A stretch of 64,000 nt of DNA from the NCBI RefSeq assembly GCF_000622145.1, contig NZ_JHWH01000001.1:99678-163677 (forward strand). Reading direction: 5' to 3'. The notes under the pieces were generated by a model that worked only from the letters and a program-made list of their open reading frames with translations, searched no databases and was not told the origin of the DNA. Made by a program: the position numbers and the translations under genes. This document shows, in pieces, positions 1 through 64,000 of this stretch (position 1 is the first letter of the stretch; each line of letters opens with the position of its first letter). Source of the stretch: Paracoccus yeei ATCC BAA-599. GTDB taxonomy: Bacteria; Pseudomonadota; Alphaproteobacteria; Rhodobacterales; Rhodobacteraceae.

Positions 1-127
1 CCAGTTCTTCTTCGAACATGGCCTCAATGGTGGCACGGACATTCGCCCGCAGGCGATCCTAGATCAGATCATACCCGCTGGCGTCGGGCAGTAGCGAAAA
101 GGATGAGCTGTCGGTATTCTGCTTCAT
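1..127 (-). pseudogene. IS256-family transposase, N-terminal fragment with in-frame stop
   Basis: Read leftward from the ATG at 127, the frame starts MKQNTDSSSFSLLPDASG and continues after a TAG at 59-61 as DRLRANVRATIEAMFEEEL. This is the N-terminal region typical of IS256-family (mutator-type) DDE transposases. The TAG lies about 22 codons in, so the copy is inactive unless it is read through. The rest of the gene lies left of the window. The stretch at about 160-205 just upstream resembles the terminal repeat of such elements. The family is recognised from memory of its N-terminus only. Confidence 0.65.
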
Positions 128-228
128 GGCGTGATCTCCCTGGCGGTTGCCGCCGCCGGTTGGGTGGGTGTCAGTTCACCCGGAGATTACGCCACCGTCC
201 AATTTCCACCACTGCCGAGACACGACCC

Positions 229-282
229 AACCTGCCGCAACTTCGAGACAATCTCTTCCGGCTTCGGTCGTTTGTTTGCCAT
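229..282 (-). pseudogene. IS3-family OrfA transposase, first 18 codons only
   Basis: The ATG at 282 opens a frame MANKRPKPEEIVSKLRQV, the conserved start of many IS3-family OrfA proteins. The similarity ends abruptly near 229, and the sequence then runs into the end of the IS256 element. This suggests that the IS256 copy inserted into, or recombined with, an IS3 copy. The sequence at about 310-340, rich in G and C with a TGGTCC end on the minus strand, is a plausible terminal repeat of this IS3 element. Confidence 0.55.
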
Positions 283-350
283 TCTCGATCCTCCGTTTCC
301 TAAACATAACGGCGGACCACTTCAGTGGGGGAGGACCACCCGTTTCCCCC

Positions 351-553
351 TTATACGTATTCTGCGATAGCGATCTTGCACCAGTCCATAACTGCCGCTT
401 CGTCGGGTTGCAGTTGGACCGCCATGCCCGAGGAAAACGTCTCGAAGCTGGCAAGATTACGGCCGTTGACGCCAAGTAGAACCGGGGTACCTCGCGACAG
501 CGCTTCGGCGATAAGAGGGGCGAGGCCGCGGCTGAGCCATTCCGATTCCGCGC
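351..553 (-). pseudogene. DUF2478-like protein, C-terminal fragment
   Basis: In one minus-strand frame ending at a TAA at 351-353 there is a coherent segment containing GLAPLIAEALSRGTPVLLGV and ending in CKIAIAEYV. It matches the C-terminal pattern I know from DUF2478 proteins, which are P-loop NTPase-like proteins often found near molybdenum genes. The N-terminal part is missing: upstream of about 553 the sequence changes to an ISL3 transposase frame. The fragment lies close to the molybdenum-dependent sulfite dehydrogenase genes, which fits a former molybdenum-related gene, but that link is inference. Confidence 0.45.
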
Positions 554-870
554 GACAATCTCGATCTGCGGATGATGTCGCAGCAAGGCGGCCACAGTTG
601 CAGGTTCGCGATCCGGCAGCAGGTCGATGACAGCTTGGTGCGCGCGGTCACGGACCAAGGTCCCATTGCGCTGCCCCTTGCGCCACGCCCAGTCGTCAAT
701 GCCGATCACACGCAGTCGCAGAACGGGCTTATTCGCCGGTAGCATTGTGCCTTGCAGGAAGGTGTCTTTGCTGACGCGCAGCAGACTGCGACGCCCAGGC
801 ACCTGGGCAGTTCGGCCCTTATGGCCAGACCTGCGTATGCGACAAGATCTTTGAAGCAGCCCGTTCGCCG
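550..870 (-). pseudogene. ISL3-family transposase, internal fragment
   Basis: The frame contains RVIGIDDWAWRKGQRNGT followed by VIDLLPDREPATVAALL and IEIVARNR. This is the start of the DDE core of ISL3-family transposases, where the ID-DW motif carries the first catalytic aspartate. Both ends are missing. The part upstream of about 780 is only weakly recognisable and may be frameshifted. The fragment abuts the DUF2478 remnant at about 550, so the element probably truncated that gene. From 870 to 1044 I see no gene. Confidence 0.6.
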
Positions 871-1044
871 ACCATGCGGCTGCACGAGAGATCAGGACTG
901 CACTTGCCAGACGTCTTGACCGGCCGCTGCGCAATCAGACAGCGGAACCGACCAACCGAACGGCGCAACGGCACAGTGGGGCATGGGCAGGCAGATCTGC
1001 GAGACTGCGGATATGCCGCCCATGTCGGCGCGCCGACCGGAGAT

Positions 1045-1458
1045 CTATCTCTCGGACGAGAAATTCGTCTTGAGATAGGTCAGGATCAGCGCCTTGGTAT
1101 CCGGCTCGGGCTCGACCATGCCCTGCGCCTCGACCATCCATGTCCACAGCTCGTCCCAGCGATGGTCCGTGATGCGCTGCTGCTTGATGATCTCGGTCGA
1201 ATGGCAGGCGACGCATTGGTAATAGGTCTCTTCGGCCCCCGCCCCGTCGGGCAGACCGCCCAATTCCTCGTTTCCTTTCGCCGCCTCGGCGGTGTCGGCC
1301 CGAGAACGCAAGGCGGTCATCGGGTCAAGCGGGTCCGAGCCGGCAGACCGTCCGGACAGCGCGGCCATCGGATCCAGCCGGGTTCCGGCCATTGCCAAGC
1401 CGCTGCCAAGGGTCAGCACGGCCGCAATCGCAGCCACAATCGTCGGGATAATGCGCAT
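1045..1458 (-). CDS. sorB: c-type cytochrome, probable SorB-like electron acceptor of the sulfite dehydrogenase
   Basis: A 137-residue exported monohaem cytochrome c. Residues 1-24 form a signal peptide ending AMA. The haem-binding motif CVACH is at residues 82-86, and a Met is available further on for the sixth ligand. I chose the ATG at 1458 because an AAGGGG ribosome site lies about 8 bases before it; a GTG three codons upstream (1467) is also in frame. It follows the molybdopterin dehydrogenase gene by about a dozen bases, so the two are co-transcribed. It is likely the haem subunit that takes electrons from sulfite oxidation in the periplasm. The SorB name rests mainly on context. Confidence 0.75.
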   Translation of the reverse strand: MRIIPTIVAAIAAVLTLGSGLAMAGTRLDPMAALSGRSAGSDPLDPMTALRSRADTAEAAKGNEELGGLPDGAGAEETYYQCVACHSTEIIKQQRITDHRWDELWTWMVEAQGMVEPEPDTKALILTYLKTNFSSER

Positions 1459-1470
1459 CGCGGTCACCCC

Positions 1471-2751
1471 TTACCCGACCGCGACCAGCGCGATGCGGTG
1501 CTGGATGTTGTTGGCATAGCCACGCGGGTTCCAGACCGGCGACAGCGGCGGCTGACCAATGCCGTCCTGGTCCACTGCCCGAGCCCAGACCTCGTAATAG
1601 CCGTGCTGGGGCGGCGTCACCTTGGCACGCCAGCGCTGCCAGGCAAAGCGGTTCGGCGCCGGCTCCAGTTCCGCGTCCTGCCAGGTCTGGCCGAAGTCCA
1701 GCGAATACTTGACCGAGGCGACATCGCCCTTGCCGCACCAGGCATGGCCCCGGACCTCGACCGGCTCGCCTGCCTTCACCTCGGCGCCGGTCTGCGGGAA
1801 GGTGATGATGGACTTCACCGGCATTTCCTTGAGCACCACCATGTCCTTCTCGGGAACTTCGGTGCCGGGGGCGACCGGATAGGCGGGGATGCGATAAGAA
1901 TCGCCGGTCATCTTGGCGCCGTCATGTTCCTTGTCGCGGATCCAGATCCGGTTGAGGTATTTCTGCGAGGCCGAGGCCGGATAGCCTGGCACGATCAGCC
2001 GCAGCGGAAAGCCGTGCAGCGCCGACAACGGTTCGCCGTTCATCGCCCAGGCGATGATCGCATCCCCCTCTATCGCCTTCTCGATCGGCACCCCGCGCGA
2101 AATCACTTCCTTCTCTTCGTCGCCGCTCAGATGCACGTCATTGCCGTAATGGCCGGTATAGACGGCGCTTTCCTTAATGCCGGCCTCTTTCAGCACGTCG
2201 GCCAGACGGACCCCGGTCCACTCCGGGCAGCCGACCGCGCCGAAAGTCCATTGGTTGCCCGACGTTCCCGGTTGAAAGAAGGCCCGCCCATTGCCGCCGC
2301 ATTCGATCACCAGCTGCCGGGTGACATTTTCGAAGCGTGATTTCAGATCGTCGATCGTCAATTCCAGCGGGGTGTTCACTTCGCCGTCGATGGTCAGCAC
2401 CCAACCCTCGGCGTCCTGGTCAAGCGCCGTCTGGGGGACGAGGCCGTTCATGCGGACGAACAGACGCTCATAAGGCGTCACGTCATCATCCAACAGGTGA
2501 ACAGGGGTTTCCGCGTTCAGCGGGCGGTCGCCCAGCACCGTCAGTCCGTTCTTGCCCGACATCAGATCATGGCCGGTGTCCTGAGCCAGTGCGACTGGCA
2601 CGAAGCCAACGGGCAGATTGCGTTCGAAAGGCACAGCCATGCCAAGCATCGTCCCCAGCGCGGTCAGCCCCGTCGTTTTCAGAAAGTTGCGCCGAGACCG
2701 GCCAGGGACTTCCGAACTCTGTGCTATCGAAGTGGAGATTTGGTCGGACAT
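1471..2751 (-). CDS. sorA: periplasmic molybdopterin sulfite dehydrogenase catalytic subunit (SorA/SoxC type)
   Basis: A 426-residue member of the sulfite oxidase family. A twin-arginine signal SRRNFLK lies at residues 19-25 with a cleavage-like ALAQ near 57, so export is as a folded, cofactor-loaded protein. The oxidoreductase molybdopterin domain contains VIECGGNGRAFF; Cys151 is the expected molybdenum ligand. A dimerisation (Mo-co-dimer) domain follows from about residue 300. It oxidises sulfite to sulfate and passes electrons to the adjacent cytochrome. SoxC of the Sox complex is a close relative, but no other sox gene is in the window, so SorA is favoured. A strong GGAGG lies before the ATG. 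Only 44 bases separate it from pntB. Confidence 0.8.
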   Translation of the reverse strand: MSDQISTSIAQSSEVPGRSRRNFLKTTGLTALGTMLGMAVPFERNLPVGFVPVALAQDTGHDLMSGKNGLTVLGDRPLNAETPVHLLDDDVTPYERLFVRMNGLVPQTALDQDAEGWVLTIDGEVNTPLELTIDDLKSRFENVTRQLVIECGGNGRAFFQPGTSGNQWTFGAVGCPEWTGVRLADVLKEAGIKESAVYTGHYGNDVHLSGDEEKEVISRGVPIEKAIEGDAIIAWAMNGEPLSALHGFPLRLIVPGYPASASQKYLNRIWIRDKEHDGAKMTGDSYRIPAYPVAPGTEVPEKDMVVLKEMPVKSIITFPQTGAEVKAGEPVEVRGHAWCGKGDVASVKYSLDFGQTWQDAELEPAPNRFAWQRWRAKVTPPQHGYYEVWARAVDQDGIGQPPLSPVWNPRGYANNIQHRIALVAVG

Positions 2752-2795
2752 GGTTTTTCCTCCTTGGTTGCAGTGCTTAATACTATAAGCCCGCC

Positions 2796-4235
2796 CTACT
2801 CGATCATGGGCAGCAGCGCGTCCAGCGACTTCTTGGCGTCGCCATAGAACATGCGGGTGTTTTCCTTGTAGAACAGCGGGTTCTCGATCCCGGAATAGCC
2901 GGTGCCCTGGCCGCGCTTGCTGACGAACACCTGCTTGGCCTTCCAGACCTCCAGCACCGGCATGCCGGCGATGGGGCTGTTGGGGTCCTCCTGCGCGGCC
3001 GGGTTCACGATGTCGTTCGAGCCGATCACGATGACCACATCCGTGTTCGGGAAGTCCTCGTTGATTTCGTCCATCTCCATGACGATGTCATAGGGCACCT
3101 TGGCCTCGGCCAGCAGCACGTTCATGTGCCCGGGCAGGCGGCCGGCGACCGGATGGATGGCAAAGCGGACCGTCTTGCCGCGCGCGCGCAGCTTGCGGGT
3201 CAGTTCGCTGACCGATTGCTGCGCCTGCGCCACCGCCATGCCATAGCCCGGCACGATGATGATCTCGTCCGCGTCGTTCAGCGCCGCCGCGACGCTTTCG
3301 GCGTCGATGGCGATCTGCTCGCCCTCGATCTCCATCGCGGGCCCCGTCTCGCCGCCGAAACCGCCCAGGATCACGCTGACGAAATTGCGGTTCATCGCCT
3401 TGCACATGATATAGGACAGGATCGCACCGCTTGATCCGACCAGCGCGCCCACGACGATCAGCAGGTCGTTGCCGAGCGTGAAGCCGATGGCCGCCGCCGC
3501 CCAGCCGGAGTAGCTGTTCAGCATCGAGACCACCACCGGCATGTCGGCGCCGCCGATGCCCATGATCAGGTGATAGCCGATGAAGAACGCGGCCAGGGTG
3601 ATGATCAGCAGCCACAGGACCGGGGCCCCGGTGGTGCAGTAAAGGATGACGGCCAGCAGCGACAGGGCCGCCGCGCCCGCGTTCAGCATGTGCCCGCCCG
3701 GCAGCTTCTTCGGCTTGCCGTCGATCTTGCCCGCAAGCTTGCCGAAGGCCACGATCGAGCCGGTGAAGGTCACGGCGCCGATGAAGATCCCCAGCGCGAC
3801 CTCGACCTTCAGCATGGCGATCTCGGCCGGGGTCTTGTGGGCCAGAACGGCGGCGAAGCCGTGGAAATAGGCCTCGGCGTCCAGCGCGCGGGCGCGCAGC
3901 ACGCGGGACAGTTCGAACTGGGCGTTGAAGCCGATCAGCACGGCGGCCAGGCCCACCAGCGAATGCATGGCGGCGACCAGCTGCGGCATTTCCGTCATCT
4001 GCACGCGCTTGGCCACGACCCAGCCGATGGCGCCGCCGATGGCCAGCATCAGCAGGCTGATGCCCCAGTTGCCATAGCCCGGCCCGATCAGCGTGGCGAC
4101 GACGGCCAGCGCCATGGCACTGATGCCGTACCAGACCGCGCGCTTGGCGCTTTCCTGGCCCGAGAGCCCGCCCAGCGACAGGATGAAAAGGACGGCCGCG
4201 ACGACATAGGCGGCGGTGGTGAAACCGTATTCCAT
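2796..4235 (-). CDS. pntB: NAD(P) transhydrogenase subunit beta
   Basis: A 479-residue protein of normal length for PntB. The N-terminal half has many hydrophobic helices (about residues 5-265) forming part of the proton channel. The C-terminal domain III (about 290-479) binds NADP, with the [10 protein letters not shown] loop and a [10 protein letters not shown] segment near the end. With PntA it couples proton re-entry to hydride transfer from NADH to NADP+, supplying NADPH for biosynthesis. It lies 10 bases downstream of pntA in the same direction. Confidence 0.95.
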
Positions 4236-4245
4236 CGCCCTCTCC

Positions 4246-5820
4246 TTACGATTTCTGGAACATGGCGAGCATCCGGCGCGTGACCAGGAAACCGCCGAAG
4301 ATGTTGACGCCCGCCATCAGCACCGACAGCGCCGCCAGCAGGACGACCAGCCACGACCCCGACCCGATCTGCAGCAGCGCGCCGACGATGATGATCGAGG
4401 AGATGGCGTTGGTGATCGCCATCAGCGGCGTGTGCAGCGAATGGCTGACGTTCCAGATCACCTGGAAGCCGATGAACACCGACAGCACGAAGACGATGAA
4501 ATGCGACAGGAAGCTGGCGGGCGCGAACATGCCGACCAGCAGCATCAGGATGGCGCCCACCGCCAGCAGCGTGACCTGGGACTTCGTCTGCGCCCTGAAG
4601 GCCGCGACCTCGGCCGCGCGCTTTTCCTCGGGCGTCAGCTCCTTGGGCTTTTCCTTGGGCTTTTGCGCCGCGATGGCGGCGACCTTGGGCGGCGGCGGCG
4701 GCCAGGTCACGTCGCCGTCATGGGTGACGGTGGCGCCGCGGATGACGTCGTCCTCCATGTTCTGGACGATCACGCCGTCCTTGCCGGGCGTCAGGTCGGC
4801 CAGCATGTGGCGGATGTTGTTGCCGTAAAGCTCGGACGCCTGCGCCCCCATGCGCGACGGGAAGTCGGTGTAGCCGATGACGACAACGCCGTTCTCGGTC
4901 ACGATGCGCTGGTCGGGCACGGTCAGGTCGCAGTTGCCGCCGCGTTCGGCGGCCAGGTCGACGATGACGCTGCCGGGCTTCATCGCGGCCACCATGTCCT
5001 CGGTCCAGAGCTTCGGCGCGGGCCGGCCCGGGATCAGGGCGGTGGTGATGACGATGTCCATCTCGGGTGCGAGTTCGCGGAACTTGGCCAGCTGCGCCTC
5101 GCGGAACTCGGGGGACGAGGGCGCGGCATAGCCGCCGGTCGCGGCGCCGTCCTGCACCTGGTCCTTGAAGTCCAGATAGACGAATTCCGCGCCCATCGAT
5201 TCAATCTGCTCGGCGACCTCGGGGCGCACGTCGAAGGCATAGACCTGCGCGCCCAGGCTGGTCGCGGCGCCGATGGCGGCAAGCCCCGCGACGCCCGCGC
5301 CGACGATCAGCACCTTGGCCGGCGGCACCTTGCCCGCCGCCGTCACCTGGCCGGTGAAGAAGCGGCCGAAGTTGTTGGCCGCCTCGATCACCGCGCGGTA
5401 GCCGGCGATGTTCGCCATCGAGCTGAGCGCGTCCATCTTTTGCGCGCGCGAGATGCGCGGCACCATGTCCATGGCGATGGCGGTGATGCCCTGTTCGCGC
5501 GCGGCCTCCAGCAGTTCGGCGTTCTGCGCCGGCCAGAAATGGCTGATGAGGGTCTGGCCGCGCCGCATCTGGGCGATCTCGGCCAGCTCGGGCGGGCGGA
5601 CCTTGACCACCACGTCTACGTCATTGATCAGCGCGGCGGCGGTCGGCTCGACGGTCACGCCGGCCGCCTGATAGGCGGCATCCGAAAAGCCCGCGCGCAC
5701 CCCGGCGCCGGATTCGACAAAGACCTCGTGACCCAGCTTCTTCAGATGGGCCGCAGAGGATGGGGTAACCGCGACACGGGCCTCCCCCTCGTAACTCTCT
5801 CTCAAAGCGCCGATCTTCAC
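4246..5820 (-). CDS. pntA: NAD(P) transhydrogenase subunit alpha
   Basis: A 524-residue protein starting with GTG at 5820, preceded by a GGGAGG site. Residues 1 to about 385 form the NAD(H)-binding domain, with the KIGALRE start and a [17 protein letters not shown] nucleotide fold. A proline- and lysine-rich linker follows, then about four membrane helices from residue 415 to 515. The subunit is the undivided E. coli-like form, not the split PntAA/PntAB form known from Rhodospirillum rubrum. A possible promoter lies just upstream, and pntB follows directly. Confidence 0.95.
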
Positions 5821-5855
5821 GAGGGCACCTCCCCTGTTAGCGTCTCAACCGGGAC

Positions 5856-5885
5856 TCCATAGCACCGCGCAACAATCTTTCACAA
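5856..5885 (-). promoter_or_regulatory. possible sigma-70-type promoter of pntAB
   Basis: On the minus strand TTGTGA (5885-5880) and TATGGA (5861-5856) are separated by 18 bases and lie about 35 bases before the pntA GTG. The -10 match is only partial, so this is a candidate. Confidence 0.3.
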
Positions 5886-5950
5886 GGGCGTGACGGGGCG
5901 CGTTCGCCGCAAAAAACGACGCTGCGTCACGCGGCATGGAACTGCGCATG

Positions 5951-5977
5951 AAAAAAGGCCCCCGGATCGGGGGCCTT
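5951..5977 (-). terminator. rho-independent terminator after the YceI gene
   Basis: On the minus strand an 8-9 bp G+C stem (GGCCCCCG with CGGGGGCC) is followed directly by six T residues. It stands about 25 bases beyond the stop of the YceI gene. Confidence 0.85.
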
Positions 5978-6001
5978 CGCGGACAGGTCCGGGCGCGCGG
6001 T

Positions 6002-6583
6002 TTATTCGGCCTTGACCGCCTCGACGGTGATGTTGATTTCGACCTCGTCCGAGACGGCGGGGGCGAACTTCGCCAGGTTGAATTCCGAACGCTTGATCTC
6101 GGTCTCGGCGTCGAAGCCGGCGACTTCCTTGCCGCTCATCGGGTGGGCGGCGATCTGCTTCAGGTCGACCTCGAGGACCACCGATTTGGTGACGCCGTTC
6201 AGCGTCAGGTCGCCCGTGACCTTGGCTTCGTCGTCGTCATCTGGCTCGACCTTGGTCGACTTGAAGGTGGCGACGGCGCTGGCCTGGTCGGTGTTGAAGA
6301 AATCGGGTCCGAACAGGTGCTTGTCGAGCTCGGGCGAAACGGTACGCAGGCCCGACAGCGGGATCGTCGCCTCGACGCTGGAGTTGGCGGGGTTCTCGGC
6401 GTCCAGCATCAGCTTGCCGGTGACGCCGTTGATGATGCCCGTGCTGGTCGAAAAGCCCATGTGCTGATAGTCGAACACCACCTGGCTGTGCGACGGATCG
6501 AAGTCATAGGCCACCGGCTCGGCCAGGGCGGCCGTGGCGCCGAACGCGGTCGCAAGGGCGAAGGGGACGACGAGGATCTTCAT
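6002..6583 (-). CDS. periplasmic YceI-family lipid-binding protein
   Basis: A 193-residue protein with a signal peptide (MKILVVPFALATAFGATAALA). The mature part shows the YceI pattern: YDFDPSHSQVVFDYQHMGFS at the start, the GKLMLD strand, and the paired VTGDLTLNGVTKSV. YceI proteins form an elongated lipocalin-like barrel that binds isoprenoid chains in the periplasm. The ATG at 6583 was chosen because it has AGGAG 6 bases upstream and begins the signal peptide; a longer frame further upstream has no such support. It is transcribed alone, with its own terminator. Confidence 0.85.
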   Translation of the reverse strand: MKILVVPFALATAFGATAALAEPVAYDFDPSHSQVVFDYQHMGFSTSTGIINGVTGKLMLDAENPANSSVEATIPLSGLRTVSPELDKHLFGPDFFNTDQASAVATFKSTKVEPDDDDEAKVTGDLTLNGVTKSVVLEVDLKQIAAHPMSGKEVAGFDAETEIKRSEFNLAKFAPAVSDEVEINITVEAVKAE

Positions 6584-6740
6584 CGGGAACTCCTGATTGA
6601 AATGGTCACTGGGAATGGTGACAGGAAATGCGCCAGTCGCAACAAGGGTTTCCGCCATTCTGCCTGACAATTTCGTGTGGCTTCGCCCCGGCGAAACACT
6701 GCCGCCGCAGGGGCGAAAGCCGGCGCGGACGGGTTTTGCC

Positions 6741-6768
6741 TTGCAATCGCGCCCGGTGCCGTTATAAG
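6741..6768 (+). promoter_or_regulatory. probable promoter of the rpsF-rpsR-rplI operon
   Basis: TTGCAA (6741-6746) and TATAAG (6763-6768) are spaced by 16 bases and point to rpsF. Transcription would begin near 6775, giving a leader of about 90 bases. Confidence 0.6.
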
Positions 6769-6775
6769 GCTGCAT

Positions 6776-6836
6776 CCTTCCGCATACACGAAACCGGCGC
6801 AGCCTCTCGTGACGGGGCGCGGAAGGTTGCCCCGTC
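6776..6836 (+). promoter_or_regulatory. structured leader of rpsF: hairpin whose loop can pair upstream (candidate pseudoknot)
   Basis: An 8-bp stem GACGGGGC (6811-6818) with GCCCCGTC (6829-6836) encloses a 10-base loop. Eight of the loop bases, GCGGAAGG (6819-6826), are the exact complement of CCTTCCGC at 6776-6783, near the predicted transcript start. The element could form a pseudoknot or switch between two folds. Leaders binding the S6:S18 protein pair are known to autoregulate rpsF mRNAs in many bacteria. Whether this is such a leader is inference. Confidence 0.5.
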
Positions 6837-6866
6837 GTTGAAATGCGCCCTGAAAAAGGAACAGAC

Positions 6867-7322
6867 ATGCCGCTTTACGAGCATGTGCTGATCGCCCGCC
6901 AGGACCTGTCGAACACGCAGGCCGAAGGGCTGATCGAACATTTCTCGACCGTGCTGGCCGACAACGGCGGCAAGGTGGTCGAGAACGAATACTGGGGCGT
7001 GCGCACCCTGGCCTACAAGATCAACAAGAACCGCAAGGGCCATTACGCCTTCCTGCGTTCGGACGCGCCCTCGGCCGCCGTGCAGGAAATGGAGCGTCTG
7101 GCCCGCCTGCATGACGACGTCATGCGCGTGCTGACCGTCCGCGTGGACGAGCACAAGGAAGGCCCCTCGATCCAGATGCAGAAGCGCGACGAGCGCGAGC
7201 GCGGGGATCGTGGCGACCGCGGTGACCGTGGCGAACGCCGCGACCGTGACGGCGACCGTGGTGATCGCGGTGGCCGGGATGGCGAGCGCCGCGAGCGCCG
7301 CGACCGCGACGACCGGAACTGA
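6867..7322 (+). CDS. rpsF: 30S ribosomal protein S6
   Basis: A 151-residue protein. The first about 100 residues match S6 ([34 protein letters not shown]). It binds S18 on the platform of the small subunit. The last about 45 residues are a low-complexity tail of Arg, Asp and Gly (repeats of RGD/RGER), which E. coli S6 replaces with a glutamate tail. The ATG at 6867 follows an AAGGA site and matches the conserved N-terminus; an earlier in-frame ATG at 6843 is not conserved. First gene of the operon with rpsR and rplI. Confidence 0.95.
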
Positions 7323-7339
7323 GGGAAAGGACGCATATC

Positions 7340-7567
7340 ATGGCCAACAAACCCTTCTTCCGCCGCCGCAAGGTCTGCCCGTTCTCGGGCGATAACGCCC
7401 CCGCGATCGACTACAAGGACACGCGCCTGCTGCAACGCTACATCAGCGAACGCGGCAAGATCGTGCCGTCGCGCATCACCGCCGTCTCGGCCAAGAAGCA
7501 GCGCGAACTCGCGCGCGCCATCAAGCGCGCCCGCTTCCTCGCCCTGCTTCCCTATGCCGTGAAGTAA
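7340..7567 (+). CDS. rpsR: 30S ribosomal protein S18
   Basis: A 75-residue basic protein with the S18 core: [20 protein letters not shown], then [19 protein letters not shown] and [20 protein letters not shown]. It pairs with S6 on 16S rRNA. It is 17 bases after rpsF and 12 bases before rplI, the usual order. Confidence 0.97.
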
Positions 7568-7579
7568 GGAGAGACGAAC

Positions 7580-8161
7580 ATGCAAGTCATCCTGCTGGAA
7601 CGTGTGGCCAAGCTGGGCCAGATGGGCGAAGTCGTGAAGGTCAAAGAGGGCTTCGCGCGCAACTACCTGCTGCCGCAGGGCAAGGCGCTGCGCGCCTCGG
7701 AAGCCAACATCAAGGCCTTCGAGGAACGCAAGGCGGAACTCGCCGTGCGCAACGACGAGTCCCGCGCCGAGGCGCAGAAGCTGGCCGAGAAACTGGACGG
7801 CCAGACCTTCGTCATCATCCGCTCGGCTTCGGACGCCGGCGCGCTTTACGGTTCGGTCACCCCGCGTGACGCCGCCGAGGCCGCTAACGCCGAAGGCTTC
7901 GCCGTCGAGCGCCGTCAGGTCGTGCTGACGGCGCCGATCAAGGACCTGGGCCTGCACGAGGTCCGCGTGCACCTGCACCCGGAAGTCGATGCGACCATCC
8001 GCCTGAACGTCGCCCGTTCGGCCGAGGAAGCCGAACTGCAGGCTTCGGGCAAGTCGATCCAGGACCTGGCCGCCGAGGAAGACGCGGCAGCCGATTTCGA
8101 GATCGCCGAACTGTTCGAGGACATCGGCTCGGCCGGCCGCGACGAGGACGAGGCGAACTGA
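7580..8161 (+). CDS. rplI: 50S ribosomal protein L9
   Basis: A 193-residue protein; the N-terminal rRNA-binding lobe ([19 protein letters not shown], then [14 protein letters not shown]) is typical. A long connecting helix and the C-terminal lobe follow. The protein is about 40 residues longer than E. coli L9 because of an acidic, alanine-rich tail ([16 protein letters not shown]), common in alphaproteobacteria. It ends the operon, and a terminator follows. Confidence 0.96.
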
Positions 8162-8195
8162 TCGCCCTGCCCTTGTGGCCCCCGCAAAGACCAGA

Positions 8196-8221
8196 ACGCG
8201 CCGCGATCCGGCGCGTTTTTT
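8196..8221 (+). terminator. rho-independent terminator after rplI
   Basis: ACGCGCCG and CGGCGCGT form an 8-bp stem with a 5-base loop, followed by a T run. It lies 35 bases after the rplI stop. Confidence 0.9.
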
Positions 8222-8307
8222 CTTGCCCGGCGCAGGGCTTGGCGCGCGGAACATTCGGGCAGTTGGCGGGTTGATGCGCAGATGCGATTCCGTGAAAGGA
8301 CCGACCG

Positions 8308-9147
8308 ATGCGCCAGCCGCCGAATGACGAAACGGACCCGTTCAACCCCGGCATCACCCGCACCGATGCCGACATCACCAGCGAGACGCGCTTTGGCCCC
8401 CGCCCCGTCCCCAAGGGGCACCGGCGCCCCGCAGGACCGCAGGATTACCGGCGCATCCCGCCCAGCGGCGATGTCTCGCCCGATGGCAAGCGCGCCTATC
8501 CCCGCCCCTCGCGCATGGCGAAATGGGCGGTCTGGGGCGGCACCGGCATCGCCGCCGCCGCGCTGACGGCGGGCGCGGTGCTGGCCGTGCGCCAGGTGGC
8601 GGGGCTGTTTTCCGAGGACGACCACGGGCCCCGGCGCCACCGCCGCCGGCATGGACCCGATCACGACCACGACCACGATTATGCCCGCCCGCGCATGCAA
8701 CCTCCGACCGAGGCCGAGAAGCAGGGCACCAAGCGCCGCTTTGCCGGCACGGACCCTTCGGAACGCCAGTTCGTCCGTCCCGACCACGACGACCAGCGCC
8801 GCAGCACCGGCCCGCGTCGCAGCCTGGTGTCCGAGATCGAGGACAATGCCCAGCGCCTGACGGGCACGCTTGATACCGTGATGCAGTCGGTCAGCGCCGC
8901 GCTGACGGGGTTCCAGTCGGTCGCGCAGCAGGCGCGCGGGGTCATGCACGAATTTGGCGAGGCCGCCGGAATGGCGCGCGACATCTTTCAGGGCGGCAGC
9001 AGCGGCGGCGGTTCGCAGGACACGGGGCAACGCTATGCCCGGCGCCATCCGCGCCACGGCTATCCGATGCCCGACCTGCGCGACGACCCGCTGACCGAGG
9101 ACCCGCAGAAGCCTGGCGACCACGATCCGCGCAGCCATCGCCTATGA
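8308..9147 (+). CDS. single-pass membrane protein of unknown function
   Basis: A 279-residue protein I do not recognise. Residues 1-70 are polar and proline-rich. One membrane helix spans about 71-99 (from AKWAVWGG to VAGLF). A short His/Arg/Asp-rich stretch follows (about 106-125), which could bind metal. A predicted helical segment with MQSVSAALTGFQSVAQQARG occupies about residues 190-235. An AAAGGA site lies 10 bases before the ATG. It appears to be a single-gene unit, ended by the terminator at 9178-9208. Its stop codon touches the first candidate LldR box. Confidence 0.75.
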   Translation: MRQPPNDETDPFNPGITRTDADITSETRFGPRPVPKGHRRPAGPQDYRRIPPSGDVSPDGKRAYPRPSRMAKWAVWGGTGIAAAALTAGAVLAVRQVAGLFSEDDHGPRRHRRRHGPDHDHDHDYARPRMQPPTEAEKQGTKRRFAGTDPSERQFVRPDHDDQRRSTGPRRSLVSEIEDNAQRLTGTLDTVMQSVSAALTGFQSVAQQARGVMHEFGEAAGMARDIFQGGSSGGGSQDTGQRYARRHPRHGYPMPDLRDDPLTEDPQKPGDHDPRSHRL

Positions 9148-9158
9148 TGGTCTGACCA
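9148..9158. promoter_or_regulatory. candidate LldR operator, distal
   Basis: TGGT-CTG-ACCA, a perfect inverted repeat of the GntR/FCD type (TGGT-N3-ACCA). It directly follows the stop codon of the preceding gene and lies about 250 bases before lldP. It is the weakest of the three boxes because a terminator lies between it and the promoter. Confidence 0.4.
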
Positions 9159-9177
9159 CATCGACCGAATCAGTTCC

Positions 9178-9208
9178 GGGGCGGCCATTGCGGATGGTCG
9201 CCCCTTTT
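9178..9208 (+). terminator. rho-independent terminator upstream of lldP
   Basis: GGGGCGGCCAT (9178-9188) pairs with ATGGTCGCCCC (9194-9204) with one G-T pair, followed by TTTT and more T-rich sequence. It ends transcription from the unknown membrane protein gene. Confidence 0.75.
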
Positions 9209-9279
9209 GCTGTTTTTATAGGCTATTCGCAGGGCACCACCCTTCCGCTGCAGCGTAGAAATATCATGACCTTAGCCTT

Positions 9280-9290
9280 TGGTATGACCA
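9280..9290. promoter_or_regulatory. candidate LldR operator, upstream (O1-like)
   Basis: TGGT-ATG-ACCA, matching the TNGT-N3-ACNA consensus known for LldR-type FCD regulators. It lies about 35 bases upstream of the candidate -35 box of lldP. Confidence 0.65.
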
Positions 9291-9319
9291 CAAAACACCA
9301 GCGGTCCGAGCAAAACTGT

Positions 9320-9347
9320 TTGACGCATGGCGTTCTTTGGCAAATAT
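9320..9347 (+). promoter_or_regulatory. candidate promoter of lldPRD
   Basis: TTGACG (9320-9325) and AAATAT (9342-9347) are spaced by 16 bases. The -35 box is strong and the -10 box weak. The start would fall near 9355, between the two nearest operator boxes. Confidence 0.45.
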
Positions 9348-9367
9348 CCCTGTACATCCAAGTTTTT

Positions 9368-9378
9368 TGGTCATACCA
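9368..9378. promoter_or_regulatory. candidate LldR operator, downstream of the start (O2-like)
   Basis: TGGT-CAT-ACCA, the same palindrome as at 9280. It lies just past the predicted transcription start and 23 bases before the lldP ATG. The centre-to-centre distance to the upstream box is 88 bases. Confidence 0.65.
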
Positions 9379-9401
9379 TCGTTTTGGGAGGAACTCACAC
9401 G

Positions 9402-11057
9402 ATGACCTGGGCACAGGATTATGTCCCATTGGGCAATATCTGGCTTTCCAGCCTGGTTGCCGCCATTCCGATCCTTTTCTTCTTCCTGGCCCTGACCCTG
9501 TGGCGTCTGAAGGGCTATCAGGCGGCGACCGTCACCGTCCTGCTGACCCTGGTCATCGCCGTCGCGGTCTATGGCATGCCGGTTTCGGCCGCCGCCGCCG
9601 CCGGCGTCTACGGGTTCTTCTATGGCCTGTGGCCGATCGCCTGGATCATCGTGGGCGCGGTGTTCCTGTACAAGATCTCGGTCGCGACCGGCCAGTTCGA
9701 GATCATCCGCCGCTCGATCCTGGGCATCACCGAGGACCAGCGGCTGCAACTGCTTCTGGTGGGCTTTGCCTTCGGTGCCTTCCTCGAGGGCGCGGCGGGC
9801 TTTGGCGCGCCGGTCGCCATCACGGCGGCCCTGCTGGTCGGCCTGGGGTTCCGGCCGCTTTACGCCGCCGGCCTGTGCCTGATCGCCAACACCGCGCCGG
9901 TGGCCTTCGGCGCCATGGGCATCCCGATCATCGTGGCGGGCCAGGTCACCGGGCTTGATCCGTTCCACATCGGCCAGATGGCCGGCCGCCAGCTGCCGCT
10001 CTTGTCGGTGCTGGTGCCCTTCTGGCTGATCCTGATCATGGACGGCGTGCGCGGCGTGCGCGAAACCTGGCCCGCGATCCTGGTCGCCGGCGGCTCCTTC
10101 GCCATCGTCCAGTTCCTGACGGCGAACTTCATCGGCCCGGAACTGCCCGACATCACCGCGGCCATCGCCACGCTGATCGCGCTGCCGCTGTTCCTGCGCG
10201 TCTGGCAGCCCAAGCGCATCTTCCGCTTTGCCTCCGAGCCGGGCGATCCGCCCGTCGCCCCCATCGAAACGGCGCACAGCTATACCACGGGCCAGATCGC
10301 CCGCGCCTGGTCGCCCTTCGTCATCCTGACCGCCTTCGTCACGCTGTGGAGCATCGCGCCCTTCAAGCGGCTGTTCACGGCCGACGGCCCGCTGTATTCC
10401 TGGGTTGCCAGCCTGCACGTGCCCTTCCTGGACAATGTCGTCCAGAAGACGCCGCCCATCGTGGCCGAGCCGACGCCCTTTGCCGCCGTCTACAAGTTCG
10501 ACTGGTTCTCGGCCACCGGCACGGCCATCCTGTTCGCGGCGCTGGTCAGCATCATGGTTCTGGGCATGAAGCCCCGCAAGGCGGTCGAGGTCTTTGGCGA
10601 CACGCTGCGCGGGCTGGTGATCCCGATCTATTCCATCGGCATGGTGCTGGCCTTCGCGTTCCTGGCGAACTATTCGGGCCTGTCGGCGACGCTGGCGCTG
10701 GCGCTCGCGCATACCGGGTCGGCCTTTACCTTCTTCTCGCCCTTCCTGGGCTGGCTCGGGGTCTTCGTCACCGGCTCGGACACCTCGTCGAACGCGCTGT
10801 TCGGGGCGCTTCAGGCCACGACCGCGCACCAGATCGGCGTGTCGGACGTGCTGCTGGTCGCCGTCAACACCACCGGGGGCGTGACGGGCAAGATGATCTC
10901 GCCGCAGTCCATCGCCATCGCCTGCGCGGCCGTGGGGCTGGTCGGGCGGGAATCGGACCTGTTCCGCTTTACCGTCAAGCATTCGCTGGCGCTGGCGGCG
11001 CTGGTCGGCGTCATCACCACGCTGCAGGCCTATGTCTTTCCCTGGATGATCCCATGA
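9402..11057 (+). CDS. lldP: L-lactate permease
   Basis: A 551-residue polytopic inner-membrane protein of the LctP/LldP family, which takes up L-lactate (and often glycolate) with protons. Hydrophobic segments cover the whole length; typical motifs are [24 protein letters not shown] and [15 protein letters not shown]. The ATG at 9402 has a GGGAGG site and begins [11 protein letters not shown]; an earlier ATG at 9327 would place start codons inside the regulatory region. It overlaps lldR by ATGA. Confidence 0.93.
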
Positions 11058-11851
11058 CGGAACGAACCCCGCGGGCCCGTGTCACCGATCGGGTCGAGGC
11101 CGAGATCGAGGCGCTGATCCGGGACCGCGGGCTTGAACCCGGCGACCGCCTGCCGTCCGAACGGGCGCTGGCGGACCGCCTGTCGGCCTCGCGCACCAGT
11201 CTGCGCGAGGCCATCGGCCGGCTTGCCGCGCGCGGGCTGGTCGAGGTGCGCAAGACCGGGCTGGTCGTGGCGCGCCCCGGCCCCCGGGCCTGGGCGCATG
11301 ACGGGATCAGCGCGCCCCTGGCGCCGCTGGTCGCCCATCACGCGGGCTTTGGCCATGACGTGATGGAGATCCGCCACGCGCTGGAAGGGGCGGCCGCCTA
11401 TTACGCCGCCCGCCGCGCCGATCCGGCGGCGGTCGGCCGCATCGCCCAGGCGCTGGAGACGATGATCGCCGGCCACGGCCAGGCCGACCCCGGCGAGGAG
11501 GCGCGGCTGGACGCCGCCTTTCACCTGGCCATCGCCGAGGCGTCGAACAACGCCATCCTGCACCAGGTCATGTCCAGCCTGTTCAGCCTGCTGCAGGCCA
11601 GCATCTCGGAAAGCCTGGAAAAGCTTTACCTGGTGCCCAGCACCTTCGAGGCGCTGTCGCGCCAGCACCGCGAGCTTTACCAGGCCATCGCCGCCGGGGA
11701 CGCGGACCGCGCCCGCGCGGCGTCGGACGCGCACCTGGCCTTTGTCGAAACCACGATCCGCCAGATCGACGAGGATCTGGCCCGCAAGGCCCGCGCCAGC
11801 GCCGCCCGCGCCGCCGGCATCACCGGCCCGGCCCACCCGAACAACAGTTGA
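11054..11851 (+). CDS. lldR: GntR/FCD-family regulator of lactate genes
   Basis: A 265-residue transcription factor. An N-terminal winged helix-turn-helix of the GntR type spans about residues 5-75 ([20 protein letters not shown]). The C-terminal FCD ligand domain covers about 95-235, with the Asp and His positions used for metal and acid binding in this family ([12 protein letters not shown] and the later H residues). It lies between the permease and the lactate dehydrogenase, as in E. coli lldPRD. It probably binds the TGGT-N3-ACCA boxes upstream and releases them on lactate. Confidence 0.88.
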
Positions 11852-11860
11852 GGCATGACC

Positions 11861-13009
11861 ATGAGAATTTCGTCGATCTCGGATTACCGCGAAGCCGCCC
11901 GCCGCAAGCTGCCGCCGTTCCTGTTCCATTACATCGACGGCGGCGCCTATGCGGAATACACGCTGGGGCGCAACGTCTCGGACCTGTCGGAAATCGCGCT
12001 GCGCCAGCGCATCCTGCGCAACGTGGCCGAACTGAGCCTGGAAACGCAGGTGCTGGGCCAGACCTTCGCGATGCCCGTCGCGCTGTCCCCGGTCGGGCTG
12101 ACCGGGATGTATGCCCGGCGCGGCGAGGTCCAGGCCGCCCGCGCCGCCGCCGCCAAGGGCGTGCCCTTTACCCTGTCCACCGTCTCGGTCTGTTCCATCG
12201 AGGAGGTGCAGGCCGCGTCCCCCGTGCCCATCTGGTTCCAGCTTTACGTCCTGAAGGACCGGGGCTTCATGAAGAACGCGCTGGAGCGCGCGCAGGCGGT
12301 GGGGATCAACACGCTGGTCTTTACCGTGGACATGCCGGTGCCGGGGGCGCGCTATCGCGACCTGCATTCGGGCATGTCGGGACCGGACGCCAAGTTCCGC
12401 CAGATCGTGCAGGCCGCGACCCATCCGCAATGGGCCTGGGACGTGGGCATCAAGGGCAAGCCGCACGACCTGGGCAATATCTCGGTCTATCGCGGCCAGC
12501 CCACCAAGCTTGAGGATTACATCGGCTGGCTGGGGGCGAATTTCGACCCCTCGATCGGCTGGAGCGATCTGGAGTGGATCCGCGATTTCTGGAAGGGGCC
12601 GATGATCATCAAGGGCATCCTGGATGTCGAGGACGCGCGCGACGCGGTGCGGTTCGGCGCGGACGGGATCATCGTGTCGAACCACGGCGGCCGCCAGCTG
12701 GACGGGGTGCTGAGTTCGACCCGCGCCCTGCCGGCCATCGCCGACGCGGTCAAGGGGGACCTCGCGATCCTGGCGGACAGCGGCGTGCGCTCGGGTCTGG
12801 ACGTCGTGCGGATGATCGCGCTGGGGGCCGATGTCGCGATGATGGGCCGCGCCTTTGTCTATGCGCTGGCCGCCGCCGGAGAGGCGGGCGTCGCCAACAT
12901 GCTGGATCTGGTCGCCAAGGAGATGCGCGTGGCCATGGCCCTGACCGGCGCGCGATCCGTGTCCGAGATCGACCGCAGTGCGCTGGTAAGTGTCACCGAG
13001 ACGCCCTGA
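11861..13009 (+). CDS. lldD: FMN-dependent L-lactate dehydrogenase
   Basis: A 382-residue membrane-associated flavoenzyme of the alpha-hydroxyacid oxidase family that oxidises L-lactate to pyruvate and feeds the quinone pool. Recognisable segments are [19 protein letters not shown] at the start and [10 protein letters not shown] with the catalytic histidine. Two start codons are possible: ATG at 11855 and at 11861. The second has better spacing from GAGG and aligns with E. coli LldD. It is the last gene of lldPRD and ends 3 bases before a convergent gene. Confidence 0.94.
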
Positions 13010-13012
13010 CCG

Positions 13013-13780
13013 CTAAAGGACGGCGGTGATGCCGCCGTCGGCATAGATGAGCTGCCCCGAGACGAAGTTCGAGGCGTCCGACGACAGGAAGATCGCCAGC
13101 CCGACCAGTTCCTCGGGCTGGCCCCAGCGGCGCATCGGGGTGCGCGCCTTGACCCAGGCGTCGAAGTCGGGGTTCTCGATCAGCGCCTGGTTCATGTCGG
13201 TGACCATGTAGCCCGGGCCGATGGCATTGGCCTGGATGCCCAGCGCGCCCCATTCGGCGGCCATGGCGCGCGTCAGCATCTTGATCCCGCCCTTGGACAC
13301 CGCGTAGGGCGCGATGGTCGGCCGCGCCAGGTCCGAGGTCAGCGAGCCGATGTTGACGATCTTGCCGCGCCCGCGCGCGGCCATGCGGCGCGCCGCCTCG
13401 CGCCCGATGACGAAGGCTGCGGTCAGGTTGGTGTCGATGACCCGCTGCCAGTCCGCCGTGCCAAGCTCCAGCATGGGGCTGCGGAACTGGATGCCGGCGT
13501 TGTTGACCAGGATGTCGACCGCGATCCCCTGGGCGTCGAGGGCCTGGAACGCGGCCAGGATGGCCGCCTCGTCGCTGACGTCGAAGGCCTGGGTCAGCAC
13601 GTCATGGCCCTGGTCCCGCATCCCGGCGGCCGCGTCCTCGAGCCGCTCGGCGTTGGCGCCGTTCAGGATGATCCGGGCGCCGGCCCGCGCCAGCCCTTCG
13701 GCCATGGCTCGGCCGAGGCCGCGCGATGATCCGGTGACAAGCGCGGTGCGGCCGGTCAGGTCGAAAAGATGCAGGCTCAT
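13013..13780 (-). CDS. short-chain dehydrogenase, gluconate 5-dehydrogenase-like
   Basis: A 255-residue classical SDR. The cofactor loop TGSSRGLGRAMAEGLA is at about residues 15-30, NNAGIQ at about 90, and the catalytic Ser-Tyr-Lys set includes YAVSKGG. The overall pattern, including the C-terminal SGQLIYADGGITAVL, is closest to gluconate 5-dehydrogenases (Gno/IdnO), which interconvert D-gluconate and 5-keto-D-gluconate. No other gluconate gene is adjacent, so the substrate is uncertain. It is convergent with lldD and divergent from the radical SAM gene. Confidence 0.75.
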   Translation of the reverse strand: MSLHLFDLTGRTALVTGSSRGLGRAMAEGLARAGARIILNGANAERLEDAAAGMRDQGHDVLTQAFDVSDEAAILAAFQALDAQGIAVDILVNNAGIQFRSPMLELGTADWQRVIDTNLTAAFVIGREAARRMAARGRGKIVNIGSLTSDLARPTIAPYAVSKGGIKMLTRAMAAEWGALGIQANAIGPGYMVTDMNQALIENPDFDAWVKARTPMRRWGQPEELVGLAIFLSSDASNFVSGQLIYADGGITAVL

Positions 13781-13888
13781 GGGTCCCCCGTCCGTTTGCG
13801 ACAGGGGTAACGTATACATTGTGCTCCGGCAAGCTTGCAAAACCCCGCGGATGGGTGCAAGGAAACGGGCTTTCCGAAAGGCCCCGCC

Positions 13889-14920
13889 GTGACGCGACCC
13901 CTGACCACCGTGCCCGCCCTGATCGAGGCGGGGCTTGCCGCGCCGGGCGAGGCCCCGGCGCTTGAGGCGGTGGCGGCCGAGTTTCGGGTTCGGCTGACGC
14001 CGGGCATGGCCGCAGCCGCGGCCGATCCGGGCGTCGCCGCGCAATTCGTGCCCGATGCGCGCGAATTGCGGGTCCGCCCCGAGGAACTGGCCGATCCCAT
14101 CGGCGACGCGGCCCACAGCCCCGTGCCCGGGCTGACGCATCGCTATCCCGACCGGGTCATCCTGCATGTGACCAGGACCTGCGCGGTCTATTGCCGCTTC
14201 TGCTTTCGCCGCGAGGTGGTGGGCGAGGAAGGCGCGCTGCCCGAGGCGGAACTGGCCGCCGCGCTGGATTACGTCGCGGCGACCCCCGCCGTGCGCGAGG
14301 TGATCCTGACCGGCGGCGATCCCCTGGTGCTGTCGACGCGGCGCATCGCGGCACTGATGGCGCGCCTGGCGGCAATTCCGCACCTGGACATGGTGCGCAT
14401 CCACACGCGGGTTCCGGTGGTCGCGCCCGGCCGGATCGACGCGGCCCTGCTGGCGGCGCTGCGCCCGGAACGGCTGGCGGTCTGGCTGGTGGTGCACACG
14501 AACCACGCCGCCGAGCTGACGCCCGAGGCCCGCGCCGCGCTGGCGCGGCTGGCCGATGCCGGGGTGCCGCTGCTGTCGCAGACGGTGCTGCTTGCGGGTG
14601 TGAACGCCGATCCGGCGACGCTGGAGGATCTGTTCCGGGCGCTGCTGCGGAACCGGGTCAAGCCCTATTACCTGCACCATTGCGACCTGGCGCGCGGGAC
14701 CAGCCATTTCCGCACGACGATCGCCCGGGGCCGGGCCATCATGGCGGCCCTGCGCGGGCGGCTGTCGGGCACCTGCCTGCCGACCTATGTGCTGGACCTG
14801 CCCGGCGGGCATGGCAAGGTGCCGCTGGAATCGGGGGACGTCCTGGACATGGGCGCGGGGCGCTGGCGGATCCGGGACTGGCGCGGCACCTGGCACGACT
14901 ATCGCGACCCCGAGGGTTAG
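13889..14920 (+). CDS. lysine 2,3-aminomutase-family radical SAM enzyme
   Basis: About 343 residues counted from the GTG at 13889, which follows a GAAAGG site; an in-frame ATG at 13835 would add 18 poorly conserved residues. The CX3CX2C cluster motif (Cys98, Cys102, Cys105; CAVYCRFCFRR) binds the [4Fe-4S] cluster. TGGDPLVL and PYYLHHCDLARG are hallmarks of the KamA/EpmB group. EpmB converts lysine for modification of elongation factor P; true KamA acts in lysine degradation. No epmA or efp is nearby, so the role is open. Confidence 0.8.
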   Translation: MTRPLTTVPALIEAGLAAPGEAPALEAVAAEFRVRLTPGMAAAAADPGVAAQFVPDARELRVRPEELADPIGDAAHSPVPGLTHRYPDRVILHVTRTCAVYCRFCFRREVVGEEGALPEAELAAALDYVAATPAVREVILTGGDPLVLSTRRIAALMARLAAIPHLDMVRIHTRVPVVAPGRIDAALLAALRPERLAVWLVVHTNHAAELTPEARAALARLADAGVPLLSQTVLLAGVNADPATLEDLFRALLRNRVKPYYLHHCDLARGTSHFRTTIARGRAIMAALRGRLSGTCLPTYVLDLPGGHGKVPLESGDVLDMGAGRWRIRDWRGTWHDYRDPEG

Positions 14921-14953
14921 AACCGGGGGCGCTTCGCCCCCCGGACCCCCCGA

Positions 14954-14975
14954 GGGTATTTGCGAAACGGTGAAA
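14954..14975 (+). repeat. intergenic 22-bp repeat, copy 1 (with GC hairpin)
   Basis: GGGTATTTG then CG then AAACGGTGAAA, directly beside the dppF stop. A hairpin of GGGGGC/GCCCCC lies at about 14923-14944, between kamA-like and dppF. It is the same arrangement as copy 3. Confidence 0.8.
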
Positions 14976-15808
<833 letters not shown>

Positions 15809-15812
<4 letters not shown>

Positions 15813-16642
15813 TCCGCGCCCTCCATGAAGCTGCCCACGGTGGGCAGGCGGTCGCCGGTGGCGTTTTCCGGCAGGGCCGAGAGCAGCGCCCGGGTATAGG
15901 GGTGTTTCGGTGCCTGAAACAGCGACAGCACGTCGGCTTCCTCCATCTTCCTGCCCTTGTATTGCACCTGAACGCGGTCGGCGGTTTCGGCGACCACGCC
16001 CATGTCATGGGTAATCAGGATCAGCGCCATGCCGGTCTGTTCCTGCAGCGTCATCAGCAGATCCAGGATCTGCTTCTGGATGGTGACGTCGAGCGCGGTG
16101 GTCGGTTCGTCCGCGATCAGCAGGCGCGGGTTGGTGGCGATGGCCATGGCGATCATCACCCGCTGGCACTGACCGCCCGACATCTGGTGGGGATAGGACT
16201 TCAGCTTTTCCGCCGGGTCGGGGATGCCGACCTGCCGGAACAGGTCCAGCGCGCGGGCGCGGGCCTGCCTGCGGGACATGCCGGCGTTGAAGCGGAGCAC
16301 CTCCTCGATCTGGTAGCCGGTGGTGAAGCTGGGGTTCAGCGACGCGATGGGTTCCTGAAAGATCATCGTGATCTCGCGCCCGATGATGCGGCGGCGGTCG
16401 CGCGGCGCCATGCGGAGGAGATCCTGGCCGTCGAAGCGCATCTCGTCGGCGGTGACGGTGGCGGTGTCGGGCAGAAGCCCCATCGCCGCCAGCATCGAGA
16501 CGGACTTGCCCGAGCCGGATTCGCCGACGATGGCCAGCACCTCGCCCTTGTCCACGGTGACGTCGATGCCGTCGACGGCAGTGAAGCTGCCGGTCGAGGT
16601 GGCAAAGCGCACGGTCAGGTTGCGGATGGTCAGAAGGGACAT
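15809..16642 (-). CDS. dppD: dipeptide/oligopeptide ABC transporter ATP-binding protein
   Basis: A 277-residue ABC ATPase of the OppD/DppD group: GESGSGKSV Walker [15 protein letters not shown] signature, [13 protein letters not shown] Walker B, and the C-terminal [12 protein letters not shown] segment. It acts as one half of the ATPase dimer with DppF. A 4-base gap separates it from dppC. Confidence 0.92.
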
Positions 16643-16646
16643 GGCC

Positions 16647-17549
16647 TCAGCTCCGCTTCAGTTTCGGGTCGAGCGCGTCGCGTAATCCGTCGCCCATCAG
16701 GTTGATCGCCAGCACCGACACCAGGATGGCGAGGCCGGGGAAGGTCACGACCCACCAGGCGCGCAGGATGAATTCGCGCGCCTCGGCCAGCATGGTGCCC
16801 CATTCGGACGCGGGCGGCTGCGCGCCCATGCCCAGAAATCCCAGCGCGGCCGAATCGAGCACCGCGCTGGAGAAGCTGAGCGTCGCCTGCACGATCAGCG
16901 GCGCCAGGCAGTTCGGCAGGATGGTCTTGAACATCAGCCGCAGGTTCGAGGCCCCGGCCACCTTGGCGGCGGTGACGTATTCGCGGGCCTTTTCGCCCAT
17001 CACCGCGGCCCGCGTCAGGCGGGCGAAATGCGGCTGGTAGACGATGGCGATGGCGATCATCGCGTTCGTCAGGCCGGGCCCCAGCACCGCGACCAGCACC
17101 AGCGCCAGCAAGAGCGAGGGGAAGGCCAGGATCACGTCCATGACCCGCATGATGACGGTATCGACCCAGCCACCATAGAAGCCCGCCAGCAGGCCGATGA
17201 AGATGCCGCCGGTCAGGGCGATGGCGACCACAACGATGCCGATGAACAGCGAATATTGCGCGCCATAGATCAGCCGCGACAGCATGTCCCGGCCGACCGC
17301 GTCCGTGCCCAGCAGAAAGCCCGCGCGCCCGCCGTCCTGCCAGATCGGCGGCACCAGCAGTGCGTCGCGGTATTGCTGCGTCGGGTCGTGCGGCGCGATC
17401 AGCGGCGCGAAGATGGCCGTCAGCACCAGCAGGACAAAGACGCCAAGCCCGATCACCGCGCCCCGGTTCTGGCTGAAGTAGAACCAGAACTCCTTGAGCT
17501 GCCGGCGACGGATGGCCGCGTCCGAGAGTTTCACGGTGGTATCGGTCAT
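16647..17549 (-). CDS. dppC: dipeptide ABC transporter permease
   Basis: A 300-residue inner-membrane permease. The N-terminal OppC_N segment (EFWFYFSQNRGAVIGLGVFV) is followed by five further hydrophobic helices. The ATPase-docking loop has EYVTAAKVAGASNLRLMF. Upstream reading extends much further, but the conserved start at 17549 overlaps dppB by ATGA and is clearly right. Confidence 0.93.
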   Translation of the reverse strand: MTDTTVKLSDAAIRRRQLKEFWFYFSQNRGAVIGLGVFVLLVLTAIFAPLIAPHDPTQQYRDALLVPPIWQDGGRAGFLLGTDAVGRDMLSRLIYGAQYSLFIGIVVVAIALTGGIFIGLLAGFYGGWVDTVIMRVMDVILAFPSLLLALVLVAVLGPGLTNAMIAIAIVYQPHFARLTRAAVMGEKAREYVTAAKVAGASNLRLMFKTILPNCLAPLIVQATLSFSSAVLDSAALGFLGMGAQPPASEWGTMLAEAREFILRAWWVVTFPGLAILVSVLAINLMGDGLRDALDPKLKRS

Positions 17550-18553
17550 TTGTGCCGGATCCTCGGATTGATAAGACCATAGGTCAGGTCGACGATCAGG
17601 TTCACGATCATCACGATGGCGGCGATCAAGAGCAGGCCCGATTGCACCACCGGATAATCGCGGCGCGAAATGGAATCGATCATCCACTTGCCGATGCCGG
17701 GCCAGGAAAAGATCGTCTCGGTCAGGATGGCGCCGGCCATCAGCACGCCGATCTGCAACCCGATGGTGGTGATGACGGGGATCATGGCGTTGCGCAGCGC
17801 GTGGACGCCGATCACCCGGCGGGTGGGCAGGCCCTTGGCGCGGGCGGTGCGGACATAGTCCTCGCCCATCACCTCGAGCATGGCCGAGCGGGTCTGGCGC
17901 GCGATCACGGCCAGCGGGATCGTCGCCAGCACGACCGAGGGCAGGATCAGGTGGCTGAGCGCCGAGGCGAAGGCGCCGTCCTGCCCCGAGAGCAGGCTGT
18001 CGATCAGCATGAAGCCGGTGACGGGCGGAAAGAAATACATCAGCGAGATGCGCCCCGACACCGGCGTCCAGCCCAGCACGCCCGAAAAGAAGATGATCAG
18101 CAGAAGCCCCCACCAGAAGATCGGCATGGAAAAGCCGATCAGCGCCCCGGTCATCGAGATCTGGTCGAACCAGGAGCCGCGCTTGATCGCGGCGATGACG
18201 CCCACCGGCACGCCGATCACGGTCGCGATGACGATGGCCACCAGAGCCAGTTCGACCGTCGCCGGGAACAGGGCCAGGAACTCGGCCAGCACGGGCTTTT
18301 TCGTGACCAGAGAATTGCCAAGGTCGCCCTGCAGCAGGTTGCCGAGGTAATTCAGGTATTGCTGCCAGATCGGCTTGTCATAGCCAAGCTGGGCCGCGAT
18401 CTGGGCGTAGCGTTCGGGCGAGACGCCGCGTTCGCCCGCCATCAGCAGCACCGGGTCGCCCGGCAGCAGGCGGATGAAGCCAAAGGCCACCAGCGTGATC
18501 CCCAGCATGGTGGGGATCAGGTAGAGCAGCTTGGCAAGAATGAATCTGAGCAT
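17546..18553 (-). CDS. dppB: dipeptide ABC transporter permease
   Basis: A 335-residue permease of the DppB/OppB type: MLRFILAKLLYLIPTMLGIT forms the first membrane helix, and LLPGDPVLLMAGERG follows in the periplasmic part. The docking motif EDYVRTARAKGLPTRRV is present. The start at 18553 is the conserved one; the frame continues 15 codons upstream without support. Confidence 0.93.
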   Translation of the reverse strand: MLRFILAKLLYLIPTMLGITLVAFGFIRLLPGDPVLLMAGERGVSPERYAQIAAQLGYDKPIWQQYLNYLGNLLQGDLGNSLVTKKPVLAEFLALFPATVELALVAIVIATVIGVPVGVIAAIKRGSWFDQISMTGALIGFSMPIFWWGLLLIIFFSGVLGWTPVSGRISLMYFFPPVTGFMLIDSLLSGQDGAFASALSHLILPSVVLATIPLAVIARQTRSAMLEVMGEDYVRTARAKGLPTRRVIGVHALRNAMIPVITTIGLQIGVLMAGAILTETIFSWPGIGKWMIDSISRRDYPVVQSGLLLIAAIVMIVNLIVDLTYGLINPRIRHK

Positions 18554-18623
18554 CGGATCCTGATCCAAAAGGGCCGTGCGAAGGGTGGTCCCCCGCACGG
18601 CCGCAGCACATGAAACCGAATGA

Positions 18624-20228
18624 TTATTCGGTCAGATCGACGGTTTCGAAGGTATAGTCGCCCAGCGGCGACTGCACGAAGCCGGTCACTTCCTTGCGCA
18701 TCGGCACGTATTGCGTCGAATGCGCCAGCGTGGCCCAGGGCTCGTCCTGCTTGAAGATCACCTGCGCCTGTTCGTACAGTTTGACCCGCTCGGCGTGATC
18801 GCTGGTGGTCTTGGCCTTGGCGATGATGTCCGAGAACTCCTGGTTGCACCAATAGGCGCGGTTCGCGCCGCCCGGCGTCGCGGCGGCGCAGGACAGCAGC
18901 ACCGACAGGAAGTTGTCGGGGTCGCCGTTGTCGCCGGTCCAGCCCAGGATGACGGCGCCCTTGCGGCCTTCCTCCATCGACTTCTTGAGGTATTCGCCCC
19001 ATTCGTAGCTGACGATGTCGACCTTGACGCCGATCTTGGAGAAGTCGTTCTGGATCAGCTCGGCGGTGCGGCGGGCGTTGGGCATGTAGGGGCGCTGCAC
19101 CGGCATGGCCCAGACCTCCATGGTCAGGTCCTTGACGCCGGCAGCCTCGAGCGCGGCCTTGGCGGCCTCGGGGTCGTACTTGTCCTCTTCGATGGAGTCG
19201 TTGTAGCCCCACATGGTCGGCGGGATCGGGTTCTTGGCGACCACAGCGCTGCCCTGATAGACGGCGTCCACGATGGCCTTCTTGTCGATGGCCATGTTCA
19301 GCGCTTTGCGGACCTCGGGCTTGTCGAAGGGCGCGACGGTGGTGTTATAGGCCAGGTAGCCCACGTTCAGCCCGGCCTGTTCAAGCAGTTGCAGGTTCGG
19401 GTCGGCCTTGATGTCGGCAATGTCGGCCGGCGAGGGATAGGGCATCAGGTGGCATTCGCCGGCCTTGAGCTTTTGCAGCCGGACCGAGGCGTCGGGGGTG
19501 ATGGCGAACACCAGGTCGTCGATCTTGGGCGCCTCGCCCCAGTAGTCGGCGTTCTTCTGGTAGCGGATCACTGCGTCCTTCTGATAGGCCACGAACTTGA
19601 ACGGGCCGGTGCCGATGGGCGCGTTGTTCAGGTCCTCGCGCGTGCCGGCGGCCTCCAGCGTGTCGGCATATTCCTTGGACAGGATCGACACGAAGGGCAT
19701 GGCGACATTGGCCAGGAACGGCGCCTCGGGCTGGTTCAGGGTGAACTTCACCGTATGGTCGTCGACCTTTTCGATGGACTTGATCAGCTTGTCCATCTCC
19801 ATCGAGGAGTAATATTCGTAGGTGATGCCGGGGATGTATTCGTGCCAGGGGTTCTCGGCGCTGGCTTGGCGCATGAAGGTAAAGATCACGTCGTCGGCGT
19901 TGAAGTCGCGGGTCGGCGTGAACTTGTCGTTCGAGTGGAACTTGACGCCCTGGCGCAGGTGGAAGGTATAGGTCAGCCCGTCTTCCGACACGTCCCAGCT
20001 TTCGGCCAGCGCGGGTTCGATCTCGGTCGTGCCGGGCTTGAACTGGACCAGCCGGTTGTAGACCGCATGGCCCGACGCATCGAAGGTGGTCCCGGCGGTA
20101 TAGGGCGCGGGGTCGAAGCCCTCGGGCGAGCCTTCCGAGCAATAGACGAAGGTCTTCGCGCTCAGCGGCGTTGCTGCCATCAGCACAAGCGCCGAGGCCG
20201 CCAGGAAACGGGTGGAAAGGATCGACAT
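18624..20228 (-). CDS. dppA: dipeptide ABC transporter substrate-binding protein
   Basis: A 534-residue periplasmic binding protein of family 5. The signal peptide is at residues 1-24 (ending PLSA). The mature protein starts with KTFVYCSEGSPEGFDPAPYT, as in DppA. The family segment LAESWDVSEDGLTYTFHLRQ is present. It captures di- or short peptides (some relatives bind haem or nickel) for DppBCDF. The ATG at 20228 has GGAGG 5 bases upstream; an ATG four codons earlier is possible. It is the first gene of the operon dppABCDF on the minus strand. Confidence 0.92.
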   Translation of the reverse strand: MSILSTRFLAASALVLMAATPLSAKTFVYCSEGSPEGFDPAPYTAGTTFDASGHAVYNRLVQFKPGTTEIEPALAESWDVSEDGLTYTFHLRQGVKFHSNDKFTPTRDFNADDVIFTFMRQASAENPWHEYIPGITYEYYSSMEMDKLIKSIEKVDDHTVKFTLNQPEAPFLANVAMPFVSILSKEYADTLEAAGTREDLNNAPIGTGPFKFVAYQKDAVIRYQKNADYWGEAPKIDDLVFAITPDASVRLQKLKAGECHLMPYPSPADIADIKADPNLQLLEQAGLNVGYLAYNTTVAPFDKPEVRKALNMAIDKKAIVDAVYQGSAVVAKNPIPPTMWGYNDSIEEDKYDPEAAKAALEAAGVKDLTMEVWAMPVQRPYMPNARRTAELIQNDFSKIGVKVDIVSYEWGEYLKKSMEEGRKGAVILGWTGDNGDPDNFLSVLLSCAAATPGGANRAYWCNQEFSDIIAKAKTTSDHAERVKLYEQAQVIFKQDEPWATLAHSTQYVPMRKEVTGFVQSPLGDYTFETVDLTE

Positions 20229-20710
20229 ATTGCCTCCCATGTCAGATGTATCCTTGAGGTCCGATGCAAACCAAAGCTCTGCTAAGGTCAAGAGCGATGA
20301 CCTATCCCTGCGACGAATCCACAGCACTGACGCGACGGAATGTGACATTCTGCCAATTAGAATGTCGCTTTGCCGCACGGCTTCGGCGTCCCGAAAAGGT
20401 GCCCGGACAGGTCCCTTCGGCCAGCATCGCCCGAGGCGGCGTCTTCGTCAATCGCCCTGCGCGGCCATGGCGCGAAATCCCGGCACGCCGGAGAGGGGGT
20501 GAGGACGCGAGCCCTGGCCCGCGCGGTCGGGATACCGCGGGCCGGATTGCCGTATCGTCATGATCGGCCGCCGCACCGGGCATGTCCGGGCGGTCATGGG
20601 CGCCATGGCGACAGGCCGGCGCGCGGTTGACGCCCGGCGGCAGGTTGCTTTAGCTGCCGGGCAAGGCGGTGCCTGCGCCCCGCCGCCCCCTGCCCGCCCA
20701 CCGGATCGCC
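20229..20710. other. intergenic region between dppA and psuK
   Basis: These 482 bases hold no convincing gene. On the minus strand a TTGACC (20291-20286) may be the -35 box of dppA, although its -10 is weak. A palindrome lies at 20344-20366. On the plus strand TTGACG (20627-20632) with TTAGCT 17 bases on is a weak candidate promoter for psuKG. Confidence 0.5.
20344..20366. promoter_or_regulatory. perfect inverted repeat upstream of dppA (candidate operator)
   Basis: GACATTCT and AGAATGTC are exact 8-base arms around a 7-base spacer (GCCAATT). The site lies about 50 bases upstream of the candidate dppA -35 box. The regulator is not identifiable. Confidence 0.5.
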
Positions 20711-21643
20711 ATGCCCCGTCCCGACCCTGCCCCCGCGCCGCCCCGCATCCTTTGCGCGGGCGCGATGCTGTGGGACGTGATCGGACAGGCCTCGGCCCCC
20801 ATGACGCTGGGCGAGGATGTGCCGGGCCGCATCCACCAGCGCCCCGGCGGCGTCGCGCTGAATGTCGCGCTGGCCCTGGCGCGGCAAGGGCTGGCCCCCG
20901 GTGTTCTGTCCGCTCTGGGCCGCGATCCGGCGGGCGACGCCCTGCTGGCCGAGGCGGCGCGCCAGGGCGTCGACACCCGCTGGCTGCACCGCGATCCTGG
21001 CCCGACCGGCACCTATATGGCGATCGAAGGCCCCCAGGGGCTGGTCGCCGCCGTCGCCGACGCCCGTGGGCTGGAGGCGGCGGGACCCGCGATCCTGGCA
21101 CCCCTGCGGGACGGACGGCTGGGCGATGCGGGCGCGCCCTGGCGCGGCACGCTGGTCGTGGACGGCAACCTGACCGAGCCCGTGCTGGCGCTGATCGCCC
21201 GCGCCCCCTGGCTGTCCCGCGCCGCACTGCGCATCGTCCCGGCCAGCCCCGACAAGGCCCCCCGGCTGCGGCCGTTGCTGGCCCATCCCCGCGCCATCCT
21301 GCATCTCAACCGGCTCGAGGCCGAGGCGCTGGCCGGGCGCCCCCTGCCCCTGGCCGCCGAGGCGGCCGAGGCTGTCGTGGCGCTTGGCGCGGCCCGGGTC
21401 CTGGTGACGGACGGGCCGCGCGCCGTCGCCGATGCCGTGGCGGGCGGGCCGACCCTGACGCTTGTGCCCCCCGCCGTCACCGCCCGCCACGTGACAGGCG
21501 CAGGCGACAGCTTCCTGGCAGGCCACCTTGCCGCCGAAGACGCGGGCGCGCCCCGCGACCAGGCTCTCGCCGCCGGCATCGCCGCAGCGACGCGCCACAT
21601 CACCGCCCCGCCGCAGGGCCCCCTTTCAAAGGAAACCGCATGA
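20711..21643 (+). CDS. psuK: pseudouridine kinase (PfkB family)
   Basis: A 310-residue sugar kinase of the PfkB/ribokinase fold. The N-terminal glycine pattern RPGGVALNVALALARQG and the C-terminal VTGAGDSFLAGHL (catalytic Asp in GAGD) are present. Coupling by ATGA to psuG defines the substrate: it would phosphorylate pseudouridine to pseudouridine 5'-phosphate. The ATG at 20711 begins the conserved part; a longer in-frame start at 20669 is possible. Confidence 0.85.
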   Translation: MPRPDPAPAPPRILCAGAMLWDVIGQASAPMTLGEDVPGRIHQRPGGVALNVALALARQGLAPGVLSALGRDPAGDALLAEAARQGVDTRWLHRDPGPTGTYMAIEGPQGLVAAVADARGLEAAGPAILAPLRDGRLGDAGAPWRGTLVVDGNLTEPVLALIARAPWLSRAALRIVPASPDKAPRLRPLLAHPRAILHLNRLEAEALAGRPLPLAAEAAEAVVALGAARVLVTDGPRAVADAVAGGPTLTLVPPAVTARHVTGAGDSFLAGHLAAEDAGAPRDQALAAGIAAATRHITAPPQGPLSKETA

Positions 21644-22551
21644 AGGATCTTCTGGTCTTTGCCCCCGAGGTCGAACAGGCCCTGGCCGCGAACCGCCCCG
21701 TCGTCGCCCTGGAATCGACGATCATCACCCACGGCATGCCCTATCCCCAGAACCTGGAGGTGGCCCGCAGGGTCGAGGCGACGGTGCGCGAGGCCGGCGC
21801 GACCCCCGCGACCATCGCCGTGATCGACGGGCGCATCCGCATCGGCCTGGACGACGCCACGCTGCAGGGGCTGGCCGAAACCCCCGGCGCACAGGTGATG
21901 AAGCTGTCGCGCGCCGACCTGGCCGCCTGCCTGGCGCTGGGACGCACAGGCGCCACCACGGTCGCCGCAACCATGATCTGCGCCCATCTGGCCGGCATCC
22001 GCACCTTCGCCACCGGCGGCATCGGCGGCGTGCATCGCGGCGCGGAAACCAGCTTCGACATCTCCGCCGACCTTCATGAATTGGCGCGCACGCCGGTCAC
22101 GGTGGTCGCCGCCGGGGCCAAGGCGATCCTGGACCTGCCCAAGACGCTCGAGGTGCTGGAGACACTGGGCGTGCCGGTCATCGCCTTCGGCCAGGACCCG
22201 CTGCCCGCCTTCTGGTCGCGCGACTCGGGCCTTGCGGCCCCCCTGCGCATGGACGACCCGGCCCAGATTGCCCGCGCGGGGCTCTTGCGGACCGACCTGG
22301 GCCTTTCGGGCGGCCAGCTGGTCGTGAACCCGATCCCCGAGGCCGACGAAATCCCCCGCGCCACGATGATCCCGGTGGTCGAACAGGCCCTGGCCGAGGC
22401 CGAGGCCCAGGGCATCGCCGCGAAATCCGTGACGCCCTTCCTGCTGCAACGCATCTTCGAACTGACCCGGGGCCGCTCGCTTGACGCCAATATCGCGCTG
22501 GTCCTGAACAACGCCCGGCTGGCGGCGCGGATCGCGGCCGCGATGGCCTAG
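21640..22551 (+). CDS. psuG: pseudouridine-5'-phosphate glycosidase
   Basis: A 303-residue enzyme that cleaves the C-C glycosidic bond of pseudouridine 5'-phosphate to uracil and ribose 5-phosphate. The diagnostic ALESTIITHGMPYPQN segment lies at about residues 24-39, with GATTVAATMICAHLAGI and FATGGIGGVHRG further on. The length is normal. It follows psuK with an ATGA overlap. Its stop TAG shares a CTAG with the stop of the convergent patatin gene. Confidence 0.93.
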   Translation: MKDLLVFAPEVEQALAANRPVVALESTIITHGMPYPQNLEVARRVEATVREAGATPATIAVIDGRIRIGLDDATLQGLAETPGAQVMKLSRADLAACLALGRTGATTVAATMICAHLAGIRTFATGGIGGVHRGAETSFDISADLHELARTPVTVVAAGAKAILDLPKTLEVLETLGVPVIAFGQDPLPAFWSRDSGLAAPLRMDDPAQIARAGLLRTDLGLSGGQLVVNPIPEADEIPRATMIPVVEQALAEAEAQGIAAKSVTPFLLQRIFELTRGRSLDANIALVLNNARLAARIAAAMA

Positions 22552-23603
22552 CTGAACAGCCGCGGCAGATCGACCGAATCGCGCACGCCCAGATTGGCGG
22601 CGTGATAGTCCATGAACCGCTCTGCGGCGCTGCGCCCCGCCTCGCGCAGCGTGTGCAGCAGGCCGGGCGCGGGCACCAGCTTGGTGGCCGCCGTCAGCTT
22701 GTTCATCAGGAAGTCGTCCATGATCATGTGGATCAGCGGGTTCTTCATTGCCCGCCCGGACAGCCGCTCCTCGGCATGCAGGCGCTTGACGAAGTTGATG
22801 GCCCGCAGTTCGCGCAGCAACGAGGCGTTGAAGCTGATCTCGTTGATCCGGTCCTGGATCGCGGCCGGGGTCCTTGGCAGCGTCTCGCGCAGCATCGGGT
22901 TGATGTTCACGATCACGATGTCGCGCGGCAGGTCGGGCGCGAACAGCGGGAACAGCGCCGGATTGCCCGAATAGCCGCCATCCCAGTAAGCCTCGCGCCG
23001 GCCGGTGGCGGGGTCGTCGATCTCGACCGCGCGAAACAGCGTGGGCAGGCAGGCCGAGGCCAGGATGGTGTCCACCGTCACCTCGACGCCCGAAAAGACG
23101 CGGATGCGCCCGGTCCGCACATTGGTCGCGGTGACAAAGAACTGCGGACCCCGTTCCAGCCCCAGCCGGGGGTGCGGCATGTCCTGCAGGATGCCGGCCA
23201 GCGGGTTCGAATAGAACGGCCCATAGTCATAGGGGCTGAACAGCCGCGTCACCCCCTCCATCCAGGCGACCGGCGAAACAAGCTCGGTCAGCCTTTGCAG
23301 AAAGCGCGGCACCGGGAACAGCGAATGGATCCAGCGCACCAAGCGGTTGTCGCTGATCTGGCTGACCTGCGACCAGACATGCTCCAGGTTCTCAAGCGCC
23401 GCGCGCCGCCCGCGCCGGCCCGGGCCGCAGGCCAGGCCCGCCGCCAGCGCCGCACCGTTGAGCGCCCCGGCCGAGGTGCCGCTGATCCCGCTGATCTCGA
23501 TGCTGTCGTCGTTCAGCAGATGTTCAAGCACGCCCCAGGCAAAGGCGCCATGCGCGCCCCCGCCCTGCAAGGCCAGATTGATGCGTCTGACACCCATCGC
23601 CAT
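22548..23603 (-). CDS. patatin-like phospholipase
   Basis: A 351-residue protein with the three patatin motifs: oxyanion loop GGGAHGAFAWG (about residues 14-24), nucleophile GTSAG with the active serine, and the DGG of the Ser-Asp dyad in YWDGGYSGNP. It is likely a cytoplasmic or membrane-associated lipid acyl hydrolase. No signal peptide is seen. Two starts are close (ATG at 23603 and two codons later). It stands alone. Confidence 0.85.
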   Translation of the reverse strand: MAMGVRRINLALQGGGAHGAFAWGVLEHLLNDDSIEISGISGTSAGALNGAALAAGLACGPGRRGRRAALENLEHVWSQVSQISDNRLVRWIHSLFPVPRFLQRLTELVSPVAWMEGVTRLFSPYDYGPFYSNPLAGILQDMPHPRLGLERGPQFFVTATNVRTGRIRVFSGVEVTVDTILASACLPTLFRAVEIDDPATGRREAYWDGGYSGNPALFPLFAPDLPRDIVIVNINPMLRETLPRTPAAIQDRINEISFNASLLRELRAINFVKRLHAEERLSGRAMKNPLIHMIMDDFLMNKLTAATKLVPAPGLLHTLREAGRSAAERFMDYHAANLGVRDSVDLPRLFS

Positions 23604-23725
23604 TCCATTCGCATGTGCAGCATATCACGCCGCGATGCAGCATGAACACCCCTGCCAGGCCAGGCAAGCGGAATCTCCGACCCCGAACAAGCGCACTGCC
23701 CGCGAACCCGGGCGAAACACCGGGC

Positions 23726-23747
23726 TTTCACCGTTTCCCAAATACCC
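23726..23747 (-). repeat. intergenic 22-bp repeat, copy 2
   Basis: On the minus strand GGGTATTTG, GG, AAACGGTGAAA, in the 173-base gap between prfB and the patatin gene. No strong GC hairpin precedes it. Confidence 0.75.
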
Positions 23748-23776
23748 GTGCCGGCCGCGCCGCAGGCACTGCCGGA

Positions 23777-24904
<1,128 letters not shown>

Positions 24905-25046
24905 GGTCGGTCTCTTTCAGGTCACGGGGGGTCGGATGACCGCAGACAGATAGCGTGGGCGAGCCCGGCTCGCAAGGCGCAGGGGCCGGGCGGCCGGTCC
25001 CCGGGGGCGGCGGCAGGCCGGGGGCTGTCTGCCCCCGGACCCCCGA

Positions 25047-25068
25047 GGGTATTTGCGAAACGATGAAA
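25047..25068 (+). repeat. intergenic 22-bp repeat, copy 3 (with GC hairpin)
   Basis: GGGTATTTG, CG, AAACGATGAAA. It is preceded by the perfect hairpin CCGGGGGC/GCCCCCGG (25018-25038) and by GGACCCCCGA. It lies between mrcA and prfB, 23 bases beyond the mrcA stop. Confidence 0.8.
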
Positions 25069-25091
25069 CACGGGCCGCGACGGTCAGCGCG

Positions 25092-27689
25092 CTAGTAGAG
25101 CCCACCCGAGGACAGCGTGCCGAAGTCGGCCTTCTTCGGGATCACCCGCTTTTTTCCGGTCGAGGTCGTGACGGCCTGGCCGCCGTCGCGCGCTTCGGTG
25201 AAAAGCGGCAGGGTGCCCGGCTCGGCCCGGCCGAAGCCGCCGTCCACCAGGGTCAGGCCGCTGGTCTCCTGGCCGTCGCGGAAATATTCGGCGATCACGT
25301 TGTCGCCCTTGGCGTCCGGTCCCAGGATCGCGCCGGTGAAGCGGTCGATGTTGACGAAATGCCCGCCCGGCGGAACCTTGAAGTCGGTGCCGCCGTATTC
25401 GCGCACCGCCTCGCGCATGAATTCGTTGAAGACCGGCACGCAGAGCGTTCCGCCATAGGCGTTTTCGCCCAGGGTGCGGGGCTGGTCGTAGCCTAGGTAG
25501 CAGCCGGCGACGATGTTCGAGGTATAGCCGATGAACCACACGTCCTTGGCGTCGTTCGTGGTCCCCGTCTTGCCCGCGACCGGCACCGGCAGGTTTACGC
25601 CGCGCCCCGAGCCGCGCTTGACCACGCCTTCCATCATCGAGGTGATCTGATAGGCGGTGATCGCATCCATCACGCGTTCGCGGTTCGACCGGATCTGGGG
25701 CCCGGCGCCGGCCGGCAGGGTCGGCTGGTCGCAGGTCACGCATTGTCGCTGGTCGTGGCGATAGATGGTGCGGCCGCGGCGGTCCTGCACGCGGTCGACC
25801 AGCGTGGGTTCGACCCGCTCGCCGCCATTGGCGAACATGGCATAGGCCGCGACCATCTTGAACAGCGTTGTTTCCTGGGCGCCCAGGGCATTGGCCAGGA
25901 AATGGCCCAGGTGGTCGTAGACACCGAATTTCTCGGCGTATTTCGCGACCGTGTCCATGCCGATGTCCTGGGCGATGCGGATGGTCATCAGGTTGCGGGA
26001 CTGTTCGATCCCGATGCGCATGGGAGTGGGCCCGTAGAACCGGCCCGAGGCGTTCTTGGGCGCCCACAGGCCCTGCGGCGTGTTCACGGTGATCGGTTCG
26101 TCCACCACGATGGTGGCGGGGTTGAAGCCCGAATCCAGCGCCGCCGCATAGACGAAGGGCTTGAAGCTCGACCCCGGCTGGCGCTGCGCCTGGGTGGCGC
26201 GGTTGAAGACCGAGCTTTGATAGGAAAAGCCCCCCTGCATCGCCATGACGCGGCCCGTGTTCACGTCCATCGCCATGAAGCCGCCCTGGATTTCCGGGAC
26301 CTGGCGCAGCGTCCAGCGAATGAAGCTGCCGTCGTTGTCGGCGGTCATGCGCCGCACCAGCACGACATCGCCCACCTCGAGCAGGTCGGCGGCCACCTTG
26401 GCCTTTGGCCCCAGCCGGCCGTCCGCCTGGCGCTTGCGGGCCCATTGCACGTCCTTGGCGGGCAGTTGGGCCGTCCCCTCCTGCCCCTCGATGCCCAGCG
26501 TTGCGTCCTGGCTGCCAAGCGCCAGGACGACGGCGGGATACCAGCCCTCGATGTCGCGGGGCACCTGCGCCTCGGCCAGGGCGGCGCGCCAGTCCTGCTC
26601 GGCACCCAGCTTCTCCTCGGGGATGCGCTGGCGGGTGCCGCGCCAGACGCCGCGGCCGCGGTCGTATTGCTCGAGCGCCTTTTGCAGCGCGCGCGCCGCG
26701 ATTCGCTGCAGGTCGGGCTCTACCGTGGCGCGGATGGCCAAGCCGCCGCCGAAGAACTCCTCGTGCCCGAACTGGGCCGAAAGCTGGCGCCGGATCTCGT
26801 CGGTGAAATAGTCGCGCGGCGGCAGCTGCTTCTGGAAGGCCGGGAAGTCGCCGTTCTGGACCGAGCGCAGCGGCAGTTTCGATTCCAACTGATAGGTCGC
26901 CTCGTCGATATAGCCGTTCTGCCACATCTCGCGCAGGACATAGTTGCGCCGCTCGGTCACGCGCTCTTTCGCGCGGACGGGGTGATAGCGGCCGGGGGCC
27001 TGGGGCATGGCGGCCAGCGTCGCGGCTTCGTGCGGGGCAAGCTCGGTCAGGGGCTTGTTGAAATAGGTCTGGGCGGCGGCGGCGACGCCAAAGCTGTTCT
27101 GGCCCAGGAAGATCTCGTTCAGGTAAAGTTCAAGGATCTGGTCCTTGCTCAGCGTCTGTTCCAGGCGGGTGGCCAGGATCAGTTCCTTGATCTTGCGCTC
27201 GGCGCTGCGGTCGCTGGACAGCAGGAAGTTCTTCATCACCTGCTGGGTGATGGTCGAGGCGCCGCGCACGCTTTCGCCGCGCGACTGGACGGCCTGGATC
27301 AGCGCGCCCACCATGCCGCGCGGGTCGAAGCCGTGGTGATGGTAGAAATTCTTGTCCTCGGCGCTGACGAAGGCTTCCTTGACCAGCGGCGGAATTTCGT
27401 CGATCGGCACGAAGATGCGCCGTTCCTCGGCGAATTCGTCGATCAGGCGGCCTTCCCCGGAATAGACGCGGCTGATCGTCTTGGGACTGTATTGCGCCAG
27501 CTGTTCATGGCTGGGCAGGTCGCGCGAATACATCCAGAACACCGCCCCGAGGGTCAGGGCGACGAACACGATGCCGGTCACGACCCAGGAAAAGATCGCA
27601 CCAAGAAACGACAGGACGAAACGTATCAAGCGGCCGGGCCTTTCGGGACGGGATGGCGCCTCTATAGTGGGCACCGCCGGCTGCGTCAA
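25092..27689 (-). CDS. mrcA: penicillin-binding protein 1A, bifunctional peptidoglycan synthase
   Basis: An 865-residue class A PBP. One membrane anchor lies at about residues 22-53. The GT51 transglycosylase follows, with catalytic Glu111 in SAEDKNFYHHHG and GASTITQQVMKN. An OB-like insert covers about 320-450. The transpeptidase has SSFK (Ser507, Lys510), SRN (564-566) and KTGT (707-710). It polymerises and cross-links cell wall in the periplasm. Downstream of the amidase gene on the same strand with 12 bases between. Confidence 0.95.
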   Translation of the reverse strand: MTQPAVPTIEAPSRPERPGRLIRFVLSFLGAIFSWVVTGIVFVALTLGAVFWMYSRDLPSHEQLAQYSPKTISRVYSGEGRLIDEFAEERRIFVPIDEIPPLVKEAFVSAEDKNFYHHHGFDPRGMVGALIQAVQSRGESVRGASTITQQVMKNFLLSSDRSAERKIKELILATRLEQTLSKDQILELYLNEIFLGQNSFGVAAAAQTYFNKPLTELAPHEAATLAAMPQAPGRYHPVRAKERVTERRNYVLREMWQNGYIDEATYQLESKLPLRSVQNGDFPAFQKQLPPRDYFTDEIRRQLSAQFGHEEFFGGGLAIRATVEPDLQRIAARALQKALEQYDRGRGVWRGTRQRIPEEKLGAEQDWRAALAEAQVPRDIEGWYPAVVLALGSQDATLGIEGQEGTAQLPAKDVQWARKRQADGRLGPKAKVAADLLEVGDVVLVRRMTADNDGSFIRWTLRQVPEIQGGFMAMDVNTGRVMAMQGGFSYQSSVFNRATQAQRQPGSSFKPFVYAAALDSGFNPATIVVDEPITVNTPQGLWAPKNASGRFYGPTPMRIGIEQSRNLMTIRIAQDIGMDTVAKYAEKFGVYDHLGHFLANALGAQETTLFKMVAAYAMFANGGERVEPTLVDRVQDRRGRTIYRHDQRQCVTCDQPTLPAGAGPQIRSNRERVMDAITAYQITSMMEGVVKRGSGRGVNLPVPVAGKTGTTNDAKDVWFIGYTSNIVAGCYLGYDQPRTLGENAYGGTLCVPVFNEFMREAVREYGGTDFKVPPGGHFVNIDRFTGAILGPDAKGDNVIAEYFRDGQETSGLTLVDGGFGRAEPGTLPLFTEARDGGQAVTTSTGKKRVIPKKADFGTLSSGGLY

Positions 27690-27701
27690 AGCAACCTTGC
27701 G

Positions 27702-28928
27702 CTAGTGCCGCGAAAGCCCGGCGCGGATCGCGTCGTCCTGCGCCCACTGCCCGATGGCCCGTGCGATGGACTGCGCCGTGCGCGACCGCCATTCGGGGTC
27801 GAAGAGGTTCGCCCGGTCGCCCGGATCGGTCAGAAAGCCCAGCTCGATCAGCACCGAGGGGATGTCGGGCGATTTCAGCACCGAGAACGCCGCCCCGCGC
27901 ACGGGCATGCGGTGCATCCCGATCCCCGCCCGGTTCAGTTCCGAGACGGTGAACTTGGCGAAGGTCACCGATCGCGGATGCGTCTCGAGCCGCGCCAGAT
28001 CCATCAGCACGTCGGCCACCTGGTCGTCGGTCCCCGCCAGGTCCACGCCGGACAGAAGGTCGTCGCGGTCGTGGCGCATGGCCAATTCCCGCGTGGCGCG
28101 GTCGTCGGCCTCCTGGTTCCAGGTATAGATCGAGAGGCCCGCGGCCTCGCCCGCCGGCAGGGCGTCGGCGTGCAGCGAGATGAACAGGTCCGCCTGCCCC
28201 GCCCGCGCGATGGTCATGCGCCGTTCCAGCGGCACGAAGCTGTCGTCGGTGCGGGTGGACACCACCTGGAACCCCGCCCGCGTCAGGATGTCCGAGAGTT
28301 CGCGCGCAAAGGCCAGCATCAGCGACGCCTCGCTGATGGCGCCGACCTGAGCGCCGGGGTCGTGGCCGCCGTGGCCGGGGTCAAGCGCGATGCGCAGCGC
28401 CCGCCCGGTGTGGCGATGGACCGGCGGCGGCGCGGTGGCCGAGGGCTGCGGCAGATCCCAAAGCGCCGAAAGCGCGTTGCCACGGGTCACGAAATCCTCG
28501 GGCGCGACCGGCTCGATCCGCAAGGCGACCAAGGCGCCGGCTCCCGTGGGCGCGGGCTTCTGGATCGCCGTGCGCAGGGCATAGGGGCCCGGCAGTTCCA
28601 CCACCATCCGCGACCAGCCCGGGCGAAAGCGGCCCCAGCGCAGCGCGGGCACCAGATCGCGCCCCGGCAGCGCCTGGGCGTCGCTGCCCGAAAAATCGAC
28701 CTCGCGGAAATCGACGACCAGCCGGGGCGGGCCGTCCAGGAAGTAAACCCGATAGGGCACCGGATGGCTGAGCGTCAGGGAAACCGTCAGCGGCCGCGGC
28801 TTGCCCCGGTCGCGGCCCTCGGCCGTGATGGCGGACTGGCCCAGGTCCAGATGCGCCAGCGCCGACCGCTCTTGCGCCAGGGCGGGCAGTGCCAGGATCG
28901 CCAGCAGCAGCGCCGCAAGCCACCTCAT
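27702..28928 (-). CDS. amiC: N-acetylmuramoyl-L-alanine amidase (AmiC type)
   Basis: A 408-residue exported zinc amidase. The signal peptide ends at about residue 18 (LPALA). An AMIN domain covers about 25-140 for septal targeting, and the Amidase_3 domain about 165-400. The catalytic zinc ligands include His in LDPGHGGHDPGA and in SLHADA, with a Glu in LIELGF. It cuts peptide side chains during daughter-cell separation. It overlaps the upstream aminotransferase gene by 4 bases. Confidence 0.9.
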   Translation of the reverse strand: MRWLAALLLAILALPALAQERSALAHLDLGQSAITAEGRDRGKPRPLTVSLTLSHPVPYRVYFLDGPPRLVVDFREVDFSGSDAQALPGRDLVPALRWGRFRPGWSRMVVELPGPYALRTAIQKPAPTGAGALVALRIEPVAPEDFVTRGNALSALWDLPQPSATAPPPVHRHTGRALRIALDPGHGGHDPGAQVGAISEASLMLAFARELSDILTRAGFQVVSTRTDDSFVPLERRMTIARAGQADLFISLHADALPAGEAAGLSIYTWNQEADDRATRELAMRHDRDDLLSGVDLAGTDDQVADVLMDLARLETHPRSVTFAKFTVSELNRAGIGMHRMPVRGAAFSVLKSPDIPSVLIELGFLTDPGDRANLFDPEWRSRTAQSIARAIGQWAQDDAIRAGLSRH

Positions 28929-30061
28929 CGCGCGGCCATGAAGCGGGCCAGCCGGTCCAGCCCCTCGGCGATCTCGGCGGTGGCGCGGGCATAGCTGAAG
29001 CGCAGCGTCCGCGCGCCCCGGCGCGGATCGAAGTCGAGGCCGGGGGTGACGGCGACGCCCGCCTTGTCCAGGATCTCGGCGCAGAAGCCCAGGCTGTCTT
29101 CGGTCAGGTTCGAGACATCGGCATAGATATAGAAGGCGCCTTCGGGCGGCGCGATCCGGGTGAACCCGATCTGCGGCAGGCGTTCCAGCATGATGCGGCG
29201 GTTTTCGGCGTAAACGGAAAGGTTTGCCTCGGCTTCCTCGATGCAGTCCAGGGCCGCCAATGCGGCCGTCTGGCTGGCGTGGGGCGGGCAGATGAACATG
29301 TTCTGCGCGATGCGTTCGACCGTGCGGACCATGGCCTCGGGCACCACCATCCAGCCCACCCGCCAGCCGGTCATGCTGAAGTATTTCGAGAAGCTGTTGA
29401 TGACAAAGACCTGGTTCGTCACCTCAAGCGCGGAATGAAAGCCGGCGCCATAGTCAAGGCCGTGATAGATTTCATCCGAGATCAGGCTGATGCCGAGTTC
29501 GTCCGCCCGCCCGGACAGCGCCGCCAGTTCGTCGCGCCGCAGCACCGTCCCCGAGGGATTGCCGGGCGAGGCGAGGATCAGGCCCTGCACATCGGCGGGC
29601 AGGTCCTGCGGGCGCGGCTGATAGCGGTCCTCGGCCCGGGTCTGGATGCCCACGGGTTCAAGCGACATGGCGCGCAGGATCTGGCGATAGCTTGGGTATC
29701 CGGGCTCGCCCAGGGCCACGCGGTCGCCGGCGTCGAACAGGGCCGAGAAGGCCAGGATGAAGGCGCCCGAGGAGCCCGGCGTCACCACCACCCGCGCGGG
29801 GTCCAGGTCAAGCCCGTACCAGCGCCGGTACAGCGCCGCGATGCCCTGGCGCAGTTCCGGCAGCCCGAGCGCCACGGTATAGCCCAGCGGCCGATCGAGC
29901 GCGGCGGCCAGGGCCCGGCGCGCGCCCGCGGGGGCCGGGGTCGAGGGCTGGCCGACCTCCATATGGATGACATGGCGGCCCTGGGCCTCGGCCCGGCGGG
30001 CAGCCTCCATCACGTCCATGACGATGAAGGGATCGACCTGGCCTCGGCGCGACTGTTTCAT
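28925..30061 (-). CDS. PLP-dependent class I/II aminotransferase
   Basis: A 378-residue fold-type I enzyme. The PLP lysine is in NSFSKYFSMTGWRVGW. Other family marks are ASPGNPSGTVL and DEIYHGLDYG. It resembles aspartate/aromatic aminotransferases, but the substrate cannot be read from sequence. It starts the minus-strand set with amiC and mrcA. The 171 bases before it form a divergent promoter region with the DsbA-like gene. Confidence 0.85.
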   Translation of the reverse strand: MKQSRRGQVDPFIVMDVMEAARRAEAQGRHVIHMEVGQPSTPAPAGARRALAAALDRPLGYTVALGLPELRQGIAALYRRWYGLDLDPARVVVTPGSSGAFILAFSALFDAGDRVALGEPGYPSYRQILRAMSLEPVGIQTRAEDRYQPRPQDLPADVQGLILASPGNPSGTVLRRDELAALSGRADELGISLISDEIYHGLDYGAGFHSALEVTNQVFVINSFSKYFSMTGWRVGWMVVPEAMVRTVERIAQNMFICPPHASQTAALAALDCIEEAEANLSVYAENRRIMLERLPQIGFTRIAPPEGAFYIYADVSNLTEDSLGFCAEILDKAGVAVTPGLDFDPRRGARTLRFSYARATAEIAEGLDRLARFMAAR

Positions 30062-30232
30062 TCCTGCCTCATGCCTTCCGGGCGTGTTGTTGGTTTTCGG
30101 GGGGTATCACAACTTGGGCGGGCGCGGTCAAGCAGGCGGGGGCGGTCAAGCCCGCGTGAAGGACGGACCGCGGCGGCTTGCAACCGCGCCGCGCCCGCGC
30201 CAAGCTTTGCGCCAGCACGGAAAGGACCCCCG

Positions 30233-30982
30233 ATGAAAGCCCTTGTGACCGCCGCGGCGCTGGCCGCCACCAGCCTGCCAGCCCTGGCCTTCGATCCTGC
30301 GGCGATGAGCGACGCCGAAAAGGCCGCCTTCGGCGAGGCGGTGCGCGACTATCTGATGGCGAACCCCAATGTCCTGGTCGAGGCGATCAACGTGATGGAG
30401 GAGCGCCGCCTGGCCGACGAGGCGCAAAACGACAAGGTTCTGGTCCAGACCCATCGCGACGCGATCTTCAACGACGGCCACAGCTGGGTCGGCGGCAATC
30501 CCCAGGGCGACGTGACGCTGGTCGAGTTCATCGACTATCGCTGCGGCTACTGCAAGAAGATCAACCCCGAGCTTGAGGCGCTGCTGAAAGAGGACGGCAA
30601 CATCCGCTTCATCCTCAAGGAGTTTCCGATCCTGACCGAGGAAAGCCAGCTGGCCGCCCGCTTTGCCGTCGCGGTCCAGCAGATCGCCGGGCCGGATGCC
30701 TACAAGAAGACGCATGACGCGCTGATGGAATCGCGTGGGCCGGTGACGCTGGAATCGCTCAAGACCCTGGCGGGCGGAGTGGGCGTCGATGCCGATGCCG
30801 TCATCAGCCGGATGAACACCGAGGAGGTGTCGGCCGTGCTGCGCAAGAACCACCAGTTGGCCGAGCAGATGCGGATCATGGGCACCCCCACATTCATCAT
30901 CGAGGGCGAGATGCTGCGCGGCATTCCGGCCCAGGGGTTGGGGCCGGTGATCGAACAGATCCGGGCGGCCAAGCAGGGCTGA
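30233..30982 (+). CDS. periplasmic DsbA-family thiol-disulfide oxidoreductase
   Basis: A 249-residue protein with a signal peptide (MKALVTAAALAATSLPALA). An N-terminal helical stalk at about 25-80 resembles that of ScsC or Com1-like proteins. The thioredoxin fold has active site CGYC (Cys104, Cys107) and the cis-proline loop MGTPTFII. It is likely to oxidise or isomerise disulfides in exported proteins. An AAAGGA site lies 8 bases before the ATG. Confidence 0.88.
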   Translation: MKALVTAAALAATSLPALAFDPAAMSDAEKAAFGEAVRDYLMANPNVLVEAINVMEERRLADEAQNDKVLVQTHRDAIFNDGHSWVGGNPQGDVTLVEFIDYRCGYCKKINPELEALLKEDGNIRFILKEFPILTEESQLAARFAVAVQQIAGPDAYKKTHDALMESRGPVTLESLKTLAGGVGVDADAVISRMNTEEVSAVLRKNHQLAEQMRIMGTPTFIIEGEMLRGIPAQGLGPVIEQIRAAKQG

Positions 30983-31018
30983 AACAGGCGCCGCCCGGCC
31001 CGGTGGCGCGGGCGGCAT

Positions 31019-31040
31019 GGGTATTTGACCAACAAGGAAA
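31019..31040 (+). repeat. intergenic 22-bp repeat, copy 4 (divergent)
   Basis: GGGTATTTG, ACC, AACAAGGAAA. The second half differs from the other copies. It lies in the 73-base convergent gap between the DsbA-like gene and ispG. Confidence 0.5.
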
Positions 31041-31055
31041 CGCGAGGAGCGCGCG

Positions 31056-32189
31056 CTATTCGGCGGCCTGGTTTCCGGCTGCCTCGGCCGCCTCGAGTTC
31101 GGCGGCGCGTTGTTCGACGAGCTGGACGATGTGATCGATCATCTGGTCGTTGGTCATCTTGTGATCCTGTCGGCCGGCCAGGTAGACCATGCCCGAGCCC
31201 GCGCCGCCGCCGGTAAAGCCGATGTCGGTCATCAGCGCCTCGCCCGGACCGTTCACCACGCAGCCGATGATCGACAGGCTCATGGGGGTCTTGATGTGTT
31301 CGAGCCGCTTTTCCAGGGTTTCGACCGTCTTGATGACGTTGAAGCCCTGGCGTGCGCAACTGGGGCAGGAGATGATCTGCACGCCCCGGGTGCGCAGGCC
31401 CAGGGATTTCAGGATCTCGAACCCGACCTTGACCTCTTCGACGGGATCGGCGGACAGGCTGACGCGGATCGTGTCGCCGATGCCCATCCACAGGAGGTTG
31501 CCAAGACCGATGGCGGATTTGACAGTGCCGGCCATCAGGCCGCCGGCCTCGGTGATGCCGAGATGGATCGGGGCGTCGGTCGCCTCGGCCAGTTGCTGAT
31601 AGGCGGCGGCGGCCAGGAAGACGTCGCTGGCCTTCACGCTGATCTTGAATTCGTGGAAGTCGTTGTCCTGCAGGATCCGGATGTGGTCGAGGCCGGATTC
31701 CACCATCGCATCCGGGCAGGGCTCGCCGTATTTTTCCAGCAGATGCTTTTCCAGGCTGCCGGCGTTGACGCCGATGCGGATCGAGCAGCCGTGGTCGCGC
31801 GCGGCCTTGATGACCTCGCGCACCCGGCTTTCGTCGCCGATGTTGCCGGGGTTGATGCGCAGGCAGGCGGCGCCCGCCTCGGCCGCCTCGATGGCGCGCT
31901 TGTAGTGGAAATGGATGTCGGCCACGATCGGCACCGGGCTTTCGCGGCAGATTTCTCGCAAGGCGCGGGTCGAGGCCTCGTCCGGGGTCGAGACGCGGAC
32001 GATATCGGCGCCCACATCGGCCGAGCGGATGATCTGGTCCAGCGTGGCGCGCACGTCGCTGGTGTCGGTGTTCGTCATCGTCTGCACGCTGATCGGGGCA
32101 TCGCCACCGACCGGAACGCGCCCGACCATGATCTGGCGGGATTTGCGGCGGTCGATGTTGCGCCAGGGACGGATCGGGTTCAGCGACAT
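31056..32189 (-). CDS. ispG: 4-hydroxy-3-methylbut-2-en-1-yl diphosphate synthase
   Basis: A 377-residue enzyme of the MEP isoprenoid pathway that reduces MEcPP to HMBPP. The TIM-barrel part has [15 protein letters not shown] and [12 protein letters not shown]. The [4Fe-4S] domain has the cysteines in [11 protein letters not shown] and [12 protein letters not shown]. The ATG at 32189 follows AAGGCCCCCGCC and begins [20 protein letters not shown]; the frame runs 23 codons further upstream without homology support. Confidence 0.95.
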
Positions 32190-32309
32190 GGCGGGGGCCT
32201 TTTCAGCACCGGGAGGGGGGGACAGGCCAGACATAGGCTCATGCGGCAGGCCGGGCAAGCCACCGCCCGCCCGAAGCCCTTGAAGTTCGCGTGACAGGGC
32301 CCCGCGCGC

Positions 32310-33542
32310 CTATTCCTGCGCGCTGCCGTTGCCGGCGGGCTCGGCGGCCGCCAACGCGATCATCTGCGCCAGTTCCGGATCCTTGGCCGGATCGGCGAAG
32401 GCGTATTGGCTGGTCAGGGCATTGGCCGAAAGCTCGATGTTCTTGACCACGCGGGCGCCGGGGGCCGCCGGGCCATAGGTCCGGCCATTGACCGCGAAAT
32501 AGACCGCGCCCGAGTTCCCCGTCCGCAACAAGGGCGGCTGCTCTAGCGCCGGCAGGGTGAAGCGTTCGCCCGCATCCATCGTCTTTTCCAGCAGCACGGT
32601 GCCGTCGGCCGAGCTGACGCGGACCCAGGCGGGACGCGCGGCCAGGATCTGGATTCCCTGCGCCTGGGGCAGCGCGGCCTGAAGGGCGGGGGCCTGCGGC
32701 ATGGGCGGACCGAAGGCCTGCCCCGCGGCCGCGGTCTGGATGGGACGGGTCGCGGCCACGGTCGCCTGGGCAATGGCGGTTTCGGGCTGCATGGCGGGCG
32801 ATTTCAACCCCGGGTCGATGGCGGCGATGGGGCCGTCGCGGGCGACAAGAACCGGAACCTCCAAGGCCTCGGGGCGATAGGAGCCGTCGACCCCTTCCGG
32901 CCGGGGCAGGTTCACCTGTGCCGATTCGACGGTTTCGGGAACCGCCGCCTCTTGCACGGGATCCAGCGCGGCGATGGCGCCGGGGGCCTGGTCGCCGGGC
33001 ATTAGGTTGACCTTCTGCACCTCTTGCAGGACGGACCAGCCGCCATAGCCCAGACCGCAGGCCAGAAGCACCATGACCAGGACCGAGCCGATGGCCCGCG
33101 GTTCGACGCCGGACCACATGCTTTCGGGCTTGGGCAGAAAGATCGGATGCGGGTTGGCCAGCGCCTCGGCCGGGTCGGCGGCGCGGCGCAAGGGCTTGAT
33201 GCCCGGGACCGGGGCCATGCCGGTGGTCGGCTGAAACCCCGATTCATGGCAGAAGCGGCGAAAGGTCCATTCGGGGTCCATCCCCAGGTAGCGGGCATAG
33301 GAGCGGACATAGCCCGCCACGAAGCTGGGCGCGTCGAAGACCGAGATGTCGCAATTCTCGATCGCGGCGACATAGGACGCGCGGATGCGCAATTCGCGCT
33401 GGACATCGAGCAGCGACTTTCCAAGCGTGGCGCGTTCGCCCCGCATCACATCGCCCAGCCGGATGTCCGGGTCATCGAAACCGGGTGGCAGATCTGCCTG
33501 CCCATCATGCTGCAACGGGGGAGTCCCCCTCAGCCCGATCAT
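32310..33542 (-). CDS. rodZ: RodZ-like helix-turn-helix membrane protein
   Basis: A 410-residue protein. The N-terminal Cro-type helix-turn-helix (about 25-95; ERATLGKSLLDVQRELRIRA, then AGYVRSYARYLGMD) is followed by one membrane helix at about 150-170. A proline/alanine-rich linker leads to a C-terminal DUF4115 domain (about 300-385; ARPAWVRVSSADGTVL). This is the layout of RodZ, which links MreB to the cell envelope. It lies upstream of ispG on the same strand, a common RodZ-IspG pairing. Confidence 0.85.
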   Translation of the reverse strand: MIGLRGTPPLQHDGQADLPPGFDDPDIRLGDVMRGERATLGKSLLDVQRELRIRASYVAAIENCDISVFDAPSFVAGYVRSYARYLGMDPEWTFRRFCHESGFQPTTGMAPVPGIKPLRRAADPAEALANPHPIFLPKPESMWSGVEPRAIGSVLVMVLLACGLGYGGWSVLQEVQKVNLMPGDQAPGAIAALDPVQEAAVPETVESAQVNLPRPEGVDGSYRPEALEVPVLVARDGPIAAIDPGLKSPAMQPETAIAQATVAATRPIQTAAAGQAFGPPMPQAPALQAALPQAQGIQILAARPAWVRVSSADGTVLLEKTMDAGERFTLPALEQPPLLRTGNSGAVYFAVNGRTYGPAAPGARVVKNIELSANALTSQYAFADPAKDPELAQMIALAAAEPAGNGSAQE

Positions 33543-33648
33543 TACGCCTGCCTCATTTTGCCGATGTTTATCTCCCGAATCAGGAGACTCTCATACGCTC
33601 ATTAAAGCAAGGTTATCACGGGCGCGAGAGCTTAGCATCCCCCGTCCG

Positions 33649-34878
33649 TCACGCCACACTCGCCGAGCGGTTGAGCTTGCACATAGACCACAGTGCATCC
33701 ATCGCCTTGACCAGCCCGTCGATTTCGCGCGGAGCGTGTACCGGCGAGGGCGTGAACCGCAGCCGCTCGGTCCCGCGGGGGACGGTGGGGAAGTTGATCG
33801 GCTGGACGTAGATGCCGAAGTCGGCCAGCAGCATGTCGGACAGCGCCTTGCAGTGGACCGGATTGCCGACATGGACCGGCACGATATGGCTGCCGTGGTC
33901 CATGATCGGCATGCCCAGGCCGCGCAGCCGCATCTTCAGGATGCGGGCGTTCAGCTGCTGCTGGTCGCGCAGGACCTGTCCCTCGGCCGTCTTCAGGAAG
34001 GCGATCGAGGCCGCCGCGCCCGCCGCCACCGCAGGCGGCAGCGAGGTGGTGAAGATGAAGCCCGGAGCATAGGAGCGGATCGCGTCCACCATCCTGGCCG
34101 AAGCGGCGATATAGCCCCCGAAGACACCGAAGGCCTTGCCCAGCGTGCCGTTGAAAATGTCGATGCGGCCCGCAAGCCCGTCGCGTTCCGCCACGCCGCC
34201 GCCGCGCGGACCGTACATGCCGACGGCATGGACCTCGTCCAGATAGGTCAGGGCATTGAATTCCTGTGCCAGGTCGCAGATCGCTGCGATGGGGCCGAAA
34301 TCGCCGTCCATCGAATAGATCGATTCGAACGCGATCAGCTTCGGCGCAGCCGGGTCGTCGGCCTCCAGCAGTTCGCGCAGATGGGCCACGTCGTTGTGGC
34401 GGAAGATGCGTTTGGCGCCGTCGAACCGCTTGATCCCCTCGATCATCGAGGCATGGTTCAGCGCGTCGGAATAGATGATCAGGCCGGGAAACAGCTTGCG
34501 CAGCGTCGAAAGCGTCGCGTCATTGGCGATATAGGCGCTGGAAAAGACCAGGGCGGCCTCTTTGCCGTGCAGGTCGGCCAGTTCGGTTTCCAGCCGCTTG
34601 TGATAGATCGTGGTGCCCGAGATGTTGCGCGTGCCCCCCGAGCCTGCGCCGGTGGCGTCCAGCGCCTCGTGCATGGCGGCCAGGACGACGGGGTGCTGGC
34701 CCATGCCCAGATAGTCGTTGCCGCACCAGACCGTGATCTCGCTTTCCGTCCCGTCGGGTCGCGTCCAGATGGCCTTGGGATAGGCACCCTTGCGGCGCTC
34801 GATATCGATGAACGTCCGATACCGGCCTTCCTCGTGCAGTTTGCCGATGGCCTGATCGAGGGCGGCTGAATAGTCCAT
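33649..34878 (-). CDS. hemA: 5-aminolevulinate synthase
   Basis: A 409-residue PLP enzyme that condenses glycine and succinyl-CoA, the first step of tetrapyrrole synthesis in alphaproteobacteria. Typical are [36 protein letters not shown] and the PLP lysine in [10 protein letters not shown] chose the ATG at 34878 because the Rhodobacter enzyme starts MDYN; an ATG two codons upstream (34884) is close to a GGCAAGGG site. An FNR-type box lies 68 bases upstream. Confidence 0.95.
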
Positions 34879-34945
34879 CTTCATCCCTTGCCTTGCTTGA
34901 ACTTGCTTGCTTGGGGGATCATGGTCCGATCCCGCGGGTACCGAC

Positions 34946-34959
34946 TTGATACGTGTCAA
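34946..34959. promoter_or_regulatory. FNR/FnrP-type box upstream of hemA
   Basis: TTGAT-ACGT-GTCAA on the plus strand differs from TTGAT-N4-ATCAA at one position. It lies between hemA and the M20 peptidase gene. Oxygen control of hemA by FnrL is known in Rhodobacter, which makes a role here likely. Confidence 0.65.
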
Positions 34960-35046
34960 GTCGCAGAAAATATAGGGCCAAAATGTCGCATTACGACCAT
35001 GGGATCACATGATCCATCCTAGGAAATCGGTCAGGAAAGCTTGAAA

Positions 35047-36432
35047 ATGCACGAAAACAGCAGAATCGAAGAAATAGTTTCAACGCTTGATGCCACTCTA
35101 CCACAGGCGCTCGACCGGCTGTGCGCCTTTTTGCGAATCCCGTCCATTTCGACAGATCCGGCGCATCGGGGCGACGTCCGGCGGGCCGCGGAATGGCTGT
35201 GCGCGGAACTGGCGGGGCTGGGATTCGCGGCCGCCGTCCGCGACACGCCCGGCCATCCGATGGTGGTGGCCCATTCCCCCAAGGGCGCGCGGCGGCCCGT
35301 GCTGTTCTATGGCCATTACGACGTGCAGCCCGTCGATCCGCTGGAGCTTTGGGACCGTCCGCCCTTCGACCCCGAAATCCAGGACACGCCGCAGGGACGC
35401 GTGATCCGCGCCCGTGGCGCCGCCGACGACAAGGGCCAGTTGATGACCTTTGTCGAGGCAGTGCGCGCCTGGAAGGCGATCCACGGCGCCCTGCCCTCGG
35501 ACCTGATCCTGCTGTTCGAGGGCGAGGAGGAGTCCGGCTCGCCCAGCCTGCGGCCCTTTCTGCGCGAGAATGCGGAGGAATTGCGCGCCGGCATCGCCCT
35601 GATCTGCGACACCGGGCTTTATGCCGACGGGCGCCCCGCGATCACCACCCAGTTGCGCGGCCTGCTGGGCGAGGAGATCACCGTCCGCGCCGCCGACCGC
35701 GACCTGCACTCGGGCAGCTTCGGCGGGCTGGCCGCGAACCCGATCCAGGTGCTGGTCAACGCCTTGGCGACCGTCAAGGACGACAGCGGGCGCATCACCC
35801 TGCCGGGCTTCTACGACGGGGTCGAGGAGCTGTCCGACCAGCTGCGCGCCGACTGGGAAAGCCTGGGCTTCGACGCGGGCGACTTCCTGTCGCGCGTCGG
35901 CCTGAAGCATCCCGTGGGCGAACGTGGGCGCATGGCGCTGGAGATGGTCTGGAACCGCCCGACCTTCGAAATCAACGGCATCACCGGAGGTTATACCGGC
36001 GAAGGGTTCAAGACCGTCCTTCCCGGCGAGGCGCGCGCCAAGGTCAGCTTCCGCCTGACCGGCACCCAGGATCCGCAGGCGATCCGCGAGGCATTTCGCG
36101 CCCATGTCCGGGCCGCGATGCCCGAGGACTGCGCCGTCACCTTCCAGGACCATGGCGCCAGCCCCGCCAGCCGGATGGACATCTCCGACCCGGCTTTCAC
36201 CGTGGCGCGCAATGCCCTGTCGCAGGAATGGGGGCGCGAAGCGGCCTATATCGGGGCCGGAGGCTCGATCCCTGTCGCGGGCGATTTCCAGGAAATCCTG
36301 GGGATGGACTCCATGCTGATCGGATTTGGCCGCGACGACGACCGCATCCATTCCCCGAACGAGAAATATGACGTGGAAAGTTTCGCCAAGGGTGCGCGCA
36401 GCTGGGCGCGCATCTTGGCCGCGCTGGATTAA
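35047..36432 (+). CDS. M20-family metallopeptidase (dipeptidase-like)
   Basis: A 461-residue zinc peptidase. The metal-binding pattern is visible: GHYDVQPVDPLELW, RGAADDKGQLM and EGEEESGSPSL with the catalytic Glu. A lid domain covers about residues 205-365. It matches the dipeptidase group (CNDP/PepV-like M20 proteins) rather than DapE. The ATG at 35047 is preferred over a TTG two codons upstream. It is divergent from hemA and ends before a bidirectional hairpin. Confidence 0.85.
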   Translation: MHENSRIEEIVSTLDATLPQALDRLCAFLRIPSISTDPAHRGDVRRAAEWLCAELAGLGFAAAVRDTPGHPMVVAHSPKGARRPVLFYGHYDVQPVDPLELWDRPPFDPEIQDTPQGRVIRARGAADDKGQLMTFVEAVRAWKAIHGALPSDLILLFEGEEESGSPSLRPFLRENAEELRAGIALICDTGLYADGRPAITTQLRGLLGEEITVRAADRDLHSGSFGGLAANPIQVLVNALATVKDDSGRITLPGFYDGVEELSDQLRADWESLGFDAGDFLSRVGLKHPVGERGRMALEMVWNRPTFEINGITGGYTGEGFKTVLPGEARAKVSFRLTGTQDPQAIREAFRAHVRAAMPEDCAVTFQDHGASPASRMDISDPAFTVARNALSQEWGREAAYIGAGGSIPVAGDFQEILGMDSMLIGFGRDDDRIHSPNEKYDVESFAKGARSWARILAALD

Positions 36433-36444
36433 GGAAAAGGAAAA

Positions 36445-36463
36445 GGCCCGCCAATGGCGGGCC
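36445..36463 (-). terminator. bidirectional terminator hairpin
   Basis: GGCCCGCC and GGCGGGCC form an 8-bp stem with a 3-base loop. The minus-strand side is followed by TTTTCCTTTT. It serves the holin-like gene on the minus strand and may also end the M20 gene. Confidence 0.75.
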
Positions 36464-37134
36464 TATCCGTGGTAATCCGGGGGGTCGTCGCGATGTCGCC
36501 GGTGCTGCAGACGATTTGCCACCGTCAACCCGATGGCCAGCGCCCCCAGCACCGCCCCATAGCGCGAAGCGCCCGAGGCGCCGCCGCCCTGCCCTGTCCG
36601 GCTGGCTGCCGGTTGCGCCCCCAGGCCGAAACGTTCGGCCGTGGACTCGGTCACGCCGCGAACAGTGCCATAGACCCGGGCCTCGGCCTGATCGGCGAAG
36701 CGGTTGGCGCGGTAAGCCAGATCGTCGGCCACGCCATGGACCTTCTGCTCGGCCGTATCCAGCAACGCGTTGGCCTTGGTCGCGGCGCGGTCGACGGCCT
36801 GGTCGGCCGCGGTGGACACCTTGGCGATGGCGGTGTCGGCGGCCAGATGCAGTTGCTGCTGCACCTCGGCCTTCAACTCGTCGGTGCTGGGCATGGGATG
36901 GCGTTCGTGCTTGGCCATCATCAGGAAGATGACGCCGATCACGACCATCACCAGTCCGATCGCCAGGGAGGCCCCAAGCGAGCCCCAGCCGAGGTGATAG
37001 GCCAGCCAGGTCCACAGCGCCGCCAGCAGGAACCCGGCACCCAGGATCAGGACGACGCCTGCCCCGGCTGCCAGGCCCAGGCGGTGCAGCTTGTCCGACA
37101 GGGCAAGCTGCATGTTCTTGGCATAGACGAACAT
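36463..37134 (-). CDS. phage holin-like membrane protein with coiled-coil region
   Basis: A 223-residue protein. Two adjacent membrane helices (about residues 20-45 and 50-75) resemble the DUF1469/holin superfamily III proteins common in proteobacterial envelopes. Residues about 80-150 are an alanine-rich helical stretch, and a third hydrophobic segment lies near 190-205. Despite the family name, nothing here is phage-related. It sits 10 bases after the YqjD-like gene, so the pair is an operon. A related pairing (YqjD-YqjE) is known in E. coli. Confidence 0.7.
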   Translation of the reverse strand: MFVYAKNMQLALSDKLHRLGLAAGAGVVLILGAGFLLAALWTWLAYHLGWGSLGASLAIGLVMVVIGVIFLMMAKHERHPMPSTDELKAEVQQQLHLAADTAIAKVSTAADQAVDRAATKANALLDTAEQKVHGVADDLAYRANRFADQAEARVYGTVRGVTESTAERFGLGAQPAASRTGQGGGASGASRYGAVLGALAIGLTVANRLQHRRHRDDPPDYHG

Positions 37135-37144
37135 GCCCGCGGTC

Positions 37145-37600
37145 TCAGCGACGCGACAGGATCAGGCCAAGCAGGAAGCCGACCCCAGCCGCGATGCCCA
37201 GCGCCTGGGCCGGGTTGCGGCGCACCATGGCCGACACGTCGTCGTAGTAATCCTCGGCATAGGCCGCGACCTCGCCCGCCCGGCGCTCGCCTTCACGATA
37301 CAGGCGGCGCGCTTCGTCGCGGGCCTGTTCGGCATATTCCGAACCGCGGTGCTTGGCCGTCTCGACATATTCCGAGCCGCGACGCTTGGCCTCGTCCAGC
37401 AGCTCCGCGCCTTTTTCCTTGGCGGTCTCGACAAATTCCGAGCCGCGCTGACGGGCGTTCTCCAGCGCCTCACCGGCGTCCTGGGCGGCCTTGTGGCCGT
37501 GCTCGCGGGCGCTTTCGGCCGCCTTGCGAGCCTCTTGGCCAATATCCTGGCCGGCTTTTTGCGCTTCGTTTTTCAGGTCTTGGGCATCTTGGTTTGCCAT
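37145..37600 (-). CDS. YqjD/ElaB-like (DUF883) protein with LEA-like repeats
   Basis: A 151-residue protein. Residues 1-100 are a charged, alanine-rich helix with repeats based on RGSEYVETAK (three close copies at about residues 52-90), like late-embryogenesis-abundant proteins. The C-terminus has RRNPAQALGIAAGVGFLLG and a terminal RR, the membrane anchor of the YqjD/ElaB family. E. coli relatives bind stationary-phase ribosomes at the inner membrane. First gene of a two-gene unit. Confidence 0.75.
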   Translation of the reverse strand: MANQDAQDLKNEAQKAGQDIGQEARKAAESAREHGHKAAQDAGEALENARQRGSEFVETAKEKGAELLDEAKRRGSEYVETAKHRGSEYAEQARDEARRLYREGERRAGEVAAYAEDYYDDVSAMVRRNPAQALGIAAGVGFLLGLILSRR

Positions 37601-37690
37601 GGTCCTATCCTTTCGAGATCGAACTGTCTGATCGGGACCAAAACCGCGCTGCCCGGCAGATTGTTCCAGGCGACGCGGAAAAATGCTGCG

Positions 37691-38818
37691 CTATAGCGCC
37701 GCGTCGAACGCCTGGACCAGCCGCGCCACGGTGCCGTCGACGTCCTTCAGCTTGTCCAGCCCGAACAGGCCGATGCGGAAACTGCGAAACCCCTCGCCCT
37801 CGCCGACCTGCAGGGGAACGCCTGCGGCGATCTGATAGCCCTGGGCCAGGAACTTGCGGCCGTTCTGGATGTCGGGATCGTCGGTATAGCAGACGACCAC
37901 GCCCGGCGCCGCGAACCCCTCGGCCGCGACCGAGCGCAACCCGCGCCGCGCCAACTCTGCGCGCACCGCGTTCCCCAGCCGCCACTGTGCGTCCCGCGCG
38001 GCGTCGAAGCCCATGGCCTCGGTTTCCTTCATGGCGGCGTGCAGGCCGATGATGGCGTCGGTCGGCATGGTGGCGTGATAGGCGTGGCCGCCGTCCTCAT
38101 AGGCCTTCATGATGGTGCGCCATTTCTTCAGGTCCAGCGCGAAGCTGTTCGAGGCCGTCTCATCGAGCCGCTCGGCCGCGCGGGCCGAGAACATCACCAT
38201 TCCCGCCGAGGGCGAGGCCGACCAGCCCTTTTGCGGGGCCGAGATCAGCACGTCGACGCCGGTGGCCGCCATGTCGACCCAGACCGCGCCCGAGGCGATG
38301 CAGTCCAGCACCATCAGCGCCCCGACCTCATGCGCGGCCGCCGCCACCGCCGCGATATAGTCGTCGGGCAGGATCATGCCGGCGGCCGTCTCGACATGGG
38401 GGGCAAAGACCACGTCGGGGCGCGCCTCGCGGATCTTCTCGACCACCTCGTCGATGGGCGCGGGGGCAAAGGGCGCCTGCGGATCGTTCCCCGCCGGGCG
38501 CGCCATCAGCACGGTGGTTTCGCCGGCAAAGCCGCCCATGTCCAGGATCTGGCTCCAGCGAAAGCTGAAAAAGCCGTTGCGGATCACCAGCGCATGGGCG
38601 TCGCGGGCGAACTGCCGGGCGACTGCCTCCATCGCGCAGGTGCCGCCGCCGGGAACCAGGGCCACCGCCTGGGCGCCATAGACCCGGCGCAGCGTGGCCG
38701 AGATGTCGCGCATCGCCGCCTGGAATTTCTGCGACATGTGATTCAGCGAACGGTCGGTGAAGACCACCGAGAATTCCTGCAGGCCATCGGGATCGACATC
38801 GGGGCGAAGTCCGGGCAT
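37691..38818 (-). CDS. class V PLP-dependent aminotransferase
   Basis: A 375-residue enzyme of the serine-glyoxylate/alanine-glyoxylate group. The PLP lysine is in ISAPQKGWSASP. VPGGGTCAMEAVARQF and VLDCIASGAVW are further family marks. The exact amino donor is unclear. It stands alone, divergent from the amidotransferase gene with 152 bases between. Confidence 0.8.
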   Translation of the reverse strand: MPGLRPDVDPDGLQEFSVVFTDRSLNHMSQKFQAAMRDISATLRRVYGAQAVALVPGGGTCAMEAVARQFARDAHALVIRNGFFSFRWSQILDMGGFAGETTVLMARPAGNDPQAPFAPAPIDEVVEKIREARPDVVFAPHVETAAGMILPDDYIAAVAAAAHEVGALMVLDCIASGAVWVDMAATGVDVLISAPQKGWSASPSAGMVMFSARAAERLDETASNSFALDLKKWRTIMKAYEDGGHAYHATMPTDAIIGLHAAMKETEAMGFDAARDAQWRLGNAVRAELARRGLRSVAAEGFAAPGVVVCYTDDPDIQNGRKFLAQGYQIAAGVPLQVGEGEGFRSFRIGLFGLDKLKDVDGTVARLVQAFDAAL

Positions 38819-38970
38819 GGCACATCCTTTGCTGCTTGTTCCGGCAACAGCCTAGCCCGCCCCCAGACCGGCCGCCAGCCCCACCAACGGGGCAGGCGCC
38901 GGGCCGCGCCCCCCTTGCCCGCCCGGCGCCGGGCGACTACCCTTGGACGCGAACAATCGACAGGCCAATC

Positions 38971-39666
38971 ATGCGCATCGGCATCCTGAAATGCGGTCAG
39001 TCGCCCGAAGTCCTTCGCGGCGAATTGGGCGATTACGACACAATGTTCGAACGGCTTCTGGCCGGGCGGGGCTTCGACTTTGCCAGCTGGCACGTCGAGG
39101 CGATGGAATTTCCCGCCTCGGTCCACGAGGCCGACGGCTGGCTGCTGACCGGCTCGCGCCACGGCACGTACGAGGAGCACGCCTTCATCCCCCCGCTCGA
39201 GGACTTCATCCGCCGCGCCTATGCGGCGGGGGTGCCGCTGGTCGGCATCTGCTTTGGCCACCAGATCATCGCCCAGGCCCTAGGCGGCCGGGTCGAGAAA
39301 TTTCCCGGCGGCTGGTCCATCGGACCGCAAGCCTATGATTTCGACGGCGAGACGGTCACGCTGAACGCCTGGCACCAGGATCAGGTGGTGGAACGGCCGC
39401 AGGATGCGCGGGTCGTGGCCTCCAGCGGGTTCTGCACGAATGCGGCGCTGGTCTATGGCGACCGGGCCTTTACGGTCCAGGCCCATCCCGAGTTCGACGA
39501 CGCCATGATCCACGGCCTGATCGAGCACCGCAGCGACACGGTGCCCTCGGAACTGGTGGCCGAGGCCCTGACGCACATGGATGACGCCGCCCAGTCCAAG
39601 CTGATCGCCGACCGGATCGAGGCCTTCTTCAAGGCCCCCCGCACCCTTGCCCGGGGTGCCGCATGA
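38971..39666 (+). CDS. class I glutamine amidotransferase
   Basis: A 231-residue protein with the nucleophile elbow GICFGHQIIAQALGG (active Cys in GICFGH) and the catalytic His-Glu in VQAHPEFD. It is a stand-alone GATase of the GuaA-like type. Its ATGA overlap with a glutamine synthetase-like gene suggests that it hydrolyses or transfers gamma-glutamyl groups in the same route, as PuuD does, but it is not a clear PuuD homologue. Confidence 0.8.
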   Translation: MRIGILKCGQSPEVLRGELGDYDTMFERLLAGRGFDFASWHVEAMEFPASVHEADGWLLTGSRHGTYEEHAFIPPLEDFIRRAYAAGVPLVGICFGHQIIAQALGGRVEKFPGGWSIGPQAYDFDGETVTLNAWHQDQVVERPQDARVVASSGFCTNAALVYGDRAFTVQAHPEFDDAMIHGLIEHRSDTVPSELVAEALTHMDDAAQSKLIADRIEAFFKAPRTLARGAA

Positions 39667-41021
39667 AGCCCCATTGGATCGAGGAAACCCCGCAGGCCAC
39701 CCAGGACTATGTCGCCGGCCGCCGGCTGGACGAGGTGGAATGCATCGTCGCCGACATCGCCGGCGTCGCGCGCGGCAAGGCGATGCCCGCGTCGAAATTC
39801 GCCCATCAGGAGCGGTTCTATCTGCCGAATTCGATCTTCCTGCAGACGATCACGGGGGACTGGGCCGACAACCCGAACGGCGCGTTCACCGAACCCGACA
39901 TGATCCTGACGCCGGATTTCAGCACCGCGACCGCCGCGCCCTGGACGGCCGACGTCACCTTGCAGGTGATCCACGACGTCAGCGACCAGTCCGGCAATCC
40001 CGTCCCGATCGCGCCGCGCAACGTGCTGAAGCGCGTGGTCGAGCTTTATCGGCAGAAGGGCTGGAAACCGATCGTCGCCCCCGAGATGGAATTCTTCCTG
40101 ACCGCGCGCAATATCGACCCGAACCAGCCCATCGTGCCGCCGATGGGCCGCACCGGCCGCCGCGCCGCCGCCAAGCAGGCCTATTCCATGTCGGCGGTGG
40201 ACGAATACGGCAAGGTCATCGACGACATCTATGATTTCGCCGAGGCACAGGGCTTCGAGATCGACGGCATCCTGCAGGAAGGCGGCGCGGGCCAGGTCGA
40301 GATCAACCTGAACCACGGCGATCCGGTGCATCTGGCCGACCAGATCTTTTTCTTCAAGCGTCTGATCCGCGAGGCGGCGCTGCGCCACGACTGTTTCGCC
40401 ACCTTCATGGCCAAGCCCATCGAGGGCGAACCGGGCAGCGCCATGCACATCCACCATTCCGTGGTGGGCGTGAATTCAGGCGACAACATCTTTTCCGACG
40501 AGCAGGGCCGCGAGACGCCCGAGTTCCTGCATTTCATCGCCGGCATGCAGCGCCATCTGCCCGCCGCCGTGGCGCTGCTGGCGCCCTATGTGAACAGCTA
40601 TCGCCGCTATGTCCCCGACTTTGCCGCGCCCATCAACCTGGAATGGGGCCGCGACAACCGCACCACAGGCCTGCGCGTGCCGATTTCGGGGCCCGAGGCG
40701 CGGCGGATCGAGAACCGGCTGGCGGGGATGGACTGCAACCCCTATCTGGGCCTCGCCGCCAGCCTGGCCTGCGGCTATCTGGGGCTGGTGGAACAGGAAA
40801 TGCCCCGCGCCGAATGCCTGGGCGACGCCTATATGTCCGAGGACGAACTGCCCTATAACCTGGGCGACGCGCTGGACCTGATGGACGAAAGCGCGCCGAT
40901 GCGCGACGTGCTGGGGGCCGAGTTCCTGGCCGTCTATCAGGCGGTCAAGCGCAACGAATACAAGGAATTCCTGCAAGTCATCAGCCCATGGGAGCGCGAG
41001 CATCTGCTGCTGAACGTCTGA
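39663..41021 (+). CDS. puuA: glutamine synthetase family protein (gamma-glutamylpolyamine synthetase-like)
   Basis: A 452-residue GS-fold ligase. The N-terminal beta-grasp has VADIAGVARGKAMPASKF. The catalytic part contains APEMEFFL, GAGQVEINLNHGDP and AMHIHHSV with metal and ATP residues. The sequence type and neighbours (amidotransferase, FAD oxidase) match polyamine glutamylation, the first step of the Puu pathway, rather than ammonia assimilation by GlnA. Confidence 0.8.
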   Translation: MKPHWIEETPQATQDYVAGRRLDEVECIVADIAGVARGKAMPASKFAHQERFYLPNSIFLQTITGDWADNPNGAFTEPDMILTPDFSTATAAPWTADVTLQVIHDVSDQSGNPVPIAPRNVLKRVVELYRQKGWKPIVAPEMEFFLTARNIDPNQPIVPPMGRTGRRAAAKQAYSMSAVDEYGKVIDDIYDFAEAQGFEIDGILQEGGAGQVEINLNHGDPVHLADQIFFFKRLIREAALRHDCFATFMAKPIEGEPGSAMHIHHSVVGVNSGDNIFSDEQGRETPEFLHFIAGMQRHLPAAVALLAPYVNSYRRYVPDFAAPINLEWGRDNRTTGLRVPISGPEARRIENRLAGMDCNPYLGLAASLACGYLGLVEQEMPRAECLGDAYMSEDELPYNLGDALDLMDESAPMRDVLGAEFLAVYQAVKRNEYKEFLQVISPWEREHLLLNV

Positions 41022-41059
41022 ACCGGCGGGCGCCGCGCCTCCAGGCTGGCGGGTCGTCC

Positions 41060-41081
41060 GGGTATTTGGAAAACAGTGAAA
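41060..41081 (+). repeat. intergenic 22-bp repeat, copy 5
   Basis: GGGTATTTG, GA, AAACAGTGAAA. It lies between puuA and puuB and ends only 5 bases before the puuB ATG, so it covers the place of the ribosome site. Confidence 0.75.
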
Positions 41082-41086
41082 ACCCG

Positions 41087-42394
41087 ATGAATCTGCTGCA
41101 CAAGAACGACCGACCCGGGGAATATCCGCCAAGCCTTTATGCGCAGACGTGCGATCCCACGCCGGCGTTCCCGCCGCTGGAGGGCGAGGTGCGGACCGAT
41201 GTTTGCGTGATCGGCGGCGGCTATACCGGGCTTTCCGCCGCGCTGCATCTGGCCGAGGCCGGGCGGCGGGTCGTCCTGCTCGAGGCGCATCGGGTGGGTT
41301 TCGGCGCCTCGGGGCGCAATGGCGGTCAACTGGGTTCGGGCCAGCGGCTCGAGGTCGACGAGCTGGAGCGGATGGCGGGGCGCGAGGCTGCGCGACGCTT
41401 GTGGGACCTGGCCGAGGCGGCCAAGGCCCTGACCCGCGACCTGGCGGCCCGCGCCGGCGTGCCGGTGACGGACGGCATCGCCCATGCCTTCAGGACGCGC
41501 GCCGAATTCGGCCATGCCAGGGGGCTGATCGACAGGCTCGCGCGGGATTACGGCTATGATCGCATCGAGGCGCTGGACCGCGAGGCGTTCCGGGCGCTGG
41601 TGCCTTCGGACGCCTATGTCGCGGGCGAGCTGGACAGGGGCGCGGGCCACCTGCATCCCCTGAACCTGGCGCTGGGCATCGCGCGGCTGGCCGATGCCGC
41701 AGGCGCCGCGATCCATGAACGGGCCGAGGTCGTGGCCGTCGTTCACGGCACCGCCACCACGCCGACCGTGGTGCAGACCCGCCGGGGCCGCGTGCTTTGC
41801 GATCAGCTGATCCTGGCCGCGAACGGCTATCTGGGCGATCTGGAGCCGAAGGTGGCGGCCCGCGTCATGCCGATCAACAATTTCATCGTCGCAACCGAGC
41901 CCCTGGGGCCGCGCGCGGCAGAGGTCCTGACCCGGCCCATCGGCGTCCATGACACCAAGTTCGTGGTGAACTACTGGCGGCTGGACCCCGAAGGGCGGCT
42001 GATCTTTGGCGGGGGCGAAAACGTCAGCTATCGCTTTCCCGCCGACATCTTCGCCAAGGTCAGAAAGCCGCTGCTGCAGATCTATCCGACACTGGCCGAC
42101 GTCAAGCTGACGCACGCCTGGGGCGGCACGCTGGCGATCACCATGAACCGGATGCCCTGCTTCATCCGTCCCGCGCCGAACTGCCTGTCGGCCAGCGGCT
42201 ATTCGGGGCACGGGCTGGCGCTGGCCTGCCTGGCCGGCAAGCTGATGGCCGATGCCATCCAGGGCCAGTCCGACGGGTTCGACGCCATGGCCGCCCTGCC
42301 CCACCCGCCCTTTCCGGGGGGCGCGATGCTGCGCTGGCCGTTGCTTGTCGCGGGCATGTCCTGGTACGCGCTGCGGGACCGGCTGGGGGTCTAG
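41087..42394 (+). CDS. puuB: FAD-dependent amine oxidase (gamma-glutamylputrescine oxidase-like)
   Basis: A 435-residue DAO-fold flavoenzyme. The FAD-binding VCVIGGGYTGLSAALHLAEAG is at about residues 36-56, and GFGASGRNGGQLGSGQ follows. The C-terminal GYSGHGLALACLAGKLMADA closes the FAD site. It would oxidise gamma-glutamyl-putrescine to the aldehyde. An ATG at 40988 is in frame but lies inside puuA; 41087 fits the family start. Its stop shares a CTAG with the stop of rsh. Confidence 0.82.
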   Translation: MNLLHKNDRPGEYPPSLYAQTCDPTPAFPPLEGEVRTDVCVIGGGYTGLSAALHLAEAGRRVVLLEAHRVGFGASGRNGGQLGSGQRLEVDELERMAGREAARRLWDLAEAAKALTRDLAARAGVPVTDGIAHAFRTRAEFGHARGLIDRLARDYGYDRIEALDREAFRALVPSDAYVAGELDRGAGHLHPLNLALGIARLADAAGAAIHERAEVVAVVHGTATTPTVVQTRRGRVLCDQLILAANGYLGDLEPKVAARVMPINNFIVATEPLGPRAAEVLTRPIGVHDTKFVVNYWRLDPEGRLIFGGGENVSYRFPADIFAKVRKPLLQIYPTLADVKLTHAWGGTLAITMNRMPCFIRPAPNCLSASGYSGHGLALACLAGKLMADAIQGQSDGFDAMAALPHPPFPGGAMLRWPLLVAGMSWYALRDRLGV

Positions 42395-44508
42395 TGCATA
42401 TGCGCCGAAGGGTCGCGGATGCGGCCGACCTGGGCCACGTCCTGCTCGGCCTCGAGCGCGGTCAGCAGGGCATGCAGGTGTTCGCTGTCGCGCAGCTCGA
42501 CCTCGACCCGCAGGCGATAGAAGTCGGGCTTGCGATCCACGAATTCCAGATCCGAGATATTGGCCCCCTGCCCCCCGATCAGCGAGCAGATCCGGCCCAG
42601 CACGCCCGCATCGTTGCGGATGGTCAGCGACAGGTTGGTGGAATAGGCCGGCGGATGCTGGCCTTCGCGCCATTGCAGATCGACCCAGCGGTCCGGGCTG
42701 TCCTCGAACTCGGCCAGGACGGGGCAGTCGATGGCGTGGATGACGACGCCCTTGCCGCGATAGGTGATGCCGACGATGCGTTCGCCCGGCAGCGGGTTGC
42801 AGCAGGGCGCACGGGTGAATTCCTGATCGGCCTCGAGCCCGGCGACGGCGCGCCTGGCGTCGATCTCGGATCGTTTGGCGGCGAGTTCGGGGTAAAGCGT
42901 CGACAGCACCTCATGCGCCGAAATCTCGGCGCTGCCGATGCGGGCCAGCAGTTCGTCCGTATCGGACAGCGCCATGGTCCGGGCGGCGGTGCGCAGCGCC
43001 TTGTCCGTCACCCGGCGGCCGACATGTTCGAAGGCCACGCGCACCAGTTCCGACCCCAGCTTGATGAAGCGCGTCCGGTCCTCTTGCCGCAGGCTGCGCC
43101 GGATTGCGGCCTTGGCGCGGCCGGTCACCACGATGTCCAGCCAGGTCGGCTGCGGCCGCTGCCCCGAGGCGGCGATGATCTCGACCGACTGGCCGTTCTT
43201 CAGCCGCGTCCACAGCGGCACGCGGATGCCGTCCACCTTGGCGCCGACGCAGGAATTGCCCAGCCGGGTGTGGATCGCATAGGCGAAATCGATCGGCGTC
43301 GCCCCCTTGGGCAGGGGGATCACGTCGCCCTTGGGCGAGAAGCAGAAGACCTGGTCGGAATACATCTCGAGCTTCACATGCTCGAGGAACTCGTCGTGGT
43401 CCTCCTCGCCGAAACGTTCGGTCAGGCTGGCGATCCATTCGCCCGGATCCACGGCAAAGGGGTTTTCCGTGCGCACGCCGTCGCGATAGGCCCAATGCGC
43501 CGCGACGCCGGCCTCGGCCACCTCGTGCATCTGCCGGGTGCGGATCTGCACCTCGACCCGCTTGCCGTCGCGCCCCGACACCGTGGTGTGGATCGAGCGG
43601 TAGCCGTTGGCCTTGGGCTGGCTGATGTAATCCTTGAACCGGCCAGGCACGGCGCGCCAGCGATGGTGGATGACGCCCAGGGTGCGATAGCAGTCTGCCT
43701 CGGTCCGGGTGATGATGCGGAAGCCGTAGATGTCGGACAGGCGCGAAAAGGAAAGCTGCTTTTCCTGCATCTTGCGCCAGATGCTGAAGGGCTTTTTCGC
43801 GCGGCCATAGACATCGGCCTCGATCGCCTCGCGTTCCAGTTCGGCGCGGATGTCGGCGGTGATCTTGGGGATCACGTCCCCGGATTCGCGCTGCAGGCTG
43901 ACGAAGCGGCGGATGATCGAGTTGCGCGCCTCGGGGTTGATGACCTTGAAGGCCAGGTCCTCAAGTTCTTCGCGCATCCATTGCATGCCCATGCGCCCGG
44001 CCAGCGGCGCATAGATGTCCATCGTCTCGCGCGCCTTCTGCTGCTGCTTCTCGGGGCGCATCGACTTGATGGTGCGCATGTTGTGCAGCCGGTCGGCCAG
44101 CTTGACCAGGATAACGCGAAGATCGCGCGACATGGCCATGAACAGCTTGCGGAAATTCTCGGCCTGCTTGGAATGGGCGCCGGACAGCTGCAGGTTGGTC
44201 AGCTTGGTGACGCCGTCCACCAGATCGGCGATCTCGCGCCCGAACATCTGCGCCACCTCGGCCCAAGTCGAACGCGTGTCCTCGATCGTGTCGTGCAGAA
44301 GCGCGGTGATGATCGTCGCATCGTCCAGCCGCATTTCCGTCAGGATGGCGGCGACGGCGACGGGGTGGGTGAAATAGGGCTCGCCCGAATGGCGGAACTG
44401 GCCTTCGTGCATGCGACGCCCGTATTCGTAGGCGTCGCGGATCAGGTCTGCGTTGGTGCGCGGGTTGTAGTTGCGGACAAGCGCGACAAGGTCTTCGACG
44501 TCGATCAT
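42391..44508 (-). CDS. rsh: bifunctional (p)ppGpp synthetase/hydrolase
   Basis: A 705-residue Rel/SpoT homologue, single in many alphaproteobacteria. The HD hydrolase domain (about 20-190) has the intact His72-Asp73 pair in LLHDTIEDT. The synthetase domain (about 230-345) has RLSDIYGFRIITRTEADCY. A TGS domain covers about 385-445, and a C-terminal ACT domain about 625-700. It sets alarmone levels in starvation. It is 26 bases downstream of rpoZ, the usual rpoZ-rsh pair. Confidence 0.93.
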   Translation of the reverse strand: MIDVEDLVALVRNYNPRTNADLIRDAYEYGRRMHEGQFRHSGEPYFTHPVAVAAILTEMRLDDATIITALLHDTIEDTRSTWAEVAQMFGREIADLVDGVTKLTNLQLSGAHSKQAENFRKLFMAMSRDLRVILVKLADRLHNMRTIKSMRPEKQQQKARETMDIYAPLAGRMGMQWMREELEDLAFKVINPEARNSIIRRFVSLQRESGDVIPKITADIRAELEREAIEADVYGRAKKPFSIWRKMQEKQLSFSRLSDIYGFRIITRTEADCYRTLGVIHHRWRAVPGRFKDYISQPKANGYRSIHTTVSGRDGKRVEVQIRTRQMHEVAEAGVAAHWAYRDGVRTENPFAVDPGEWIASLTERFGEEDHDEFLEHVKLEMYSDQVFCFSPKGDVIPLPKGATPIDFAYAIHTRLGNSCVGAKVDGIRVPLWTRLKNGQSVEIIAASGQRPQPTWLDIVVTGRAKAAIRRSLRQEDRTRFIKLGSELVRVAFEHVGRRVTDKALRTAARTMALSDTDELLARIGSAEISAHEVLSTLYPELAAKRSEIDARRAVAGLEADQEFTRAPCCNPLPGERIVGITYRGKGVVIHAIDCPVLAEFEDSPDRWVDLQWREGQHPPAYSTNLSLTIRNDAGVLGRICSLIGGQGANISDLEFVDRKPDFYRLRVEVELRDSEHLHALLTALEAEQDVAQVGRIRDPSAHMH

Positions 44509-44534
44509 TTGCTGCCGAAAACCCCGATCCCTGC

Positions 44535-44891
44535 TCAGCCGCGGCTGTTGGCTTCCAGCATCATGCGCAGCATGCGTTCTTCGGATTCCTCGTCGACGGG
44601 CTTGGGCCGGTCGATCTCGGCACCCAGCAGCAGCGCCATCGCGTCCTCTTCGGGCTCGTCGACCTCGATCTGGGTCTGGGTCGCCTCGATCATGCGCTCG
44701 CGCAGCTCGTCCACGGGCTGGGTTTCGTCCGCGATCTCGCGCAGCGAGACGACGGGGTTCTTGTCATTGTCGCGGTCCACCGTCAGCGCGCTGCCGGCGG
44801 CGATCTCGCGGGCGCGATAGGCGGCCAGCATCACAAGATCAAAACGGTTCGGAACCTTGTCGACGCAATCTTCGACTGTCACGCGGGCCAT
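44535..44891 (-). CDS. rpoZ: DNA-directed RNA polymerase omega subunit
   Basis: A 118-residue protein starting [20 protein letters not shown], with [12 protein letters not shown], the conserved omega core. It stabilises the beta-prime subunit. An acidic C-terminal part is typical of alphaproteobacterial omega. It heads the rpoZ-rsh unit. Confidence 0.95.
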
Positions 44892-44959
44892 CGGTCACCT
44901 TTGGCTTGGAATCAGGGAGCAGGGCGAAGCCGGATATTTCGGCAATCACCCCGGGAATG

Positions 44960-45553
44960 TCAAGCTGTCAGAGGTTTCATACCGTCCAGGGCCGCCGCTG
45001 GCAAGGCCGCAAGCATCTGCGCCACGCTTTGCCCCAGCCGCGGATGGACCCAGCCCGGCGCGATCTCGGCCAGAGGGGCCAGCACGAAACCGCGATCCTG
45101 CATGCGCGGATGCGGCAGGATCAGCCTGTCAGGCGCCTGTCGGGCCTGATCCTCGGGGGGCAAGCCCCGCCAGGCGTCATGCGACGCGACGTCAGGCAGC
45201 ACGCGGTCGCCCCAGGCGATCAGGTCCAGATCAATCCCCCGCGCGCCCCAGCGTCGACCGTCGCGCACCCTGCCCCGCGCCGCCTCGATGTCGTGCAAAA
45301 AAGCAAGGGTTTCCTCGGCTCCGAGGCTTGTTTTTGCGGCGAAGGCACCATTTGTATAATCAGGGCCACTGCCGGCCGGCCAGGCCGGCGATTGCCAAAG
45401 CCGACTGACCGCGATCACACGGATTTGCGGAGAATTCACAATATCGCGCAAGGCGCTAAGCAGGGTTACCTGCGTCGAACCTGCCAAACTAGGTAGGTTT
45501 CCGCCGAAGGCGACCAAGGCTAACGTCTCGCTCGGAAATCTTTTCTCAGGCAT
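44960..45553 (-). CDS. folK: 2-amino-4-hydroxy-6-hydroxymethyldihydropteridine diphosphokinase
   Basis: A 197-residue HPPK. Visible motifs are LVAFGGNLPS at the start, then the catalytic RRWGARGIDLDLIAWGD and LILPHPRMQDRGFVLAPLAEI. It transfers pyrophosphate from ATP in folate synthesis. The start at 45553 (MPEKRFPSE) is the best of the in-frame choices. It is divergent from the NYN gene, with 12 bases between start codons. Confidence 0.9.
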   Translation of the reverse strand: MPEKRFPSETLALVAFGGNLPSLAGSTQVTLLSALRDIVNSPQIRVIAVSRLWQSPAWPAGSGPDYTNGAFAAKTSLGAEETLAFLHDIEAARGRVRDGRRWGARGIDLDLIAWGDRVLPDVASHDAWRGLPPEDQARQAPDRLILPHPRMQDRGFVLAPLAEIAPGWVHPRLGQSVAQMLAALPAAALDGMKPLTA

Positions 45554-45565
45554 ATCGAGGGCATC

Positions 45566-46117
45566 GTGTTTTACAAGGACGACCGGCTGGCATTGTTCAT
45601 CGACGGGTCGAATCTCTATGCAGCCGCAAAGTCGCTGGGTTTCGATATTGATTACAAGTTGCTGCGACAGGAATTCGAGCGCCGCGGCAAGCTGATCCGT
45701 GCCTATTACTACACTGCGCTGCTGGAAAACGAGGACTATTCGCCGATCCGCCCGCTGGTGGACTGGCTGCACTACAACGGCTTTTCGATGGTGACCAAGC
45801 CGGCGCGGGAATACACGGACAGCATGGGCCGCCGCAAGGTCAAGGGCAACATGGATGTCGAACTGGTCGTAAACGCGATGGAGCTTGCCCCCCGGCTTGA
45901 CCATGCGGTGCTGTTTTCCGGCGACGGTGACTTTCGCCCGCTGGTCGAGGCGTTGCAACGTCAGGGCGTCCGTGTCTCGGTCGTGTCGACCATGCGCAGC
46001 CAGCCGCCGATGATCGCGGACGAACTGCGCCGGCAGGCGGACAATTTCATCGAACTGGATGCGCTGCGCGAAGTGATCGGCCGGCCGCCCCGCGAACCCG
46101 CGCCCGCCGCCACCTGA
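45566..46117 (+). CDS. NYN domain protein (LabA/DUF88 family), probable RNase
   Basis: A 183-residue protein with a GTG start and a GAGGG site. The NYN (PIN-like) fold shows its acidic residues: LALFIDGSNLYAAAKSLG (Asp13, Asn16), KGNMDVELVVNAM and LFSGDGDFRPLVEAL. Family members are metal-dependent RNases acting on structured or processed RNAs. The role here is unknown. It forms a head-to-head pair with folK. Confidence 0.82.
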   Translation: MFYKDDRLALFIDGSNLYAAAKSLGFDIDYKLLRQEFERRGKLIRAYYYTALLENEDYSPIRPLVDWLHYNGFSMVTKPAREYTDSMGRRKVKGNMDVELVVNAMELAPRLDHAVLFSGDGDFRPLVEALQRQGVRVSVVSTMRSQPPMIADELRRQADNFIELDALREVIGRPPREPAPAAT

Positions 46118-46156
46118 CCCGGGACCGGGCGCGCGTTCGCCCACCCTTCGGCGGAC

Positions 46157-47578
46157 CTAGCGTTCCGTCAGCTTCAGTTCGATCCGCCGGTTTTGCGCCA
46201 GCGCCTCGGGGCTGGTGCCGGTCGATACCGGCCGGGTGTCGGCAAAGCCCGCTGGCAGCAGCCGGTTCGCGGCAAAGCCCAGATCGTCGACCATGTAGCG
46301 CACCACCGACAGCGCGCGCGCTTGGCTGAGCTCCCAGTTGTCGCGATAGCGGCCCAGGCCGGACAGGGGCTGGCTGTCCGTATGCCCGTCCACCCGGATG
46401 ATCCAGTCGATTTCCGGCGGAATCTCGGCCGAGATCTGGTCCAGCAAATGGGTCACGCGGGCGATCTGGGCCTTGCCTTCGTCCGACAGCGTGGCCTCGC
46501 CCGCCGGAAACAGCACTTCCGAGGAAAAGACGAAGCGGTCGCCCACGACACGCACGCCTTCGCGCCCTTCCAGGATCTGCGACAGCCGGCCGAAGAACTC
46601 GGAGCGATAGCGCGCCAGGTCGCGGGCCTCGGCCTCGGCCTTGGTGCGGGCCTCCTCCTCCAGCGCGCGGCGCTTGCGTTCCTCCTCGGCGGCGCGGACC
46701 AGGGCGACGTTCAGCTGCCGGCCCAGGTCCTCGGCCCGCAGGTCGGCGGCGCGCTTGTCCTCTCCCGCCGCCTCGAGGACCGAGCGCAGACTGCCAAGCT
46801 GGTCGTTCAGCTGCGCGACCTGCTGGTTCAGCAAGGCCACGCGGCGCTGCTCCTCGGTCGACAGCGCCTCTTGTTCGGACAGCTTCTGCTGGGCCAGCGC
46901 CAGCAGGCCCTTTTGCCGCTCGGCCTCGGAAGTCTGGGCGTCGACGCGCTGCGACAGGTCCGTCTTGGCCGCTTCGGCGGCGGCCAGCAGGGTCAGCGTT
47001 TCCTCGGCCTTGCGCCGCGCCTCGTCCAGCGCAAGCGTGCTGGCGGTCAGTTCGGCATCGGCCTTGTCCAGACGCTCGCGCAGGGCCTGCGCCGCGGCGG
47101 CGTCGGCCAACCGCCCGGCCTCGGCTTCGGAAAGTTTCTGGCGGGTCTGGTCAAGCTGGCCAGCGGTGTCGGCGTTCTGCCGCCGCAGGTCGGCCAGCAG
47201 CGCCTCGAGCGCCTCGCGCCGGGCGGCAGCCAGCCGGGCCGCCTCGGCCTGGGCGTCGACCTCGGTCCGGGCGGCCGCTACGGCGGCCTCGGACGCGCGC
47301 AGCCGCGCCCGTTCGGCGGCAAGGTCGCGGTCCAGCGCCGCCGCCTGCCCCTGCGCGGTGGACAGCGCCTGGCTGAGGGCCGCGACCCGGTCGCCCAATT
47401 GCTGCAATTCGCTGTCCTGGGTGGTGATCCTTTCGCGCAGCACCGATTGCAGCACCATGAAAATGGTCAGCGCAAAGATCAGCACCAGCAGCAGCGTCGA
47501 CATGGCATCGACGAAGCCCGGCCAGATCGTGGCCGAGAACCGTTCGCGCCCGCCCCGGCTAAGCCCCATGGCGCCCAT
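46157..47578 (-). CDS. OmpA/MotB-type peptidoglycan-binding protein with long coiled coil
   Basis: A 473-residue protein. One membrane helix lies at about residues 23-45. A coiled coil of about 280 residues rich in Ala, Glu, Leu and Arg follows (to about 325). The C-terminal OmpA-like domain (about 350-470) has VLFPAGEATLSDEGKAQI and the peptidoglycan-binding WELSQARALSVVRYM. With the MotA-like partner just upstream it probably forms an ion-driven envelope complex. Two starts are possible (47578 or 47569). Confidence 0.78.
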   Translation of the reverse strand: MGAMGLSRGGRERFSATIWPGFVDAMSTLLLVLIFALTIFMVLQSVLRERITTQDSELQQLGDRVAALSQALSTAQGQAAALDRDLAAERARLRASEAAVAAARTEVDAQAEAARLAAARREALEALLADLRRQNADTAGQLDQTRQKLSEAEAGRLADAAAAQALRERLDKADAELTASTLALDEARRKAEETLTLLAAAEAAKTDLSQRVDAQTSEAERQKGLLALAQQKLSEQEALSTEEQRRVALLNQQVAQLNDQLGSLRSVLEAAGEDKRAADLRAEDLGRQLNVALVRAAEEERKRRALEEEARTKAEAEARDLARYRSEFFGRLSQILEGREGVRVVGDRFVFSSEVLFPAGEATLSDEGKAQIARVTHLLDQISAEIPPEIDWIIRVDGHTDSQPLSGLGRYRDNWELSQARALSVVRYMVDDLGFAANRLLPAGFADTRPVSTGTSPEALAQNRRIELKLTER

Positions 47579-49274
47579 CCGCGGCCCGGCCCTCGAGCGC
47601 CCGGATGGCGCGGGTCAGGGCGGCCATGTCCTCGCGCAGTTCCGCGATCAGCCCGTCGCGGCCGGCGGCGCTTTCCTCGAGCAGCCGGCCCAGCTGCACG
47701 TCGATCGAGCGCAGGCGCATCCGCGCCTCGGGGTCGTCCTGCGGGACGCCGGGCCGTGCCTCGGCCAGTTCGGCCAGCCGCGCCTGCCCCTCGGCCAGGC
47801 GGTTCAGCGCGCGCGCCAGCCCCGGATCGTGGCCGCCCTGCCCCTCCGCAAGCCGCGCCAGCGCCTGGGCCGCGTCCGGCGGCAGGCTGACCTGCGGCAC
47901 CGTGCCCGCCAGCGCGACCAGCCGGTCCTGCCCGTCGGCAAAGCGCGCGAAGGCCTGTTCAAGCCCGGCGGTCAGATCCTCGAACAGCCGATCCTCGGCC
48001 GCGCGGTCGGGGGCAGAGGCCAGCAGGCGTTCCTGGCCTTGGGCCAGCCGCTCGAACCCCGATGACAGCGAGGCGACCAGCGCCGCAAGATCGGGGTCGC
48101 GGACGGGCTGGGCCAGCCGGTCGTTCAGCCCCTCTTGCGCCTCGGCCAGGCGCGACAGGGCGGCGGCCAGCCTGTCCTGGGCCTGGGCATGGGCCTGGCG
48201 GTCGGCGGCGAGCTGGCTTGCCAGCATGTCGCGGTCGGACCCGATCAGGCCAGCCAGGCGTTCGACCCCGTCCGCCAGCGCGACCGAGCGGGCGTCGGCC
48301 TGCGACGCCTCTTCGTCGCGCAGGGTGTCGCGGCTGGCGTAGTAATCCTGAAGCCCGGCAAACTGGGCATTCAGCCCTTCCAGGAAATCGACCAGAGCCG
48401 CCTGGTCCAGCCCGCCTTCGCCGCCCGACAGGCCGATGCGGGTAAAGCTGGACAGCCACTCCTCAAGCTCGCGGTAGAAGCGGTTCTGGCCGTGGCTGGC
48501 GAACAGTTCCAGCAGCCCCACGACCAGCGATCCGGCAAGGCCCAGAAGCGAGCTGGAAAAGGCCGTCGCCATGCCGCCAAGCTGGGTTTCCAGCCCGTGC
48601 ATCAGCTTGTCAAAGACCTGAACCCCGCTTTCGCCCTGGTCGGGGGCCAGGGTCCGGATGGTGTCCACGATGGCCGGCACGGTCGTCGCAAGCCCATAGA
48701 ACGTACCCAGCAGCCCAAGGAAGATCAGCAGGTTCGCCAGATAGCGCGTGATGTCGCGCGCCTCGTCGATGCGGGTCGCGACCGATTCCAGGATCGAACG
48801 CGCGGATTCGGTCGAGATCGCCCCCCCGACCGGTCCCCGTGCGCCCAAAAGCGCCGCCAGGGGCGCCAGCAGGCGCGGCGCGGCGTCGGGCGCGGTCTCA
48901 TCCATCGGGCCATAGCCCAGACGGCCTGCGGCAAAGCGTTCGATCCAGCTGACCGAGTTGATCAGCTGCGCCACCTGCCAGAAGCAGGTCAGCACCCCCA
49001 GCGCAAAGACCAGCAGGATCGCCCCGTTGAGCAGCGGGTTGGCGGCAAAGATCGGCAGGATCTGGCGATAGGCGAACCAACCCCCCGTCCCCACCAGCGC
49101 CAGCACGATCAGCATCAGCACGACCTGCCGCACCGGCTGCGAGAAATGCGGATCGCTGGCTTCGCGTCCCATGCGGCGCGCGGGCCGCATCGCGCTCAGC
49201 CGTTCGGCCCGGCCCTGCCTTGGGGTGCCGCCTTCCGGCGTGTCGCCGGGCATTTCCGTATCTGGTCGGGACAA
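47559..49274 (-). CDS. MotA/TolQ/ExbB-like proton channel protein with long C-terminal tail
   Basis: A 571-residue protein. Hydrophobic helices lie at about 48-70, 80-100, 190-212 and 240-262. The third and fourth carry the MotA/ExbB pattern (LANLLIFLGLLGTFYGLA and GMATAFSSSLLGLAGSLVVG). Residues about 290-560 are a long helical tail with repeated LA-rich segments. Its gene overlaps the OmpA-like gene by 20 bases. The pair is widespread in Rhodobacterales but its role is not settled. Confidence 0.78.
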   Translation of the reverse strand: MSRPDTEMPGDTPEGGTPRQGRAERLSAMRPARRMGREASDPHFSQPVRQVVLMLIVLALVGTGGWFAYRQILPIFAANPLLNGAILLVFALGVLTCFWQVAQLINSVSWIERFAAGRLGYGPMDETAPDAAPRLLAPLAALLGARGPVGGAISTESARSILESVATRIDEARDITRYLANLLIFLGLLGTFYGLATTVPAIVDTIRTLAPDQGESGVQVFDKLMHGLETQLGGMATAFSSSLLGLAGSLVVGLLELFASHGQNRFYRELEEWLSSFTRIGLSGGEGGLDQAALVDFLEGLNAQFAGLQDYYASRDTLRDEEASQADARSVALADGVERLAGLIGSDRDMLASQLAADRQAHAQAQDRLAAALSRLAEAQEGLNDRLAQPVRDPDLAALVASLSSGFERLAQGQERLLASAPDRAAEDRLFEDLTAGLEQAFARFADGQDRLVALAGTVPQVSLPPDAAQALARLAEGQGGHDPGLARALNRLAEGQARLAELAEARPGVPQDDPEARMRLRSIDVQLGRLLEESAAGRDGLIAELREDMAALTRAIRALEGRAADGRHGA

Positions 49275-49361
49275 TCCGGCCCCCGTTCTTGGCGTTCGGG
49301 GCCGAGTGTACGGGCCGGGCCGGATGATGCAAGCCGTTGACGGCAGGCTGGTTAAAAAGTC

Positions 49362-49934
49362 TCAGGAATTTCCGCCGGCGGGCGGGGCCGGCTTGACGAT
49401 CAGCCCGCGCACGAGCCCCGCCAGGGCCGCCATGTCGATGTCCTCGACCCCCATGGCGTCCAGATGGGCGGCGGTGTTGAACAGGTATTCGGCGTTCGGT
49501 CCCCGCCCGCCCACCGCGCGGGCGATGATCCGGGCCTGCGCGTCCAGATCCATGCGTCCCGCGTATTGATGGTGATCGCGCCGGATGACATAGGCCGTCG
49601 CCATGACCGCGCGTCCGTCCGCCAGGGTCACGGGCAGAACGTGCTCCTCATAGGCGTTCGTGGTCAGTTCGCGGTCGCGAAGGCCGCGCAGCGTCTCGGG
49701 CCAGTCGTCCGGGGCGACGCGCAGTGCCAGGCCGACGCAGCCGGCCCCCGGCTCCTGATCCAGGGCCAGGACCAGGCCGGGGCTGTCGACCGTTCCGCGA
49801 TAGACGACGGACAGCAGGCAAAACCGGCGGACATAGCCGTCAAGACGGGCCGGGACCGACTCGGCCACCGGAAAGCCCGGGTCCCACATCAGCGAGCCAT
49901 AGGCAAAGACCCAATGTTCCGCCTGCTCGATCAC
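49362..49934 (-). CDS. chaC: glutathione-specific gamma-glutamylcyclotransferase (ChaC family)
   Basis: A 190-residue enzyme with VFAYGSLMWDPGF at the start, the substrate loop of the ChaC fold, and an acidic catalytic site in RDRELTTNAYEE. It would cleave glutathione into 5-oxoproline and Cys-Gly in the cytoplasm. It is transcribed alone, divergent from the DUF2125 gene. Confidence 0.87.
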   Translation of the reverse strand: MIEQAEHWVFAYGSLMWDPGFPVAESVPARLDGYVRRFCLLSVVYRGTVDSPGLVLALDQEPGAGCVGLALRVAPDDWPETLRGLRDRELTTNAYEEHVLPVTLADGRAVMATAYVIRRDHHQYAGRMDLDAQARIIARAVGGRGPNAEYLFNTAAHLDAMGVEDIDMAALAGLVRGLIVKPAPPAGGNS

Positions 49935-50040
49935 GCTTGCACGACCCTCCGGATGCCGGTCTTTCCCACGGCCCAGACTTAGGACAGGATGGCGGCCGTT
50001 CCAAGCCGCCCCGGTCCGGGCGGGATGTCAGGGAAAGACG

Positions 50041-51129
50041 ATGCGCCTTATGATACGCCTGCTGATCGCCCTGACCCTGATCGTCGGGCTCGTCTGGATG
50101 GGGGGCGAGGTCTTGCTGGCGCAGCAGTTGCGCCGGATGACCCAGGCCGGCAACGGCCTTGCCGCAGGCCAGGTTCTGCCGCTGCGCGACCCGGCGCGGA
50201 TCGGCGTACGGCTTGAAGCGCCCGTCGCGACGCTGCCGATGGGCCGGGTTTCGGCGCCCCATGCGACGCTTTGGGCCTCGCCCCTGTCGCCTGCCCGGCT
50301 GGTCCTGTCCCTGCCCCCGGATCTGACCCTGGACGCGGGAGCGGGGTCGGTCGCGCTGTCCCTGACCGATCCGCAGGCCAGTATGGCGCTGCGGCCGCTG
50401 GCGGGGCTGGCGCCGGGGCGGGTGCATCTGGCCTCGGGGGCGGTGGCGCTGGCAGGCCGGCCGCTGGCCGAGCGGGTGGCGCTGGACGCCCGATCCTTCG
50501 CCCTCGGCGCCGGCGCGCCGCCCCAGGCCCGGGCGGCATACGGCGTCGATCTGGCCGTGGCGCGGCTGGATCCGGCGGCGGTTTCGGCGCTTGTGCCCGC
50601 CGCGCTTCCGGACCCCGTGTCGCTGACGGCACGGGGAGTCGTCTGGCTGGACGCGGTGCCCGCCCCCGCCGCGCTGGCCTCGGCCGCGCCGCCGCAGGTC
50701 GCGGGCCTGCGGATCGACGGGGCAGAGCTGCGGCTGGGCGACCTGTCCGCCCGGGCGGTCGGGCAGTTGGCCGCCGACGCGCAGGGCCGCGCCCAAGGCT
50801 TGGTCGCGCTTTACACCCGCGACGCGAACGGGCTGATCGAGGCCGGCGCCGCAGCCGGGCTGATCCCCGAGAATGCCCGCCGTCTGGCCGGCACCATGCT
50901 GCGCGCCGTGTCGACCATGCCCCTGCCCGAAACCGCGGCTGGGGAAACCGCGAACTGGCCGGCGCCGGCACCGGACGAGCTGCGCCTGCCCATCCTGTTT
51001 TCCGATGGGCGCGCCAGCCTGGGTCCGATTCCGCTGGGACCGGCGCCGCAACTGCGCGCGCTGCCATGGGCGGAGAGAAAAAGGGGGAAGGATGGTACCG
51101 CCTCCCCGGCTCGAACGGGGGACCTCTAG
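50041..51129 (+). CDS. DUF2125 domain protein
   Basis: A 362-residue exported or membrane-anchored protein. A hydrophobic N-terminus (MRLMIRLLIALTLIVGLVWM) precedes a long beta-rich domain typical of DUF2125, found mainly in alphaproteobacteria with unknown function. The last 12 codons lie antisense to the 3' half of tRNA-His, so the C-terminus (KDGTASPARTGDL) is dictated by tRNA sequence. No function can be stated. Confidence 0.75.
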   Translation: MRLMIRLLIALTLIVGLVWMGGEVLLAQQLRRMTQAGNGLAAGQVLPLRDPARIGVRLEAPVATLPMGRVSAPHATLWASPLSPARLVLSLPPDLTLDAGAGSVALSLTDPQASMALRPLAGLAPGRVHLASGAVALAGRPLAERVALDARSFALGAGAPPQARAAYGVDLAVARLDPAAVSALVPAALPDPVSLTARGVVWLDAVPAPAALASAAPPQVAGLRIDGAELRLGDLSARAVGQLAADAQGRAQGLVALYTRDANGLIEAGAAAGLIPENARRLAGTMLRAVSTMPLPETAAGETANWPAPAPDELRLPILFSDGRASLGPIPLGPAPQLRALPWAERKRGKDGTASPARTGDL

Positions 51130-51169
51130 ATCCACAATCTAGCGCTCTAACCAACTGAGCTAAGGCGGC
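51093..51169 (-). tRNA. tRNA-His (GTG anticodon)
   Basis: On the minus strand the cloverleaf reads GCCGCCT (acceptor), the D-arm TAGCTCAGTTGGTTAGAGC, anticodon stem CTAGA/TCTAG around TTGTGGA (GTG, His), T-arm CCCCG-TTCGAGC-CGGGG, then AGGCGGT, A73 and an encoded CCA. The first pair is G1-U72 and there is no encoded G before position 1, as known for alphaproteobacterial tRNA-His. Confidence 0.95.
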
Positions 51170-51179
51170 ACTGGCGGGG

Positions 51180-51208
51180 GTATTAGCGCCACAGGTCCGG
51201 GGGCGCAA
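51180..51208 (-). promoter_or_regulatory. candidate promoter of tRNA-His
   Basis: On the minus strand TTGCGC (51208-51203) and TAATAC (51185-51180) are spaced by 17 bases, ending 10 bases before the tRNA. Confidence 0.5.
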
Positions 51209-51326
51209 GCCCTGTCTGAGAATTAGTCCGTGGACGCGACTTGGTGTTGCTGCGGACGGGGTAAAGGTCGTCCACCTATTCCCTTTCTGCGGCAACAGGA
51301 CGGGCGTGAGGATTTACAGCCTGGGC

Positions 51327-51776
51327 CTATATCAGGGAGATCCGCAGCGCCTGCGGCAGGATGATATGGCGGTATTGCTGCGCCCGGCTCATCGCCAGCG
51401 AGGACGATGCCTCCCATTGCTGATAGGGCACAGCCTGAATCGCGCCGCGCCAGATCTCTGCCAGATAGGCCGAGACATAGATCGCGAGCGAGGCCGAGGC
51501 TGCCAGCAGCGGCGGAATTTTCAGCCCCATCAGCGTCAGCCCGTAATAGGACATGAACAGGATCATCAGCACCGGGATCGACTGGATAACCAGGATAGAA
51601 CTGCCGGCGATAGTGCGCAGCAGCCCGGACCAAACGATCAGCGCCAAAGCCGCGATGACATGCAGCACGGCAAGCCAGACGGGATAGCCGACCTCTGTCA
51701 TCCATGGGCCGGCGCCGAGCCAGAGGCCGACGTGCAGCAGCAGCCGGTCAGCCGGTTCGTGACCCGACCACAACAA
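51327..51776 (-). pseudogene. amino-acid ABC transporter permease, truncated
   Basis: 149 residues with a good polar amino-acid permease core: VIQSIPVLMILFMSYYGLTL, then IYVSAYLAEIWRGAIQAVP, QWEASSSLAMSRAQQYRHII and LPQALRISL. This includes the EAA-type loop that docks the ATPase. The protein then stops, whereas intact members continue for two or more helices. No ATPase or binding-protein gene is nearby. It is therefore a broken remnant. Its first residues are not convincing as a real start. Confidence 0.7.
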
Positions 51777-51963
51777 CCATGCGCATGCGACGAGCGGTGA
51801 CGCCAGTCAGCATAATGTTCCAGAAGGCCGCGGTCGGCAACGCCATCGTCATCGGCAGCGGAGCCAGCAGGAGGCCAGCCACAATGACACCCGCGGCACC
51901 GATACGGTAGCCGACATGTTCACGATTCGCGATCCAGTCACCGCTCAGGGTTCTTCTGATCAT
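51748..51963 (-). CDS. small membrane protein or remnant, unknown
   Basis: A possible 71-residue frame starting MIRRTLSGDWIANREHVGYR with one or two hydrophobic segments (AAGVIVAGLLLAPLPMTM and PTAAFWNIMLTGV). It overlaps the broken permease in another frame. It may be an intact small membrane protein, or the N-terminal side of a frameshifted gene. I do not recognise it. Confidence 0.3.
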   Translation of the reverse strand: MIRRTLSGDWIANREHVGYRIGAAGVIVAGLLLAPLPMTMALPTAAFWNIMLTGVTARRMRMVVVVGSRTG

Positions 51964-51976
51964 TCGGTGAACTTCA

Positions 51977-52399
51977 TTACGCCGCCAGCGGCATCTCCGG
52001 GGCGTCCGAGCTGTCATGCGGTTCAGGTCGGGCCGTTCGGGACGCGGCACGAGCATTTCCGACCATGCCGGGCGGCATGTGAACCTGATACGCGATCCCC
52101 AGCCGGCGTGCATGATGGATCGCGGATTCGACGCTGGGGAAGGACAACTCGACCTGAGATGCGGTGTCGTCGCCAGACGTCCATCCCATCAGCGGGTCGA
52201 TCCAGGGTGCGCGCCGCCGCTCAATTCGCAGACGCCACGCCTTGGCCCGGGCGCGCCCCGATGTCGTGGCCGATCGTGCGGGCTTCCAGATATGGGCCAC
52301 TGCATCGGACGGCAACGCCGAGGCCCATGCCGCCTCGCCCGTCCCCGACATTCCCAAACCTGGGGCAGCGGAAAAAGTATCTGCGTTCAAAAGCTGCAT
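51977..52399 (-). CDS. NDUFS4-like (ETC complex I subunit-like) protein
   Basis: A 140-residue protein. From about residue 35 it has IWKPARSATTSGRARAKAWR, PLMGWTSGDDTASQVELSFP and a following SAIHHARRLGIAYQV. This is the core of the NDUFS4 accessory-subunit family of NADH dehydrogenase. It is not in a nuo operon but next to two Hsp20 genes, so it may be a stress-linked paralogue. The ATG at 52399 has GGAGG five bases upstream. The tail after residue 110 is not conserved. Confidence 0.7.
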   Translation of the reverse strand: MQLLNADTFSAAPGLGMSGTGEAAWASALPSDAVAHIWKPARSATTSGRARAKAWRLRIERRRAPWIDPLMGWTSGDDTASQVELSFPSVESAIHHARRLGIAYQVHMPPGMVGNARAASRTARPEPHDSSDAPEMPLAA

Positions 52400-52470
52400 C
52401 TTTTCCTCCATTGCGCACAACAGGGGAAGCGGCGGGCCGGGCTGTGCCGGCCCTCCAGTCTTTCAGGTTT

Positions 52471-53022
52471 TCAGGTTTTCAGGGGAATGCGTTTCACCTG
52501 CGCCTGAGCGGCCTCGGTCTTGGGCAGGGTGACGGTCAGCACACCGTTGTGGAAACCGGCCTCGACCGCCGCCTCGTCAATGCCCGAAGGCAGTGGAATG
52601 CGCCTCTCGAACCGTCCGTAGACGCGCTCCGAGAACTGCCGTTCGCGATCCTCGGTGGTGCTGGACTTTTCGCCCCGCAGGGTCAGCAGCCCGTCCTCAA
52701 GCAGGACCTCGACATCCTTCTCTTCAAGGCCCGGCAACTCCGCCGACACGCGGATCGCGCCATCCGTCTCAGAGATCTCGACGCTGGGCCAGGTCGCGCC
52801 GGTCCACCCGGTCCCCAAACCCGCCCCAATACCAGAAAAGGCCGGCAAGCGGGTGTCGAAAGAGCGGAAGAAGTCGTCGAAGAGACGGTTCATCTCGCGG
52901 TGAAACGTCACGAAAGGGTCGCGGGGCTCCTCGCGCCATTGGGCCGGTGGCGGAGTGTCCCGATCACGCCACCATGGCAGATTGCGCGTCCAGCTTTGCG
53001 GGATCAGATCCTTTACGCTCAT
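52471..53022 (-). CDS. small heat-shock protein, Hsp20 family
   Basis: A 183-residue alpha-crystallin-type chaperone. An N-terminal arm with WREEPRDPFVTFHREMNRLF is followed by the alpha-crystallin domain at about 70-165 (VEISETDGAIRVSAELPGLE and HNGVLTVTLPK). The C-terminal IxI-like motif is in VKRIPLK. It holds unfolding proteins. It lies in a same-strand set with the second Hsp20 and the NDUFS4-like gene. Confidence 0.9.
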   Translation of the reverse strand: MSVKDLIPQSWTRNLPWWRDRDTPPPAQWREEPRDPFVTFHREMNRLFDDFFRSFDTRLPAFSGIGAGLGTGWTGATWPSVEISETDGAIRVSAELPGLEEKDVEVLLEDGLLTLRGEKSSTTEDRERQFSERVYGRFERRIPLPSGIDEAAVEAGFHNGVLTVTLPKTEAAQAQVKRIPLKT

Positions 53023-53118
53023 CTTTACCTCCTACATTCCTGAAGTGATCGCTGCGATCTGCGCATCGGGATTACCGATGCGCAGGGGCTTTTGCGGATT
53101 AGCTCAGGGGCTGGCCGA

Positions 53119-53616
53119 TCAGGCGGCAACCGGCTCGGGCTGCTTTTCCGAGGCCTGGGTCGTCGTCAGGCGCGGGGTATCGACCCCGGCCTTGGACGCT
53201 TGCGCGATCTCGATGCGGCGGGGTTTCTTCTCTTCCGGAATTTCGCGCTTCAGCGACACCTCCAGAAGACCATCCACCAGCGAGGCACCCTCCACCCGCA
53301 CATAGTCGGCCAACTCGAACCGACGCTCGAAGCTGTCGGCGGGGATGCCGCGATGCAGGTATTGGGCCTTCTCGTCCCCTTCCTTGCGGCCGGTGACGAT
53401 CAGCACATTGCCATTCTGCGTCAGGGTCAGATCGCTCTCGCGGAAGCCGGCGACCGCCATGGTGATGCGGTAGCTGTCTTCATCGACACGCGCGATGTCA
53501 TAGGGGGGCCAGCTGTCGGTCCCATCCCTGCGGGACGCCGCCTCAAGCGCGGCCAGGATCCGGTCGAAGCCAACGCTCGACCGGAAAAGCGGCGTAAAGT
53601 CAAACGTGGTTCTCAT
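53119..53616 (-). CDS. small heat-shock protein, IbpA-like Hsp20
   Basis: A 165-residue protein of the IbpA type: RTTFDFTPLFRSSVGFDRI at the start, then NGNVLIVTGRKEGDEKAQYL and FELADYVRVEGASLVDGLL in the alpha-crystallin domain. The start at 53616 has GGAGG and fits IbpA; an ATG further upstream (53649) is less likely. A heat-shock-like promoter lies about 100 bases upstream. It differs enough from the neighbouring Hsp20 to be an old paralogue. Confidence 0.9.
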   Translation of the reverse strand: MRTTFDFTPLFRSSVGFDRILAALEAASRRDGTDSWPPYDIARVDEDSYRITMAVAGFRESDLTLTQNGNVLIVTGRKEGDEKAQYLHRGIPADSFERRFELADYVRVEGASLVDGLLEVSLKREIPEEKKPRRIEIAQASKAGVDTPRLTTTQASEKQPEPVAA

Positions 53617-53709
53617 AGCCACATCCTCCATTGAGCAATATGGGTACAAGCATCTGATATTGCCGGTTTATCCGGCCCAGGCACCCATCAGGGCCACCTG
53701 CGAAAATGC

Positions 53710-53737
53710 ATTTAGAGACCGCCGTACCGGTTTCAAG
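53710..53737 (-). promoter_or_regulatory. possible RpoH (sigma-32) promoter of the hsp20 set
   Basis: On the minus strand CTTGAAA (53737-53731) and CTCTAAAT (53717-53710) are spaced by 13 bases. The -35 matches the sigma-32 consensus and the -10 only partly. Confidence 0.35.
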
Positions 53738-53825
53738 GGGCTGGTTGCAAAATCTTGAAGCAGCCGCACGGCGCGGCCGGGATTGAAGAATGAAAGGCTT
53801 TCGGTCCAGCCCCAGGTCGACCCGA

Positions 53826-54866
53826 TCAGCAGATCCGGGGCAGTTGTTCGCCCAGCAACATATCCACGACACGCTGGCTGCCGAAGACCGTGCGCATCCT
53901 GACCTGACCCGGGTGATCGGAGACGGCGCGCCCGATGATCCTGGCGCCCTGCCCTTCCGGGCAGGACCGCATCGCGGCCAGAGCCCGTTGCGCCTCGGCT
54001 TCCGGGACGAAGGCCACCAGGGTGCCTTCATTCGCGAGATAGAGCGGATCGAGGCCAAGGATTTCGCACATGCCACAGACCTCGGGGCGCAGCGGCAGTG
54101 CCGCTTCGTCGATCTCGACCCCGACACCCGCCGCAATCGCCATTTCGTTCAGGGCCGATGCGAGCCCGCCTCTCGTCGCATCGCGCGCGGCCCGCGTCCC
54201 CGGCGCAGCGGCGATCACGGCCGCCATGAGATGCCCGAGGCCCTGACAATCCGACTGCAGATCCGTTGACAGCGCAAGATCCCCGCGGGCGGCCAGGATT
54301 GCCGCGCCATGGTCGCCCAGCACACCGTTGACCAGCGCCACGTCGCCCGGCCGGATATGCCGCGCCGCCAGATCGCAATCGCCTGCGATCACCCCCACCC
54401 CCGAGGTGGTGATGAAGATCCCGTCCGCCTGCCCACGCCCGACGACCTTGGTATCTCCGGTGACGATGCCGACCCCCGCCCTTTTCGCCTCATGCGCCAT
54501 GCTCGCCACGATCCGGCGCAGCGTCGCGATTTCGAACCCTTCCTCGATGATGAAGGCCGCCGAGAGCCAGAGCGGCCGCGCGCCCCCGACAGCAAGATCG
54601 TTGACCGTCCCGCAAACCGCGAGCTTGCCAATGTCCCCTCCGGGGAATTCCGCCGGCGTGACCACGAAACTGTCCGAGGTAAAGGCCAGCCGCGCGCCGG
54701 GCGTGCGCAAGGCCCCGTCCATCAGCCGGGCCTGATCCTCGCCCGAGCCGGGCCCGAATGCGGGCAGGAATACGGCCTCGATCAGGTCGCGCATCGCCTT
54801 GCCGCCGCCTCCGTGGGACAGCGTGACATGGGTATCGCGCAGGGCGACGGGATGCGGGGCGTTCAT
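53826..54866 (-). CDS. hypE: hydrogenase maturation protein HypE
   Basis: A 346-residue AIR-synthase-like enzyme that dehydrates the carbamoyl group from HypF to a cyanide ligand on its C-terminal cysteine. The N-terminal SHGGGGKAMRDLI and GDTKVVGRGQADG are typical, and the chain ends PRIC with Cys346 as the acceptor. It overlaps hypD by 4 bases and is the last gene of the hup/hyp cluster. Confidence 0.95.
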   Translation of the reverse strand: MNAPHPVALRDTHVTLSHGGGGKAMRDLIEAVFLPAFGPGSGEDQARLMDGALRTPGARLAFTSDSFVVTPAEFPGGDIGKLAVCGTVNDLAVGGARPLWLSAAFIIEEGFEIATLRRIVASMAHEAKRAGVGIVTGDTKVVGRGQADGIFITTSGVGVIAGDCDLAARHIRPGDVALVNGVLGDHGAAILAARGDLALSTDLQSDCQGLGHLMAAVIAAAPGTRAARDATRGGLASALNEMAIAAGVGVEIDEAALPLRPEVCGMCEILGLDPLYLANEGTLVAFVPEAEAQRALAAMRSCPEGQGARIIGRAVSDHPGQVRMRTVFGSQRVVDMLLGEQLPRIC

Positions 54867-56038
54867 GGTTGCCCCCGGCCGGCCTGGCTGGCGGCAACCG
54901 GATCACGAACCGATCCGCGGGCCCCGCCATATTGCCAATAGGCTGCGCAGGCGCCTTCGGAACTGACCATCAATGCGCCCAGCGGCGTCTCGGGCGTGCA
55001 TCCCGTGCCGAATTGCGGGCAGGTCGTGGGCTTCATCCGCCCCGTCATGACCGCCCCACAGGCACAGCCCTCGGGCTCGGGCAGAACCTGCCGGACGGTG
55101 CCATAGCCGATGCCGAACCTCGCCTCGGCGTCATAGGCGCGATAGACCTCGCGGATTCGCAGGCCCGAGGCATCGATCTCGCCCAGACCACGCCATTCGA
55201 AGCTGGGGCGACGCTCGTAGACATCGGCAATGGCCGCAAGACTGACCGGGTTGCCGTGTTCGGGTACGACGCGGGCATATTGGTTCTCGACCTCGGCCCG
55301 CTGTGTGGCGATCTGATCAAGCACCATCAACACCGATTGCAAAAGGTCGGTGGGCTCAAATCCCGCGACGACGATCGGCTTGTGATAGTCTTGGGGAATG
55401 AAGTCATAGGGATGGATCCCGACCACCATGGAAACATGGCCCGGCCCGATGAACCCGTCCAGCACCATATGCGGATCATCCAGCAGCACCCGGATCGGTT
55501 CGGGCACCGTGATGTGATTGCAAAACACGCTGAAATTCGCCAGCCCCTCACGTGCGGCCTGTTGAATGGCCAGCGCGGTCGAAGGGGTGGTGGTCTCGAA
55601 CCCCAGCCCGAAGAACACGACCTCACGCGCCGGATTGGCCCGCGCCAGCGCCAGAGCGTCGAGCGGACTATAGACCATCCGCACGTCGGCCCCGGCGGCG
55701 CGGGCCTGCAAAAGCGACATGTCCCGGCCGGGCACCCGCATCGCATCGCCGAACGTCGTGAAGATCACGCCGGGCCGGCGGGCGATCTGAATGGCCTCAT
55801 CCACCCGAGAGCGAGGCAACACGCAGACCGGACAGCCGGGGCCATGGATGAACTCGATCCCGGGATGGACCAGCCGGTCCAGCCCGTACCGGAAGATCGA
55901 ATGGGTATGGCCGCCGCAGATCTCCATGACGTGGATCGGCTGTTCGCGTGATGCCCCCAATTCGTCGCAGCGCCGCGCAATCGCGGCCAGCAGCGCGCGG
56001 GCGGCCTTCGGGTCGCGGAACTCGCTGGCATATTTCAT
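54863..56038 (-). CDS. hypD: hydrogenase maturation protein HypD
   Basis: A 391-residue scaffold that assembles Fe(CN)2CO with HypC. Cys-containing motifs CGGHTHSIFRYGL and HGPGCPVCVLP are present. The C-terminal part has CACGAVMTGRMKPTTCPQFG for the [4Fe-4S] cluster. The ends overlap hypC and hypE by 4 bases each. Confidence 0.95.
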   Translation of the reverse strand: MKYASEFRDPKAARALLAAIARRCDELGASREQPIHVMEICGGHTHSIFRYGLDRLVHPGIEFIHGPGCPVCVLPRSRVDEAIQIARRPGVIFTTFGDAMRVPGRDMSLLQARAAGADVRMVYSPLDALALARANPAREVVFFGLGFETTTPSTALAIQQAAREGLANFSVFCNHITVPEPIRVLLDDPHMVLDGFIGPGHVSMVVGIHPYDFIPQDYHKPIVVAGFEPTDLLQSVLMVLDQIATQRAEVENQYARVVPEHGNPVSLAAIADVYERRPSFEWRGLGEIDASGLRIREVYRAYDAEARFGIGYGTVRQVLPEPEGCACGAVMTGRMKPTTCPQFGTGCTPETPLGALMVSSEGACAAYWQYGGARGSVRDPVAASQAGRGQP

Positions 56039-56319
56039 CGCGCAAGCTCCCGGTCAGCCTCGGCCATCTGCTCGAGCGCCTCCTGCGCCTCGCCCAGGTC
56101 GTGCAACGCGGCCAGAGTGCGGGCAGCCTCATCGGCGTCTATGCGGCTCATGGCGAATCCGACATGGATCAGCACCCACTCCCCGATCAGCAGGTTCAAG
56201 GGGCCGTCGGCCACGCAGGCGACATTGACCTCGCGCCGCACACCGGACACCTCGGCCATGGCCATCAGCCGAGCCTCGTCCGTAATGGCGGTGATCTGCC
56301 CCGGTATACCCAGACACAT
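56035..56319 (-). CDS. hypC: hydrogenase maturation chaperone HypC
   Basis: A 94-residue protein starting MCLGIPGQITAI with the essential Cys2 that carries the iron centre to the large subunit. A longer frame upstream lacks support. It follows hupR by 4 bases. Confidence 0.93.
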   Translation of the reverse strand: MCLGIPGQITAITDEARLMAMAEVSGVRREVNVACVADGPLNLLIGEWVLIHVGFAMSRIDADEAARTLAALHDLGEAQEALEQMAEADRELAR

Positions 56320-56323
56320 GGCC

Positions 56324-57805
56324 TTATTCCTCTTCCTCGTCTTGCGACAACCGATCGGATGGATCGGTGATCCCGTAGCGGTCCAGCTTGGCGCGCAGCC
56401 CGACACGGCTTAGCCCCAACTCGGCGGCGGCGCGGCTCTTGTTCCAGCGATGCCGGGTCAGCGTCTCGCGCAGGATACGCATCTCGATCAGTTCCACCCG
56501 GTCCTTGAGCGTGCCGTCCCCGGTCAGCACCGCCTGCGCCGAGCGATCTGCCCCGGTCTCGGAAGGCGGCCCCTGGAGGATCGCCCGCGAAATCAGATCT
56601 GCCCCAAGGACGCTGTCCTGCGCGAAGATCAGCATGCGGTTGATCTCGTTCGACAATTCGGCGATGTTGCCGGGCCAGTCGTAGTTTTCCAGAAACTCCA
56701 GCGCGGCCACGTCAAAGCCATGCACCAGCTTGCCGTGCCGGGCCGCCAGATCGATCAGGATATGCTGCGCCAGAAGCGCCACATCCCCCCGTCTCTGGCG
56801 CAGGGGCGGCAAGGTCAGTTCGGCCACCGCAAGCGCATAGTAAAGATCGGGGCGAAAGCGGCCCTCGGCCACCAGGGCGGCCGGGTCGCAGCCCGCCCCT
56901 GCCATCAGCCGCAGATTGCTGGTCACGACTTCCTGCCCGCCGACAGGAGTAAAGGCCCCCTGCCGCAAGACCCGCAGCAGCACCAGCTGCATCGCCGGCG
57001 AGAGGGTTTCGACACCGGCAAGATACAGCGTGCCTCGATCCGCTTTCTGAAACAGCCCGATCCGGCTGGTGCCCCCGGGCACAACGCCCCGCTTGGCCCC
57101 CAAAAGCTCGATGGCGATCAAATCCTCGGGCATGCCGGCAAGGTTCAGCGACAGGAACGGCCGGTCCGAGCGCAAGGACGCCATATGCATGGCGCGCGCC
57201 AGTTGCGCCTTGCCGGTGGCGGGTTCCCCGGTCAGCAGGACCGGCACGTCGAAGGCGGCGAACTGCCGAGCCGCCGTCACGACTGCGTTCATCGGCGACT
57301 GCGGACTGCGCAAGACGCTTTCGAACCCCATGCCGTCGATCAGCGCGCGCCGTCTCTTGGCCAGCCGGCTTTCCGCCGTCGAGGTCAGATGCCGCATTTC
57401 CAGCGCCATCCGTTCATTGTCCCGGGCCAACTGAAACAGCCTCGCCGCGTTGCGGACACAGACCAGCAGATGATCGGGATGCCAGGGCTTCTGCACGAAC
57501 TGATGCACGCCCGCATCGTTGATTGCAGCCGCCATCGCTTCGGGATCCGTATAGCCGGTGATCAGCAGGCGCACCGTTTCGGGCCAGCGCTCGCGCACCT
57601 GCGCCAGAAACTCCACCCCCGTCTGCCCCGGCATTCGCTGGTCGCAGATCACGACCTGAACCCATTCATCGGCCATGATCGCCGAGCCTGTGCGGGTATC
57701 CGACGCGGTCAGGATGTCGAACTCATCCTCCAGCGCCATCCGCATCGAGGCCAGTGAATGCGGCTCGTCGTCGATCAACAGGACAGAGGGGCGGCTCTCG
57801 CGCAT
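56324..57805 (-). CDS. hupR: NtrC-family hydrogenase regulator HupR/HoxA
   Basis: A 493-residue response regulator. The receiver domain has Asp55 in ICDQRMPG. The AAA+ domain has a weakened Walker A (GEPATGKA, about 193-200), and the sigma-54 contact motif GAFTGA is replaced by GVVPGG (240-245). The C-terminal Fis-type helix-turn-helix is in [21 protein letters not shown]. capsulatus HupR likewise works with sigma-70 RNA polymerase and lacks this motif. The HupT kinase would be outside the window. It lies between hypB and hypC. Confidence 0.9.
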
Positions 57806-57809
57806 CGTT

Positions 57810-58694
57810 TCAGGCCTTTGCCGCCAGCGCGCTTTTCAGCCAGCTGAGCCAGTCCTGCATTCCCTCACCGGTGCGGGCCGAAACCCGCAAGATACCGATC
57901 TGCGGATTGACCCTGCGCAGATTGGCCTCGTAGGCGCCCAGATCGGCGTCGCAATGTGGCACCAGGTCGGTCTTGTTCAGGATGGCCAGCCGTGCTGCGG
58001 TGAACATGTCGGGATATTTCAGCGGCTTGTCCTCGCCCTCGGTCACCGAAAGGATCGCAACCTTGGCATCCTCGCCCAGATCGAACGCCGCCGGGCAAAC
58101 CAGATTGCCGACATTTTCGATGAACAGCATCGAGCCGGGGACAAGGCGCAGGCTGTCCATGGCATTCGCCACCATCTGCGCGTCCAGATGACAGCCCTTG
58201 CCCGTATTCACCTGCACCGCCCGCGCGCCGGTGGCGCGGATGCGGTCGGCATCCGCCTCGGTCTGCTGGTCGCCCTCGATCACCGCCAGCGGCTGGGCGC
58301 CCAGCATCGCGATCGTCTTGCACAGAAGCGTGGTCTTGCCCGAGCCGGGCGAGGAGACGAGGTTGACGGCCAGCGCCCGGAGTGCGGTCAGCACCCGGCG
58401 ATTGGCCTGTGCGATCTGATCGTTCTTCGCAAGGATCGAGGTTTCGACCTCGATCAGCCGCGCCTGTGACAGACCGGGCACCGAGACGCCCGCCGCCCCC
58501 TGGCCGTAATGGTGATGATCGCTGCCGTGATGGGCATGCCGGTGGCCGTGTGCGTGTCCATGGTCATGGTCATGGTCATGGTCATGACCGTGATGGTGAT
58601 GGTTATGGGCAAGGCCCAGCCGGTGCGCCTCGTCATGGCTGATCTCGCGCCCGTCCACCAGGACCGTCTCGCTGCAACCACAGACAGTACACAT
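57810..58694 (-). CDS. hypB: hydrogenase nickel incorporation GTPase HypB
   Basis: A 294-residue nickel metallochaperone. The start CTVCGCSE is the high-affinity nickel site. Residues about 30-63 are a histidine-rich tract with some 20 His for nickel storage. The G domain has [11 protein letters not shown] (P-loop about 114-121) and LNKTDLVPH. It delivers nickel with HypA. It overlaps hypA by one base. Confidence 0.95.
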
Positions 58695-59035
58695 CAGATC
58701 ACCTCCATATCGCGTATCCGCATCTCATCGCCGCCTTCGGGCAGCAACCTGCCGCCGCCACACAAGGGACAGGGAGCCAGCCGGTCGTCGATCTCGACCG
58801 CCGTCGCGCAGTCGAAACACATTGCCCGCCCGGGCAAGTCGATCATGTCGAGCACCGCCCCTTCGGCCGGGCTACCGCGCATCACCACATCAAAGGCAAA
58901 GGCCAGTGCGGGCCTTTCGACGCCGGCAAAGCGGCCGATCTCCAGCCTGAGTCTTGTGACGCGGGCAAAGCCATGGGCGCGGGCCTGATCCTCGACGATC
59001 TGGCGGATGCCCTCGCAAAGCGACATCTCATGCAT
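58694..59035 (-). CDS. hypA: hydrogenase nickel incorporation protein HypA
   Basis: A 113-residue protein starting [10 protein letters not shown], where His2 binds nickel. A zinc site is formed by CFDC and CPLC. It overlaps the hupK end by 8 bases. A longer frame upstream is not the true start. Confidence 0.94.
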
Positions 59036-59933
59036 CTTCGCCCCCGAGGTTGACCGGGATACAGGGATCCAGCACCGAAACCAGAAGCGGCGCGAGCCCC
59101 GCCTTGCCGGCGGGCAGCCGCACCAGTGCTGCCTCAAGCAGGCCACCGGGCATCAGAAGGTGGTCGGTGGGGGTGCGGCGGTGAAAGCGCGTGACAGTCC
59201 CCGCCTCGACCGACATCTGCAGGGTGCAAATCCCGCGCGAACAGGGCACCAGCGCCGTACCATCGGCCAATCGGCGCGGGGTGGGGCCGTTCCCGCGCGA
59301 CAGCGCATCCAGGTCGACAAGCCGCGCCAGAACATGGGCCAGCGGCCCCGCCCCCCATCCGGCCAGCGCGGATTGCACCAGCGGATGCGCGCGATGACGG
59401 GTCAGCACGCTGTTGTCGACCGGCCTGTCAGAGAACGCTGTCGCCGGGTCGAAAGGCGGCAGATCCGCCTCGGCCTCATGCGGGGCGAAGGCCTCGGCGA
59501 TCCTGCCAAGCAGCGGGGCCAGGCCACGACCCGCGTTCAGCCAGTCGGTCAAGGCATCGGCTGCGAACAACTCAGGGCCGCCGAACAGCGCCTGCCGCAA
59601 TGCCTCGCCCCCGCCGGTCCATCCCTGCGGAAGCGCATGCGGCGAGAGGCCCAAAAGCGGTGGCCATTGCAGAAACAGCTTGGCCAGGTGATCGCGGATC
59701 ATATCGCGATGCAATGGCGCCGGATCCGGGGCGTCCCGCCCCATCGCCAGGGCCAGCGCGGTTTCCTGCACCGAATGGCAAAGACCGAAAATCGCCGGCA
59801 AAAGCCGTTCGACCTCTGCGGCCGGACGGCCGGTCATGATCTGATCCACCGCAAGCCCGACCGCGCCCGGACGGCAAAGCATCAGGCCCCCGCCCCGCTC
59901 GGCAAGCCGGAGTCTTGCGGCAGGCCGATTCAT
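59028..59933 (-). CDS. hupK: hydrogenase expression/formation protein HupK
   Basis: A 301-residue protein related to the hydrogenase large subunit but not catalytic. Near the C-terminus [16 protein letters not shown] and [13 protein letters not shown] recall the CxxC regions of HupL. It is thought to serve as a scaffold in assembly. It overlaps hupJ by 4 bases. Confidence 0.85.
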
Positions 59934-60763
59934 TCCGCCGCCCCGGTCGTGGGCACATCCTGGCCCCCGTCCTGGCCTGCTGACAGCCCGCCAGTCAGCA
60001 GTGCGCGACGCGAGGGCCGCAAATTCGGGACCGGCGGCTCGGCCTGCCTGGCCGGGGCCTCTGCGGCTTCACGGGCTGCGCGGATTTCCGCGGCGCGGTC
60101 GGTCTGATCGCGGTTTTCAGCCCTGAACAGCTCGGCCATGACGGCTTGCGCGACCTCGACTGCCTGCAGCTGACTGGTGAAATCCGCCATCGGCGAAAAC
60201 AGCGAACAGGCCTTGTAGGGACCGACCATCTCGCGGCTGTTATGAAGGAATTCATAATCGCCTGAAGGAAAAGAGATCACCTCCTTCTCGCCGGGTTTCA
60301 GCACCGGCCAGTCTGCATCCTCGCCCGGCAGAAGCACGAGGTTCATGAACCAGGGCGCGATCAGCACGCCCAGATAGCAGCCGTCATAGGCGCGAAAGCC
60401 CACGGCCTCGACATGAAGCGCCTGATTGATCACCGGCACGTCGCGCATCTTCGAATGATAGACCTCGCGGAAATCGGCCACGAGCCGCGCCGTCGCCGCG
60501 CCGATCAGCGCGGCCTTGCGCATCTCGTCCGAACCCGGATCCTCGCGGACGATGAACTGCGCCCTGGGCGCGTCGCAGCCGGGACATGTCCAGTCCTCGG
60601 GCAGCGCCACGAAGGGCGTGCCAGGCAGGACCTGGCGGTAGTCGTCGCCCTCGGCCGGGTCATAGGTCGTCCAGCAGATCTTGCATTCCATGATCGCCTG
60701 CGGGCTGATCCGGTCATTGGCCCCAAGATACGAGCCCTCGAACCCGTGACGCGCCTCGCTCAT
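59930..60763 (-). CDS. hupJ: HupJ: rubredoxin domain fused to HybE-type chaperone
   Basis: A 277-residue protein. Residues about 25-72 are a rubredoxin with CKIC (Cys27, Cys30) and CPGC (Cys60, Cys63). Residues about 80-225 are the HybE/HupJ chaperone domain (NLVLLPGEDADWP, KEVISFPSGDYEFL). In Rhizobium leguminosarum HupI (rubredoxin) and HupJ are separate proteins. The C-terminal 50 residues are low-complexity. It protects or assembles the hydrogenase during aerobic or micro-oxic maturation. Confidence 0.9.
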   Translation of the reverse strand: MSEARHGFEGSYLGANDRISPQAIMECKICWTTYDPAEGDDYRQVLPGTPFVALPEDWTCPGCDAPRAQFIVREDPGSDEMRKAALIGAATARLVADFREVYHSKMRDVPVINQALHVEAVGFRAYDGCYLGVLIAPWFMNLVLLPGEDADWPVLKPGEKEVISFPSGDYEFLHNSREMVGPYKACSLFSPMADFTSQLQAVEVAQAVMAELFRAENRDQTDRAAEIRAAREAAEAPARQAEPPVPNLRPSRRALLTGGLSAGQDGGQDVPTTGAAE

Positions 60764-61593
60764 CGGATCGCCCCCAGCACTTCGCGGATGCGGTCCGCGC
60801 TGTCCGCCAGATCCTCGGGCGCCGCCAGCGCGACCTCGGGAACATCGGTCACCTCGAAGGTATCAAGGATCAGCGTGTCCATCGAGTTGAAGAACTGAAC
60901 CCGCCAGACATGGGCCTGGCCGGTCGCGGTCAGCCGGCAATTGCCATAGCCGCGCGACAGGATGGTGACCGATCCCTGACCCAGAGCCGCATCGAGCCAG
61001 ACAAGATCTTCTTCCGTATGCGGCAGAAGCGTCAGATTGACGACATGCAGATCGTCACGGGTGCGCCATGCGGCGGATTTGTCGATGAGTTCGGCCAGCA
61101 GCGCGGGCGCATTGACCACGCCGGGCTGACGCGGGGCAAGAACGCCGATGGCGGGGCGCTGCGGCACGAAGGCGCGCTCCAGCGCGACCGCGGGGATCGG
61201 CGCAACCTCGACGCGGTCGATGCCTTCGGCCTTCAGCACCCAGACCCCGGCAAAGACGCTTTCCTGCGCCGCGAACGCCGGCACGCCCCGCGCGCGCAGC
61301 GATACCTCGCCCTGCCCCAGCGTCTCGGCGATCAGGACGCGATTTTCGGCATCCAGCCCGCTCAGATCAAAGCCCCGGCGCGCGGCGCCCCCCGCCACGG
61401 CGTCGCAAGCATCGGCCAGCGCGGTCAGCAGGTTGAAAGCCGGCGCCAGCGGCGCGGGGTCCACGACCTCGGGAAGGTGCATGTCATAGGTCCGCATCCC
61501 CGAGGGCAGCGGCAGCCAGTCGAGTTCTTCGCCCTCGTCCGGCTGTGATCCGGGGCCGAAACCCTGCGGCGGCAGATGGAAATTCGCGGCCAT
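60760..61593 (-). CDS. hupH: hydrogenase expression/formation protein HupH
   Basis: A 277-residue protein of the HupH/HyaF family. Typical are SGMRTYDMHLPEV, LLDEL-like regions and the C-terminal GYGNCRLTATGQAHVWRVQF followed by NSMDTLILDTFEV. It is needed for assembly of the small subunit in related bacteria. It overlaps hupJ by 4 bases. Confidence 0.9.
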   Translation of the reverse strand: MAANFHLPPQGFGPGSQPDEGEELDWLPLPSGMRTYDMHLPEVVDPAPLAPAFNLLTALADACDAVAGGAARRGFDLSGLDAENRVLIAETLGQGEVSLRARGVPAFAAQESVFAGVWVLKAEGIDRVEVAPIPAVALERAFVPQRPAIGVLAPRQPGVVNAPALLAELIDKSAAWRTRDDLHVVNLTLLPHTEEDLVWLDAALGQGSVTILSRGYGNCRLTATGQAHVWRVQFFNSMDTLILDTFEVTDVPEVALAAPEDLADSADRIREVLGAIR

Positions 61594-61602
61594 GATAAAT
61601 CC

Positions 61603-61989
61603 TCAACCCGGCAGTGACAGGATATGGCTGGTGCGGGCGATGTAGTCGTCCCAGTCGCGGATCTTCTCGATCGCTCCAAGGTAGAGCCCTTGGCGAAAGA
61701 ACAGAAATCCTGGCGTTTTGAGCGCCTTGTGGGTTTCGCGGACCTGCGCCTCGATGGCATCATCGACCAGCGCGCAGTCGAAGGCGTTCTGGAAGGTCAT
61801 GCGCAGTTCCGGCAGGATCACCGCCGCGTCCGCCGTTTCCAGATTGCGCCGGGGATCGCCCGGAACGAACAGGCAGTGCAGGCCGGGCCTTTGGGTGAAT
61901 TCAGCCACGTCATGCAGGGAATGCAGCCTCGGCCAGCCGAATTCGTCCTCAAGCCGCGCCAGAAGCGGATGCAATGCGGTTATGGTCAT
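61603..61989 (-). CDS. hupG: hydrogenase accessory protein HupG (HyaE-like)
   Basis: A 128-residue thioredoxin-fold protein without the redox cysteine pair. FTQRPGLHCLFVPGDPRR and ALKTPGFLFFRQGLYLGAIE match the HyaE/HupG family, a chaperone for the small subunit's Tat export. It lies between hupF and hupH. Confidence 0.88.
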   Translation of the reverse strand: MTITALHPLLARLEDEFGWPRLHSLHDVAEFTQRPGLHCLFVPGDPRRNLETADAAVILPELRMTFQNAFDCALVDDAIEAQVRETHKALKTPGFLFFRQGLYLGAIEKIRDWDDYIARTSHILSLPG

Positions 61990-61992
61990 GGT

Positions 61993-62304
61993 TCAGCCTG
62001 TCCTTTGGCCCGCATCCAGGGCGGCTTGCAGATGGGGCGGCAGTTGCGGCGTGCGGGCATCGAGGTCGGCGAAGGCGTCGCCGGGATCGCCCCCGGCCAT
62101 CACCGCGCGCAGCCCGTCCAGCGCGGCGGCGATGCTGGCGGCGCGGTCGGCATCGATCACCTCATGCGCGGTGCCAAGGAAACACAGAACCCAGTCTCCG
62201 GGCCGCGCCTCGGGCACAAGGCTGAGATCGATCAGATCGCCCCTGGTGTCAGTGCCGGCGATACCGTCGACGGAAACGAGCTTTGCGGGGATGCCCATAC
62301 ACAT
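61993..62304 (-). CDS. hupF: hydrogenase assembly chaperone HupF (HypC-like)
   Basis: A 103-residue protein starting [14 protein letters not shown], a HypC paralogue with an extended C-terminus. It is known to stabilise the large subunit under oxygen in R. leguminosarum. It overlaps hupD by one base. Confidence 0.92.
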
Positions 62305-62921
62305 CAGCCGGCCGCAGGAAAGAACCGCGCATCCCCGATACGGCAGGCCAGCGACTCGTCGGGCCGGCCTGTCTCATAGGCGTCGCGCCGGATCGCGGGA
62401 TCGGCCAGTTCGCCCTCGGTCGCACCGGGCCGCGCCTCGGCGCCCCATTCGGCCAACCGGCCCAGCGCCACGGCGATGGCATCGGAGATTCGGGCCGCAA
62501 CGACATCGCGCAGCCCGCCGCCGTAATCTTCCAGCTCGGCGGGCTGGCAGCCGATCAGCACCATGCGCGGCGGGCAACGTCCCATAAGCTGCGCCGTGGC
62601 GATCACCTCCTGAAAGCCGGTCTGATGCAGGCTCATCTTCTTGGCGCCCAGGAAGGCCGGCACCTCGTCGTCCTCGACGATCTTCAGCGTCCCCGGTGCA
62701 AGGCCGTAATCCACCGCGTCAAAGACGATCAGCGCATCGGCTTCCTCAAGAAAAGGCAGCAGGTAAAGTCCCTGCGTTCCCCCGTCCAGCAGCCGGACAT
62801 GGGACGGCAGCGCGTGACTGTCGGCCAGCGCCTCGACACAACGGACACCGAAACCCTCGTCTGCCCAAAGAACGTTTCCGATCCCGAGAATGAGGATATG
62901 TTCAGGATTATGCGCTGGCAT
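62304..62921 (-). CDS. hupD: hydrogenase maturation endopeptidase HupD
   Basis: A 205-residue protease that removes the C-terminal peptide of the large subunit after nickel insertion. [15 protein letters not shown] carries the nickel-binding Glu, and FDAVDY and [10 protein letters not shown] carry the other ligands. The ATG at 62921 has GGGAGGGACC upstream. It starts a new unit after the terminator behind hupC. Confidence 0.94.
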
Positions 62922-62973
62922 CGGTCCCTCCCAGACCAGGCTCGCGTCCGGCAGGGCCGGCTTTGCACCCCAC

Positions 62974-63000
62974 AGTATACCTTCCACCCTGCCATGCGAG
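62974..63000 (-). promoter_or_regulatory. candidate promoter ahead of hupD
   Basis: On the minus strand TATACT (62979-62974) is a good -10 box, and a TTGCCT lies about 19 bases upstream. The leader to the hupD ATG would be about 45 bases. The region further up is very AT-rich for this genome (around 63030-63050). Confidence 0.45.
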
Positions 63001-63046
63001 GCAAAAAGCCGCAGGCGCGCAAAAACCATATATATACCTGATATAC

Positions 63047-63076
63047 AATAAAAATCCCGCCGAGAACGGCGGGATT
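63047..63076 (-). terminator. rho-independent terminator after hupC
   Basis: AATCCCGCC and GGCGGGATT form a 9-bp stem with a 6-base loop; on the minus strand it is followed by TTTTTATTG. It lies 62 bases after the hupC stop. Confidence 0.85.
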
Positions 63077-63138
63077 CACGACGGACGAATGGCTAGCACC
63101 CTTCCATTTTCACCTATAGCTGGAAGGCTTCGTTCCAG

Positions 63139-63885
63139 TCAGTCCTTCCGGTCATCCTTGAAAGTGCGGTGCCCGGAAATCATGGTCGAGACCATGGATT
63201 GGCGCGACATGATGTCTTCGCGGACCGCCACATAGATATGGACGATCACGAAGATGACGATCCACCACATGCCGATGCGATGCAGCGTATGCAGGCGCTG
63301 CGTGTTCTGCACCAGATCCTGGGCCCAGCCGAACAGCGTGTAGAACACGCTGTCACGCCCCGCCCCTTCGGCATAAAGCGCGAAGCCTGTAACGATCATG
63401 AAGCTCAGCCCGACCGTCATGAACAGGAACATCGCAAGCTGCGCCAGCGGGTTGTGCCCGACATATTTCTTGGGTTCTTTCTCGAGAAAGAAATACCAGC
63501 GCAGTTCGAACAGCAACTCGCTCCAGAACCGGCGGGAAAAGACCGGCACATAGAACAGCTGTCTGGCATGGTGGTTGCCCATGAAGGCCCAGTAGATGCG
63601 GCCGAAAAAGCCCACGGTCAGGATCATCGCCGCCGCGAAATGGGCAAATCGGATATAGCCGAAGACGAACTGGTCATAGGCTTCGGCGATCTGCATCGAG
63701 GGCGGCGGACGGCCGATGAACCAGCCGGTCACGCACAGGACCATGATGCAGGCGGCATTGACCCAGTGCCAGATCCGGACCGGTGTCTCATAGACATAAA
63801 CCGAGGTTTGTCGCGTCACCTGATGCGCGGCGCCCAGCGCGCGGCCCTCGAAATGATGGTCGTCAGAGGCGTGGCTGTCGGTCAT
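63139..63885 (-). CDS. hupC: [NiFe]-hydrogenase cytochrome b subunit
   Basis: A 248-residue membrane protein with four helices (about 40-60, 80-105, 150-175 and 205-225). His in RIWHWVNAACI, RFAHFAAAM and LHTLHRIGMWW bind the two b haems. It anchors HupSL and passes electrons from H2 to quinone. The C-terminus ends HRTFKDDRKD. Directly preceded by a probable hupE with a 4-base gap. Confidence 0.94.
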   Translation of the reverse strand: MTDSHASDDHHFEGRALGAAHQVTRQTSVYVYETPVRIWHWVNAACIMVLCVTGWFIGRPPPSMQIAEAYDQFVFGYIRFAHFAAAMILTVGFFGRIYWAFMGNHHARQLFYVPVFSRRFWSELLFELRWYFFLEKEPKKYVGHNPLAQLAMFLFMTVGLSFMIVTGFALYAEGAGRDSVFYTLFGWAQDLVQNTQRLHTLHRIGMWWIVIFVIVHIYVAVREDIMSRQSMVSTMISGHRTFKDDRKD

Positions 63886-63889
63886 GGGG

Positions 63890-64000
63890 TCAGCCTCCGG
63901 CCATCAGGGCAAGGCCCGCCGCGGCGATGCCGGACCCCGAAAGGGTCTGCAGCAGCCGGGCCGCGCGGCCATCCGCGATCCTCCGTGCGATGCCGATCCC
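63890..64000 (-). CDS. hupE: probable HupE/UreJ nickel permease, C-terminal end only
   Basis: The minus-strand frame from the window edge reads GIGIARRIADGRAARLLQTL and then a hydrophobic helix ending LALMAGG and TGA. The positive loop followed by one last helix fits the end of HupE, a nickel permease. With only 36 codons the call is tentative. Confidence 0.4.
   Translation of the reverse strand, partial: GIGIARRIADGRAARLLQTLSGSGIAAAGLALMAGG

Follow-up and report, generated by a model that had tools for sequence, protein, structure and literature searches.

The leader of rpsF in Paracoccus yeei ATCC BAA-599 contains a three-helix pseudoknotted fold, and comparison of leader sequences confirms that this fold is conserved in the rpsF leaders of the family to which the organism belongs (Rhodobacteraceae/Paracoccaceae, here called the family). 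It lies in the window, by which we mean the whole stretch of 64,000 nucleotides that was analysed (contig NZ_JHWH01000001.1, positions 99,678 to 163,677), and all coordinates below count from its first letter. Judging from its sequence and by analogy with known leaders, the fold is probably a lineage-specific regulatory leader of the Rhodobacteraceae/Paracoccaceae, by which the S6:S18 heterodimer is predicted to repress its own operon, rpsF-rpsR-rplI.

A pseudoknotted fold conserved in rpsF leaders of the family

The bases CCTTCCGC at 6776-6783 are exactly complementary to GCGGAAGG at 6819-6826, which occupies 8 of the 10 loop bases of a perfect hairpin (GACGGGGC at 6811-6818 with GCCCCGTC at 6829-6836). 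The initial annotation had reported both this complementarity with the loop and the perfect 8-mer character of the two helices (A:A' and B:B'), and both descriptions are exact. A third covarying helix, C (6796-6801 with 6844-6849), encloses hairpin B. Helix A crosses B and C, and covariation supports the crossing helices, as expected for an H-type (loop-tail) pseudoknot (Table 1). The last helix of the fold ends 17 nt 5' of the rpsF start codon in the window.

Table 1. Features of the rpsF leader and its operon in the window.
Feature	Position	Strand	Basis or remark
Divergent YceI-family gene	6002-6583	-	The leader is the interval between this gene and the rpsF start at 6867
Probable -10 hexamer, TATAAG	6763-6768	+	Sequence; loose -10 pattern across leaders
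A, 5' arm of pseudoknot helix (CCUUCCGC)	6776-6783	+	Covariation
C, 5' arm of outer helix, GGCGCA	6796-6801	+	Covariation
CYCUCGU, internal-loop strand (Y = U or C at 6805)	6804-6810	+	Conserved; candidate protein-recognition site
B, 5' arm of hairpin (GACGGGGC)	6811-6818	+	Covariation
A', hairpin-loop strand pairing with 6776-6783 (GCGGAAGG)	6819-6826	+	Covariation
B', 3' arm of hairpin (GCCCCGUC)	6829-6836	+	Covariation
UGAA, strand opposite CYCUCGU	6839-6842	+	69 of 69 leaders
C', 3' arm of outer helix, UGCGCC	6844-6849	+	Covariation
Shine-Dalgarno region of rpsF, AAGGAA	6856-6861	+	Sequence; outside the conserved fold
rpsF (ribosomal protein S6)	6867-7322	+	PF01250
rpsR (ribosomal protein S18)	7340-7567	+	PF01084; 63% identity to E. 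coli S18 over 68 residues
rplI (ribosomal protein L9)	7580-8161	+	PF03948 and PF01281

From the position of the TATAAG hexamer, transcription probably starts near A6774. A strict promoter scan did not call this hexamer and reported no promoter for the leader; across the 69 leaders aligned below, a loose -10 pattern lies 5-8 nt upstream of the A arm in 36 and is absent in 33. An intrinsic terminator scan of the leader region found none on the plus strand, its sole match being on the minus strand. Among the products of the operon, S6 as the query has 100% identity to Paracoccus aminovorans over the 106 residues searched, and alignment with E. coli S18 shows that the S18 of the window retains the AIKRAR segment. 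This segment is the site of K60 and R63, the RNA-binding residues of E. coli S18 according to the accessible part of PMC4647458, although the ribosome would demand its retention in any case. S6 continues past its domain (Pfam match to residues 4-92 of 151) into a long C-terminal tail of RGD/RD-rich repeats, encoded at 7195-7320. Far downstream in the window is another RNA element, a ROSE RNA thermometer (RF00435, 54.4 bits) on the minus strand at 53610-53700.

To judge how often such a structure arises by chance, we scanned for a composite of two perfect 8-mers with bounded spacers. The window contains exactly one on the plus strand, which is the 6776-6836 structure, and none on the minus strand. 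In 20 dinucleotide shuffles of the whole window, scanned on both strands, there were 8 composites in total, in 8 of the 20 shuffles (about 0.4 per window), whereas 20,000 shuffles of the 95-nt leader produced the composite 4 times. The earlier view that two such helices are unlikely by chance therefore holds locally, within the leader, but not window-wide, where the event is not very improbable. By itself the coincidence of two 8-mers is weak evidence on the scale of the window, and it is the comparative evidence that is decisive.

We assembled 140 rpsF leaders, comprising the window and 139 of 140 loci from Paracoccus and other genera of the family (L134 was left out, its start codon having escaped the pattern used); the loci are the best-scoring S6 matches, namely the best 30 of 116 genus genomes that had a match, 80 of 589 confirmed stretches and 30 of 287 family genomes that had a match. 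After removal of the window's own genome (L001) and of six leaders that lack the internal-loop anchor described below (L080, L110, L113, L116, L120 and L137), the remaining 133 leaders were dereplicated to 69 and aligned with MAFFT on sequence alone. All three helices covary in this alignment. In helix A, 92.6% of cells are paired and 6 of 8 pairs show both-side changes; the corresponding values are 91.1% and 7 of 7 pairs for helix B, and 81.2% and 6 of 6 pairs for helix C, which is shifted by one base in leaders reading GAAGCCGCC and whose outermost pair is unformed in 28 of the 69. Together the three helices have 88.8% of cells paired, compared to 38.0-50.7% in slid controls, and none of 500 shuffles was as high on any of five measures.

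To take shared ancestry into account, we built a tree with FastTree from 120 distinct leader stretches, ran 300 simulations that redistributed the substitutions of each column, and counted changes of both bases on a single branch with the pair kept: there are 43 such events in A, 38 in B and 13 in C, against simulation maxima of 9, 10 and 3, respectively. A stricter test, which compared every pair of columns with the tree null in ignorance of the structure, is less favorable: E < 0.05 was reached by just three pairs, all in B, while the two best pairs of A stood at E = 0.09 and 0.23 and C pairs were not in the list. The five top-scoring pairs that it lists are, however, all predicted pairs.

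We built a covariance model, R1, from the nested helices only (C, a UCG:UGA extension, and B), so that A:A' is absent from it, and it matched 54 of the 54 sources given, which were the window and 53 loci fetched later. Two of the later loci (L207 and L213) repeat a training leader and another two (L243 and L244) are identical to each other, leaving 50 distinct new leaders, none identical to a training row. In these, 388 of 400 A:A' cells are paired, and each of the 8 pairs shows both-side changes–for example, TCCTTCGC:GCGAAGGA in L197 and ATCTCCGCC:GGCGGAGAT in L228. The 33 new leaders least like the training rows have 253 of 264 cells paired, and again all 8 pairs changed on both sides; over 53 distinct rows, including the window and the repeats, 97.2% of cells are paired.

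Taken alone, energy-based folding is uninformative for this leader. The minimum-energy fold of the window leader without a pseudoknot (-32.9 kcal/mol) pairs UCCUU at 6775-6779 with AAGGA at 6856-6860. Thermodynamic folding of the whole leader is no better than that of shuffles (z -0.69 to -1.15), the isolated hairpin alone standing out (z -3.49). RNAalifold, which cannot represent pseudoknots, recovered hairpin B and the UCG:UGA extension but placed some of the A arm opposite some of C. Between A' and B', the linker measures 5 nt at the median over 123 rows (repeats included) and only 1-3 nt in the window. This is short for a full pseudoknot helix of 8 bp, so fraying of some pairs is possible, and A and B in the window may not form all 16 of their pairs simultaneously.

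The initial annotation had proposed a candidate pseudoknot, or else a switch, in this leader. Its pseudoknot is borne out by the covariation of A:A' and B:B' across leaders of the family, and the lack of covariation that it named as a refutation was not seen when family leaders were compared. A switch between the two helices finds no such backing, because A and B use different bases and both are conserved. Its structural proposal was thus right about two helices and incomplete, having missed helix C and the conserved internal loop.

Distribution and comparison with known S6:S18 leaders

R1 has one match apiece in 181 of 198 genomes of the family. In all 32 R1 loci that we inspected (L196-L227), the rpsF start lies 13-20 nt past the end of the model. 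Of the 17 family genomes without a match, four (G147, G180, G261 and G314) also had no rpsF match, and one (G212) was missed even though its leader (L117) belongs to the training set, so a number of genomes are lost to the strict filters. In a class-wide sample, R1 matched 4 of 278 genomes; these four are all members of the family, and the other 274 had no match. Of another 61 loci, taken from E. coli, the RF02893 set, other Alphaproteobacteria and the odd members of the family, only four family members gave good R1 matches. Four leaders that lie outside the alignments (L134, L116, L110 and L080) have good R1 matches. An order-level S6 search of 61 genomes returned members of the same family only, and so gained no outgroup.

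Within the family there are a few unusual leaders. By eye, L120 (G193) keeps the helices (A as CTCCCC:GGGGAG, B, and C), with CAATCG in place of CTCTCG, and has no R1 match. Two AT-rich family members, L113 (G209) and L137 (G148), have rpsF leaders without the motif, and these look truly different; L137 has a weak R1 match of 11 bits on the minus strand.

The Rfam family for S6:S18 leaders, RF02893 (RpsF_leader), gives the leader of E. coli a score of 110 bits and has no match in the window at 6680-6900 even at E <= 10, which is the outcome of a comparison that the initial annotation had suggested. Under stricter filters it matched none of 100 family genomes, and in 289 genomes of the class it had no match above its cut-off and one below. 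RF02893 is narrow, however: among 14 control genomes E. coli alone matched, so failing this model says little about the wider S6:S18 motif. Scans of the window's leader against Rfam, both at gathering thresholds and at E <= 10, returned chance-level matches to unrelated families only, and at gathering thresholds no Rfam family matches the loci of 12 relatives. In a search for resemblance to 16S rRNA, a degenerate 16S pattern gave zero throughout (0 of 1 own genome and 0 of 96 class genomes); probably the 16S sequences are missing or the pattern is wrong, and these zeros carry no weight. The suggestion that this might be a lineage-specific form is upheld: RF02893 does not match, and R1 is present in 181 of 198 genomes inside the family but in 0 of 274 elsewhere in the class.

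There is nevertheless a likeness to RF02893 at the level of layout. Both motifs are upstream of rpsF in an operon with rpsR, and both have the same topological order of 5' tail, outer stem, inner hairpin with a tail-pairing loop, and outer stem. In the known leader, according to the accessible parts of PMC10931766 and PMC4647458, CCUU pairs with the Shine-Dalgarno sequence and CCG is presented in a bulge. The corresponding stem of RF02893 (H1, CCUU with the Shine-Dalgarno AAGG) is not seen in the window's motif, whose stem C uses other bases, and the motif is without the 3'-side CCG bulge, having stem C and CYCUCGU/UGAA instead. Because it shows neither the CCUU:Shine-Dalgarno stem nor the CCG bulge, we do not file it as a member of RF02893; conversely, R1 finds no match in the E. 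coli leader or at the other RF02893 loci. The comparison with the widespread S6:S18 complex-binding motif of Matelska 2013 and Fu 2014, made through those same parts of PMC10931766 and PMC4647458, is similar: the operon and the presumed ligand are the same, and both motifs place an unpaired, C-rich strand between a stem and a hairpin, but the defining CCG bulge is not conserved in the window's motif and the Shine-Dalgarno sequence is outside its fold.

Alphaproteobacterial leaders from outside the family (L142-L171) have a classical look, most having CUCCUUGCC... and GCCAUAAGGAG-like ends that resemble the classical S6:S18 leader. By pattern counts in the alphaproteobacterial leaders outside the family with the best 30 of 277 S6 scores, a CCUUGCC-like strand is present in 20 of 30, and CCR lies just 5' of an AAGG-like sequence in 27 of 30 (CCA in 23 and CCG in 4).

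Among the papers listed by our literature search there was no description of the window's motif or of a pseudoknot in an rpsF leader, though Matelska 2013 or Fu 2014 may describe such a pseudoknot. Another related case is the Chlorobi S6:S18 r-leader of Eckert and Weinberg 2020 (PMC7247131), which in the accessible part of that paper is also lineage-restricted (reported only from Chlorobi), also belongs to the rpsF operon and was assigned to S6:S18 by operon context. The same part of the paper remarks on the 'conspicuous absence of a S6:S18 r-leader in Alphaproteobacteria' and mentions unpublished promising motifs. The window's motif fits this gap, and so may already be known to that group. 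In Sinorhizobium, the RNA sra29 was judged in 2007 to be a probable rpsF leader, with no structure given in the accessible part of the report (PMC2245857).

A candidate recognition loop and its possible role

The bulge that separates C from B has CYCUC as its conserved strand, part of the internal-loop strand CYCUCGU that faces UGAA. CYCUCGU has zero exceptions in the 69 aligned rows, but these rows had been selected by the anchor [CT][CT]CTCGT. The anchor is missing in 6 of 139 leaders, of which three (L080, L110 and L116) still match R1. TGAA is found 3' of the anchor in 133 of 133 anchored leaders, and CTCGT and TGAA are both present in 54 of 54 R1 matches; L116 reads CGAA at the UGAA position. 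Given the selection by the anchor and the three R1 matches that lack it, the loop is almost, but not absolutely, fixed. According to RNAalifold, UCG of CYCUCGU may pair with UGA at 6839-6841, a pairing whose invariance yields no covariation support. A CCG is present shortly 5' of the loop anchor in only 103 of 133 leaders, and it is not in the bulge between B and C. We consider the CYCUCGU/UGAA loop a likely protein-binding site. A pairing between CYCUCG and the Shine-Dalgarno sequence was also considered and was rejected, there being no species-matched complementarity between the two across leaders.

In E. coli, S6:S18 regulates the same operon via its leader, mainly at translation, according to the accessible part of PMC4647458. 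Since the window's motif is in the same place and before the same genes as the known S6:S18 leader, it most likely works like one. Excess S6:S18 would bind the conserved internal loop and stabilise the knotted fold, which, ending 17 nt before the start codon, would then hinder loading of the 30S subunit, with less translation of the whole operon as the result. The pseudoknot would also keep the hairpin in place and mask the 5' end, so mRNA stability is perhaps affected too. Because the Shine-Dalgarno sequence is outside the conserved fold, the repression step in this scheme is a guess.

One alternative gives the Shine-Dalgarno sequence a direct part: the A arm (UCCUU) would pair either with the hairpin loop, leaving the Shine-Dalgarno free (on), or with the Shine-Dalgarno AAGGA itself (off), and S6:S18 would tip the balance. 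The known leader does pair CCUU with its own Shine-Dalgarno, the minimum-energy fold of the window makes exactly this UCCUU:AAGGA pairing, and at least 5 pairs between A and the Shine-Dalgarno are possible in 35 of 49 distinct Paracoccus leaders. Outside Paracoccus, however, 5 pairs are possible in only 9 of 79 leaders, and the complementarity is not species-matched, because permuted combinations of A and Shine-Dalgarno sequences are as complementary as the true ones (the true value was equalled or exceeded by 176 of 200 permutations for the 69 leaders, and by 100 of 100 both for the 49 Paracoccus leaders and for the 79 others). We therefore regard such an on/off switch as improbable. Slightly less improbable, though still unlikely, is that the same fold binds some other ligand (S18 or S6 by itself, L9, or a factor that is not ribosomal) or mainly protects the 5' end of the mRNA. 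The operon does encode L9, and A begins 2 nt from the putative 5' end, but S6:S18 is the established ligand for the rpsF operon elsewhere, and an internal loop that hardly varies, set between helices that covary, points to a site of specific recognition and not to mere protection of an end. The least credible explanation by far is chance complementarity in a GC-rich leader with no RNA function at all, which could account for a composite in a 64-kb window (about 0.4 per shuffled window) and for a leader that folds no better than its shuffles, but not for the strong covariation in the 69 leaders and in those fetched later. Regulation by S6:S18 through the conserved fold is thus the reading that we favor.

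A similar pseudoknot in gammaproteobacterial leaders

We also examined gammaproteobacterial RpsF leaders and found a covarying pseudoknot between the 5' tail and a hairpin loop (L141 at 315-421, and L173-L193), which does not appear in Rfam's nested structure line. The set consists of 21 leaders, made up of RF02893 loci and E. coli. Two of a group of 22 loci were set aside, L185, which is above the cut-off and before rpsF, and L194, which is below it and not before rpsF; L172, from a different scan, is likewise below the cut-off and not before rpsF and was set aside too. Tail:loop pairs include TCAGCCGA:TCGGCTGA in E. coli (334-341 with 372-379 of L141), TTAGCCAC:GTGGCTAA in L182 and CTCAGTCA:TGACTGAG in L187. 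Over the 21 leaders, 92.7% of cells are paired and there are both-side changes at 5 of 6 pairs. On four of five measures none of 500 shuffles came as high; the exception is further pair types, which 131 of the 500 reached. In addition, 8 double-change events were counted, against a null maximum of 5 in 500. At least 6 pairs can form in 17 of the 21 leaders, but not in L176, L177, L180 and L190. L185 lacks the pairing at the homologous place, so if it is counted the pseudoknot is present in 17 of 22. The E. coli rpsF study (PMC4647458) is not among the papers in which 'pseudoknot' and 'rpsF' co-occur, and the founding papers (Matelska 2013 and Fu 2014) or the Rfam seed may describe the knot.

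A tentative reading, somewhat less likely than not, is that the pairing of 5' tail with hairpin loop is an old and overlooked core of proteobacterial S6:S18 leaders, that of E. coli included, and that the window's family kept the knot while swapping the CCG site, a mimic of rRNA, and the Shine-Dalgarno stem for a new recognition loop, CYCUCGU/UGAA. The E. coli rpsF leader is predicted to hold a pseudoknot, which is testable in existing lacZ fusions. For the window's own family, our results provide a covariation-supported candidate S6:S18 leader, defined by coordinates and by a covariance model. It is a case of one regulated operon that seems to employ a different recognition loop. If the shared core is real, one protein complex would be served by one knot with two recognition solutions.
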